From Nymphaea colorata (lineage: Eukaryota; Streptophyta; Magnoliopsida; Nymphaeales; Nymphaeaceae): a DNA stretch of 64,000 bases. The stretch spans positions 17,656,106-17,720,105 of the forward strand of contig NC_045141.1 of NCBI RefSeq assembly GCF_008831285.2, given 5' to 3'. Shown here piece by piece: positions 1 to 64,000 of the stretch. Both the position numbers and the translations under genes were made by a program. Each line of letters opens with the position of its first letter. The stretch's first letter is position 1. The notes below the pieces were generated by a model. The model did no database searches. It saw only the letters and a list, made by a program, of their open reading frames with translations, and had not been told where the DNA came from.

Positions 1-863
1 ACATATTATGAGCGGAAAATTACTAAAATGCTCTTGCTGACTAAATGGAATGCTCTTCTACTTCTACTACAAGAGCAAAAGTAGTATGGAGCAAAAATGT
101 CCATGAAAAATGTCCTTCAATTTATACCATGTTTTGGGTGTTATATGCATAACATGGAAATTATCGTCATTTTATGACACAATTGAAATTCCTAAGTCTT
201 TTATGGAGGTTACCTTGCATATTATGGAAATGAAATCCCTCCCTCCTTATTGACGTACAAGGACTTGCTATACTTCTTGTCACGCCCACCTTTACGGGTC
301 ATAACTTTCATTTTAGCTTCCTACTCTCTTGAAATTGATTGCCTACTTTATGACTTATACTTGAAACATATTTTCTTTCTTGCTTCTGCTCCTCCATGTG
401 TTACTCTTTTATATCTTTTGGTTCGTGTATTTATCCTTCAACCCATACCTTTATGTACTAACAATCGCGGATTGAACGGACGTTGCTTGTTATAGGATGA
501 AACGCCGTGACACCCAAATTGGCCTCAGATTTAAAAGTATTTTTGGTTTTAATTTCGCCTTATCAACGCACAACGTAAAATATTGGGCAACACTGATCCT
601 GTCTGGGGAATTAGTCACAAAAGCGTCTCTACAAGTGAAAAAATGATCCTTCATTAGAACGGAGGGAAGCTTCTCGCTCCTCCGAGGATGAGAAAGGAGA
701 AGGAGAAGACGACGACGGGCGAGAGGGAGTGAGAACTAGCATTTGAGAAACGAATGCGGAGGGGAGGGGGATTCCTTTCCTCGTAGGCGATCCATGAAGG
801 GGAGAGAGACGATGATGGCCGCCTTTTTTCCCCTCCGATCGTTCGCCACGCCCTAGTATATAG

Positions 864-1123
864 ATGCTAAGCTCTGCAATTTCAAGGGTCGATTTTTCCA
901 TGTTCTTCAAGTTCCTCGTCACTGCTCTCCTGGGCGCCGCGGCGCTCCGTCTCATCAGGGATACAGCCTCCAGGTACCTGACGGTCGGGAGATTGGGGGG
1001 ACACCGGAGACCGGGGGCCGCAGGAGGTCGGACGGGTCATGGCGGTGGCAATCAATGCGTCTGCTTCGTCTGCCACAGGCCGTCCACCAAGAAATGCTCG
1101 CGGTGCAAGGCTGTGCGCTACTG
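864..1123 (+). pseudogene. Exon 1 fragment of a UBP15/16-like ubiquitin protease (MYND zinc finger), left arm
   Basis: The frame from ATG 864 (or ATG 900) encodes a hydrophobic N-terminus (FFKFLVTALLGAAALRLI) followed by the first half of a MYND zinc finger, CFVCHRPSTKKCSRCKAVRY. The exon ends at 1123 in phase 2, before a gtatgg donor. The next base would complete the Cys of the family motif RYC. An N-terminal membrane segment followed by MYND is typical of plant UBP15/16/17 deubiquitinases, which remove ubiquitin from substrates. The second half of the finger and the Cys/His protease domain do not follow; instead intron-like DNA runs into the palindrome centre. The exon is open and could be transcribed, but it cannot make a deubiquitinase. 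An alternative is exon 1 of another MYND protein. Confidence 0.7.
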
Positions 1124-3995
1124 GTATGGGATGGAATTCCTACTTTCTCTTCATGCATTGGTCGTTTGCCTTTTTTTTCCCTTCGGTGTTCTTAATTCCT
1201 TATCGTTTTGTGTTGAGTACTTTTTTTTTTTTGGGGAATAGTTCTGCTAATTGGTCCTAGTATTGGACTGATAATTATCCGGTATTTCCTTGTCCCTGCT
1301 GAGGATTTGGTTGATTTGTTGGTACCATATTCCGAGGTCCTAATTACTTAAATAAACTCGATGAAGTGGCTGCCATTTGGTATTGTCCGGATTCCACATG
1401 GTTTGTTGGTTTTGGACTTGCGTGGTTGTTGGCAATATGATCATGCATCATTGTTGTGGTGATGTTCTTCAAACTTCAAAGGGAATACTCTCATGTTTCT
1501 TATTTTTCACGTAACCCATAGTTTTAGGTTGAGGCGAAGATTCTGTTAGGTGTTAATTCCTTTGTGGATTTGGAGGTTTATGTATGCCGTGCTATTTTGG
1601 CGCTCGAAATTGCTTTCTTGGGGTTCAAGTATAAGCCTGGTGTTATTGCCTCAAGATAATGACTGAAGTTTGATTTGTCTCCCAGTTTCATGTTGTTTAC
1701 TTCTTATGGTTATCTGGTTTCACAAATTTAAATCCATTCCAAAGAAAAATACAGACCTCATAAATTCATGAGCATCTTCCTGTTTCCCATATCCAAGATT
1801 TTCACCAATGTTAGGAATGGGAGAAAGGATATTGATTGGTGAAAAAGGGTTGATATATAATTATGGAAAAGCTGATGTTGTTTGTCTGGGAGTTATTGCA
1901 TGTCTTCTCATAAGCAGCATTCTTATTCACAACTAAGTTTAATAAATGGAGCCAGCATGATCCTGTAATTTCTCCTTTTCCCATTAATAAGAAGTTTTTT
2001 TTTTCCCATTGATTGGCAACTAAATCAATTTCTAGAAAGTTTAATAACTTTTTGTTCAAAACTCTCTCTCTTTTCCCCCACCTTGACTATGTACAGCCAG
2101 AAGAGTGGCATTTAGCTGAGTTCAAAACAGACTGATTAGTTCTTTGCTGAACAGGCCCTTTGTTGACTGACTTTCCTTCTCTCAGCATCCCCCCATCTCC
2201 TCCCATATCTGGTAGGCTGAATGCTTTTCTTTTTAAAATATCCCGAGGTTCTCAAGTGGGAAATTTATTTAACGTTCCTCTGTTTGGTGTCTCGTGAGGC
2301 CTAGGGTCCCTCACGGCCATCGAATCCAGAAAGAATGAAATCTTTTTCAACAATCCCCAGAGAAGGGAAAACAATTCCCAAAAATATTTATAGTCCCTCC
2401 GACTACTAATCCCTGGTTTTTGAATTCGCTTAACATGGATTTGAGGTATCCAATCTGAAGCTATCAAACATAGCTTCCATACCTTTATAAAGAAAAAGGC
2501 TGAGTTGGAAGGGTACTCATCGTGGAAAGTGTTAAACGAAGCATTCAGCCTTCTTTCTGGATTCAGATGGAAAAGATAGTTTAACACTTTCCACGATAAG
2601 TACCCTCCTAGCTCAGCCTTTTTCTTTATAAAGGTATGGAAGCTATGTTTGATAGCTTCAGATTGGATACTCAAATCTATGTTAAGCGAATTCAAGAACC
2701 AGGGATTAGTAGTCGGAGGGACCATAAATATTTTTGGGAATTGTTTTCCCTTCCCTCGGGATTGTTGAAAAAGATTTCCTTCTTTCTGGATTCGACGGCC
2801 ATGAGGGACCCTAGGCCTCACGATACACCAAACAGAGGAACGTTAAATAAATTTCCCACTTGAGAACCTCGGGATATTTTAAAAAGAAAAGCATTCAGCC
2901 TACCAGATATGGGAGGAGATGGGGGGATGCTGAGAGAAGGAAAGTCAGTCAACAAAGGGCCTGTTCAGCAAAGAAACTAATCAGTCTCTTTTGAACTCAG
3001 CTAAATGCCACTCTTCTGGCTGTACATAGTCAAGGTGGGGGAAAAGAGAGAGAGAGTTTTGAACAAAAAGTTATTAAACTTTCTAGACATTGATTTAGTT
3101 GTCAATCAATGGGGGAAAAAAAAAACTTCTTATTAATGGGAAAAGAAGAAATTACAGGATCATGCTGGCTCCATTTATTAAACTTAGTTGTGAATAAGAA
3201 TTCTGCTTATGGGAAGACATGCAATAACTCCCAGACAAACAACATCAGCTTTTCCATAATTATATATTAACTCTTTTTCACCAATCAATATCCTTTCTTG
3301 CATTCCTAACATTGGTGGAAATCTTGGATATGGGAAACAGGAAGATGCTCATGAATTTATGAGGTCTGTATTTTTCTTTGGAATGGATTTAAATTTGTGA
3401 AACATAACCATAAGAAGTAAACAGCATGAAAACTGGGAGACAAATCAAACTTCTTTCATAACTTGAGGCAATAACACCAGGCTTATACTTGAACCCCAAA
3501 AAAGCAATTTCCAGCGCCAAAATAGCAAGGCATACATAAACCTCCAAATCAACAAAGGAACTAACACCTAACAGAATCTTCGCCTCAACCTAAAACTATG
3601 GGTTACCTGAAAAATAAGAAACATGAGAGTCCTTTTGAAGTTTGAAGAACATCACCACAACAATGATGCATGATCATATTGCCAACAACCACTCAAGTCC
3701 AAAACCAACAAGCTATGTGGAATCCGGACAATACCAAATCGCAGCCACTTCATTGAGTTTATTTAAGTAATTAGGACCTCGGAATATGGTACCAACAAAT
3801 CAACCAAATCCTCAGCAGGGACAAGCGGATAATAACGAAACCACGAATACGATCAGTCCAATACCAGGACCAATTAGCAGAACTAATCCCCCAAAAAAAG
3901 TACTCAACACAAAACCATAAGGAACTAAGAACAACGAAGGCGAAAAAAGGCAAACGACGAATGCATGAAGAGAAAGTAGGAATTCCATCCCATAC

Positions 3996-4247
3996 CAGTA
4001 GTGCACAGCCTTGCACCGCTAGCATTTTTTGGTGGACGGCCTGCGGTAGACGAAGCAGACGCCATTGATTACCACTGCATGCGTCCAACCCCCGCTGTCC
4101 TGCGTCGTCCCCCAATCTCCCGACCGTCAGGTACCTCGAGGCTGTATCCCTGACGAGACGGACCGCCGCGGCGCCCACCAGGAGAGCAGTGACGAGGAAC
4201 TTGAAGAACGTGGAAAAATCGACCCTTGAGATTGCAGAGTTTAGCAT
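3996..4247 (-). pseudogene. Broken mirror copy of the MYND exon 1, right arm
   Basis: This is the reverse-complement copy of the exon at 864-1123, reading toward the palindrome centre from ATG 4247. It shares the same N-terminus (DFSTFFKFLVTALL) but is damaged. An extra base just before the zinc finger (tggc for tgc near 4065) shifts the frame. In the ancestral frame the second Cys of the first CxxC is now Tyr, the Ser of KKCSRC is a TAG stop, and Arg of AVRY is His. The gtatgg donor is kept at 3995-3994. These lesions fall only in this arm, so it has drifted as non-coding DNA since the duplication. Confidence 0.75.
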
Positions 4248-5079
4248 CTATATACTAGGGTGTGGCGAGCGAACGGAAGGGAGAGAAGGCGGCCGTCGTC
4301 GTCTCTCTCCCCTTCATGGATCGCCTACAAGGAAAGGAATCCCCCTCCCCTCCGCGTTCGTTTCCCAAATGCTAGTTCTCACTCCCTCTCGCCCTTCGTC
4401 GTCTTCTCCGTCTCCTTTCTCATCCTCGGAGGAGCGAGAAGCTTCCCTCCCTTCTAATGAAGGATCATTTTTCACTTGTGGAAGACGCTTTTCTGACTAA
4501 TTCCCCGGACAGGATCAGTGTTGCCCAATATTTTACGTTGTGCGGTGATAAGGCGAAATTAAAACCAAAAATACTTTTAAATCTGAGGCCAATTTGGGTG
4601 TCACGGCGTTTCATCCTGTAACAAGCAACCTCCGTTCAATCCGCCATTGTTAGTAAATAAAAGGTATGGGTTGAAGGATAAATACACGAACCAAAAGATA
4701 TAAAAGAGTGACACATGGAGGAGCAGAAGTAAGAAAGAAAATATTTTTCAAGTATAAGGCAATCAATTTCAAGAGAGTAGGAAGCTAAAATGAGAGTTAT
4801 GGCCCGTAAAGGTGGGCGTGGCAAGTAGTATAGCAAGCATCAATAAGGAGGGATGGATTTCATTTCCATAATATGCAAGGTAACCCCCAAAAAGACTTAG
4901 GAATTTCAATTGTGTCATAAAGTGACGATAATTTTCACGTTATGCCTATAACTTCCAAAACATGGTATAAATTGAGGGACATTTTTCATGGACATTTTTG
5001 CTCCATACTACTTTTGCTCTTGTAGTAGAAGAGCATTCCTCAGCAGGAGCATTTTAGTAATTTTCAGCTCATAATAAGT

Positions 5080-5775
5080 AATAACATTTAAAATTGTAAA
5101 AGCATGCAGGTTTTTGAAAATCCTACAAAGAAGGTGGGTGTTTCTAGAATCTTGCGCCATACGTATATTTGGTCCTCGACTTCCTCCACTTTCTGTGTTT
5201 TGAGGACATTCAAGTTTTCATTTTTTTTTTCCCTTTTGTGTCTTGCAACCGCTTTCTTCCTCGAGAATGAAAGTTATTAAAAGGTTGGTAGGTGGCATTC
5301 CTGTATATGTGCCTAACAAAACTCATTGAGAATAGTATATTGCATCACATAAGCGACTGGCCTGGCTGTATACCAAGGGAGGCAACTTGGTCGTATTTCT
5401 ATTAAGAAACTTTCAGTAACTGACATAATAAAGAAGAACTTTCAAAATGAAAAAAAAAATCCTGTTTCCTTTTCATGGTGTAAATATTATATAAGCTTGT
5501 TTTTTTTTGGGTGTTCTGTAATGTCCATAAGCAACTCCCCACTTTGGAGTGACCTCCTCCTTTGATCCTTGATTACAAGTAGAACCTCCAAACCAGATGG
5601 ATTCATAATTTATGATTATCATATCAAATCCAACCTAAACTAAGTTAATATATTTATGTTCCGCGGAAAGTGAACTGTTTTCTTCCATTTTTTGGGGATA
5701 CGTAAGTTTGGGTTATGCATTGTAGATGCTTTGACAGTAGGCCCGTCAGGGAGCTTGTCCTTGGTTATGCAGACT

Positions 5776-5816
<41 letters not shown>

Positions 5817-6345
5817 CTTTCAAGAAGAGGTGTTCCCTTAATTATTTTGTTGGTAATCTTTATTACAAACCAGAGAAAATTTTCTCATTGTTTTGAACAA
5901 ATCCAGTCAAGTTAAACCATAATTGTGCCACCAACTAAAGTGACCCAATTTATTTCGGACAAAAATATTAGGTCGCCTCCCACCTTTTAGGGGGTTGGAC
6001 TTAAGACATTCAACTTGAAAGAGGCCAAGAGTTTAATACTCAACCATGATTCATAGCTGCCCCAACTTGCAAGAAAGAACAAATAAAACAAACACAAAAA
6101 GAAAGATAAAAGAAGTTGTCAATACCACGGTTACCACCTAGTTTTCCTCCCCTTTATGATTAATCTTAGGAACAATAACAAAAAAGTGACTCTCTCTCCC
6201 TCTCATATCTGTTCTTGGTTTGTCCAACTTAACTTGGTTGAATGACATCCGATTGTTACTTTGTTTTGCTATTGGATGCTATGATTTCGACCTTTTAACT
6301 GCACCTTCACTTCTTTGCCTCGACTACTAAGCGGTTCAGAACATA
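5080..6345. other. Intergenic DNA with a TA microsatellite
   Basis: No gene is recognisable here. There is a TA microsatellite at about 5778-5813, followed directly by the dispersed repeat at 5818-5953. The rest is AT-rich single-copy-looking sequence with only short chance open frames. Confidence 0.6.
5818..5953. repeat. Dispersed direct repeat, copy 1
   Basis: About 135 bp starting ttcaagaag and ending gacccaattta recurs almost unchanged at 20829-20964 in the same orientation. Both copies are preceded by AT-rich DNA with TA runs, and the flanking sequences then diverge. No coding content or terminal repeats were seen. It may be a fragment of a transposon LTR or of a short non-autonomous element. 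Confidence 0.8.
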
Positions 6346-6615
6346 ATGTCATGTCATGCCTTAAGACAGATATACAGACAACAACTGCTGAAACCAATGG
6401 ATGATGAACAGGTCTGTTTAATGATGCAAGAAGTGGACAAGAAGGGTGCTCTTCGCCCTGACATGTTTACTGGTCGGTTCTACAAGCAGTACTTTTGGGG
6501 AGGAATGGGGGACGATGGCTGCCAACCTCTAGAAAGTGATCTCAACAACAGGTGCATCCTTCACAGAATAAACAGGAACAAGTGTTATTATGATGCCAAG
6601 GAAAGAAAACTTTGA
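6346..6615 (+). CDS. Unrecognised open frame, possible exon
   Basis: This 89-codon frame has balanced composition with charged and aromatic residues, unlike the AT-rich chance frames around it (for example LLKPMDDEQVCLMMQEVD and FYKQYFWGGMGDDG). An ag dinucleotide at 6338-6339 could be a splice acceptor just upstream. I do not recognise the family. A second protein-like frame lies 1.7 kb downstream on the same strand (8282-8665), so the two may be exons or decayed pieces of one gene. It could also be chance or a transposon fragment. Confidence 0.3.
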   Translation: MSCHALRQIYRQQLLKPMDDEQVCLMMQEVDKKGALRPDMFTGRFYKQYFWGGMGDDGCQPLESDLNNRCILHRINRNKCYYDAKERKL

Positions 6616-7112
6616 GCCATCCACACTTATGACCCATTAATTTATGTGACTTTCTCTACAAATTTATTGTCTGTTGAGAATCGCAATGCATAAGCTTGTA
6701 ATTATTTGCCAAAAAGCCTTTTTCTAGAAAGGTTGAGGCAGTGTCATCCTGTTTCTCCTTTCTTGTTTCTCTTTGCCATAGAACTGCTTTATCTGGTGTT
6801 GGATGAGTAAGAAAGTGAGTACTGGTGAAATTGGGGACGCCTGAGTTGAACCATGGATATGAAAATTAATTTCCTGCGAGTGGAGATCTAAGGATGTTCA
6901 TATCACTCACGAAGTTGCAACTAATGTCTCCCCAAATAAACGATCTGCCAAACAGCAGGATTCTATTAGTAGACGATGGGCTCTGTTAGAAGAGAGGATT
7001 CCTCTTTTTAAATTGATTTGGCGAAATGAAAAGTAGATGCCAACGTCTACTTGTAAGTTTGATATCAAGGGTATCAACTGAACAAAGTTTGCCAAACCCC
7101 GGTTCATGTGGG

Positions 7113-7232
7113 AGCATTTGGTAACAGGAACACTATTCTTTAGGAGGTCTGTTTCATTAACCTATCCCAATCTTTGGGACATATTTATAAAACATTATGT
7201 TTCATAAGTGTTCCTGTTATAAAACAGCTTCT
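7113..7232. mobile_element. Small foldback/MITE-like element
   Basis: The left end tttggtaacaggaacact and the right end, read in reverse complement (tgttttataacaggaacact), form terminal inverted repeats of about 18 bp around a 120-bp body. Related ends occur near 46367-46582 and within 41150-41960. No clear target duplication was seen. Confidence 0.5.
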
Positions 7233-7619
7233 AACAGGGACATTGTGTGAGTGTCACACAAATGTGTGGGAATCCACCCCAAGAGCATATTTATGGAACA
7301 TCCATAAAGTGTTTTTGCTGAAAAATGATCCATGATATATTACTTGTACAACTTGAATCATGGTCTGGTAGGAGTCTGCCTTGTTACCGCAGCTTATTAT
7401 CTCATAGAAAAGAGTATTGAAGCAGCCATTTGAGGGGTGTCAACAGATGCTACTCGCATCAGACCCAGGTGCACTCGACCTGGTCCGAGTATCAAGTACC
7501 GCTGATCTAGATAAGAGTTAGCGACAACTATGCTTGGTCATGCAAGTTCTGCACATGTCAATCTTGGTTCCCATCTAATAAAATATTACACCTTTATGTT
7601 TTCAACGGAAATTCTGATG

Positions 7620-8060
7620 GGTTTTTAGTAAAGATGTCAACACGTCGGATTTAAATCAAATGTACCCTTAACCATATCTGTTTTTAGGATGTTCACACAT
7701 TTGCATTCAGATTCAAATACAAACAAAGAAAAGTCATATTCGAATATGAAAACCGATTTCACAAATTTGAATCTAATCCAAATCTGATCTTTACATTCAT
7801 ATCCGCATCCGAATTTGAATTTTGAACTGATTTAGCCGATTTTCAAAATGTACGAGCTTTAGATATGGGATATCTGTTTAAAAATAAATATGATATGAAT
7901 CCATATCCGAATCTGATTGAATATTTAAGTATATCTGAATCTGAACAGATGTCATTTTTTAAGTCTGTGATTTCTTAATCAGATATCAAATTTATTTTCA
8001 TATCAGATTTTTTTGAAATGATTCGGTTAGATACGTTATCTAAATCCGATATATTGGCTT
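7620..8060. repeat. Degenerate 'aatccgaa' repeat, copy 1
   Basis: A run of diverged short motifs (ccgaatctgaat, atccgaatttg and similar) forms a block that aligns as a whole with 43315-43575, with a weaker relative at 63780-64000. Shared internal landmarks such as aagaaaagtcatat and gaattttgaac show these are copies of one element, not just simple repeats. Confidence 0.65.
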
Positions 8061-8281
8061 CCCAAGTTTTTAGTCTATCCTGAAGTAGAATGTGAGTCAT
8101 GTACAGACTTTTGTCCCACAGATATCAAACCTATGGTGTGCTCCAAACAGTAATTGGAGGAGATTTTTCTCTCATAAAAAAAACCCAGATCCGTCCTCTT
8201 AGATTTTGTACAGGCAGGTTGCCAGTTCAACCCAACCATTGGTAAGTACTCGGCTCCGATGCCGAGATTCTTTCACAATTC

Positions 8282-8665
8282 ATGAACAAGGAATATGAAA
8301 TCATCTCGGCTGATATGTACAAGGGCAATGTAACTTTTAATTCACCTGAAAAATACAGAATGAAGATGGTGGGCCTTTCTCAAATTCAGAAACGGAATGC
8401 ACCTGATCTTCTCACAGGGCTGATGGCCTGCTTCCCAACCTTTAAAGATCGGACAGGAGCTGTGGCAGACCCCATTATCATGGAATTCCCCATGGTTGAC
8501 GATAAGCGGAGAACAAATTTGATGGGGTTAGCAGACATGTTTCTAAGCAGAAAAATAAATCGTTTACTCTGTTGGCTGGTGCATGCAATGCAGTTAGTTG
8601 TGTACTTCCTGATTAAGCCGCGAAAAAGAAAAATTAAACATGTGGAGAGTTTTCAAGTTGTATGA
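8282..8665 (+). CDS. Unrecognised open frame, possible exon
   Basis: This 127-codon frame has a protein-like core (TFNSPEKYRMKMVGLSQIQ, LLTGLMACFPTFKDRTGAV, IIMEFPMVDDKRRTNLMGLA) and a less convincing tail after about residue 95. I do not recognise the family. Its composition differs from the surrounding AT-rich DNA. It sits on the same strand as the frame at 6346-6615 and may be another exon of the same unknown or decayed gene. No start-site context supports the first ATG. Confidence 0.35.
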   Translation: MNKEYEIISADMYKGNVTFNSPEKYRMKMVGLSQIQKRNAPDLLTGLMACFPTFKDRTGAVADPIIMEFPMVDDKRRTNLMGLADMFLSRKINRLLCWLVHAMQLVVYFLIKPRKRKIKHVESFQVV

Positions 8666-9024
8666 CTACTAATTGTCATCTGAATTAGAAAGAAAAGGTA
8701 GTACAAGGTGTGGAGCCACATGGGGACTGGGGCATAACCGCAGAAATACAAAATTACATAAATGTCTTTACAAAAAAAAAAAATCATCTATTAAGTATAG
8801 ATCAAGCTCCACACTCGGACATTTGATCCTGGAATGTGAAATTAAACTTGTGTTATATGTGAACCAGACATTTTTAGCTTTTTCGCAACATCAAACCATT
8901 TGCACAAACGAAACTTGAGTCATGCAAATTATGTGTAAAAAAGCAATTCATTTATATGTGCCCATCCTTCATAAAAGTGAGATAAAGCAGAAACAAAGGT
9001 TGACTTAGATATAAACCGTTGAGA
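8666..9024. other. Gene-free gap
   Basis: I see no gene here. It probably includes the 3' end of the minus-strand transporter gene that stops at 9025. Confidence 0.5.
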
Positions 9025-12000
9025 TCAAGTGAAGCTCTTCACGATCTGAGACAGAGAAGAGTACGTGCCAAGAGCTGCACAGACTGTGCCTGTTCCGATT
9101 ATTGTGATACAAAGGACGATCTGATAGCAGACAAGGAAAAAATGCAGGAAAAGATGTAATAGATAGCCGAATGGGAGAACCCAAATCTTTTAAAAAGATT
9201 GTTTCATATGTGCGTGCATGTGTAAAATATTGCTTGGCGTACTGAAGTACCTCAAATGTTGCCGTCTTCTTTATCTTCAAGAAACAGAGAGGAGGAAAGA
9301 CGACAGCCTATGATGAGCATAGCAGCAGTCAGCAGACGACATGCGCTCATCAAAAATCAAGAAAAAATGTTCTCCTATAAGTTCATCTAAATTATAAAAT
9401 GCGCATTTATGATTCACGGTTATTACAGTAAGCGAGCAGAGCAGAGAGCCAAACAATGCCATGAATAGACCTGGAACCATAGCACAGTGGGAAGGAAGGA
9501 TCATTAGAAGAAGCAGCCAGAATAGTTTAAGTTGGATAGACATGTAAAGCATATACATCAATAGATGGATCATTCGAAATATAAAGAAGAATTGGATTGC
9601 TTTCACATGCCAATGAATGTTTTTAACTAACAGTTGAATTATAAGATGCAGAGATTAGTTAATTTTTCCCTAAGTTAAAGTCTAGTGCCCCATGAAAAAA
9701 CCAATCCTTGAGAGACATTGGATTGCCTAGTTTTAATAGAACAAGTTACTGTTATAAACTTCATTGCAAGGTGGGTATCGCTTGACCTATTAGCAGAAAT
9801 TTTCTAAACGAGTTTGAGGGAAATTGAGTAAGTCTCTAAATCCTCATGGAAGCAACGTCTATTGGGTGTCTTGTGGAGCTGGGCTATCTCCAGTTATTTG
9901 CCAGTATTAGGTGATTCCCAAATCATTAAGAAGTGCCGGATTGCTCCTTCAGCTTTCATGAAGTTCATTCAGTCTCAACACTTTAAATTTTCTATGTCAA
10001 ACAGACTGTGATTCCTTTGCACTATACCCTAGACTTCATTCACATGTTTAGAACTTGTGTTGTGCAAACCATCTGTTTTTTGTGCTATTAAGCTTTCTTT
10101 TGCTTCCGTTTAAAGTAATACTACCATAGTCATGAGTTGGCATACCGAAAAAAGGTAAAAGTAATGCAATAGAGACTGTTGAAATAACTAGTCCTGTCCT
10201 TATCAGCATGCAAACGAGCAACCCATTTTGTCTCCCTACTGGAAGCAACTTCTCAAAGCCCCTCGCCAAGGGATTAAGAAGTAAGGCATATCTATTCTGC
10301 TGTCAAGGTAAAAAATTCTGAAATTAATCAAACTATTGCGCAAGAAAAGCATGTAATCTATACATTTACGAGAAGTGAAAGGATACTTAGTGAGGGGATT
10401 GATCACCTAGGAAGAAAAAGAATAAAAGAACAGAGATTAGTACGGGCTACATAATATCGTTAGCATGAATTATTAATTTGTAACTCTCTATCAACAAGGC
10501 TTGATATAAAACATGGATAGACATATCAATGATGTACTCACTGTCGTCCAGATTGCAACTTTTGAAGCAGAAAAATGTGTTGGCAAGTTCAAGGTTATTT
10601 GGGATCTAGTTTTCTGACCAAACATTAGATATCCCATCGCTCCAACAAGACCATATATTGCAGTGCACAGAAAGAAGCTGCGGTAACAGATAAACAATTT
10701 CGAGAACATATTATATTGAGACACTAGTCCATAGAAAAAAAAAATACCTACCAAATAAGTAGCGCCATGTTGAATTTTGTTTTCTGTGCCATTGATTGAT
10801 ATATATTAGGAAATACTGTGTGTCCAGCGTAGCAAAACCCATACACCCCGATTGCAAACGGAAGACCATTCCAATTAATAAAGGAGCCAGTTTGGTGAAA
10901 TCCTATACCACCAGTTGTACCCACAACAAACACTGAAAGGGATATTAAAATTGTTGCAAGAACACCACCAGCTGCATTCCACATTTGGAAAGACCCGGTA
11001 AATAGTCAATTAAAAAAATATGAGTCCACACTTTCGAAACTTTGTTCACAAGCATAAAAGATAAGAAAATGAAGTTGCACAATACCTGAAAGGTAAGACA
11101 AGACTTGGAGATCTTTTAACCAAACTGTGGGAATGACGACTAGGCCAGTTAAGATTCCAAAAAGGTGCGCAGAGCCGACATGAATCCCCGCCAAATCAAT
11201 TGAAGATCCCGGAAATAACTTTCTTAGGTTATCAGCTTCCAAGATGATAATTTCCACGCAGATGCACTGTATTATGGGGTGCAGAGAGAGAGAGAGAGAG
11301 AGAGAGTATGGTCCATGGTGTTAATTGTTATCATGAAGGACAATGGTCAACTAGAATCATCGTCATCCATAACCAGAAATGCCAAAATGTGATTGTTCAG
11401 TAATTAGAAACTGTTCAGCTACTGTTGCATTTTCAGTGCATACTGTTGCATTTTCAGTGCATGTTCCCATTTGTCGGTGTGTGCAGGGGCTGAAACAGGA
11501 TTTTTTTTAGGGGCACACCAAAATCTCTGCAAAAAAAAAAAAAACCTGCTCTCACCCGGGCCATGGCCCAGGTGGCCCCCCTCTCTCCGCCCCTGGGTGT
11601 GTGTGTATATATATATAAACAAAATAAAAGAGGAGTGATGCTCATTTCTTTCTGGAGAAAAAGGAAAAGAACCATTGGGTTGGTGGAGAAATCAGGAGCA
11701 ATTCAAGTTACTTACAAGTACCAAGAAGCGCCCATATTTTCCATAGGCAGCTTCGCCTATATCTGGATAGCTGATAATGCCTCCTCTGTTTCGCATACAA
11801 CGTCCCATGAGGATGCCTGTGTAGCAACACATGGCTGCAAAGCACGTTAAGACCAGCAAGCTTGCCCATCCAGCTTCTTTTATGGTGAAAGGTGTGGTCA
11901 GAATTCCAACTCCCAGCATCACGTTAACACCTGTTACCAAAACCTTAGAATTCAGTTAGTCCAGAAGAAAAAGAGAATACGAAAAAGATTCAAAGTGCGT

Positions 12001-12264
12001 GCGAATCTAGCTTTTCTGGCAAAGTCTGACTCCCCTTTTCTTTTAACTTGTAATGTGAACCAGAAGCACTATATGATCTGGAAAACAATATGACAGTAGT
12101 TTCAGAGTGTTGGTAAGACTATGATACCATTGAAGATGGTCTGGGTCATGCTACATCCTTGAGCATCTTGCCCTTCTCGAGAGGACTGCAAGTTTTGGTC
12201 TTCTGCCACAGTGTCTTGATGGGTAGTGGGGGAAGCAGTGATTTCATATGCATCGACCGACTCC
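9025..12264 (-). CDS. AVT1-type vacuolar amino-acid transporter (5' end not found)
   Basis: Exons in transcript order: 12264-12128, 11930-11716, 11266-11086, 10971-10752, 10677-10542, 10406-10387 (a 20-nt microexon), 10291-10146, 9470-9427, 9307-9251 and 9120-9025. All introns are GT-AG and the frame is continuous to TGA at 9027-9025, giving about 417 codons. Family landmarks are [78 protein letters not shown] and [18 protein letters not shown]. These mark an AAAP/AVT1 proton-coupled amino-acid carrier of the tonoplast with about 10-11 membrane segments. The first listed exon starts mid-frame, so at least one upstream exon is missing. About nine residues usual in TM3 (before CVE) are absent between exons 2 and 3, and a MITE lies in that intron. 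The gene may be damaged or misspliced. Confidence 0.85.
11484..11595. mobile_element. MITE with CAGGGGC...GCCCCTG ends and an 8-bp target duplication
   Basis: A 112-bp element starts caggggctgaa and ends ctctccgcccctg, so its ends are inverted repeats. It is flanked on both sides by ggtgtgtg (11476-11483 and 11596-11603), an 8-bp target duplication typical of hAT-like or Mutator-size elements, although the site is GT-rich. It lies in an intron of the AVT1-like gene. Relatives occur at 43840, 45210 and 57807, and as an end fragment at 20707. Confidence 0.7.
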
Positions 12265-13268
12265 CTGTTTGGAAAAATAGCTACGCGTTAAGTGCACGAG
12301 ATCAATGAATTAGAGGAGGTGCACTTTTGGTGGCTGCCTAGCATGTATAATCAAACAATTTTAGTTTTTCCAGATAATCCTTCTTTCTTCGAGAAATGGT
12401 ATATGTTTCTACGGGGAAGAGGTTAGAGCAGGCAGGGTCATCCACTGGAAGGGGGCTCCTAGAACACGCAATTTGTGCCCCTTTTCTCATCATGTTTTCA
12501 TTGTTCCTTCAGATTCTTTTTTTTTCTCCCCATGTACTTATTCTCTTTTTGTGAATTTAGAGACATTGATCAACTTCGTCCTGTGTTTCGTTCCGATGCA
12601 GAAAACGATGAAGAAATTGCAAAATACAGCGCAATTTAAACCAAGCAACAAATTGTCATTTAACTTTTGGGCATCAATGTATAAGTGGTTTCAAAGCGCC
12701 ACTTCATGGAAAAGAAATGTTACTTTTTTTCTTAAATGGTGAAATTATCCCCTCTCAAAAGTAATCCCAGTTTCACAATAATTAATGAAATTTTTTCAAA
12801 CTTTACTACTCTAGCAAACTTGAACCTAGAAATCGACCTGATTGTTCTTTAATACTACCAAGTAGCCCATGTCCTTCACATGAAACTTAACCACAATTTC
12901 TTTTAGACTAAAAAACAACAATACCAGTTTCCTCAAGTCTAGCCACAAATGGTTAGGTTTATTTTTACCTTTCTCTAGCAGAGAACTAATTACTGATTTA
13001 AATTGAAATTTCTATTAATTTCATGTTAAGTGCAATTTCCAAAACAGTCACAAACAGGAAATTCTTGAAATCAAGCACTGAACTTCAAAAAAACTGTCTG
13101 CAAGCACGTGATTACCCTCTCTACGACGATCTTAAGGAAAGAAAAAGATTTAATGCCAATGTGTTATTAGCTCCAAAGGCTCGCATCAAGGATCAGAAGA
13201 CGAACAACTAAATTTTATGTAAAGGAAAACTTAATTTCATGGGAACGTTTCTGACAGAGTTACAGGTA
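12265..13268. other. Upstream or first-intron DNA of the AVT1-like gene
   Basis: No exon could be recognised on either strand. The AVT1-like transcript must start upstream of 12264, so this stretch is either its first intron or its promoter, cut off from further upstream DNA by the copia insertion at 13274. Confidence 0.4.
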
Positions 13269-13273
13269 AAGTC

Positions 13274-13824
13274 TGAAGAAAATAGAGGCGATATCAGTAA
13301 GGAAACTCTTGATCAAGAAAGAAAGGAGGAAAACAGAGGAAGTCAGCGTTACAATGCCAAAGAGGAAAACAGAGGAGTGAATGAAGAAACTCCAGCCAGC
13401 CGTGACAATGAAAACAGTAACGGCTGTAATCACTATAATGCCAACAAGGAAACACCAGCCCATCATGACGCTGGAGACAGTAACGATTATAATCGTTACC
13501 ATGGAAAGAAGGAAACATTGTCATCTGGCCAACCGTGTGAAGAAAGAAATACAAAGACAATGGCTGGCCAGGCAGCTCTCAAACAGAGAGACACAACTCA
13601 ACAAAGAAATAACGACTGTAAATCAGATACAGTTTCCTTCTGTAAAGATTGATATAGATCTTGTAATTCAGGAAATAATGATGCTTGTAATTATATTATA
13701 AATAGAAGAAAGAACCAGACATATCGTCACCAAGAACGATAGCTGCCCTTGTGGATGTAGGTGTGATTTTACACCGAACCACGTTATATCAGGCGTTAGT
13801 CCCTTAAATCTCTGTTTTTCTTTA
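13274..13824 (+). repeat. 5' LTR of the copia element
   Basis: 551 bp, from TGAAGAAAATAG to TTTTTCTTTA. U3 carries three copies of a gaggaaaacagagg-like motif (near 13276, 13326 and 13361). It also has two diverged tandem units of exactly 63 bp (13386-13448 and 13449-13511), with the start of a third at 13512. The same frame that closes the polyprotein is open here to 13652, ahead of the TATA box at 13697. Confidence 0.95.
13697..13704 (+). promoter_or_regulatory. Likely TATA box of the copia LTR promoter
   Basis: TATAAATA lies in the second half of the LTR, after the U3 repeats and about 120 bp before the LTR end. That would put the RNA start near 13730. The same box is at 18482-18489 in the 3' LTR, where it could drive transcription into flanking DNA toward 19 kb. 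Confidence 0.6.
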
Positions 13825-16800
13825 TGGTATCAGAGCAGGACAACCCTATGGCGCAGAACAATTCTTCCTCAAGCATGGCGTCAGCTCCAAGCAAATACCC
13901 TTACCCATACAATCTGAACGTTGCCAACTTTGTGTCGATCAAGCTCAATCAAGGAAATTTTCTGCTTTGGCAAACACAGATGATGGGGCTCATCGAGAGC
14001 CAAGATATGACTGGTTTCCTAGACGGAGAATACCAGCCGCCCGCACAGTTCCTCACTGCCTCTACTGAAAATACAGTCACAGGACTGAATCCCGACTATC
14101 TTGCTTGGCGAAAGTCGGATCGTCTTCTTAAAGGATGGATCACTGGGACTCTTGCAGAGGAAATCCTAGGCATTATCATCGGACAACAAACTGCCATGGA
14201 GGTATGGACTACTCTAACTCAGCATTTCGCTAATAAATCTAAGGAGCGAGAAATGTTTCTTATGCAAAAACTTCAAATGCATAAGAAAGGGAACTCGTCC
14301 ATTGATGAATATGTTCGCAGCTTCAAGAAAATTTCCGATGAGCTCGCTGCTATTGGAAAGCCTATTACAGACGAAACTAAAGTCTTTTGGCTCCTCACTG
14401 GCCTCGGAAAAGATTATGAATCTTTTCGAACAACCTTATTGACAACCATGCTGAAACCACCAGCACCCTCATATCTTGAGGTAGTTGCTCTTCTTCAAAA
14501 TCATGAAACTATGAGGACGTTAGAAGAAGATTCTTCTAGCACCCACGTTACTTTTTTCAGCCACCGTCAACCTAATCAAAGGTACAAGGGAAGCAAAAAT
14601 CAAACCTTCAATTCTAAAGGACGTGGGTTTGTGCAAGCTAGCCAAAGTGGTTCATGGAACTCAGCCGACAAAAACAAAGATGGCAATATGAACCGATCAG
14701 CTCCAGAAAAAGGCATAATATGCCAAATATGCAGCAAAAGAAATCACACCGCTCTCAACTGCTGGCATAGGTTCAATCAAGTGTTTCAGTCACAGAAGGC
14801 CCCACAAGCTTTAACCATCACGAAAGCATCTGAAAATCAAGATCAACAATGGTTTCCTGACACCGGTGCATCGGCTCATGTGACGTCTAACGCAGGTATA
14901 CTCAGTTCTCTATCTAAATATTATGGGACAGATAAAATTATGGTTGGAAATGGAGAAAAATTGGATATTACTCATATAGGGCAGGCTACTATAGCTAATG
15001 GGCAACAAAAACTGGTTCTTGATAATGTTTTAGTCGTCCCCAAGATCAAGAAAAACCTTATCTCTGTCAGTCAGTTAACGTCCGATCTTCCTTATGTTTT
15101 TGAATTTTCAACTAATGAATTTGCTGTGAAGGAAAAGATGACCAACAAAGTGATAATTACGGGGAAGAGGCATGAAGATCTTTATGCGGTTGAAAATAAG
15201 AGAGAAGGCAGCGACCGGATCCATGAAGTTCATTTCTCTACAAGATTTCAAGCAGCAACTAAAGAAGTTTGGCACCAACGTCTAGGTCACATTCATCGTG
15301 AGGTAGTAAATTTTCTTGCAAATAAAAAGGCCATTCGTGTGACAGGCCATAGTTCTTTAAACAGCATATGTTCTAGTTGTCAAATGGCAAAAATGTGTCG
15401 TCTTCCTTTCTTACCAGTGGATGAGCATTGTGAAAAATTTCTTGATAAAGTTCATTGTGATTTATGGGGACCAGCCCCTGTTATTTCAGTTGCTAAATTT
15501 CGATTCTATGCTGTTTTCATTGATGAAGCCACCCGGTTCACTTGGTTCTATCCCTTGCGTTACAAATCTGAGTTATACCAAGTGTTTACGATTTTCCATA
15601 AATATGTTGAAAATCAGTTTGATACAAAAATTAAGATATTTCAAAGTGATGAAGGAGGTGAATTCAATAGTCTCAAACTTGCAGCGTATTTACAAGAACA
15701 TGGTATACATCATCACAAAGCTTGTCCTAAAACGCCACCCCAAAATGGAATGGCAGAACGGCGTCACAGGACCATTGTCGAACTCGGTTTGGCAATGAAG
15801 TTCAATGCTAATATACCAGCTCGATATTGGGTTGAAACATTTTCCACTGCAGTTTGGCTTATTAATAGACTACCCACTCCTACATTGAAGATGAAATCTC
15901 CTTTTGAATTGGTTTTTGGAAAAAGTCCGTCTTACTCTTGCTTGCGGACATTTGGGACTAGATGTTTTCCATATCTCAGAGATTACGCTCTCAACAAACT
16001 TGAACCAAGATCCTTACCTTGTGTATTTTTGGGTTATAGTAATACACATAAGGGATACAAGTGCTTATATCCACCTACAGGGAAAATATATATTTCCCGA
16101 CATGTTGTCTTTGATGAAAGTATCTTCCCTTATAAACAGCCTGGAGCACTCTTTTCTTCTACATCAACCAGCAACAGTGGGGTGACTTACAGTGATTGGA
16201 TTGCATTAGATCAATGTTCAGATGGTAACAATGATAATTCATATCAAGTGGTTGATCATCATCTCTTGCATGATGGTTCATCAGACACTGCTTTTGTCCA
16301 AGAGCCGCCTAGCAGACACGACAATGTTTCAGCACAAGAGACACATGATATAGGTGCAAATGATCTACTCTCACCAAACAATGAGGCTGGAAGTCAACCA
16401 CCTACAGAACAACGGCCGTTCCAAGGAACCTCCAATATTCATTCAATGGTAACTCGGGCTAAGGTTGGTACCTTAAAACCAAACCCTAAGTATTTTTTGG
16501 CCTTAACGGTACCACTTGAACCCAAAACTGTTAAGCAGGCCTTTAAAGATCCAGGTTGGGTTGCTGCTATGAAAGAAGAGTTACGTGCCTTGGAACAATG
16601 CCACACTTGGACGTTGGTACCTCGCCAATCAGGTATGAACGTTGTTTCAACCCGATGGGTCTTTAAAACCAAACTCAAAAGTGATGGAACGGTTGAGCGA
16701 CTCAAAGCTAGACTGGTTGCGCGCGGGTTCAACCAAGTGCCTGGCATTGACTTTCTAGAAACCTTCTCTCCTGTTATAAAGCCAGCAACTATTAGAATTG

Positions 16801-18437
16801 TGCTTACTATAGCTCTTTCTCACAACTGGGATATTCGACAAATGGATGTCAAAAATGCCTTCTTGCATGGTGATTTGGATCAAACTGTATTTATTGAACA
16901 ACCACCAGGATTTCTTGATGATCAAAAACCAAATTATGTGTGCCAGTTACACAAAGCTCTCTATGGTTTACGTCAAGCTCCAAGAGCATGGTACGATCGG
17001 TTTGGAACTTATCTTCTCTCAAAAGGTTTCTTCTCCAGCATCTCTGATTCCTCGCTATTTATCTATAAAGAAGGTCGTGGTGTCATACTTTTATTATTGT
17101 ACGTCGACGATATCATATTAACTGGCAGCAACCCTATGCTACTTGAAGACTTCATTCGAGATATTAGCAAGGAGTTTTCTATGAAGGATCTTGGTTATCT
17201 TCATCACTTTCTTGGCATAGAAGTGATCAAATTTTCTGGAGGGCTCTTCCTCAATCAAAAGCGATATGCCTATAGCCTGCTGGAAAGAGCAAATATGACA
17301 TCGTGCAAACCGGCCGTCACTCCCTTGGTTCAAAATTACAAAAATCTGGTTGATGACATACCTTTTTCCGATCCGACACTCTTTCGAAGCTTGGTGGGAG
17401 GCCTCCAATACCTCACGTTCACGCGGCCTGACATCTCCTTCGCTGTGAACTTTATCAGCCAATACATGCAATCACCCATGGTCAGTCACTTTCAACTACT
17501 TAAAAGACTCATTCGATATGTTAGTGGTTCCATTGATATCGGATGTCATATACATTCGCAAGCGCAACTCCAACTTCATGCCTTTTCTGACTCTGACTGG
17601 GCGGGATGCCAGGCAACACGTCGCTCAACTACTGGTTTTGTTACGTTTATTGGCACTAATCCTATTTCATGGACAGCAAAGAAGCAACCTACAGTGGCCA
17701 GATCTACCACCGAGGCTGAGTACCGATCAATGGCATCTGCTGCTGCCGAATTAACCTGGATTACATATATCCTCAAAGACATCGGACTCTATCTCCCAGA
17801 ACCACCGGTCCTCTACTGTGACAACATGTCTGCACTTCAAGTCTCTATCAAACCGGTTTTTCACTCTCGCATGAAGCATGTCGAATTAGATTATCATTTT
17901 CTAAGGGAAAAGGTTGCACTTGGTCTTCTTACGACTCAATTTGTTCCAACGACCCAACAGGTGGCTGACATTTTCACCAAGGCTCTCTCTCGAACCACTT
18001 TTGAATTTTTAAGAGGCAAACTAGCGCTTTCCATACTGCCGCCTAGTTTGAGGGAGGCTGAAGAAAATAGAGGCGATATCAGTAAGGAAACTCTTGATCA
18101 AGAAAGAAAGGAGGAAAACAGAGGAAGTCAGCGTTACAATGCCAAAGAGGAAAACAGAGGAGTGAATGAAGAAACTCCAGCCAGCCGTGACAATGAAAAC
18201 AGTAACGGCTGTAATCACTATAATGCCAACAAGGAAACACCAGCCCATCATGACGCTGGAGACAGTAACGATTATAATCGTTACCATGGAAAGAAGGAAA
18301 CATTGTCATCTGGCCAACCGTGTGAAGAAAGAAATACAAAGACAATGGCTGGCCAGGCAGCTCTCAAACAGAGAGACACAACTCAACAAAGAAATAACGA
18401 CTGTAAATCAGATACAGTTTCCTTCTGTAAAGATTGA
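13824..18437 (+). CDS. Copia gag-pol polyprotein, 1537 aa, with an LTR-encoded tail
   Basis: Reverse-transcribing polyprotein made in the cytoplasm and self-cleaved in virus-like particles. In order: UBN2-like gag; zinc knuckle CQICSKRNHTALNC (300-313); aspartic protease DTGAS (346-350); GAG-pre-integrase with H484, H489, C516 and C519; integrase triad D546, D609 and E645 (D609 and E645 are 35 residues apart); reverse transcriptase with YVDD at 1093-1096; and RNase H from FSDSDWAG (about 1253) to near 1400. There is no stop or frameshift, and all catalytic residues are seen. The ATG at 13824 spans the LTR/primer-site junction; ATG 13848 (MAQNNSSSS) is a conservative alternative. Residues 1413-1537 are encoded by U3 of the 3' LTR: a hydrophilic tail with EENRG repeats and two 21-residue repeats (1450-1470 and 1471-1491) ending at a stop inside the LTR. 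Confidence 0.95.
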   Translation: MVSEQDNPMAQNNSSSSMASAPSKYPYPYNLNVANFVSIKLNQGNFLLWQTQMMGLIESQDMTGFLDGEYQPPAQFLTASTENTVTGLNPDYLAWRKSDRLLKGWITGTLAEEILGIIIGQQTAMEVWTTLTQHFANKSKEREMFLMQKLQMHKKGNSSIDEYVRSFKKISDELAAIGKPITDETKVFWLLTGLGKDYESFRTTLLTTMLKPPAPSYLEVVALLQNHETMRTLEEDSSSTHVTFFSHRQPNQRYKGSKNQTFNSKGRGFVQASQSGSWNSADKNKDGNMNRSAPEKGIICQICSKRNHTALNCWHRFNQVFQSQKAPQALTITKASENQDQQWFPDTGASAHVTSNAGILSSLSKYYGTDKIMVGNGEKLDITHIGQATIANGQQKLVLDNVLVVPKIKKNLISVSQLTSDLPYVFEFSTNEFAVKEKMTNKVIITGKRHEDLYAVENKREGSDRIHEVHFSTRFQAATKEVWHQRLGHIHREVVNFLANKKAIRVTGHSSLNSICSSCQMAKMCRLPFLPVDEHCEKFLDKVHCDLWGPAPVISVAKFRFYAVFIDEATRFTWFYPLRYKSELYQVFTIFHKYVENQFDTKIKIFQSDEGGEFNSLKLAAYLQEHGIHHHKACPKTPPQNGMAERRHRTIVELGLAMKFNANIPARYWVETFSTAVWLINRLPTPTLKMKSPFELVFGKSPSYSCLRTFGTRCFPYLRDYALNKLEPRSLPCVFLGYSNTHKGYKCLYPPTGKIYISRHVVFDESIFPYKQPGALFSSTSTSNSGVTYSDWIALDQCSDGNNDNSYQVVDHHLLHDGSSDTAFVQEPPSRHDNVSAQETHDIGANDLLSPNNEAGSQPPTEQRPFQGTSNIHSMVTRAKVGTLKPNPKYFLALTVPLEPKTVKQAFKDPGWVAAMKEELRALEQCHTWTLVPRQSGMNVVSTRWVFKTKLKSDGTVERLKARLVARGFNQVPGIDFLETFSPVIKPATIRIVLTIALSHNWDIRQMDVKNAFLHGDLDQTVFIEQPPGFLDDQKPNYVCQLHKALYGLRQAPRAWYDRFGTYLLSKGFFSSISDSSLFIYKEGRGVILLLLYVDDIILTGSNPMLLEDFIRDISKEFSMKDLGYLHHFLGIEVIKFSGGLFLNQKRYAYSLLERANMTSCKPAVTPLVQNYKNLVDDIPFSDPTLFRSLVGGLQYLTFTRPDISFAVNFISQYMQSPMVSHFQLLKRLIRYVSGSIDIGCHIHSQAQLQLHAFSDSDWAGCQATRRSTTGFVTFIGTNPISWTAKKQPTVARSTTEAEYRSMASAAAELTWITYILKDIGLYLPEPPVLYCDNMSALQVSIKPVFHSRMKHVELDYHFLREKVALGLLTTQFVPTTQQVADIFTKALSRTTFEFLRGKLALSILPPSLREAEENRGDISKETLDQERKEENRGSQRYNAKEENRGVNEETPASRDNENSNGCNHYNANKETPAHHDAGDSNDYNRYHGKKETLSSGQPCEERNTKTMAGQAALKQRDTTQQRNNDCKSDTVSFCKD
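13825..13836 (+). other. Primer-binding site (initiator tRNA-Met)
   Basis: TGGTATCAGAGC directly abuts the 5' LTR and matches the 3' end of plant initiator tRNA-Met, the usual copia primer. The last LTR base plus the first two site bases spell ATG, the first start codon of the gag-pol frame. Confidence 0.9.
18047..18058 (+). other. Polypurine tract of the copia element
   Basis: TTTGAGGGAGGC immediately precedes the TG of the 3' LTR, where the plus-strand primer is expected. It is also translated, as SLREA, within the polyprotein frame. Confidence 0.8.
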
Positions 18438-18609
18438 TATAGATCTTGTAATTCAGGAAATAATGATGCTTGTAATTATATTATAAATAGAAGAAAGAAC
18501 CAGACATATCGTCACCAAGAACGATAGCTGCCCTTGTGGATGTAGGTGTGATTTTACACCGAACCACGTTATATCAGGCGTTAGTCCCTTAAATCTCTGT
18601 TTTTCTTTA
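18059..18609 (+). repeat. 3' LTR of the copia element
   Basis: 551 bp, with no difference from the 5' LTR found on reading. It contains the last 125 codons and the stop (18435-18437) of gag-pol, the 63-bp repeats at 18171-18233 and 18234-18296, and a TATA box at 18482-18489. Confidence 0.95.
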
Positions 18610-19038
18610 AAGTCAAGCAGGAAATTCTTCTTCAAGAAAAGACTACATAAATAACCGTTAATTTTGAGAAACGAAGAACACAACAAAGTTCTTCGCTCTC
18701 CGTTGGATTGCTTAATTATACTGAACATAAGGACCCTCTCCTCATCCGCCATTTTACATAAATTCTCATCCACTAGTCACATGGCATTATTTTCGGATGT
18801 TGACGACACAAAACACAGAAAGAAAAAAATGCGATTCTGCACTTGTCCCACATTGTCTAAACTGAAAACGTTTTAACAATTCCACGTTATATTATCTCTT
18901 TCGAAAGGCAATAACATGAAAAATACAAAAAATAGCACAAGTGTCTCATATTTGGCTCAATAATCGCACGAACTTTCAGTCGCCCTTCCATAAACCAAAA
19001 AACACACCATTCCTCAATGTTACTTTTTTCTTAAATGA

Positions 19039-19190
<152 letters not shown>

Positions 19191-20706
19191 ATTAATTCTA
19201 TGCTCCCATGTGCACGATGCTTCGTGATTGTTAAAAATTAAAAATTTGCCGTTAAAATGCTACCACCACATGAGAATTAGCAACGGTTTATGAAGCAACA
19301 ACACTTGGTTAGTTCTTAACAATGATTTATGATGTATTTAGCAATAGTTTTTAATTTTTAACCATCCAAATGTTATATATATATATATATATGATACAAC
19401 TTTTAGCCCTGCCCTGCCTTGCATACAGAGAGTGATATATAAATATCCCTTGAATTATCTTCATGAAAATCATCCAGGCAGAAAGGTATATATCACGAAC
19501 GTAGAAAGTTAGCGGTGTCTTGACTTCACAGAAAAACACAGCATGTTCGCAGACGGTTCTGATTCAAAAAGTAGTCATTGCAGCTAAAATAATATTTACA
19601 GATCAAAATGAGAAAAAGAAGAACAAGAATAAGAGCTGAGAGATTGCACCGGTAGCTCTGACTGCCGTGTTTATCAACGTCCTCCACCTCCTTTTCTCCC
19701 CCGCCCCCCACCAGTGCCTTCAAATCGTTCGCCTTCTCCATTCTTTGCCAGCAGCACCATAGAATGCCGGCTGTTATAGTTGCATCCTTGTAGGCAGTAG
19801 TTACACGCATTTGTTTGGTGATCATTTCGTTATAACCTCTTCCCTTGCCCAATGCGTTTCTATCCGGTATCCGGTTTCTATGCTAGAGTGTTACGACGAA
19901 AAGACCTATTGAAGAAAATTTTTTGAGAAGATAAAAATGAAAATAAAAAAGTAAAAAAACTGTAAATAAAAATACCTTTTTAATAAATTACAAATTTTTT
20001 TTAAAGTTTAAGAGTCATAAAAATACAAAATATAAAAATTGTCTTACATATATATATATATATATATAATCCTCGATATTTATTTTGTGGGGACATTTCG
20101 AAAATATTGCAATATCTTGCCAATGTGATCAGCTATCACCAAAACGCCAACAATATCAAAATATTTTAACAGATATCGGTGAAATTTGGAATCGATGCAA
20201 TGCAGAACCCCAGTATAATAAGCCTGGCCCGAGACTGCTAAGAAAGGCAGATCCAGGGTTAGCTTGTATAACAGAAAGCTGATCTTAGGCCCCTTGATCC
20301 CTTGTTTGAGAAATTACCTGAATTTTAATAAATATCATTGTGCCTCGTGCATGAAGTTTGTGAAACATAACGCCATGTTCCTACTAAAAAAACTGGTTTT
20401 TCTGAGTTAGTTTTGACAAAGGCAAGCAAACTGCAAGGAAGAAAAACAAAGTTTTCTTCCCTTTTATCAAAAAATTTCTCCTAGAATTTTTCCTAGCTTG
20501 ATTTGATGCTACACTAAATATGCTCTCCATCTTCCTTGTTACATATAAACTCCTCCTTGTTTATGCGCAGAACCATAAATTTTTCATGAAGAAGACAAAA
20601 TTAAAGTTTCTAAATTTTATCTAAGGCTGAAATATCATTTTTCTAAATTTTTATATAAAACAAGTAAACTTTTCTAAAATTTACATGTATTTTTTTTTTT
20701 AAAATT

Positions 20707-20755
20707 GAGGTGGAGCCGGAGCCCATGCAGGGTCCCTACCTTGGCTCCACCCCTG
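20707..20755. mobile_element. End fragment of a CAGGGG-type MITE
   Basis: The stretch ending cttggctccacccctg matches the right end of the element at 57807-57966. The left part is too diverged to delimit. Confidence 0.45.
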
Positions 20756-20828
20756 CTCCTATGCACAATCAAACTTATTAAAAATTATATAATTAGATAT
20801 GGACACATACATGCATATATATGTATGT

Positions 20829-20964
20829 TTTCAAGAAGACGGTGTTCCCTTAATTATTTGTTGGTAATCTTTATTACAAACCAGCGAAATTTTTTCTCAT
20901 TGTTTTGAACAAATCCAGTCAAGTTAAACCATAATTGTGCCACCAACTAAAGTGACCCAATTTA
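20829..20964. repeat. Dispersed direct repeat, copy 2
   Basis: Nearly identical to 5818-5953 in the same orientation (ttcaagaag to gacccaattta), differing by a few substitutions and single-base indels. Copy 2 is preceded by atgcatatatatgtatg. Confidence 0.8.
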
Positions 20965-21952
20965 AATCTGATCTGAGGTCATACAAACGGTCTTATTAAT
21001 TCAATAACATTCTAAAATGTGCCTGAATTGATTTATCTGGAATACGGTCAGCTCCGCTTGTTCAGAAATAAACTTTTATATTTATTACTAACAAACAAAA
21101 ACCTATGCAAAAAATTATCTAAAAGACGTAACATATAGAAAAAGACACTTAGGATATCCAATCGAATCAACAAAATGTGTAACTGGTACATAAAAGAATA
21201 TGATGGATTTGAACTTGATCAATTGATTGACTTTCAGAAGGATTCAAACAATCTTTTGACGGTATATTGGTTTGGGTTCAAAGGAACCATAATCTTAAAA
21301 GAAAGGCCGCTTGTAGACGTGACCACGTGAATTGAACTCAAAAGAATTGTGAACGTCGAACTGGTCGTATCCCTTGCAAAGTTGATAGTTTCGGATCACA
21401 TTCCACCAACTGCAATTGCTTCTATCGAGCGCACAAGAATTAAAATTAGCTTCACACTTGCGGTGTCGAGTGTGACGTGATAAATTAACTCTGAGAAGAA
21501 CTTGTGACGCGCACCCCGCTTCATTAATCATTATCAATCAAATGCAATCAAGTTCATGAACCGTAACGCAATTGAGTCACATATATAGAAGGAACTAATC
21601 AATAAGGTGTGCCACCGTCTGTCTATGCAGGTCTCAAACATTTTCTCGCTTGGAATAACAAGATTCATAATCACACAATTCAGAAGAAATTCAAAAAATT
21701 TCAGGGACAACAAATACAAGGAATAAGAAAAGTATGGTAGCAAAATATTGGTTAGAATTGTCCACTCTTGTTCCTAACAGCCAAAAGCTAATGGTAACGC
21801 AAAAAATGTGGCCAGATATTCAGAAATCCTTCCCAAGAGAATCACAGCAACACCAACCTTTTCACCCCAAAGCACCTATACAATAGGTCAGCTCCATACA
21901 TACCCTACCGTAATGCTCAGTTTCCTTTTCACAGCCTTGCAAGCAATGTTTC

Positions 21953-24900
21953 TTAGGTTTCTAATACTTTTTTCCATATCAGGTAATTGCATTTTCTTCT
22001 TTTTTCACCACTACCAGGATATGCCGTTGCCTTTTCAACCAAAACAATTGCGTCTTTGTCAATTGTATATTCAACATCAATGCCTTCCAAGATCAAGTGA
22101 TAAACAACATCTTCATGCGAACTCCCTACTGACCTGAAAGTTTGACCTACCATGGGTTCATGGTCGTTCTCATCTCTCTCTTTGTTGTTACAAGTAGGAA
22201 CAACACAACAATGTGGCCTGCTTCTTTGTGACATTGAACGAATGTCCCATGAAAGTATCTGACTGATCAACCTCTGGAATTCAGAGGGAGATGCATAAAA
22301 TGATTCTTTCCCCTGAGAAGAAGAAAAAAAGTTAAACAGCAAGTTCACTATACAAATCTTTAAACAAGAGGACCACCCAATGTTTCTTCAAAGAAAAAGG
22401 CAATGGAAGACAAGAATGAATAAGATTACATTTTGCACAGTCTAAGTGTGACCCCTAAGAGGCTGTATCATTATACAAGGAAGGACAAAGAATAGTGACT
22501 TCCAGAAAATTTTCTCAAGATCAAAGAATGAAAGAGCACCATAGTCAAACAAGAAATCTCAAATCACAGAAAGTGATTTTCCCTAAGGTCCAATACTGCA
22601 AAATATGGTTGACCTTACTTTTGGCTAATGGCCAGAAATCAACAGCGTCAGCAACTAATATAGTGATACGGAGAAATAATGACCTGTAGAAGGAGATCTA
22701 TTCACTGTTTGAATGTGAAGCACAAAAAATCTTGTGCCCACTGACTTCATGAGATCTAAGAATCAGTAAAGAGAAAGAGAGAGGAGCACCATTGTCATCC
22801 AACAAGTAGTAAGACTGTCATAGAAGGCCATGGAGAAATTCACCCTTGTCACTGCTAATGGACTCGCCTCTCCATCCTGAAAAGAAAGGCTTCTCATGAT
22901 GGTTGACTAGAGACAAAAACAACCGCACCAGCACAAGAGAGAGAGAGAGAGAGAAAGAAATGTTTCAAATTTCCAATTAGCAACGTAACGAAGGACATAC
23001 CATAACCCAATCTGGTATACTTGCTTCAGGGACGTCATCAGAATATGGTAGATAAGGTTTGATATCAAGTACCGGCTGTTGACAACATGTGAGAGAACAT
23101 CAGACAGCCATCTTTACGTCAAGTAATTCAGTTCAGCTACAAAATGAGAAGCAAACATAAAGGTGTCCATGTCTCATGAAATAGTAGGCCCTAATGCTAA
23201 ATAAGAGAATCTTACCGTACCATCAACCAAATCAATGCCTGAAAGCAGGACCATACGCCCATTCACATCTTCAATCTGAAATACCAACATGTTCATGTTT
23301 CATCAAAACATAAAGTTATTCAGCACATTTACAAATGTCAAACAAAAAGTTCAATTTTTTTCGGCATTTGCAAAATGAAAATAGTGATATCTCTTTCACA
23401 AAATCCACTAAAAAAGCATGAGATAAAGGATTAAGATTGCTATAATTTTGTATCCTCAAGTTATTATGACATTATTTGTCCAACTTATCATTTAGTGACA
23501 ACAGTTTGCACATATTGCTCATTCAAGTGTGTTCTATAAATCCTTTCAATGGCTTACATAAGAGGGCGTTTGATGGTCTCAGTCTTGAAATCCTGAGAAT
23601 GTGAGAACTGTGGATTTAAGATCAGGCCCTCCCCTCTCCGATCTTTAATCCAACCTTTTTCAATGCAAAGAACAAGGATCTTAAATGTGGATCTTACCTA
23701 AGATCCTTAATTTGATGATTTGATCTAACCATGGATCTTTTTCCATATCAGCAAAAGCATGCCATATCAGATCCACATCAGTTCCATGGATTTCAAATCC
23801 GAAGTAATCAAATGCTCCCTAAAAGATAAAAAGCCAAAACACAAATTTATCCTCAATCAACTTATACTAGCCCATTTGGATGATACTGAATATTTGAAAC
23901 CATGTAATGCCTGGATCTAGCATCCAAACTAGTTTAAGAGAAATGGCTTTAATGCTAAAAACGAGGTCAAAAGAGATAGTCCCTTAAAATTATAGATAAG
24001 ATAAAGACTGACTTATACCTATACAGCCCCTATTAGAGAGAGAGAGTGATGCAGTGTGGTTTAGTGACAGATTGGATCCAGTTAGGCTTTAGATTTGGCT
24101 TTATTTAGAATTCATGTTATTTTGGATTTGGACCCTTTTTATTAGTGGATCTGAGATCTAATTCGGATTTAGGGTTCAAACCTCTTAAAAAGGCCCTTTT
24201 TTTTTGGACTAATTTGATGATGGAAAAAATCCTAATTCCCTTTTGTTATTGAATTTCCCCTCTTGTCATGTGCTTGCCCTTTCATTCTTTTCTTTTTGGT
24301 GCTTTTACTGTGGGAATTACAGTGAGGAACTCTAATCACTGGACAAGAGAGAGAGAGAGAGAGAGAGAGACCTTTGCAAGAGTAAGACCAATAGGGCAAG
24401 GACGATGTGGTGACCTTGTTGCAAAAACTCCCACTTTACCACCATCAAGTCTCGGAACTCTTACCTGAACGATCGCAGAAGATTAGACATACTAAGCTAT
24501 GAAAATTCGTTGATTTAAGATCTAAGAATGGAAGACAAACCTTTGCTTTTAACTTCATACTGGATGAAGTCTCCCATAACCTTTCCAGGTCTGTATTCAA
24601 ATGAAATATATAAAGGATCCAGCAATGGGAGTATCCTGAAAGGCCTTCAAGAGCTTCAGTAGGCACATGAGTTTCCAAAACCAAACATGCCCTTGCTAAA
24701 GGTACAAGTAGTGGCTGCCGTGGTGTTCCATTTCTACCGTGAAGAAAATGATAGTCATGGAAAGAATAATGAGGGTCATCGTATGAAAAGCATGAACAGC
24801 CCCGCCAAGTTCATATTATACATCATAGAAAAAGACAGAGTACACACCCAAAAGACATGCCTCATGCTAGAGGAATCAAATGATCTTAAGGCTGAGTAAT

Positions 24901-26355
24901 AAAAACATGTCATTGACGTAATGCCAATTGCCAAATACCTGGTGGAAAAGCAAGACTCCACAACACCAATAGGTCTAAGTGGGTATGAAACTATCTCCGA
25001 CTTATTAGATCCATGCAGCATAACTGCTCTTCTTAATTCCTGTAAGGTTCAAATGTTGCATTGCCATCAAATTTATGCATAACGATCATTTTCTCTTAAG
25101 AAGAAAGGTTTTCTTCTTCAAGGCGTTAAGATTGAAACATCAGAAATGTCAGATCTTCTCATAGGGTCAGAAATAATTGCTCAAAGTCTAGAACCATTAT
25201 AAACACAAGCCTTGTCTGGTAGCCCTTTATTCTGGTTCCGCAAGCACATTTTCCTTCAGATTCAACTCTAGTCTATCTAGGAAGAACGGACGACTAGATC
25301 GAAGTGAAATAAATGGAACCCTTAATGACAAAAGCTGCATTCAGAAAATAAGACAAGTGATCTTTCATAAGCAACAGATCTTCCAACGCGAAACACTATC
25401 AACAAACTTTGGGCAACTGCTGTGTTATTCTCACATTTAAACAACACATAGTCCATCCATCAATATCATAAAATGCGATGCTAATTTCCCGAATCGATTT
25501 GACAATATAAGAACTTTATCCTCACTTCGTTGAGATTGACAAGCAGAATGGAAGTGATATCCGCTTAATCAATGTTGAATGTAAAACGCCACCAACGACT
25601 GCATCTCTACATGTTTGGCTTGCAAGTGTAGGACTGGTGATGGTGCATCAACCAGGAAATCTGATCCGGTGGTGTTGCACATTCGCCTATTGACCTAGTA
25701 AATGTACAACACTAGGGAACAAGTGTCCACTGTCAGATAGTCAAGATACTTCTATGGTACACTAATTAGGAACCTGTACAATCCTGATGATATTTCAGTA
25801 TGAACTGACCTCGCTTGAAAGTTCACCACATACTGTGTCCAGTGATTTGGGAGAAAAGAATTGTCAAAGAGAAGTTCGAGTAATTGTAGACTATTCGAAA
25901 GCAATAGCAGAATGACCGGAAGAACAAGGCCTATAGAAAAAGCAATTCATAACAGCAGAACTAAGTTCATGAATAGATTCCCGAATCAACCTGCTGCGCT
26001 CGAATCCGACCTCGCCTCTCGGCGGCGCATTTCCCCAATGCCGATTCCAAGGACTTCTGTAACTCCCGAACCCGGTTTTCCAACTCTCTATGCCTCTTCC
26101 ACCAGAGAAGAACTGCATATCGAAGAACAGAACAACAAGCGTAAACCCTAAGTTCCAATCGTTTAACTGCCCAACAGATAAGAAACAAGCTAAATGCTCA
26201 ATCACGAACTTTAGGGCTTCATTCAAATATTGAATTGAGAGAGAGAGAGAGAGAGAGAGTCTCCGACATGACAGAGACGCGGAGGCAGATAGCGCTGCAG
26301 CAGCGATGGCGATCATCGGCCACCACCATTTGGAACTTGCACAGCTACTGGCCAT
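21953..26355 (-). CDS. TrmO-like tRNA (t6A37) N6-methyltransferase, 392 aa
   Basis: Nine exons in transcript order: 26355-26268, 26112-25991, 25039-24939, 24733-24541, 24464-24372, 23275-23216, 23075-23001, 22876-22790 and 22312-21953 (TAA). They sum to 393 codons with no frame break. Residues 11-32 form a hydrophobic anchor (MIAIAAAALSASASLS, then FLLWWKR). A charged helix (about 35-70) precedes the TSAA/TrmO fold: YPLRPIGVVES, CFSTRNGTPRQP, LEGLSGYSHCWILYIFHLN, VRVPRLDGGKVGVFATRSPH, HRPCPIGLTLAKIE, LLSGIDLVDGTPVLDIKPYLPY. TrmO uses SAM to methylate the t6A base at tRNA position 37. The plant-specific C-terminus (SEFQRLISQILSWDIRS) follows. The weakest junction is the exon 1 donor (cat|gtcgga). 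Substrate is inferred from the family. Confidence 0.9.
23562..23819. mobile_element. Tourist-like MITE in intron 5 of the TrmO-like gene
   Basis: The left end gagggcgtttgat and the reverse complement of the right end, gggagcatttgat, form 13-bp terminal inverted repeats. They are flanked by TAA on both sides (23559-23561 and 23820-23822), the 3-bp target duplication of PIF/Harbinger MITEs. Diverged relatives with ggatctgagat-type interiors occur near 26845-27005 and 40725-40920. Confidence 0.7.
24346..24370. repeat. GA/CT microsatellite at a splice donor
   Basis: On the minus strand this is a CT run starting inside the GT donor of exon 5 (gcaaag|gtctctct). Confidence 0.9.
26237..26259. repeat. 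GA/CT microsatellite near the exon 1 donor
   Basis: A CT run on the minus strand, about 9 bp into intron 1 of the TrmO-like gene, next to the non-consensus donor gtcgga. Confidence 0.9.
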
Positions 26356-27804
26356 CAGTCACCGCCACCGCCTCCACCACCACGACACGCGCCGGAGTTC
26401 TCCCACTGCGTTTCGCGCGCGCGGCAAAAAGGAGACATTACATTACCCGGTGGTCCGGCAAATTACAGCTCCAAGATCACCACCGTCCGTTTTCATGAGC
26501 AACGGACAATACGGCAGAGTCCGACGCTCTTCAAACGGATATTTGCACGCAACCCGGATCATTTTAGGCTCGAAGTCCAAAATGTTGACCCGGATGAGAA
26601 AGAAACCAGATGTAAACGTGTTGGGTTCAAGTCCGCTGTCAGATCGAATTCCGAATCTGTCTATATGTATAGGAATGGGAGATCGAAATGGAAACGGGTC
26701 AGGTACAGAATTCTACCAAATCCAAGCTGATTACGCAATCTGGGATTCCATGCATGCTACCATATTGTTTAGTTTGCTTTTCAGTCCACATTTAGTTGAG
26801 TATAAACATAATTCTGATGTTTTTATTTTAAAAGATGCTAAGTTACGTTTGATAATTTCACATCTGCATTAAAAAGTGTGATTCTTAGTTTAAACATAGA
26901 TCTTAAATCTATGTTATCTGTTAAAAAAACTGTGGATCTAAGGTTGGATGAGAAGGAGGGACCAACCTTAAATCCACATATCTGAGATGCTAGTGACAAA
27001 ACCTTAGGCACATAAACAGTTTGGATTTGGGCAGCATTCAGACTTTACCAAATTCACTTTCATCTGATTTTGTGTAATCAAACTTAAACGCTTTAACAAA
27101 GCAGGGCTTAAATGCAAGTAGCATAGGATATGACATTTATATGTATTCCTCGGATATCAGACTCAGATCTAAATTCGGTTACAAGGCTGCGTACCACATC
27201 GAACTCAATGACCAGTTAAATACTAAAGAGATCCATTGATGTTTATTAAATTCGTAGTTTGGCCATAGTTTATGGACTTGGATCTCGTGTTGTGATCCAA
27301 ACCAGGTTAGGCGCTTGTGCCGAGGATTTCACGGCTGTTTTTGGGGAGTTGACTAAATGAAGTTTACAATTGTTTTTGTTACGTCTTTACAATTTTCTCC
27401 GAGTTGGTCTAGGAAGACGAGCAGTAATTCCGTCTTCTTGCGAGTCGCCGACGCTATTTGCATCTGTCATTCTTGGATCTATGATTCTGTTTATTCATGG
27501 ACTTGTTATTACTTGTCTGTATTTAATTTGTAGTTTACTTTTGCCATTTTTTTGATTTTTTTAGTCGATTGGTAGCTTTCTCCGCTAGAAAACACGGAGG
27601 CTTTGTGTTTTCCTTTTTCGTTTTTTCTCCCTTTTATTTTTTAGATTTTTCTTCCCCATCGCCCCGAACTTCTCGGTGGCACGTGAAGCGACCTCTCCAC
27701 GATAGCAGCATTTCCTTCTTCTCCTTTTATTCTTTTTCTTCTCTCTTCTCCCTTTTTTCTTCTTTGCTCAATGGAAATTGGGTGGTACAGTTTAAATCAC
27801 TGAG
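26356..27804. other. Divergent intergenic region and leader exon of the sugar transporter
   Basis: Between the TrmO-like gene (-) and the sugar-transporter gene (+). About 26845-27005 is a diverged MITE-type repeat (gtttgataatttc, ggatctaaggttgg). The pyrimidine-rich stretch from about 27560 looks like the 5' leader of the plus-strand gene and ends at a donor tgag|gtgaat at 27804/27805. The long plus-strand frame over TrmO exon 1 is an antisense shadow. Confidence 0.5.
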
Positions 27805-28970
27805 GTGAATGTCTTTCCTTATCTTCTGGAAATTTATATTGCTCTTTATAGATTTAGGATGTTCTAGTTACGAATGGTGCATTTCATGAGAGATTGGTGG
27901 AAGATTTAAGCATAATTTCTGTATCGGGTGGTTGTCTGTTTTGCTCGTTCGTCCTCGGAGTAATGGGATTCTTGTCGAAATTTAGGGTTTAGGGCTTCTG
28001 GTTCTACGATTTATTCACGTAGTTTTAGTTATATTGGTGAACGTAGATGGATGATAAATCCTGGAGGGTGCGTTTATCCGGTTGATTGGACTGATGTGCG
28101 GTCCTGACCTGCAGATATAAAAGAGCCGCGTCGATTGTAGTTGGAGCCGTCTAAGCTTTGGATTCTGGAAGATGTAGTAAATTGACAATAGGTGACCATA
28201 ATTGTAACTACATTTAGTTACTGAACATTGTGCATTATTTTCTTTTCATCCACTTTTGGGCCCTTATTGAATCTGATTTATTTGCGGGAGCTTGAATTTT
28301 CTTTATCTAATGGGGATTGTTCAATTTTGTTGTTTGGCGAAGATAGATGTATGAATTTGCTTCAAGTTGATATTATAAGGAGACAGGTGTTCTACGTTAT
28401 ATAATGGCACGAACTATGGTTTTAAAAGAAATATAAAAATGGCCGAAAAATTCTTGGTTGTCCGGACAAAAAGGCCTCTCATGGATGTTTTTTGATAAAT
28501 TTGACATTATATCTCGACTTTGTGAAGGCGTTCTAACTTTCTTAATGTTTACCATATGTTTTTTGTGTGCTTCCTATTTGTCTAAAGGTAGAAGACTTAG
28601 AATTGTAATGACAGAGAGAATTGTTTTATACGTCAATTAGTAAATGGGATATGTGCTGCATTTCTTATATTGTCGTGTTTGTGCATGTGGCCCTTTTTCC
28701 TTTTCTTTTATTAATTTGTTCATGGGAAACGTTCTCTAATGTGCTATCGACCTAAAATTGTTTTCAGGCTAACTGGGTATATTGTGCATGTTTAGTGACT
28801 TTCTAGATAATTCAGATATATGCACTTTTTACCTGGCTGTTATCTCTATAGTCTATTCTAAAAGTGTAATTCTCTGTTTTCATTTTTATCCTGAGAAACA
28901 TGTTCAAATATGTTATCCAATATAATCTTATAGAGTCTGTTATTTAATCTTTTTTCTTTTCTCCTCGCAG
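27805..28970 (+). promoter_or_regulatory. Leader intron of the UGNT1-like gene, with a telo-box
   Basis: Donor gtgaatg at 27805 and acceptor ctcctcgcag ending at 28970 define a 1.2-kb intron in the 5' leader, 32 bp before the start codon. About 180 bp in (near 27984) it holds tttagggtttaggg, two telo-box units as often seen near plant transcription starts. The exon border is inferred from consensus only. Confidence 0.5.
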
Positions 28971-29002
28971 GTTTTAGGTTGGTAGATTGTTAAGTGAACG
29001 CC

Positions 29003-32000
29003 ATGGATAATGTTGCTCCTGAAGTTAGTTCTTTCATGAGGTATTTTATGTGATTTTAATAAAGCACATATTGTTTAAAGGACACCCTATATATTCTGAT
29101 CATTCCAAGGAAGGTATACTTTTTCTGTTACCCGAGAACAGCATGGAGAAACTTCCATTTTGGTTTTTCCTTAACTTTGTTTGTGCCCTTTTCTCTCCCC
29201 AGGCAGTCAATTTTAGGACAAAAGCTTGCAAATTAGTTTCTCATGCATATCATTGTGTCCAATCTGCAATTCAGTGACAGCTTAGATAATAAGGTCATAG
29301 CACTTGTGCATTGTATCAGAACTTAAATGTTACTAGGACTGAAACCATCAATTAATAATTATAGTGTTTTAACTATTCCTTTCAGTTTCTCAAGCAAAAT
29401 GGAGCACAAAATGACGGTTACAAATTCCAATTGCTTAGAAGATGCATTTAGTTGAAGACTTGGTGATCTTCAAATATGGATAATATTATATATGATGAGG
29501 ATAGAAAAAAATCATGAACAACATGGTAAACTTTCCAAGAAGGCTAGAACAATTAAGCAGAAACTATTCTTGTGTACTGAGCATGATTATAATGGCTAGG
29601 ATTGAAGCTTGAGGATAATCTTGTAGGCCATTAGAGCAAAAAACTACATGAACAGCATAATATGTGTACCAACAAGCCCTGAAACACTTAAACGAATCTA
29701 TTCTTGAATGTTACTAAGTGCAGAAAGGCTGACTGAAGCTACACCTGTTAGACCTAGGGAAAGTTCTTCTATGTTAAATGTCGAAAGTGTGTGTTTTGAT
29801 TCTTCATTGGTTAATCTTATTGTTTTACAGTTTTCTATCACCTTGCAGAAATTTTCCTTTATGATTTCTCTACTACTCATTATCTGGTTCCTTTACGTAA
29901 CTTTTGACTTTATAAATTTTTCTAGGCTTGTAACGATTGACTCATCATGGGTTGCACAACCACATAACAGCTGACTTGCTATTTCTTATGTTGTCATTTA
30001 TTTTTTGGCCTGAGGTTATTTGTGGTCTGTTTTGTAGCTTGGCTGCGTCTGTGTCCTATGGCATTGCTTCAATGGCTATGGTCTTCATCAACAAGGCTGT
30101 TCTCATGGAATATGTGCACTCCATGACGCTTCTTACTCTCCAGGTGTGATTCATACTCCATAATAAAATGTGAAATCCATCTAATGTGCTCAATGTAAGT
30201 TTGCTTTAATTTTGTTTTAGCAACTGGCAACAACCTTGTTGATACACTTTGGTCGAGTGTACGGATACACCAAAGCCAGAGGTCTAGAGTCGAAGACTGC
30301 AAAGAAGCTTCTCCCACTTTCTCTGTTCTATAATGCAAATGTGGCATTTGCTTTAGCAAGTCTCAAAGGGGTTAATATTCCAATGTACATTGCTTTGAAA
30401 AGACTTACACCGCTGGCTGTATTGGTTGCTGGGGTTTTCACTGGAAAAGGGCATCCATCTGTTCAGGTAAAAATTCTAACTTGTTGCTGCTCTCTTTCAG
30501 CATATATGAAACACATGCAAATTTGTACAGATGCTCCTAAGTAATATCAGGATTTGAATTTTAATTCTCATGAAGTTACAAGTCAATAAGAAAAGGGACA
30601 CAAAGTCAGATGGTAGCATATCTTTGATACTTTATAGTGACTTTGATATACAGCTTTCTATTACAAAGTTGACACTTGAAAGTATGATGTATTCTGCTAT
30701 TTGGTTATACCTTATGCCATTTGGACCCATCCTTTCAGATTTTTTTTTTATCCCATACCAGTTGGTCTGCTGAATTTAGGGGAGTCTGGCTGATCATGAT
30801 ACCTGATGATGAGAGTAGCTGATAGCGAGTTCTGGTATTATTCATTTGTGAGCTGTATTATTCTTCGGATGAATATGGCTTTTCACCTAAATGGCAGCAA
30901 CCTGATTTGGTAGGAGAATCAGATTTAGCAACGCACCATCTTCACTAAGTTGGATGATGCTTGACTTACAGGAAATCCAAGGAATATGGTGATTGTTAAC
31001 TTGTTTTGACACCATTTAAGCTCAAATTGCAGTTTAAACTTTAAACTACCTGAAAGAAAGAGTATGCTGACCATGAGCTATTGAACGTAAAGTTTTTTAG
31101 ACCGTCTTAATCAAAAGATGGGCCTAGATGGTTTCGTAGGTGTGGAGCTTTTTTTTGCTCTAATGTATCAAATTTGGTCCTTTAATGAAAATTCCTTTAG
31201 TTTTAGTAATGAAAATTGGACAGTCACATGGATATGGGTGCACATGCGCATCCATATGTATTTATCCAGATGTATAGTTGCCGATGTCTTTGGGCAGTTT
31301 GAAAGTTAAAACAAACAATTATGACAACTAAATAATATAATATAATCAAGCTGATGCCCATGTTCGTTCAATGTTTTACACTATTTTCCTATTTAGGATA
31401 CATTAAGCTTAGGAAGAGAAAGCATTGCAAGGTGTGCTTTGGGGGTACTTGCACAGTCTGACCTTATTGAATTTAATAATATTTTGCATGTTTTGGTTTC
31501 ACAATCTCATCTTAGTCAACATAATAATTTTGACATGAAATGCAATTTACCGATGAATCCGTCTCTTGTGTATCTATATGTATTTTTGTCTTTAGATTGA
31601 TGTGCACTCTAGATGTGCTAGTGGTAAAGGAAACTTGATATGCCTGTTTATCAGTTATATTTGGATGAGCAAAACTTTGTTATTTTAAAATACTCTTAGT
31701 TGTGGTTGGATGTAAACTGGCAATATAATATCTAACGACTGAACATGGTGGTCATAGCTTATGTGATTCAGTCATTCCCTTTCTTGATTGAAAATGCTCA
31801 TTTTTGTTTTGCATGTATCCAAATCCGTTCTTGCTTTTGTTTTGTTGTTCAGGTTACTCTTTCAGTTCTCTTGATTGGTCTTGGAGTAATTATTGCGGCA
31901 TTAGGAGACTTTTCATTTGACTTGTTTGGGTACTCTATGGCTCTTTCTTCCGTCTTTTTCCAGGTTTGGTGGAACCAGCACACGCACATCTTCCCAATAC

Positions 32001-33257
32001 TTGTTGCTATACTGCACATGAAATTTTTTTTGGACCCTATACGATAAATTCCTCATGGTTTATTACTGTTTACGTCTCAGACAATGTATCTCGTTCTGGT
32101 GGAAAAGTCTGGTGCAGAGGATGGACTGTCGTCAGTTGAACTAATGTTCTATAATGGATTTCTTTCACTTCCTTTTCTGATATTCCTTATTATAGCTACA
32201 GGAGAATTCCCCCATTCGTTGACTGTCTTGTTTGAAAAGGTTAGTCTATTAATTTGTGATTGTAGGCAATGCTAAATTTGACCAACAGCCGGAGCAATTC
32301 TATTAGATCTCTCACCAATGTGACATGGGTGCTGCAAATATGTGCCAAACCCTAGTTGGGTATCTGTTGCATGTGTGTGTGTGTGTGTCTGTGTGTGTGT
32401 ATATATATATACACATAGGCACCTACAACCAAGTTTTTTCTGAAAACTGGCACATGAGCAGCTGCACTCATGTGGCAGTCTTTATCTCCTTTTCTTTCTT
32501 GTCAAGGGTTCAAGCATTTGCAAGTGATGACCACTGGGAAGTAAAATGCTCGGCAAGCATTTTTATTCTCTAGTGCCGAGTTTCCCATCTACCTTGTGTA
32601 TGGTATCTGTACTATCCATCATAATTCACTTTGAAGATGTTCTGTTGCAATAAGATAAGACTGTTGATTATTCCTTACACTGGAAATGCTTCTAGATAGA
32701 AATCAAGTTAGTTGCACTTCTTGGCTGGTCGAGTTCATGTGGATTATGAAATTTTCAGAAAACCGAGAGCAGTCTAGAGCACTAGTCATTGCAGAAATGG
32801 CTGATAATAAGATTTCATTTTTGGATGGATTGAACTTCCTAACATCAAGTACTGCTGTCTGATTTTTGACAGGCTAATTCTTTTACGTTTTCAATAATCC
32901 TCATACTTTCATTGTTGATGGGCATCGTCCTTAACTTCACCATGTTTTTGTGTACAACGGTCAATTCTGCTCTCACCACAACCATAGTTGGAGTACTCAA
33001 AGGAGTGGTCTCCACGGTAAATGGCTGGTCTCTTCATGTGGTCTGCGGCTTAACATTTGGCCACGCTCTAATACTGCTCTGTGTCTCTGCAGACTCTTGG
33101 CTTTGTGCTGCTAGGTGGTGTAGACGTGCACGTGTTGAACGTGACTGGTTTGGTCATCAATACTGCTGGTGGGATCTGGTACTCTTATGCCAAGTACCAA
33201 CAGAAGAGGAGCATACCAAGAAAAACCAGCGTAGATGTTGAGTCGAACCACAGGTAA
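29003..33257 (+). CDS. UGNT1-like: Golgi nucleotide-sugar transporter, UGNT1-like (UDP-GlcNAc/GalNAc), 322 aa
   Basis: Seven coding exons: 29003-29040, 30038-30143, 30221-30466, 31853-31963, 32081-32239, 32873-33016 and 33093-33257 (TAA). All are GT-AG and sum to 323 codons. It is a drug/metabolite-transporter-superfamily antiporter with about 8-10 membrane helices. These exchange a UDP-sugar for UMP across the Golgi membrane. Landmarks: ASMAMVFINKAVLMEY, YNANVAFALASLKGVNIPMY, ALKRLTPLAVLVAGV, ALGDFSFDLFGYSMALSSVF, YLVLVEKSGAEDGLSSVELM, LNFTMFLCTTVNSALTTTIV, GVLKGVVSTTLGFVLLGGV and a C-terminal NTAGGIWYSYAKYQQKRS. The ALKRLT and NSALTTTIVG motifs place it in the plant group that includes UGNT1. 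The specific sugar is inferred from family likeness. The first exon is only 12 codons. Confidence 0.88.
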
Positions 33258-33352
33258 TCCCAATCTTGATAAAGACGGCAAATGGCCTAATCTTTTGCTT
33301 GTTTTTCAGTGCTGTTGCTTACATCCAATTCAGAAATGGTTAAGGGAAAACC

Positions 33353-33358
33353 AATAAA
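33353..33358 (+). terminator. Possible polyadenylation signal
   Basis: AATAAA lies 96 bp after the sugar-transporter stop codon, a reasonable 3' UTR distance. Confidence 0.4.
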
Positions 33359-36300
33359 TGGGAAAAAAATTTATTCTTTTCATTGTCATAATTCTTGTTT
33401 TTCGAAGGAAGTTGGCTCTTCTGTGCTGTCATATGGACACTCAGCGGAAAGTACCGCAAAATTTATGTAGTTGCTCGTTGTAAAGGCCACAGTAGAAGCT
33501 GACACATGAATAAATCATAATCCATCTATACTTACGTTTTCTTTAGTAGAATTCAACATTTTGCACCATCTGAAAAAACATTCTTGTTTCGTTGTTTGGG
33601 ATGCAAGTTGCCATATTGCCCCTCTTTCGTACTTGCTTGGTGAAAATAGCACTGGGTTCAGCCCCATGCCCGTATTACTGAAAATGTAGAAAAATTTCCA
33701 CGTATGTGGTTGCTGAGAAAGTATTGCAAACCAGTCATAGATCTCAAACCTCGGATTTTCTCCTGAAGGAGTAAGAGGAAGATTTTTAAGGAGAAGGTTT
33801 TTTCATGGGAAAATGTTAATACATTTAACTCTGAACATACGAGAAAATGTGCAACAATATAGTCAGGGGCAATACTGAAAATTTACATGACATGCAAATC
33901 TTTGTCACCCGGACATGTCGTTTTTCGAATTGTGATTTTTCCTTTCAATCATGATAAGGTTGATAGCTCTTCAAGTTTATCGTCTGGATGCGTCTCAGTT
34001 TGCCAATAACAGCTTCATACACTGCATTTAAGAGGACCCGAAACATCTTAAATTGAAAAACGTTAAGAATTCTGTAGTCGACATGCTGCCATAGACTGAT
34101 AGCCTTCTTCCTAACTTCATGTTGCCTGTTATTAAGAAAGGAAAATGTGTTCCTGCGCGAACGGCGTTGGCCGCCTTGGGCAGTTCTGCCATTGCAGTGC
34201 TCTAAAAACTGAATTACACTCCCAACGGTTTCCACTCGTCAAATCAAAGCAAACACCAGTACAAATTCATGTTTCTATTCTTGAATTAATTCGTTTATTT
34301 TGGAGAATTTGCAACTAACTATTCAACTTTTGACATGATTGCAAAGAACTGCATAATGTTTAAGAAATTACAAACACATGGTTCATGAATGAGAAGCATC
34401 AAAACATATTCAATGGCTATTTTAACTCATAATAAAAGGAAAAAGCATCTTCAAGAAAGAAAAGTTTACAAACTATATTGTTTAAGTTGAAATGTCCACA
34501 ATGTCGACCGTGAAAAGTCCTGATCTAAGTGTACTTTACTTTTATTAGGGATAAAATGATCATTTCAAATGTCTTTGTTTTTTTTCTTTCATGAAGTATG
34601 TTTGCGATTAATTTGTTAAATAAGTGATTATTTGTAATCTGTGAAATTTTAGGTATGAATTTATCAATATATCAAAAATTGACTAGTTGTCCGTATTTTC
34701 CTCTATTTTATTGTATTTCTTTTATAATGACCAAGCGGCCCCAGTGGCCAAACTAGTATTCAATGGACTTAACCCCTAAGAGTGAGCTTCAACTACCGTA
34801 AGTCTGCGAGGCCAACAAGATGGAAGAACTCCGAGGGCAGAACAAACAGTCTTGGAATTGGAACTTGTTCTGATCAGTTCACCTCCGACACCCTTCACAT
34901 CCCCTTCCGTGGTGCTTGCTCTCAGGCGACAGTATAGATAGTTCGTTCTCCACATCTGGGAACAAGCCATCACCTTTGGATTGCAATACTGTCGTTATCA
35001 AGTATCGGTCAATACGATACGGTCCCATCGACAAAATCATGTTTGGTCGACAAGCATAGTATCGCAAATAAATATTTGAATTATTTTAAATTGCTCTAAA
35101 TTATCTTTGTAATATAATAATAACGAAACCATCCGATACGGGCCAATACGTGACTGCATTGCTTATTGAATGATATGCCATATTATTCAGCGAGACGCTG
35201 CGGCCCCGATACGGATACAACAATAGCCGACTGTACTGAATGTTGAGGGCATGCTTTCTTCCTTCCACCTACGTAAGGTTGAAGTGAAAGGGAGATTTTT
35301 CATGGTGGCGATGGAGGAAGTAGGTGAAAACCTCACATGGTTTTGAGTGGTTCAGTAACTATATGTTTTTACCACCATCCTCTACCACCTGGATGGTTGA
35401 AAACAGAAGTGCGTTTCGTAGATTGAAGGATAAGTTACCATGAAAGTAATAGTAAAACTTTGGATACGTACTTCTATTGTGTTGAAAACTTTACCTTCTC
35501 AATAAACGTCAAGTAATTAATCATAAGATAGGCGGTACATCTCCTACCGTTAGCGGACAGTCCCCCATTAAATCGTGTGGTCCTTAAAAGAGTTTCATGT
35601 TATAAGAAAGACAGAAAAGAAAAGGATACATGGATGTTGAAGAAATTAATGTACTTTGTGAGAACCCTGACCACCAAAGTTAAAAATTTAATAAAAGTCT
35701 CAGTAGATGCAAATAAATTGATCTTTTATCATTTCTAAACTTTCCACTAAGATGTCACTGCCTCACAATAATTGAAGCACACGTCAAAAAGTTGCAGAGG
35801 AATCTTTTTAAGAGAACTCAATGGTTCAAGGCTTCGGAGATGGGATAAAGAAAGGAATGGATCCAAAAACCCCAAACAATAGAAAAAAGGATTTCTGTTT
35901 CTTTAATCAAAGTTTATGTGAGATCTATATTTGGTCGAGGTTGAGGATAAGTAGGAGCAAGCTTTTACTACGTTTTTATGACAGCAGGGAATCATGGCAG
36001 ATGTGCTTTAATAAAAGCGAACAACTAAGTCTGTCAGAATACTAATCCTGATGCATAACATGAGAACTTGGTTCTGGTAAATTAAAAACAGTTCCATTTG
36101 TTCTGAGCCATGGCCACATGAACACGCACTTCACTGCCGAATAAATAATGGTATTTCTTGCTTCAGACCAAGCATCGCATGCTTCAGATGGCCGGAAAAA
36201 TCACCGAGTTTAATCGGACTTGTCATTAGATCTACCAATCTATCCAAAATATAGATGAACTTTTTTTGGCTAATTATGATGTGTTCATGGTTGTTCCTCA

Positions 36301-36562
36301 ACGCGAACACTAAGTGCTCCCTTGTTCGCCGGGAAAAGTATTCCGACCACCATCTAAGCTTACGGAAAACAATACATGTTCCATAAACTAAATGCTACTT
36401 TTTCTCTCACTTGGAAAATTTTAACTTACCTAAGTTTACACCTTACTGGGGTTTGATATCGTGGCCAGGTTTGGGCTGTTACAAAATAAGTTAAAGTTCA
36501 CAACCCATAAATGTCGTTTTTTGTAGTAAGCCAAATCACATGCATATATCGGCCTTTAAAAG
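33359..36562. other. Intergenic DNA with degenerate repeat blocks
   Basis: No gene was recognised. A 96-codon minus-strand frame at 33945-34235 has protein-like composition but no known motif. The block 34780-35230 contains a minus-strand frame with the piece TTEGDVKGVGGELIRTSSNS, followed by degenerate gatacgg/ccgatacg motifs. It looks like an old dispersed element rather than a host gene. Confidence 0.45.
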
Positions 36563-36780
36563 GTATTTTATAAGGAGAACACTGTGTTCTAAAAATAAAT
36601 GTTATAAGAATATAATCACATTATTATTTCAAACAAAAAAAACATGGGATGATAGAATGGTGTTTTTATATCCAACAATGGCATAATCATATCATATTTC
36701 TTAGAATAAAAAAATGATGTTATTGGAATGCATACTTTAAGAATATGAGTTTCAAGAACACATTGTTCTCCCTATCAAAA
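36563..36780. mobile_element. MITE-like element with ggagaacac ends
   Basis: The left end ataaggagaacactgtgttct and the reverse complement of the right end, atagggagaacaatgtgttct, are inverted repeats of about 21 bp around an AT-rich body. The following 60 bp (36781-36840) repeat the same gaacac motifs, suggesting a nested or tandem partial copy. Confidence 0.6.
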
Positions 36781-38577
36781 GGGCCCAAGGACATGCTAAG
36801 AACATGTTTCAAGAACACAACGTTCACCTTTAATGCTGTTAACATTGCGACTACATTTCACTACTTAAAATACACGGTTCCTTTTGTTTCTGTAATGAAA
36901 AAAGGGGAAGAAAAAAAAGGAAAGAAAAAGAGAATCCAGAGCCCTTGTGGGTAACCGAGCATCATAAGTGGAGTGCAGAAATATCACCGGTCTGATGGTG
37001 CATCATTTATTTGTTCCCGTGAAAGTGGGCAGATCTCTGCAGGCATCTCGCCACCGAGCTCACGCTTCCTGTACAGTTAAGGCCTTTTCCTTTTCTTTCC
37101 TTGCTTCTTTCTTTTAAGAACCCTTGGCAAGGTTCTCGCGCCATTTGAAAGAAAGAGATCGAAAGATGGAAAAGCTAAAAGAGTTGCTCTTCAAGTTGTC
37201 GCTGTCCTGTACAAGTGTGACGAAGCAGTAACCAAGCGACGGCCATTCAACTGAGCATCTATTGAAATTAATGGCATCCATGACCAGGGCCCATCGTTTT
37301 CCGCAGAACACTGTCCCGGAGAAAATCGCATCTTAAAAGAAAGGCTAAAGCGAGAAGCACCATCTCCATTCTAGTGCTTTGCTGCTCCTAAAGTAGGTGA
37401 AGGGATCCATGGCCCAGTCTCTCTTTCTCTTGGGGAAAGATTTCAAAAGTGAAAATCAAATCTGAACCAGGTCACATAGTGCGATCGGAATAGTAGTTCT
37501 GACTTGTTTCGCCCACCGACTCAGGTTACTGGGTAGTTGCTAGTTCGAGTGCCATGGGTGTCAACCAGTTATACAAGCTAATGTTCTAGGTTCAGACCCT
37601 TGGCTCGACGAATTTCAACCCGCCTCTTGGCAATTTCGGCTTCAACTTTAAAAAGGTTAAAACTAAGACAACTATCCTCACAAGTCACAATCTTCAATAC
37701 AAAACGTGTTACAAACGGGACCTTTGGCTCGAAGGTTCCCATCCAACCGCAGTGGTCAAAATAGTAACCCAACCCCTTTGGATCTAAGGAAAACCTTAAC
37801 TTGAACTTTCTTGAGCTGTCAAGATTTTTTTTTCTCTTATTTTCTATGCTTATTATTCATATACTTATAATTTTGATTTACCCCATTAGTGAGACCTATG
37901 AGAACAAAAAATATTAACTGCCCACATGACATCAATGCATAAATATTGCACCAAAAAAACGCCGTTCTGAATGTAGTGGAGGTCTTTTTAATCCCATTTG
38001 CCAATAAAAATACATACATACAAATCCGTACATGTTTTGTTGCTGAATTACTAATTTTCATTTTTTTTTATTTTTTTTGCAATTTGATATGCTCCATTTG
38101 TGAATAATTGACACCTGAACTGCTTTCTTTTTCCCAACTTAAAACTACGAATTGGAGCATGGTATAATAATAAAGCCATGCTTTAAAAGCCATAAAGAAA
38201 ATCCAAGATCCCAATTATTCGTAAGCATGGAGAATCACAATATCTTTTCTAGTAAAAGAATAAGAAATTAATTTGAAGACTGAATATGTATGTATAAAAT
38301 ATCTTAAATTCACGTGCTGTAATCAGGTAATGCAAGTACTTTTTATTATATAATATTATTCGATGTGGAACACCTTTACATGGTCAAACTCCAAGAGAAA
38401 CTCCATAATGAAGTCTACATGCATCACAATTACATTATAGATATATATATATATACATATCTGCGTGTGTGTGTGTGATATTTTTAACAGTATATATACA
38501 CACGCTTCCTTGATTGCTCACATATAATGCGTCCAGAGAAAGACAACGATGCGGATCTTAAAGACGAATAAAAATAT

Positions 38578-38613
<36 letters not shown>

Positions 38614-41149
38614 TCTTCTTCTTCTCACGTAAAGAACAATCCCTCTCTGCATAGGGAAGGAATTGGATCCCAGACGCCATTTTTCCACTCATGTCAAAAG
38701 CCAGCCTTGTCTTTTACCATCTCATCTCCATTTGGGTGTCTCACCTGGTTGGTGGGGGCCGAGATCCAGACCCGTTTCATCATCGAAAGTGGGGTTCATT
38801 GCTTGTAAAGCTTCGGCCTTTGATGTGTAGCTTTCTCTAGTTTATCAATTGACCTCAAAAGTATAGAATGACGTCACTGCCGACTTGTCTTCTAATTCAT
38901 CTTTTTTTTTTGTTTCTTAACAATGAAAAATCGATTGTTGTGGACAATCTCATTGCTGGATTTGCATCTTCTGATCTTCACCTGCAATAAAATAATGAAT
39001 GATTTCATAAAGTATTATTTTCTAAATGTCTAGTAAAATAACAAAGCAACTCGAGAATTCCGACGTGATATACTGTAAGACCCTAATTAGGCATGGTCAT
39101 TTCAAGCATGTTTGCCTTTCATTAGAATGAAAAATCACAACTTAGAAAAGAAGCTTTTTGTTGCGATCAAGAATATAAATGAATACCCTCATTTTGCCTG
39201 CTAGTTCCATATTCACAGATGTTCCAGCAACTTTACGTTATAGAGCACAAAACCTCTCGCTGTTAACTATAGTTAAGATTTTTTAACATGCGCTAATGGG
39301 GTGTGTGTGGGTTAGGGGCAATTTTTTTGATGGATGCATATGTTGTGTCCACAACCACGTAGAGTTATGCGGGGGCAAGCAAGTGAAAGCTCATCGTCGA
39401 GTAGGGTGATGATCAGCCGTCTTGCTTAATAGCATATAGTCGGCAATTGGTTTCGGCTGGGGACTTCCTCTCAATGAAAGTCTACCCCTATCCAGATTTC
39501 GTATGAAAATAGATAGGCACTTGAAGGAGTGACGGTGTTCTGACAGGAGCTCATGGTCACTGCTTGCTGATGGTGTGTCGTATGAGATTGATGAAAGCTT
39601 ACGCTACATTAAAATTAAGTTAAGGTTGACCAAAGGCTTGGAAAACCTTTGGTGGTGTGCGGGCCAAATAAGGCTTAACAAAGTCAGTCCCTGACAAGGA
39701 CAATCAATCACTTAATAAGCCTATGTTACAAATCATTCAAGATTCCTCACAAGACTAAACTTTTTCAGGTAGACTATTACAATTCACTCTTCCTCATGGT
39801 ACACTTGTCCATGCATGAGGGACCCCAAGTTCGGGTATTGAACCATTTTTGTATCATTGTGCATCGGGCTTGGGCTTCTTGGTAAGACAGACCCCAATCT
39901 ACCCCTTAACAGACCTCAATCTACCCCTTAACTGCTTCAGTTTTAATTGAAAAGAAAGTTATGAACCAAAATAATCAATCACTTAACAATTTTCTTTACA
40001 AATGGCTTAAGATTCCTCATCATTTTAGATATGAAACTAAACTTTGTAAAGTAAGATGTTGCATAACCAAAATCGTATTGAACTCAAATGCAATTCAAGA
40101 TTTGACACGAACTATGATATGAAACGCCATGAATTCAGATTTGTACTGTTGGATCTTTCAAACACACTCTTCATCGGTGTGTCACTAACATAAGGTTAAT
40201 TGATTATAGGGGTGGTAAAGGATACTTGAGGTATGAGTTTTGCCTTTTGGGACCGTACTGAATCAGATTTTATTTGTATCTGATGATCCGAAGCCAACTC
40301 AGTTGCAATATTCCCAGCTAATAATTGCTTATAAATTAAATTAAATTGTGGACACATGGTTCTTGTAGAGCTCATTAATGTCATATCCTCTTCACATGCA
40401 ATCCTTGACAGGGCACTTTGGGTCTGTGCCCTTAAAATTTGGGTCATGGTCCCAAGAACAGCGACCCACCAAAACTGCCCACTATCAAATCCATTCAAGG
40501 GAAAATGTATACAAAAATTCACGTAGCGCCTGTCATTTTGTAACTAATCCCATGACAGGGCCTCATGTTTCTTTATGAGCTATTATTTTTCTCACAACAA
40601 ATTTTCGACGGCGAAAATTAGATGGACATGGCAACTCAGTGGACCGAACCTATGAGAGATAAACTTAGATGACACGACAAGTTCAAAACAAGTTAGTCGT
40701 ATTAGAGTCATGTTGAATATGTAAAGTTATGTTTGAGATCCAAGACTGTATAAAAAGGTGTAGAAGGATCTTAGTAACATGGATTTTAACTTCATGCTAC
40801 ATATTAAAAATCATGAATTTAAGGTCGGGTTTTTTTTTTTTTGAGGAGGGGGTGAGGAGAATGAGGTTGGTCCGATCTTAAATCTATGGATCTGAGATCA
40901 CCGCAGGAAATCAAACACAATCTAAAAGTATTATACACTTGAGTCTCATGCTATGGTTTTCATGATTTATATTCCCTTTTTAAAATGCCAACCTTAGCTG
41001 GTCATAGCTGAACATTTTAATACAGTTTTGAGCAAGGTTGGTGCCGCTTAATCACTAAGGTTTTGTAAAGAACAGCAAATGAAAGCTGAATGTCAAAAGG
41101 TGATAAGATTGGGAGCTCATAACTTCAGTCAAAATGTTCACTACTTAGG
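36781..41149. other. Gene-poor repeat-rich stretch
   Basis: No gene was identified. It contains a TA/TG microsatellite (about 38440-38478), a GA microsatellite (38580-38612) and a 22-bp tandem duplication (39887-39931, cagacc-caatctacccctta). A direct repeat of about 65 bp is visible (39700 and 39972, both aatcaatcacttaa ... aagattcctca). A diverged MITE-type block lies at 40725-40920 (gtttgagatc to gaaatcaaacac). Confidence 0.5.
38580..38612. repeat. GA microsatellite
   Basis: About 16 GA units, followed by a CTT-rich stretch. No adjacent gene was found. Confidence 0.9.
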
Positions 41150-41960
41150 ACTTGTTTGGCAATAGCAATAGGATCTGACTGACGTATTTATTTGCTCCAA
41201 GAATTGGGGCAGGTTCATCAAACACTTTAATATGTATCTGCTCCAAGAATTGGGACAGGTTCATTAAACACTTTAAAAATTATACCATGAATCTATGATA
41301 ATTTTTACAATTGATACACAAATAGTAACATCATATTATTGTTACCAATTAACTTCTTATGGACTATTAAACATGACTGTTTTGTGAATCTGCCATTTCA
41401 TAAATATATCCTATTCTTTTGAACGAATTCATGGATTATTCATGAAGTGTTCATAAGACAAATAACCTTTGGAAGTTCTTTGGCAGTACGAACATCATGT
41501 GAGTTTTCCACGAATTTTTCCTAATGTTGCATGAATCTACCTTAATTTTTTAGGCAGATTCATGAAACATTCACGTAATGTTTTGGCAATAAGAAAATAA
41601 CATATTGTTTCATGAGATTGAGCTAAGTTTATGAAATGCTTAGCTACAATGTTCCATGAATCTATCGAAATCTTTGGACAGATACCTGAAGTAGTATATT
41701 AATGTTTCAATTGAATCTATCCAAAACTTCGGACAAGTGTTCTATGAATTTGCTAGCAGGAACATTACTACAAAAGTGTTTCATGAATCTACTTCAAGAT
41801 TCAAGGAACACTACAATCTATGGGCAGATTTTAAAATACTCACACAGTATGACACTTTAGAAATTATTTATCCAGAATATGATTATTTTCATAGTCAGAT
41901 TTATGAAATAGTAAGTAACTGTCTCAAACAACCCTTTAATAACTCTAGAACATATTGTAT
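41150..41960. repeat. Block of diverged repeats with gttcatgaaacatt-type motifs
   Basis: Starts cttgtttggcaatag and contains many diverged copies of a motif like gaatctatccaaatctttggacagattcatgaa, read as variable phrases. A clean local duplication (tgctccaagaattggg, 41202 and 41238) lies near the left end. Ends and motifs resemble the small elements at 7113-7232 and 46367-46582, so this is probably a larger or nested copy of that family. Confidence 0.5.
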
Positions 41961-43314
41961 ATTTCGAAGAAGACAGGATAACATTTGACGGGAGGCAGAC
42001 ACTAACCCGTCTTTCCCCGCAAGTTTGCCCTCAACAACTTTGTACTTGGGTGGTAGGCTAAGCACATGAACCTACTCCATAATTGTGAAAAATTTGTGGC
42101 TTGGATCTTTTTTATCCAAAAAAGAAGAAACATGAGATCCCTTTTTAAAATTCATGTGATATTTACATATATTTTTTTTCTTCAAAATGTTACTTGTGTG
42201 AAATGCCCAAAATGCCCATGGTCGACATGTGGACCAATTTAAACGATATAATTTCATAATTTTACAACTTCTATATGGAAGAGCCCCGCATGGTCCATTT
42301 GTCGCTGACCCTCTCTTGTTGCCCAACTTGGGGGCAAGCACATGAGAGGGCACGTGCGTCTCCAAGCGTGCCAAATTAATAATTTAGCTCACTAGTAGGG
42401 TTATTTTATGGACAAAAACTCCAAATTACCAAAAAAAAATAAAATAAAATAAAAAAATGCTCCTTCACAAATATAATAAATGGCAGTCTCATGGATAACG
42501 TGAACTTGGAGTGTCGGTGGGTGGACCCACATGTTCAATTTTCCAAAGTGGGGGCAGAAAAATAAAAGGAGACAATTCGAAGTGCCACGGAAAAGTTTTC
42601 CCAGCCAATTAAAGCTTTTCTCATCTTTTCCCTTACCGTTTTTCCTATGAACTTTTCCGCACATTTAACGTGGGGGACATAAATAACATCTCAGCATGAG
42701 GCTGGATTTAGGTACGTAAACGGGTCGGGTCCGATCTAGTCTTTTGCCGAATTTGTCTTAATCGAATTCTATCCAGCAGACTCATTTGGATCCTTATTTT
42801 AAGAAACTGAATTCAAATCCGACTAGCATAATATCCCACATTTATAATAAGTAATGTCAGGATTTAGTGACAAGGCTTGTAGAATTTTTACAATAAATTT
42901 ACTGTTTTTGAGGGGTTGGCGCTCCAAGGAATGGGAGCTAGAAGGCAGTTAGTTTTTGTTTTAAACTCTTAAAATATTTAACTCTCTGTACTACAAAGGA
43001 GGTCATTGATATGCAAGTTGAAGCACGACAGAGTGACATCTCGAGACACAAAAAAAAAACTGCGTACCTTAAGAGCGAGAGGTTGGGTAGAAACTGTAGT
43101 CTTCGGAGCAGCCTAAACCCATCTTACCTAAATATAAAAGTACTTTGATATTAGCCAAAAAAAAAAAGCTCAAGATGGTCATAAATGTTAATGCTGACCT
43201 CTTTCTGTATATTCAGTTGCTTCTTTCTTTCCAAACACAGATGTCATACTACTAAAGTCCACCTGAGATGTACTTTTGGGTCTTGACTCCCATCTTTATA
43301 GTTAACCACAAATA
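41961..43314. other. Intergenic, nothing recognised
   Basis: AT-rich DNA with short frames only. No gene, RNA or well-bounded repeat is seen. Confidence 0.5.
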
Positions 43315-43575
43315 GAAATGTCAACTAATCCGATTCAGATAAGATATATCCTTAATCATACCCGCTTTTTATGATATTCACATATTCGGATTCGAATTTA
43401 AGTAAAGAAAAGTCATATCCGAGTCTGAAATCTGTTTTACAATCCGAGTCTGAATTTTGAACCGGATTTTGTCAACTTTTAAAATTTAATAGCATTAGAT
43501 ATTGAATATTTGTCTAAAAATGAATCTGATCTGAATCCGTATTTGAATCCGAACGGATTATCATTTTCTACTTTT
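43315..43575. repeat. Degenerate 'aatccgaa' repeat, copy 2
   Basis: Aligns with 7620-8060 through shared phrases (cacatattcgg, aagaaaagtcatat, gaattttgaacc, ctgaatccgtatttgaat), but is shorter and diverged. Confidence 0.65.
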
Positions 43576-43839
43576 CTTTTTCAAAATGTCATTTTGGGGC
43601 GTAAGGGGCGCTTCTGTCGCGCCTGATTATCGTTAACTATATTGGTTAATATAGCTCTTATCAGGAAGCCGTTTTTGCATGCTGGCAGATGGTAAGGCTA
43701 CCATTTTCGAAGGGGATGTGCATGAGAAAATTTTGCTCCTTGTGCAGGGGAAAGTGGGGCATAGGAAAAACAGAGCTTTCGCATTCAATCGAGTATGTCT
43801 TCCTGCCGCTTTCTCACCACGTTGTTTGTTTCACTTGTT

Positions 43840-44020
43840 CAGGGGCAGAGGCAGAAGCAAGGGGGGCCGGTGGGGTCGTGTCGCCTCCTCAGGCTTGGAA
43901 AATTTAAACTTTACATGCATAAAATTTTGAAATTTTCTTGTGAGAATTGAAAAAAAAAACATAACAACCCCTTTACCAATTGCTCATCAAGATTAAAATT
44001 CTGGCTCTTCCTCTATTCAG
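43840..44020. mobile_element. CAGGGG-type MITE, diverged
   Basis: Starts caggggcagaggcag with a ggggggcc block, has an aattttgaaatttt interior like the copy at 57807, and ends near ctggctcttcctct. The right end is degenerate and no target duplication is clear. Confidence 0.4.
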
Positions 44021-44304
44021 GAGAAATCCTATGCATGGGGAATCTCCCTAAAAATTTATTGACCAAACCAATACTTAAGTACAAAAAGAAGTTTGTTTCA
44101 CTTGTTAAGGGAAAACATTAGTACTCCCAAACAAATTGGTAAAATTCTTCGCTTTTGAGAAGAAGAAAACAAATGCTTCTCGCTTGTCCGAGAAAGCGAA
44201 GCCGATACAAAGAAATTATTTTCCCGTGAAGGAGAACATGGTCTCACTTTTCCTAAGAAAATAAGGAGTTGGAAAAATAATAAGGAAGCCTTATTAATAA
44301 TTTT

Positions 44305-44338
44305 GTTATTATTATTATTGTTGTTATTATTATTATTT
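44305..44338. repeat. ATT trinucleotide microsatellite
   Basis: About 11 units of att interrupted once by ttgttg. It creates a poly-Asn open frame on the minus strand that is not a gene. Confidence 0.9.
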
Positions 44339-44895
44339 GACAACTATAAAATAATACGAGCCAGGGCATGCTAGCGAACACACTGACAAGATTCTTGAAT
44401 GCAAGATTTAGGTCCAGAGTGGACAACCCACACTCAAACTGATTGGTAGTGCGTCAATTCTCCCCATTCCAATTCTCAACCTCTATATATATATATATCC
44501 CTTCAACATGCTACCTGGTTTTCCTTTTTTGTCCTCTCCATTTTCGTTTATGACACCGGCAAGTGCTCTATCCACTTGGAGCATGGGTTTTATTGATGTT
44601 CAACTTGAACAAATTTGACACGCCAATAGTGAGAATGTACTTTTTTACTTTATAAAATAGAAAAAAGTACCATGGGTTTTATCACTTAAAAAGGTTTTTC
44701 AAAGGCCAGATCACTTGATAATCATGTTCCTTGGGAGATGAAGCCCGGAAATTCAGTATACCAATCTGTTGATGTCAAAGAAGTGTTAGGATGGTTTTCC
44801 TCAAAGAAAAAGATTGTCTGCGAGAAATTACTTTCTGTATAAGAGAACTCAGTGTCGTGTTGAAGTTGAAAAATCTAAATCCGGATGGAATCTAA

Positions 44896-45114
44896 GGCCC
44901 CTTTTGATGCATGTGCATAAAGGAAATTGCAAGTTTTTATGTGGTTTTTTCTTTTCAAATCAAACACATGAAAAATTATCATGAGTTATTAGATGAAAAA
45001 AGGTAATTTTACCCTGCAAAAAAGTCGAACCTTTTGAGGTCAAACTTTTTACCATGGATTTTTTTTCATGGTAACTCTAACTTTACAAATTTCACCTTGA
45101 CATCAAACAGGGCG
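44896..45114. mobile_element. Tourist-like (PIF/Harbinger) MITE
   Basis: The left end ggccccttttgatgca and the reverse complement of the right end, cgccctgtttgatgtca, are inverted repeats. The 219-bp element is flanked by TAA on both sides (44893-44895 and 45115-45117), the usual Tourist target duplication. Confidence 0.75.
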
Positions 45115-45209
45115 TAAGAAGACACCGACAGATGATTTGGGTTTATAGAATCACGAGCATTTTTACCTATCCTCTTATGATACTTTTATCTCATTCTTCT
45201 GCTTTTAAC

Positions 45210-45361
45210 CAGCGATGGAGCTAGGAATTTTTTGGTTGAGATGCACTTTGAGTATCTAATTCGAGTTTGACGTGGACGTCGCATGTGACTAAAACCGATA
45301 TGGTTTTATCGCAATGAGATTTTTCAATATACACACCAGCCACAGTGTAGCTCCGCTACTG
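45210..45361. mobile_element. CAG-GGAGC-type MITE
   Basis: Starts cagcgatggagctag and ends gtagctccgctactg. The inverted ends match the family seen at 11484 and 57807. It is 152 bp, with no clear target duplication. Confidence 0.65.
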
Positions 45362-45829
45362 TCCTCAAGAGTTTGGTAGTTTGTTTTGGAATCCCTTATC
45401 CAAGATTTGAAAGTCATAGATCTGATGTGGCATGTTTTCGCTTATGTAACAAAAGATTCACAGTAAAATTTACAACAACCAAGGACCTTAGGTCAGACGT
45501 GGGATCCATACTTAAATCTTTTATCTTACTTCGACGGGGAAAATGGCAATAATTCAGTGAAGTTGAGGCCGTGGGAGGAGACCTGGCTGCTAAGCGGGAA
45601 ATACCCATTTCGAGTCCCTTGACTGTTGTTCTTGAGAAGAGGGGAATGGGAATGCATTCTCACTTTTCAGTCCAAGAGTTCACCAGATTTCCTTTCTTTG
45701 TCCTTGCTGTGAGAAAGAGACCAGCTTTAAGAAGAAGAGGTCCCATTTCTTTCCTACGAAAAGGACGCCACCGACCGGTAAAACCAGCAGCCGAAGCCCA
45801 GATTTCACGAGAATCGGGAAAAGTTGGTC

Positions 45830-46100
45830 AAACGTAAACGGTGGAGAGCGTGGGAAAACTCTCTCGGCCGTTCATCTCCCACCGGGGGTTGATGGGATCC
45901 GACGTGCGAGAACGCGACACGTGGAAAAGCCTCGTCGCCGGTGGGCGCTGCATGTGAGTGGGGGATGGACTGGAGGTGGCGAATAATTGAGAGGTCGATG
46001 TCGGCGCGTTTAATCGGGACTGTCGGCGACCCTTTCGAGGCGATTAATCGGCAGCGGCCTTAGCTTCTTTTTAATATATATATATATATATACGCCCAAG
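45830..46100 (+). promoter_or_regulatory. GC-rich promoter-like island with G-box and TATA run
   Basis: The stretch 45840-46060 is much richer in CG dinucleotides than its surroundings. It holds a G-box (CACGTG at 45918-45923, within gacacgtgg) and a nearby acgtgcg, and is followed by ttaatatatatatata at about 46070. This resembles a plant promoter reading rightward, but no coding exon follows within 2 kb. Confidence 0.3.
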
Positions 46101-48224
46101 GAAAAGGTTTCATCTCATCATCATTTACCAAAAAGATGCTCATTAAGCAAAAGTTGGCAATCGGCACTTTGCTTTTTAGCGGTTCTGCGTGTCATGAGCA
46201 TGTGACTGCTCTCAAGAAAAGGTAGACGTAAATAAATTCGGGCTTGTCACATTATTGATGGAGTTTTAATGTTTAATGAATCATGAGCAATTAACATGCG
46301 TAATTGTTAATTATAACTTCTTATTAAATGTGATCTAGAAAAGAGATTGGTAAGAAAAATTTTAGGTTTGATTAGCAACATATTTAACAGATAGACAAGT
46401 TGTAGGTTTTCAAATAAGGTTGGGCACTTAAAGAGGTTTGTTAAGCAGCAAAGACATTTTGTGAGTATCTCATGAATCTTAAGACAAGTTCATCAAATAT
46501 TAAAATTATTATTTCAGGAACCTACTCCAATCTTTAAGATAAATTTATAAGATACTTAAAAAGTGTTCATGTTATCAAACTACCTAGGAAAACTTGGGTG
46601 AGGTTAATTATATTAATCTATTAACCAACATGGGTCCCAGTGGAGCCAATTAGGTTTGTAGAAAAAATTAAAATCTATATTGCCTCGTTGACCAATCTCT
46701 AATGCCATTTATAAGGCACATTTTCGTGGGTCGGGTTTTGGATCCAGCTATTCAAAATGTTGTTCATATCTAAATTCGAATCCAAAACGGTATAGAAATT
46801 TGAACAAACCTACCCACACTTAACTCGATTTTTCTTTTTGGACTGTTCAGTTCATATGAATCTGGATCCAATTGGGCATCCACTGTATACCCGACCTGCT
46901 AACTGAGTTACCAATCTATCGAGGTTTGAACCGTTTTACTGCTACGTTAAATTAACCATTGGTTGGCATAGTAGAGAACCAGAGGTAGGTGATCCTTGAC
47001 TGCCGAGAATTTACATGATCAAATACTGTTTAAAGAACAAGAACTTTCAAACAGTCTTAAAGATTTGGAAATGATAAAGATTTGCTGCGTAACTTCATTT
47101 AGATTAGTTATTCGTTAGCAACTTATGCAAGAATAGCTTAAATGTATTTTGCAGATTTTAGATGTATTTCCTCAAGTTTTTTCAAAGGGTAAAATAAGAA
47201 TTTTTATTGAATCTATGAATATCCTCGATTAATCATGGAAAAAATATAGAATCTAAGCAGTGTTCTTAACTTTTGTCAATTCCTTGGGTATGTTTTGAAA
47301 AAATTCCTAAAGAATATTCTAAGAGGTGCCGCGAAATTGCCGAGGAATATGCCATCGCCGGTCCATTGGTGCTCCGTGCTCGTGAGATCTGGCTGAAGGA
47401 TCTCCTGTAATGACACAAATATCCATTTGGGCTTCCCACTCTATGAATTGCACACAGAGAAGTGACCGCAATTTTCCATTTGTAATTTTGTGAACAAAAA
47501 TGACATTTCATCTGGCTCTGGAGCTCCCCACGGATCTACCATGGCAGCTTAACGCCCCATCACCTTCATTATGCCTACCAAGTTGGCCAATAATCGTGAT
47601 GAATGGGAGCTTCGTTGTCACACAGAGTTCCTGGTCCCCCGCTCAGTTCGTTTCTGTGATTAACCTTTCTAGTTTTCCTTTTCTCCCTTGATTCTTCATT
47701 GGTTTGACATACAAGCTAAATGATAATTTTTCAAGATCTTGGCACAATTCTTAGAGTGAAATCACGAGAATGATCGTTAAAGTTTACCCATCTATCTATC
47801 TTATTGGATACATTAAAATCTATTTTTGAAAGCATGGAGTTCAAGCCATGTCTAACAGTCTGGTTAGGCTGGAAGAAACACCATTCTTTTTCAATTATGA
47901 GGGAAAAGGAAAAGAAGAAAATTTTGTGTGGGACCAAATAAACTACCATAGTGAACTCTCGTTTTGTTTTCACGCATGGGAGGGCACATGTTCATACACA
48001 TGGCAGCCATTGTATGCATGACCATGTAACATCTGATGAAGCCCCTCTCCATAATCATTCAATATTTTAACTTTAATTACTCTTGGAAACCGTGCCATTT
48101 AGTTTTCTTTTTAAACTATTGACACTGTTGCAGAAGCTCTCTGCTAGTCCACTCTGTTGTGTATTTAGAGAGGGGGCAGGGATGCAGGAGGTTCTCTCGG
48201 AGCTACAATTTGGCGAAGATCGAG
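46101..48224. other. Upstream region of the CSLC gene
   Basis: No gene was recognised. About 46367-46582 is a diverged small element ending gtgttcatgttatcaaac, related to 7113-7232. The last part (about 48130-48224, ending cgaag-atcgag before gtgagt) looks like the noncoding first exon of the CSLC gene. Confidence 0.45.
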
Positions 48225-48724
48225 GTGAGTGGGGATCCGCATTGCTCATTCTTTACTTTCTCCCTTTCTTTCTCTGGTTGTAAAGACATTATCCGAATCT
48301 TGTGCTTAACCTCTAAGTGGGTCTTTTGCTGACGCAGTAATTACTTTTACATTTAAACAGTTTTTGGCTCGGTGGGTGATGCTCTTTTTGACCTCTTTTA
48401 CAGCATGGTAATGTAGTTAAAGGCGTTGTATGGATGTGGAACTGGCATACACATGGTTTTGGAGTTTCATCGCCTGTATAATACTTGCTCCTTCTAGGGT
48501 TTTGTTGAGGGGGACATTGCAGAGAAATCTTGGGCATCCCCACTTTCTGTTTGCCCAATGTGCCTGAGGGTGCAGAGTGTGGAAGAAGAAAAGGGGAGAT
48601 CTGTTTGGTGGTTAATGGTGGGGTTTGCAGGGGTAATGCTAGTGGGATCTTGGTTGTAGGCTGATCTTCCTGGTCTGCAACTTGCGTTTTTTTGCATTCT
48701 GGGGGGATTTTGTTTGCTGGGCAG
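48225..48724 (+). promoter_or_regulatory. Probable leader intron of the CSLC gene
   Basis: A strong donor gag|gtgagt at 48225 and an acceptor tgctgggcag at 48724, 23 bp before the start codon, would remove a 500-bp leader intron. The long minus-strand frames over this stretch are antisense shadows. This is inferred from consensus only. Confidence 0.45.
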
Positions 48725-48747
48725 TGAGAGAAGTGGGAGAAAGAAAA

Positions 48748-51421
48748 ATGGCACCAAGCTTTGATTTTCCAGACTGGTGGTCTAAGGAGACAAGGAAGGG
48801 TACTCCTGTTGTGGTGACAATGGAGAACCCCAATTTCTCTGTGCTCGAGCTGGATGGGCCTGAAGCCACATTCCGTTCGGCCGAGAAGGATCGCGGCAGG
48901 AACGCGAAGCAGTTTACTTGGGTCTTGCTTCTCAAGGCTCACCGGGCTGTCGGCTGCGTCGCTTGGATGGCCATGGCCTTATGGGCGCTGCTTGGCACAA
49001 TTCAGAAGCGCTTAATCTTCCAACAGGGAGTGGTGGTGGAGTCTGAGAAACCACATAAGAATAGGCTCTTTAGATTCATCAGAGCTTTCTTAGTGATCTC
49101 TCTGGCTTTTCTGGTTTTGGAATTGGTCGCCCACTTGAATGGTTGGCATTTCTATAAGCCCAGTTTGCATATGCTGGATGTGTCTGAGATCCAAGGCTTT
49201 CTGCACGCAACTTATTTGTTATGGTTGACGTTTCGGGCCGACTACATTGCTCCCCTCATTCTGGCGCTCTCAAAATTTTGTGTTATTCTCTTCCTTATTC
49301 AGTCTGCAGATCGAATGGTTCTTTGCCTTGGCTGCTTCTGGATCAAGTATAAGAAGATTAAGCCTCGGATAGATGGTGATCCCTTCAAATCTGAAGATGT
49401 AGAGCAGCCTGGGTATGAGTACCCTATGGTTCTCGTTCAGATTCCTATGTGCAATGAAAGGGAGGTAAGAAATGGAGTCTTCTTTGTTTCCCATATGCAT
49501 TATGCATTGCCCGTTTGTCTCAAGTGTTGCAGTTACACTCCTTGTATATAATTTTTCTAATATATTCTTTTGAACACCAGAGACAACCTTTTATATGAAT
49601 TACTAAAGAATTTCAGTGTCAATGTGATAGATCTAAAGTTTACATTTCCAGGTTTTACATTTGGCCATAGTTTAATGGTAAAAACGGTTTTGGGGTTTTG
49701 AGCTTTCTACAGATTCTTCGAGCAAAATCAAATTGTACTTTTGCTAACCACTGCAGTTCTGTTTCTTTTGTGTTCTGATTGTGAAGCTTTATTGACACAG
49801 GTCTACGAGCAATCAATTTCCGCTGTCTGCCAGATTGATTGGCCTAAGGACCGGTTGTTGATTCAAGTTCTTGACGATTCAGATGATGATAGCATTCAGT
49901 GTCTGATCAGAGCGGAGGTTATGAAATGGAGCCAACGGGGTGTGAATATTGTCTACCGGCATCGTTTGGTAAGGACTGGCTACAAGGCTGGTAATCTCAA
50001 GTCCGCAATGAATTGCGACTATGTCAAGGCCTATGAATTTGTTGCCATCTTTGATGCGGATTTCCAGCCAAATCCTGATTATCTTAAGCAGACAATACCA
50101 TATTTTAAGGTTCGCTGTTGCCTATTAAATGTTCTGCGGTTTTCATTGTAAATTTATCAAGTAGTTCTAAGTTCTAACTGTAGGTGTCCCTTATTTGTAG
50201 AATGATCCGCAACTTGGGTTGGTTCAGGCACGATGGTCATTCGTGAACAGTGATGAGAACTTGCTAACACGCCTCCAGAACATAAATCTCTGTTTTCACT
50301 TTGAGGTTGAGCAGCAGGTCAATGGTGTTTTTCTTAACTTCTTTGGATTTAATGGGACTGCGGGTGTGTGGAGGATCAAAGCCCTTGAAGAATCCGGTGG
50401 TTGGCTTGAGAGAACTACTGTGGAGGATATGGATATTGCTGTTCGAGCCCATCTAAATGGATGGAAATTTATCTTCCTGAATGATGTTAAAGTACTACAC
50501 TTTACTCTATGCTTCTGATGCAATTCTAGGCATGGGAATTAGTTAGTTCTTATATGTCTGGTTGCGTTTGTTGCAAGGTCCTTTGTGAAGTTCCAGAATC
50601 TTATGAAGCATACCGTAAACAGCAGCACAGGTGGCACTCAGGCCCAATGCAGCTCTTCCGATTATGCCTCCCAGCCATCATAACTTCCAAGGTTTTCTTT
50701 CTCGCCATTGTTGTGTTTGTTTTGGTTGATCAGTTTGATAAATAGTTTCTCTAAGACCTTTATGTTTCTTCCATTTTTAATGCAGATATCAATATGGAAG
50801 AAGTGCAACTTGATTTTTCTTTTTTTCCTTCTGAGGAAATTGATTCTTCCCTTCTATTCTTTCACATTATTTTGCATTATTCTTCCTCTAACCATGTTCA
50901 TACCCGAAGCTGAATTACCTTTATGGGTGATCTGTTACGTTCCTGTTGTCATGTCATTCCTCAACATTCTTCCTGCTCTCCGGTCCTTTCCTTTCATTAT
51001 TCCCTATCTTCTCTTTGAGAACACGATGTCTGTGACCAAGTTCAATGCAATGATTTCTGGGTTGTTCCAGTTGGGCAGTTCTTATGAATGGGTAGTAACC
51101 AAAAAAGCTGGTAGATCATCAGAGCCGGACTTGCTGGCTGCAGCTGAGAGGGAGACAAAGAACTTGAACCAGCAGCTTACTCGGGGGGCTTCTGAGAGTG
51201 AACTTTCAGAGCTGAACAAGCTGAAGGAGCGAAAATCAGCTCCTTCTAAAAAGAAGATCAATAAGATATACATGAAAGAGCTAACTCTAGCATTTCTTCT
51301 CCTCACTGCGTCTGCACGAAGCTTGTTGTCGGCTCAGGGCATCCATTTCTATTTCCTGCTTTTCCAGGGTATTTCCTTCCTCCTTGTAGGTCTTGACCTG
51401 ATTGGCGAGCAGGTGAGCTGA
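48748..51421 (+). CDS. CSLC: CSLC xyloglucan beta-1,4-glucan synthase, 688 aa
   Basis: Five exons: 48748-49464, 49801-50109, 50201-50491, 50578-50691 and 50786-51421 (TGA), 689 codons with GT-AG borders. It is a Golgi family-2 glycosyltransferase that polymerises UDP-glucose into the xyloglucan backbone. It starts [11 protein letters not shown] and has the CSLC phrases [18 protein letters not shown] and [17 protein letters not shown] (first helix). Catalytic motifs in order: LDDSDDDS (D264/D265), DAD (324-326), TVED (E417-D418) and QQHRW (454-458). [19 protein letters not shown] is the acceptor-site region. C-terminal helices flank a CSLC-typical loop ([20 protein letters not shown]) and [16 protein letters not shown] ends the protein. 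The length is normal for CSLC. ATG 48748 was chosen over the in-frame upstream ATG because family N-termini begin there. Which CSLC paralogue it is cannot be told. Confidence 0.97.
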
Positions 51422-54400
51422 TGCAATTCAAATGGTTGACACCTAGAAAAAAGTGTTTCAGCTCAAGAAGCTCATTATGTACACCAATTGCTCAAGGATG
51501 GCAATACATATCCATTTGGGTGTTCGATTCTTCACATTTACTGAAGACAGGTGAGAAAATTTTCCATCTGAACAATAAGCCTTTCTTGTTCTAGCCAAGC
51601 GAGGTAGTACTGCAAGTACCCATGTAAGAATTTCCTCTCTTTTCCCGCCTTAGTTCTCTGGATTGCTCGAGCCTTTTTTGCACTCTTTCTCCGTTATACA
51701 TAGGCATTCATCTCTCATGGGGTATTAGGTAGAACTGGTTTGTATTCTTGTTTAGTTGTGGTTGTGTTCAGATTCGTTTCCCAGTATGTACCTAAAGGGT
51801 TCAGCCAAAACCCAGAAAAAGAAAGAAAGAAAGGGAAGAAGAAAAATTGTGGAAGAAGATTCAAAATTGTGAGAGTTGGCTCTGGTTCTCCAATCCAGAA
51901 ATACTGAGATGTAAACAGTTATCTGTAAAATCAGTTAATTGAGTTGAATTTAAAGTAATTTATCTGATATACATTATGTCTTCTGTGGGTTTTCTTATCC
52001 TGTTCTCAATCTGAGGGCCTGAGGCTATGCAGTATCTCTGGTTTTTCTCCCCCATCTTCTGTGCTATCTGGCGGCTGATTGGTCCTCAAGTTTCCTGCTA
52101 TACTTGACATCTCTCCGTCATGGTTAAAACAGTGTAGCCTTGTGGGGAATTGGCTTTGGACCATGTGGGGTCCTGCTGTCTCTCCAAAGATTTTCTTGCT
52201 GATCTTCTTTCTAATATTCATTATTCTAAACTGAGTATAATACTGATCGTAAAGCATCCGATGTTCTCGTAATTGCTAGTTTATTACAGTCGCTTTCCTG
52301 AATTAAATTTCAAAAAATTCGTCCCGCACATGTGAGCATCTTCTGTGAACAGTCTTCAGTGGCCCACCTGGCTGTACTACTTGAGCTGACCTGCCAGAGA
52401 TGCAGGTCATGGTGATGACCTTGACAATAGGCAAATCATCTTCGTCCACCTCTGGGTTGCGTGGGACTGAGATTAACTTTCCAGGCGCTAAGTCCAGGGT
52501 TAAAACTGTTCATACTTTTCTCAATTTTGATCTGTTTCTCCATGTTACTTTGCCATTTTCGTCTCAGATCCTTTTTTATCAGGAAAAAGAAAATCTCAAA
52601 AGAAAGAGAAGTTTATCGTCAGGCGTAAAACTAACTGGCATGACGAAAAATAAGTAAAAGAATTATGACATTCACGTACATTAAAATTGTCAACATATTG
52701 TCTATAATGCGATAAGGATTTAAAAATTCACAATATAAATGTTTTTTTGCTATGTCACACAAGTTCGAATACGGCATTTTTTTTTCAAAGAAAATATGAG
52801 TACGGGTAGCAACTCCACCTTTTCCTAACATACCGCTCAAATTTGTACAAACCAGGCGCATGAATGCGCTTGGACAACATATGCACACCAGCACTAAAAT
52901 TACCAACAAAGAAACAAACACTAGTGCAGGCACCAATTTTGAGCAGCAGCCGTGTTTCCGCTGAAACTGTTTGTTTAGCAAATTGAAAATGTAATCTACA
53001 AATCAATTTCTGAAACTCTTAAAGGAATATCCAGTTCTCAACTCTCATATATAAGAATTCAACAAAAGAAAAAATGAAGCCCATCAAGGTACATCCAATT
53101 AAAATGTTTACGGAAAAAAAATCAGGAAAAAATCATTTGAAAATCTCTCCATAACAAAAATCTCGCTATTTTACCGTGATTTTTTTTAGAATTAAAAATT
53201 TCTTAATTTTTAAAATTTTAAAGGTTTTTTTATAAATTTTTAAAAATTATTGAGATGGTTTTAAGGTGGACAACTTTGCCAAAAAAAAAAACCCCGAAAA
53301 AACCTCTCTAATACTTTCCCGAGAACGATATTTGTTAAACCCACAATCTTGAATCAGCCTAACAATAATTTTCATGCCAATGGCGTTCTGTCTTTTACTG
53401 AATTTTTTAAAGTTGGTGCCACGCTTCAATTAGTGCCAACAGCGTGCAGCATGGACATTTAAAAAGAAAAGTTGCTAGAGTTCATGGGGTTTTAGTACAC
53501 CGGCTTAGGCAAGTGACTAGTAAGTGTTCGAATGGCACAGACATTACGCTCCTTGTGTCAATGATGAGAAGCGATGCACTGGTTGACAAGAAGAAACACA
53601 GGCTTTAAGGCGAAGGAAGCTTCGGCTCCGGCCACTTGGGCAGGAGGAACTCCTTGAGCTCCCTCAATTGCAAGTTGCTGAGAAAAGTTGAGCATCTTCA
53701 ATTGTTTATCGTTTCTCACATGCTCATGCTTTCCCTCCCTCCTATTAAAAGGCCACCAACATCAGTCATTTTCCTAAGCATCGTGGGTTCTGCTACACAA
53801 GCGGAAGACAAATGCATGTTACACCTCTCCCTATGTGAGCCTGACGTGACAGTAACACTCTCAGGCAACCATCACAATAATTCTTTTTTCTGTCTTTCTA
53901 GAGCGCCTTTGTTCTTGAAGGCAATCTTCTTCTTGACAACATTAAGAAGATATCCATGGCTGGGCCGACTAAAGATTCGTTGCTTGGACTGCAGTGTGAA
54001 CCGCCATGGCAGCCGGAGGATCCAGCAATCTGACCTTTTTGACGAATTTCTAATGTGTAGGACCACCTTTTTTTCTTTTTCTAAAAGCACGAACGATAGT
54101 AATTTGGTGGGGAGCAGCATCTAAAACGTAAACGTATAGATGGGGTTCTTAAGGAGGAGCCTCTGCTGGCCAAGGTTGTTCTTTCTTGGGAAAAAGAAAT
54201 GTATTGATTTTTTTTTTCAAAGAAAAAAAAAAGTGTTGGCAAACTAACAGTAGATTCGCTTACCTTTCTAAGTTTGTATTTTTCTCCAAAAAAATCTGGA
54301 GCATGTCGGTTGCTATTTTGCCAAAAGACGAGCGGTTTTATGTAGATTCAAGCTTCATTTGGAGGGGGATTCAATTCAAGGAGAAATTTTCTGATGCATA

Positions 54401-57400
54401 AGTTTTATTACACAAATAAATTTTTGGATGAGCTAGAAGTTATCCTACTGTCCATCCAAGCGAGAGATGAAGTGCCCCTAAGATTTAATGTTGTTGGTAC
54501 CAGCGGTGGAATGTAGAGATATGATCATGGGCCATGGCCCCACCTCAGCGAATTGAAAAAAAAAATATTGAAAAAATTAAAAATTTTAAGTTGTGCCATG
54601 TATTGTTTGGATTGGAGTTCAGTTTGGTTCCACCCGAATCCAAAGGTTGGATTATTTGGGCTGTTCATGAAAAAAATCCTCACTTCATCCCTGACTATAA
54701 TGTATCATGGGTTCCAATCTACCCATTTAAGCTATGCCCCTCAAAGTGATAACTAAATTATTATCTCTATTTTGAAGGCAAAAGCAGTTTTCTTTTTTCT
54801 TGAAGAGGAAAATTTTTCCTTCCTTTTTTAATAGAACTGTGATAAAAGGAAACTATGATTTGGAGGTGCAATACTTTACCTGTTAATAGATCCTGTAGGA
54901 AGAGAGAGAATACCTCCAAAAATAAGGTGAAGTTTCCTCCCCATCCAACCTCTCGCCGTCGCCGATGAGTTGCTTCTTCGGCTCGCATAGTCTTAAGGCT
55001 CTCGTGTTCTGCCAGATCAAATTTCTCTATCTAAAAGAAATCCAAACTATTCTTTGTCATTTTGAGAACTGATTTGACTATTATCCTATAATATCCACTA
55101 CAAAAAGGGTTTCCCATTTGTACTTTTTCTATGGCGCGAGTGACTTTCATTACAACCTTAGGTAAACTTTCTTTGCAACGAAAACCGTCGGGTTGAAGTT
55201 TCCCAGCAGTAAAAGTTAAAGGTTAGGTAAAAGATGAAAAGTACAAATTTGACCCATCTTGCTTATAATTTAAGGAAGATGAAAAGTACGACCATGCTTA
55301 TTGACCTTGCGCCGCTTGGGGGTGCGTGTGTGTATGCATGTGAAAGCAGACTGGTTGAGTTAAATCTAATTTAACCCCATGGCATGTAAAAAGTTAGAAA
55401 AGAATAAGTAAATAAATCTCTGTGATGAAGAAATCAAGCAATTATCTCTGTAATGAGTTTGTTTCCCATGCGCAGCTCTATTTTCCATCTGATATCCCAA
55501 ACAAGTGGCAGAGAATAGCATGATGCACGTTAGAATCTATGCACCAACGGCATGCCCACTAAAAATCTTATAAAGCACGTCTAGAAGCAGAGGAAAAAAC
55601 TCGTAGCAGGAAAGCAGAGTAGAAGGAAAGAGAGGCACTCTCCTACCAAAAAAGTTCTATGTGAGCATGTGAAAATCAAGTTGGAAACAGAGAAAGAAGT
55701 GACGAATGCTTGCCCAATCGCCATGTAAGGGTCTTTTTCGTATTCGGTAGCCGGAGATCTCTCTGTAAAAAAGTCTTTTGTTTATTCAGAAGCATGAGAA
55801 AAAGATGGTAGCTGTTTGGAGTTTTCCAATTGTCCGTTTCTAAAGCATGACCAAAGCAGCAAGATAAAAGTCAAAGTTTACATTGAGAAAAATAGAAAGA
55901 CCTGTATCTGAAAAATCCAATGGGCCAAAATCCATGTTATGCTGTTGGCTTCGCAAAAACAGATATGTTGTCACTTGTCAGTAAATGGATAAAGATGAAG
56001 AAAGGTGAAGGCAGGAAGAGAAGAGCTGGCTCGATTTAAGTTACTGCCATGTTTTTTTAGTTTCAAATTTTCTTCTTGAAGGTCACATCTGCAACCTTCC
56101 TTGGACGGAATTATGGATTTGTATGTGTGAGAGAGCCTCATAATCAGCTTCCAAATCATACTTTTCTAACATGTAAATAGAATGTCTGGTAATTTTTCAG
56201 TTTCTTTTTTTCATAATTTCCGTCTGCCGTCATCGGTATGACCGAACGGGAAAACCTTTCATTTAGAGACCCACCATCAACAACATTTTAACAATCGTCG
56301 CCTTAATTGGTGGCTTGAAGGACAACGTTGTGAGCATTCTTAGAAAGACATTTCAGGACCCAACATTTCATACAATGTTATTCATGCCTGACTTCGGAGA
56401 GTTAAAGTTCAGTATTATATAATATATCATAAATGCAATTTAGTAAGTTCATTGTATAAAAGGAAATCTAAAATGCCTCAAAAGTATTTTGAGTAAAGTG
56501 AAGAGATAAGAAACAACATAAAAAGGTGTGATTCCCTGAAAACTTCCAAAGAGAAAAAGGAGAACATTTTACTTTTTGAGCAAAAACCACCTATCATTTA
56601 AACTTGAATACTTACTCAAACAATGGGAATCCGACTACAACTACAATGTAATAGATTAAAATTCGATCTCACATGTAATTCAAATGTATCCTCTCGGCAG
56701 TTTAGTTAGTGGAAAAATGTTCTGGCCTGGCCTGGACTTGATAACTGGGTTCGTGCTTCTGCAAACACCATTCTGATACATCAGAACTTACTCCTCGCAG
56801 CACAAATTTTTTGATACGTAGCTGAACATTAGACGGACCCTCACCAGATTATGCCAACAAAGACGTACATAGGATATTTAACTTCTAACCTTCTCACCAT
56901 GAAGTCTGATATCCTAGCTAGGTGGACAAAGCTCTCGTTGGCTTCAAAAGCAAATAAGGCCAACCAAACAATTGCAGTAATCATGTGGTGGGCATGACTT
57001 CCGCTTTTCGGTGACAATGAACAGTTCCAAACGTTCAACAGAAACGCCTCCGATGCAGCATGTTGCCTTTTGAGAGATCAGAGGAGAATAGTTTTATGCT
57101 TCATCACATCCTTCTCCAAAACTTTTGTTACGTTTCTGCAGGACATGCAAGCACACCATTAAAGATGACCAACAAGCAGTGAAATAACATGATGGACTAT
57201 TAGCTTCCCGAAAAGAAAAGCCAGTAGGTGGTAATATTTCACCATTAACGAAGAATTTTACATAGATCAAGCCAGTCTAGCATATTAAGTCTGATTGGGG
57301 TTGACATAGTGCCAGGGTACACAAGCAATGGACCATTCAAGGGTTTCTTCAGTTTGTCATCACCGGTCCTGCAAAATCATTCTCATGCAACCCTGGTCAA

Positions 57401-57806
57401 CCCAACCAGAACTGTCACGACAGTCCTGCCGTCACTATGAATTTAATATAAAATCATCCAACCAGAAACTGCTGGGCACCATGATCCTTTTTATTTTTGA
57501 GAATTTAGTAGAGGAAAACCCGGTCATGGACCTTCACAGGAGTAATGGTAAAACCTCACAGGTCCTCTACCCAGGAGATAATGCCCAGTTTTGGCTCATG
57601 CAAGGAGTTGTGCCTATGTGAGTGTCCACCTGAGAGCCATCTCACTACAGATATCCCTTTAACATCTTGTTAGGCTATAATCAGAAAAATGTGGGTTGCA
57701 GTTGTACACATTATCTAGATGGTGTAGCATGAGCATTGCACTTTTTCCATGTATCATTGCAACAAGGAGAAAAACAAACCCTGTCCGTATCATGTATGAG
57801 AGATAA
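51422..57806. other. Intergenic region between CSLC and TAD3
   Basis: No gene was recognised. The first few hundred bases are the CSLC 3' UTR. About 53100-53290 is a very AT-rich run of aaaatttt motifs. About 54520-54720 contains a gggccatggcccca fragment, possibly of the CAGGGG MITE family. A 162-codon frame at 53636-54124 and a minus-strand frame at 56841-57038 show no known motif and overlap open frames on the other strand, so I do not call them. Confidence 0.5.
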
Positions 57807-57966
57807 CAGGGGCGAAGCTATCAATTTCTCATTAGGGGGGCCAAACTATCGTTTCACAATTTTGACAGGCATCGAATATAATTTTTCAAAATTTTTATGT
57901 AAGCTAAATGTTTTTTTTTAATTACATGTAGGCGGCCCTGTTGGCCTTCCCTTGGCTCCATCCCTG
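57807..57966. mobile_element. CAGGGG-type MITE abutting the TAD3 stop codon
   Basis: A 160-bp element starts caggggcgaagctatc and ends ttggctccatccctg, with inverted ends. The interior includes aattttgacag and aatttttcaaaatttttatg, and a ggcggccctgttggcc block near the right end. It ends 4 bp from the TAD3 stop codon (57973-57971), so it lies in the TAD3 3' UTR. No clear target duplication was seen. Confidence 0.7.
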
Positions 57967-57970
57967 ATTG

Positions 57971-60900
57971 TTACGATGAGAGAAGAAAATCTACAGCACC
58001 TGCAAGTACATCATTTGGCACCAGAACCCTGAACACAGCATAATGATGGTTTAAATTTTTTTCTCCATGCAACCGATGAACAGTCCCTAGTGCACCAGCT
58101 CCTGAATTTGGGAAAGCAAAAAATATGCGTTTGATCCTCTGATGGAGAAGCGCCATGGCGCACCTTTAATATGAAACAAACGGACGTTCAATTAGAAAGC
58201 AAGCAATACGCAGAAGAAGAAGAAAGGCCTTAGCAGAATGTCAGTAACATACAAGCAACAAGGCTCCCATACAAGGTACGCATCAAAACCAGTGCAAAGA
58301 TATGGCCGTGTTACATGAACTGTTTCTGATGATGCACAACCATTAGCTAGTGCTGTAGCATCTCCACCTGTTGCAATTACGGGGTTATCATCCTGCAACA
58401 CGACAGAAATGTGTGAGTCATGATGACATCACAATTCAAAAACATAATATGGACAGTCTGATAGAAGATACTTAGAATACAGTTATAACAAAGTTATGAA
58501 AAATAGCAATAACTCACTTCTGTTTGGATGCTTACTGCCCATCGATGCCATCCCAATCGGGTGAAATAATGGTGGCTAAGATGGCAAAGAAAGGGAAAAG
58601 GATGATTGGTAGAGGATAGCTGGTGGTGCAGGAGTAGATACAGTTATAGATGGCCAGTGAATAGCAAAAGTGAGTGAGCTGTCAAAAGTCAAAAGAAGAG
58701 GATGGAAGTGGAACCACCATGGAGGGTGAGGTGGTGGCAAATGACAGGCTAATGGAAATTGTGCTGGCTATGTGATCATTTCAAACTGTCAGATAAAACT
58801 TTAGCTTCAGTGGTTTTTTTTTTTTTAAAAAAAAAGAAATACTTCCTTTGAAAAACAACTCTGACTTTTTTCCGGCCATGTCACTTATACTGAGTCCAAG
58901 TTCTCTATTAAGCAATGATCTCTTCTAAATTTACCATATTTTCATGTCAACAGGATCGTGTAAACTCACATTTGAAGAATCTCTCTTTTGCCTTTTGGCA
59001 GTTAAATTAGCTGGGATCTCAAGGTCATCCTTGTCAATAATCCTTTCACCAGGAAAAAGATCCCTGTCTCTTGCAGCAGCCAGTTCAATTGCCACTATAG
59101 CAGCATGGCGCAAAGGGTGCCATGAAGAATGAAATTCAAGCTTTTCTGAAGAATTTGGAGCATGTGCTTGCTCTTGCTCGCTAACCCAGCCCCATGGATT
59201 CAGACAAGAAGCAGCAGCGCAAGGTAGAGCTTCACCATTTAAATCACAACTTGACAGCTTTATCATACCACTATCCATCTTATTAGATTGAGAATGTTGA
59301 TCACCCATCATCACTTGGGATCGAGTGGTCTGCTCCGAAGTGCATTTTGTTGAGAGAACAGGCATTGAACATGTCTGATCACGTGCACAGGCAATCACCT
59401 GCCTCACCAGAGGATCAACAATGACCGCAGCATTGACGACCTGCATAATCGAAAATTTGAAAAGTTCTATGCTGATTAAGAAGAAGAGAACGATAGATGC
59501 CATCTTCAGATTGCGGTCTTATAAGCAGCTGTAAGCTCATGAGCACACAAAAAGGTCAGATAGGGGCATAGGGCCTGTTGTACAACAGTTATTTCATATA
59601 GCTACGCAATTTGATGGGACCTTTAAGCAAATATAAGCAAAAAGGAAAATTTAAAATGAAAGGCCACCAAGGGAATTATTCATTCCTCCCATCTGGGCTT
59701 CCGCAGGGTGAGGGCACAATCAGATCAAGCAGTTTGTTGCGGTATGAAATATGAATAGCATTGCTGTGGTTGCTAGGAAGGACAAACAGTGGGTCAACAA
59801 GAGAGGCAAGGTCCTCTCACTAGATAATTCTGGAGTGAAGCTCCAATAACCAGCCGTATCCAGCATATTCTGCAGACACTTTTTTTTCATTGTTTCTAAT
59901 AGGAAGTGAGATCTATCTCTAAGTTCCACTTTTGAAGGGCCAGTCAATAAGTAATACTGTTGTAGGCAACACTTTTATATTGATGACAAAGTGTCAAGCA
60001 TTGGTACTCTATGAAGAGATCCAAGGAACATTTTATATGCTAGAGATTTGAGATCTTTGGCTGGAAAGAAACCTCAAAAGCAAGCTATTTGGCCTACTCA
60101 AAGTATAATGGACGATAATTAGTCCCTAAGAAACGAGTAATTCATAAGCAAGAAACAAGTAATTCATAACAATACAATTTTCTACTGATGAGGACTGGAC
60201 ATTTTTGGTGACTAACTTGAATTCAAAGTTGAAATTTGAGGGAAAGAGTACCTTCTTCATATATGAACCAGATTTTGCCAGCTTTATGGCAAGCTGCATG
60301 AAACTAGTGACGATGCTTGTCTCTTCCTCATCAAGCCCACATGTCCCAGTCCTACTGCAAATGGAAGCAAGAAAGAAACATAAGAATTAGGTGGACAAAC
60401 ATAAACAGGACTAGAGATTAGCAAATTTACAATGTTGAAATATTAAAGACGAAGTTCATCTGATTTAACCAATCACACCAAAAAAAGAAAATGAGTTAGG
60501 CTGTTAATCCATTCATAATTACAAACTGGCCTCTGACATCAGCTTATTATGGAAGGTCAATCTTTAATCATGTTTTTTAGGGGGTAATTCTTGTTAATAT
60601 AAATAACTAAAAGCAGCTCTGTGGTACTTCTTCTTGGGATTCAAGAGAATAACAAAAAAATTGATAACCTTTACCACATTTAAGAGTTTAAAACAAGGGT
60701 ACTTATTTCTACCAACTAAATATGCCAGTGAGATGTCTTATAATCTAATTTTCCTTTCTCTTTTTCCTGAAAGTACAAATTAACATTCTTTTAGACTTCT
60801 TCCACTGAGCAAATGAATTAAAATCTTAACCTTACCGTATTTCTCTATTTTAGCTCCATTTTGATAGTTTTTGCATATTAGAAGCACAAGAAAATAGATG

Positions 60901-62690
60901 TATTGAATGTCAGTATAGTTTAATAAGCCAAAACATTACTCAATTATCATCATGATTTATAAAGTTTTGCCATAATTTAGTGTATAAAGGTTAGTAAATA
61001 GCATCGCCTTCACAAATATGATAAGAAGCAATTGTTTGTATTGCAACATGGTCAGGGCATAAGCATATCTTAATATTTCAATAAAAGTGAAGATTGCTGT
61101 AGATGGATGGAAACCATCCAAAAATTCAATGTGTAGTAATAAATGAAGCTGGGCTGGTATCGAAATGAGTTGATTGAATAGCCACAGGATCAGGATTTGT
61201 CATATTGGAAAAGAGTACAAAAGAACAGATAAAAGTTCAGTTTTGAAAAGAAACTTCTGAAAGGACTAGGAAAGTGGCACAAAGGAGCAGATTTTTATGA
61301 GTTCAAGACATACTCAATAGGTGGATGATATGATGTTGGCCAGAATTTGCACTGTTCCTCCCATTCTTCTTTTGTTAAAGCAGCATATTTTGGAACCTGC
61401 AACAGCATAAGTTTCACTAGATTAAGCAATCACTTTTCCTTATGAAAGTGCTACTCTATATAGATGTAATGCAGGAAGATTGGAGTTCAAAGTTAGATCA
61501 CATTGCAAGACAGAAGAAAGTTAGAAGGAACAAATATTAAGCAACCTGCCCACAACAAACATCGTATAACGTTAAGCTTTCATGAGACAGGCCAAAATGC
61601 TGAGTAGTTAACAATATCCTAATAGCTTCAGTACTTGATAAAATCCCTATTTATACATGTGCTAAGATTCTAGTTTAGTTTCATTTTTTGTTGCATATTT
61701 TATTCATCGAGAAAAACATCAGTCGACAAATATCACACTGAGAATAAAAAAGGATGACTCACTCTCACAACGAAAGGATGCAATTTATGCATGTTTATCA
61801 GCTCTACAACGTCACTTGGCATTTCCAGTAACTGGTCACCTTGTTCGTGTGGCTGACATAAAATCACCGTTAATTGAACATTTCCTGCCAGACCAGAAGT
61901 GTCACCTTTAAATTAAAAATATTAAGAGAATCGATTAAGGATATCTGAATTCACTGGCGATGAATTCATCTGATCATGAAATCTTATAGGCTATAGTTCA
62001 TAAAATTTCTGGCAGAAAGCACCAAATGTGTGCAGAATATGGTTACCCATTTTCTGTTAGGACCTGAAAACTAAAGACACTTTGACTAACAACAGCAAAC
62101 GTGAAGTTGCAGAAATGTAAAAAATCATATTACAAAATAAAAATACTAGCAATTCAAAATGGCTCTTGGAGATGCATATACCATCAACCACACTTCTCCG
62201 CACCCGCTTCACATGACGAAGATTCTCAAGTGGGGCTATTTGATTTAGTTGCCTATAAACCAAAAAGCGTTAAGCAATCAACACCAATTTCCAACAAAGC
62301 ACCATGAGGTTTTCCAGTTACAGATTTGTAAGTACCTAAGGTTACGTACACACACTAACCTTACAAAAGTGTTGGCTAACTTTGGTTCTATAGTAACAGC
62401 AAACACATTCACTGCACAAAACAATAGAAAAACTGAGCCCGTCGGTGAATGCCTCAATGGCACCAAAAACGCAGAGACATAGTTGTTCCGAAAGAAGAAC
62501 AAACAGAAGAAACAAAAACCACTTAACAAATCATAACCAGAAGCAAACAAAAAGGAAAAAGAGCCGTGACGAGTTTAAATTCACAAGAAAATAGTTTACC
62601 ACATGTTTCTCTATCAGAAGCTGGTAGCTGCCCAGGAACAAAGACCGCCTCCCACTTCGTTCTTCCCTCTCCCACCTCTCCAAAAGACAT
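57971..62690 (-). CDS. TAD3: tRNA adenosine deaminase subunit TAD3 (ADAT3-like), 448 aa
   Basis: Nine exons in transcript order: 62690-62600, 62411-62360, 62252-62182, 61905-61763, 61396-61314, 60354-60252, 59440-58970, 58392-58253 and 58163-57971 (TAA). All are GT-AG, 449 codons. With TAD2 it forms the heterodimer that converts A34 to inosine in tRNA anticodons. Landmarks: TIEPKLANTFVR, QLNQIAPLENLRHVKRVRRS, WEEQCKFWPTSYHPP, zinc-site HPLRHAAIVAIE (H293), YLCTGFDAYLVWEPCCLC (C383 and C386) and GTVHRLHGEKNLNHHYAVF. The position after H-A, a catalytic Glu in TAD2, is Ala295 here, as expected for the non-catalytic subunit. Exon 7 (157 codons) carries a poorly conserved Ser/Gln-rich insert. The PCxxC zinc motif is split by the last intron. 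The start MSFGEVGEG fits plant homologues. Confidence 0.93.
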
Positions 62691-62763
62691 TTGTCAATAT
62701 TGTTGGACCTTGGGCCTGGGTCCGCCCGTAACAAGCAGTATGATCCTGGCGTTTCGTTAGAGC

Positions 62764-62796
62764 GAGAGAGAGAGAGAGGGAGAGGGAGAGGGAGAA
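62764..62796. repeat. GA/CT-rich microsatellite in the TAD3 5' region
   Basis: GA-rich on the plus strand and CT-rich on the minus strand, starting 74 bp upstream of the TAD3 ATG. That is typical of a plant 5' leader. Confidence 0.8.
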
Positions 62797-64000
62797 GAAA
62801 AGATACATGGGAAATGGGGCTGACGGAAGCGGAAAAGACGGTAAAGAAAACTGCAAGGAATTCAACCGGTCAAGGGAAGGCTCAGACTCGAGGGACCAAC
62901 ATCAGCCGTCCGATCTAGAGTGGATGGCTAGCGTTTTAAACAAACGACGGACTTTGCCAAAACTTAGCCCGCAGCCTAAAAACGAACCTTCATTCTACCA
63001 ACTCATCAAACATGAACAACAAATGTGCTCGAGCTTTGAACCCTACTGGACCAAGATTCCGATGCAAAAGTTCCGTGCTGAACTTGAACCCAGTTAATAA
63101 CCGGTCAGATATTAGCTATCAAAAAATTGACTAAATTATTTGTTCTATTATAATTAATTTAATGAATTAAATTATATCTATATTAATTGATTTAAATAAT
63201 TGTAATCACATATTAAAAAATTTATAGATTTAGACTAAACCAGCTTATTTTGCACATCTTTTACCAAACCATTTTTGTGCAGCAGAAGCACTAGAAGCAT
63301 CCCGACTTGGCAAGGCTACATCTGCTAGGCTAAAACTTGAGCCACAAGGTCAACGGCTCGATAAGCCCAGTAAAAGGAAACCCATGTTGTTACAAAAAAA
63401 AAAAAAACAAAGAATGCTTGTTTGTTTTTCATGTGTTTGCAGGAAAAAAAAAACTAGTTTCACTTCTTTCCTTGTGTTTGATTTGTGTTGAATAACTTCA
63501 ATGGGTATCAAGCAAAACAACACATCAAAATGGTAGGGTCGAAGCTAGAATTTTGTTTTTTATAAGACACTAAATATATACTTAACAAGCAAGTCCACTC
63601 AAATCTATGAGGCAATGACCTGGGTCTCGTAGAGCTGTCCCATGGACCTAAGTCCACACAAATCATACTATCAAATTAAGGTTTGAAGTGAGTTCTACTG
63701 ACAAACGCCATACGGAGACCCCATGTATCTCCGCAATATAACTGAACTATACAAGTGCAAATTTAGAAAAATGAGGAACAAGCTTAATGTTTGTAGGGAT
63801 ATTCGGATTCAGATCACATACTTTGTCAAACTGCTCCCAAAGAAAATCGGACGTCAAAACAAGTTTCAAATTAGCGTTCGAATTTGGATTCACTTTCAAG
63901 TAAACATCCTACATTTTAGAAGTCAAATTTCGACATGCCATAATGCAATTCGGATTCAATGATGTATCTTCATATTTGGATTGGATGTTAAAATAAAAGT
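62797..64000. other. Promoter-side intergenic DNA of TAD3 and a degenerate repeat
   Basis: No gene was recognised. A 96-codon plus-strand frame at 62807-63097 is hydrophilic (for example SDLEWMASVLNKRRTLPKL) and divergent from TAD3; I found no family and treat it as unproven. The end of the window, about 63780-64000, has attcggattcagat-type motifs related to 7620-8060 and 43315-43575. Confidence 0.45.

Follow-up and report, generated by a model that had tools for sequence, protein, structure and literature searches.

The window analysed here is a 64 000 bp stretch of Nymphaea colorata DNA (contig NC_045141.1, positions 17,656,106 to 17,720,105, forward strand); W denotes a window coordinate, and negative values of W lie left of the window start. 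Its left end carries a palindrome with two arms, C (left) and B (right), each holding a copy of exon 1 of a deubiquitinase (UBP) gene. The features are collected in the Table.

Table. Features of the palindrome and its right flank (window coordinates).
Feature	Position	Strand	Remarks
Left arm C	W-763..2537; within window 1..2537	+	outer end beyond window
UBP exon 1, left copy	864..1123	+	ATG at 864, donor TG/GTATGG
Piece around parental QEDAHEFM exon, left arm	1718..1848	-	opposite to exon 1 of same arm
X, left arm	1842..2186	+	C3:11283343-11283698, 90% identical
Y, left arm	2194..2504	-	C3:11284130-11284441 in reverse, 93%
24-bp micro-inversion	2514..2537	+	inverted versus its neighbour Y in C3
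Loop	2538..2578	.	41 bp
Right arm B	2579..about 5760	-	pairing reaches AT tract at about 5779
Y, right arm	2608..2921	+	
X, right arm	2929..3278	-	
Piece around parental QEDAHEFM exon, right arm	3273..3404	+	same piece as in left arm
UBP exon 1, right copy	3996..4247	-	ATG at 4247
Direct duplication of parental locus beyond palindrome	5816..8978	+	copy A at W-13592..-10453

A palindrome with arms pairing nearly end to end around a 41-bp loop had been described for positions 1 to 5079. It is real, and larger than first described. Nineteen inverted-repeat blocks (30-306 bp, 91-99% complementary) cover most of 1-2537 versus 2579-5079. In the alignment over W-700..2537 the arms are 94.88% identical at 3105 sites, and differ by 91 transitions and 68 transversions (159 substitutions) and by 28 gap runs. 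RNA folding of 2140-2975 gave -725.4 kcal/mol, far below the mean of 20 dinucleotide shuffles (-223.1; sd 7.1), so chance is ruled out. The loop was found between the arms as described; the outer limits were not. The left boundary, followed into the neighbouring sequence, passes the window start, and both arms end outward at an (AT)n tract (W-763 side and about 5760). A long, nearly perfect repeat (94.9% over 3105 sites) closed by so short a loop is what is expected of an inverted-repeat locus.

A third copy (copy A) lies 14-16 kb left of the window start, and its exon 1 (W-15246..-15511, minus strand) is about 18 kb from the loop. Two common 21-mer blocks link the arms to copy A within W-30000..-10000, low-complexity words having been dropped. 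Taken exon by exon, copy A holds both a MYND finger and a USP domain with Cys and His boxes. Exon 1 has one half of the MYND finger (profile positions 1-22, 17.3 bits) and exon 2 the other (positions 20-39, 17.4 bits), both singly under the 22.7 cut-off, and the splice signals restore the Cys codon. Exons of copy A also carry [12 protein letters not shown], the His-box and the Cys-box, which as read by eye is divided between two exons; among the UCH matches, the frame of the His-box exon alone passes the Pfam cut-off by itself. MYND is given as the signature of the UBP15-19 group (PMC11236618). A protein search with exon 1 returned copy A, both arms and one paralog at 56%; the His-box exon retrieved copy A together with a 61% and a 49% paralog. 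Copy A is therefore likely to be the parent gene whose presence elsewhere in the genome had been anticipated. The original label, UBP15/16-like, stands at group level, as a UBP15-19-type MYND-USP deubiquitinase, on the MYND halves, UCH matches, motif exons and splice signals.

Both arms contain exon 1 with flank and intron, as proposed in the preliminary description, but exon 1 is not the sole gene piece in them. Each arm runs from the 5' flank of the gene through exon 1 into intron 1, continues with an inverted 131-bp second piece of the parent gene, around its QEDAHEFM exon, and then reaches two stretches (X and Y) that match a locus on another large contig (C3). The left exon 1 copy has no stop, yet is out of frame over part of its length; the right copy is broken by a frameshift and an in-frame TAG. 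Among the best candidates scored, X and Y matched the two arms and C3 only. A mitochondrial origin of X and Y, suspected from their look, was dropped after the sole other match among these candidates proved to be C3.

The junctions between these pieces can be read to the base. The QEDAHEFM-exon piece of the left arm starts at a 4-bp microhomology (TTTC, 1718-1721), and X and Y meet at one of 5 bp (TCAGC); the chance per random junction is 0.020 for at least 4 bp and 0.0065 for at least 5 bp. Microhomology is uneven: homology at the 1848 junction amounts to about 1 bp, and the fourth junction has short filler. Positions 2539-2551 of the loop are identical to right-arm 2889-2901 and positions 2549-2564 to right-arm 2778-2793, which gives the loop the look of filler templated from two right-arm bits. 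Microhomology, templated-looking filler and the 24-bp micro-inversion are features expected of template switching with fold-back.

The palindrome lies in a rearranged tandem cluster. About 3.1 kb of right flank past the palindrome is collinear with the parent locus; the blocks of this direct duplication (at most 500 bp each) are 88-98% identical to copy A. Further left, the three copies share 96.7-98.4% identity over W-700..-130. This block, 900-1290 and the second-exon piece look star-like among the copies; other blocks group the arms together. The chi-square on copy grouping covered the four blocks lying between W-100 and 1721; it excluded W-700..-130 (1:17) and sites where all three copies differ. 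With blocks differing in grouping, and some of them looking star-like, more than one order of events would fit; there are signs of patchy homogenisation between the arms since the fold-back.

From this anatomy we infer, with good confidence, that replication template switching and fold-back built the palindrome. At least 2.5 kb of the neighbouring MYND-USP gene, from its promoter side through exon 1 into intron 1, would have been copied alongside, and the copying strand would have changed templates repeatedly, with short homologies at two or more of the switches. These switches would have gathered the inverted second-exon piece of the same gene and the two pieces matching the unrelated C3 locus. 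The strand would then have folded back, leaving the mosaic as two inverted arms around the 41-bp loop, and the arms would have diverged afterwards with patchy homogenisation. Human fold-back inverted duplications likewise consist of inverted copies around a spacer; microhomology of 2-8 bp was reported in 13 of 21 sequenced junctions and insertions in five (PMC3907307). Their reported spacers, however, consist of normal-copy sequence 766-70,466 bp long, whereas in Nymphaea duplicated arms of kilobases flank a 41-bp loop that looks like templated filler. The palindrome belongs to a known kind, and its construction is unusually readable, with the likely parent beside it and the second matching locus on another contig.

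The short loop and near-symmetric arms would also suit an assembly or sequencing artefact, either a palindromic long read with a missed adapter or a misplaced haplotig, but this is extremely improbable. Raw-read error consists mostly of indels, whereas the arms differ by 159 substitutions and just 28 gap runs; copy grouping differs from block to block, and X, Y and the exon piece link the arms to other loci. The published assembly that fits best was made from PacBio RSII reads, which would favour an artefact, but chimaera filtering and polishing are reported for it (PMC7015852). An adapter core sequence had no match in the window with up to 3 mismatches allowed, and a missed adapter was rejected; no N bases occur in the 200 kb around the palindrome (all but one base covered). 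Transposon capture, by a Pack-type or foldback element or a Helitron with gene fragments, is very improbable. Captured-gene elements are mosaics of fragments from several loci, which the arms resemble, and exon 1 had initially been called captured. The anatomy opposes that term: the right arm runs into about 3.1 kb of parent-collinear sequence, which leaves no place on that side for an element to end. Both arm ends lie at an AT tract, where no terminal repeats were noticed, and X and Y, among the best candidates scored, had just the two arms and C3 as matches.

If transcribed across the loop, the palindrome is predicted to fold almost completely, with 1600 arm-to-arm pairs over a 1672-nt half-arm (MFE -2864.4 versus -862.9 for one mononucleotide shuffle); the long dsRNA envisaged at the outset is thus borne out as a predicted potential. 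Differences at about 5% of sites and 28 gap runs between the arms interrupt the stem, and 1091 distinct 21-mers are perfect in both arms (3281 windows in the left arm). Parent-matching 21-mers span 217 of the 266 bp of exon 1 CDS and 130 of the 131 bp of the second piece, a gene match long enough for siRNA targeting. Among 21-mer windows of copy A, 1045/2519 of the flank, exon 1 and intron block occur in an arm and 361/2519 in perfectly paired stem; the second piece gave 70/111 and 49/111. The exon 1 CDS has 120/246 in an arm, but just 16/246 are both perfectly paired and parent-identical, which counts against silencing.

Both arms would have inherited the upstream region of the gene, directed at the loop; therefore read-through from either side would yield an RNA that folds almost entirely into a hairpin. 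Processing by Dicer-like enzymes would then give 21-24-nt siRNAs that match the 5' flank, exon 1 and a second exon of the nearby gene, and these would lower parent mRNA or methylate the start of the parent gene. The hairpin idea is sound as potential; that the palindrome acts as a silencer of the nearby gene is a tentative suggestion. More speculative, and rather unlikely, is that a template-switch accident created an RNAi gene against its own neighbour: a hairpin with two target mRNA pieces, driven from each side towards the loop by copied target promoter regions, would track target expression and silence in proportion, as negative feedback on a growth-regulating UBP15-group deubiquitinase. 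The best explanation overall, with moderate confidence, is a template-switch/fold-back origin with hairpin silencing as its less probable consequence.

It is fairly probable that the palindrome is a silent relic, a neutral segmental-duplication scar with no promoter activity, whose arms diverge, with occasional conversion between them, and leave the parent unaffected. The broken right and partly out-of-frame left exon 1 copies suit this, as do the rearranged tandem cluster around it and the lack of a clear methylation-decay signature. CpG-loss excess on the arms had p=0.032 with the coding exon and p=0.25 without it, and CpG o/e was 0.75-0.76 in the arms versus 0.80 in copy A. Two counts with slightly different definitions of CpG loss gave 2 and 3 such sites for copy A. 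CpG decay would be expected if the locus had long been silenced; here it is a weak hint, but no firm sign, of past methylation. Less expected of a relic is the parental 5' flank kept in both arms and the high identity of W-700..-130, though gene conversion could give the same. A limited literature search found no usable published Nymphaea small-RNA data. Small RNAs mapping to the palindrome would mark it as a self-targeting locus whose history of construction can be read; their absence would make it a clean case of such anatomy not by itself making a silencer. It is quite improbable that a nascent MIRNA gene, already with one or few dominant small RNAs, has arisen here, although inverted duplication of a target-gene fragment is the published model (PMC3237417). 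The stem, kilobases long and nearly perfect, is more like hpRNA, and Rfam scores at the loop (window 1-6000) stayed far under the gathering scores (mir-642, 45.1 versus 90 bits; MIR2118, 39.1 versus 85). A curated MIRNA family was rejected on that basis.

Young hpRNA and MIRNA loci are proposed to start out as inverted duplications of gene fragments. Mu killer and the inverted CHS duplications are known silencers, and are likewise inverted duplications able to silence a homologous gene in trans, here a potential read from the sequence. miR163 is reportedly an example of the inverted duplication model. That model shares adjacent inverted target-gene segments with the Nymphaea locus, but its MIRNA foldback is far shorter than the present stem (PMC3237417). 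Another natural plant palindrome of gene copies, the VIM4-VIM2 inverted repeat of Arabidopsis Cvi-0, belongs to a class that produces hairpin transcripts and siRNAs able to affect members of the gene family in cis as well as in trans; at that locus, small RNAs, chimeric transcripts and lowered target expression have been reported (PMC13213937). A long hairpin RNA that may act on a gene, predicted here, is also found at Tpd1 of teosinte pollen drive, where Dcl2-dependent 22-nt siRNAs against Tdr1 are tied to the drive (PMC11390486). These siRNAs and the drive are features of Tpd1, and the VIM4-VIM2 arms are two genes (PMC13213937), whereas the Nymphaea palindrome is known from sequence alone and its arms are mosaic fragments with C3-matching filler.

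The inverted-repeat search returned 19 inverted blocks spanning most of 1–2537 against 2579–5079, which bore out the palindrome described earlier around a 41 bp loop. Inverted pairing is present at 1 and 5079, but these are not its ends: pairing extends to W−763 in the left arm (C) and to ∼5760 in the right arm (B), and an (AT)n tract was met at both (W, window coordinate, negative to the left of the window, which is C4:17656106–17720105). At the 3105 sites aligned between W−700 and 2537 the arms are 94.88 % identical; they differ by 91 transitions and 68 transversions, and the alignment has 28 gap runs.

The check for a parental UBP gene elsewhere in the genome, proposed in the preliminary description, was carried out in the 407.8 Mb assembly (783 contigs) and led to a likely parent, copy A, 14–16 kb left of the window start and in the same orientation as the right arm. 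Copy A is the start of a minus-strand gene. Its MYND finger is split between exons 1 and 2; the first and second halves score 17.3 and 17.4 bits singly, both below the Pfam cut-off of 22.7 bits, and a Cys codon is restored where the splice signals bring TG and C together. Later exons carry a Cys-box (over two exons, by eye), a stretch of 18 protein letters (not shown) and FGHYICY as the His-box. Profile scanning of four USP exon frames gave a UCH match in three, that of the His-box frame (51.2 bits) above the cut-off and the other two below; the KCNKIS frame gave none. MYND combined with USP is given as the signature of the UBP15–19 group in PMC11236618, and A, as read from its exons, is likely a MYND-USP gene of this type. 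In the genome search the exon 1 protein matched A, the left arm, the right arm in two pieces, and a single paralog with 56 % identity; the His-box exon matched A plus a paralog with 61 % identity, which has two stops within the matched frame, and another with 49 %. The right-arm copy of exon 1 is broken, and the left is open and partly out of frame.

Both arms do carry the duplicated UBP exon 1 first noticed in the preliminary description, but not exon 1 alone: they are mosaics that include a second-exon piece and two segments, X and Y, for which contig C3 is the only other matching place among the best candidates scored in the genome search.

Features of the parent gene and of the arms (arm parts listed as the left arm read toward the loop)
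Feature	Position	Strand or orientation	Remarks
A exon 1	W−15246 to −15511	minus	first MYND half
A 5′ flank, exon 1 and intron 1 (part)	W−763 to 1721		left arm
Piece around QEDAHEFM exon	1718–1848	opposite	A, W−18806 to −18676
X	1842–2186		match C3:11283343–11283698
Y	2194–2504	reversed	match C3:11284130–11284441
24 bp stretch	2514–2537	inverted relative to its C3 neighbour

At the C3 locus (L011 4344–5442; C3:11283343–11284441), X and Y are oppositely oriented to each other and ∼430 bp apart; inspection of 10 ORFs of at least 75 aa showed no clear gene.

The join overlaps, assigned by eye, are TTTC (4 bp), ∼1 bp and TCAGC (5 bp), and the last join holds a short filler; random joins within the region gave at least 4 bp in 2.0 % and at least 5 bp in 0.65 % of cases (n=1 000 000). 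Two stretches of the loop, one of 13 bp and one of 16 bp, recur identically in the right arm. The mosaic pieces, the join overlaps and the collinearity of the right arm with A for ∼3.1 kb past the palindrome (5816–8978) fit template switching with fold-back, a process described for human inverted duplications (PMC3907307), better than a transposon; such switching probably built the palindrome.

Sites at which A alone differed were counted against those at which B or C alone differed in the four blocks shared with A between W−100 and 1721, giving 27:19, 17:32, 7:38 and 17:16 (chi-square, p=1.4×10−4); the segment W−700 to −130 (1:17) was left out of this comparison. X has 20 changes on the C3 branch versus 4+3 on the arms, Y has 15 versus 3+8, and the second-exon piece, with a single change for A against 1+2 for the arms, is star-like. 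Since the block-wise branch counts differ, the arms group together in some blocks and not in others, which we read, on sequence comparison, as probable patchy gene conversion between the copies. A two-step origin of the copies is possible, and constraint on the A exon may add to the 7:38 block. At W−700 to −130 (∼5200–5760 in the right arm) the three copies are 96.7–98.4 % identical, more than in most other arm parts, through either recent gene conversion or constraint.

A loop-crossing transcript could, as had been proposed, form long dsRNA: the predicted fold of RNA 866–4246 has 1600 arm-to-arm pairs over 1672 nt and −2864.4 kcal mol−1, versus −862.9 for one mononucleotide shuffle. The region upstream of A, a putative promoter, is present in both arms and oriented inward. 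Among 3281 left-arm windows, 1091 distinct 21-mers are common to both arms. The parental exon 1 CDS yields 246 21-mers; an arm contains 120 of them, and the perfectly paired stem 16. For the second piece the counts are 70 and 49 of 111. Genome searches at the DNA level with 1–2400 and 1700–2600 (the latter with best candidates scored) gave matches to the two arms, to A and to the C3 locus, and nowhere else. With low-complexity words dropped, no 19-mer was common to the arms and the three paralogous exon loci, among which only the 56 % identical exon 1 paralog (L040; C3:22208200–22208475) is a fair control, the other two being His-box regions absent from the arms. Any siRNAs would therefore be expected to fit the neighbouring gene A best. 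CpG decay on the arms, examined as a trace of past methylation, gave p=0.03, and p=0.25 without the coding exon, and did not establish such methylation.

The VIM4-VIM2 palindrome (PMC13213937) and the Tpd1 hairpin (PMC11390486) are working examples of such a design, and an inverted-duplication model of MIRNA birth has been published (PMC3237417). The present locus shares their anatomy and is, at that level, a further example of an already known kind, distinguished by its readable mosaic construction and its neighbouring parent.

Elsewhere in the window, an LTR retrotransposon (13270–18609; Copia-like by eye; one 1545 aa open frame) with 555 bp LTRs (13270–13824 and 18055–18609) that are 99.82 % identical is a young insertion. 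A cluster of related sequences adjoins the UBP locus (∼8500–12200, W−11 to −6 kb and W−95 to −62 kb; ∼73–94 % identity, one block inverted between copies); Aa_trans (amino acid transporter) matches were found in two of seven window ORFs scanned, both at 10748–11955. An inverted pair, 19374–20991 and W−2420 to −798 (93.8 % identical), continues the outer flank of the left arm and suggests a fourth partial copy; it includes a ∼190 bp dispersed repeat with many genomic matches.
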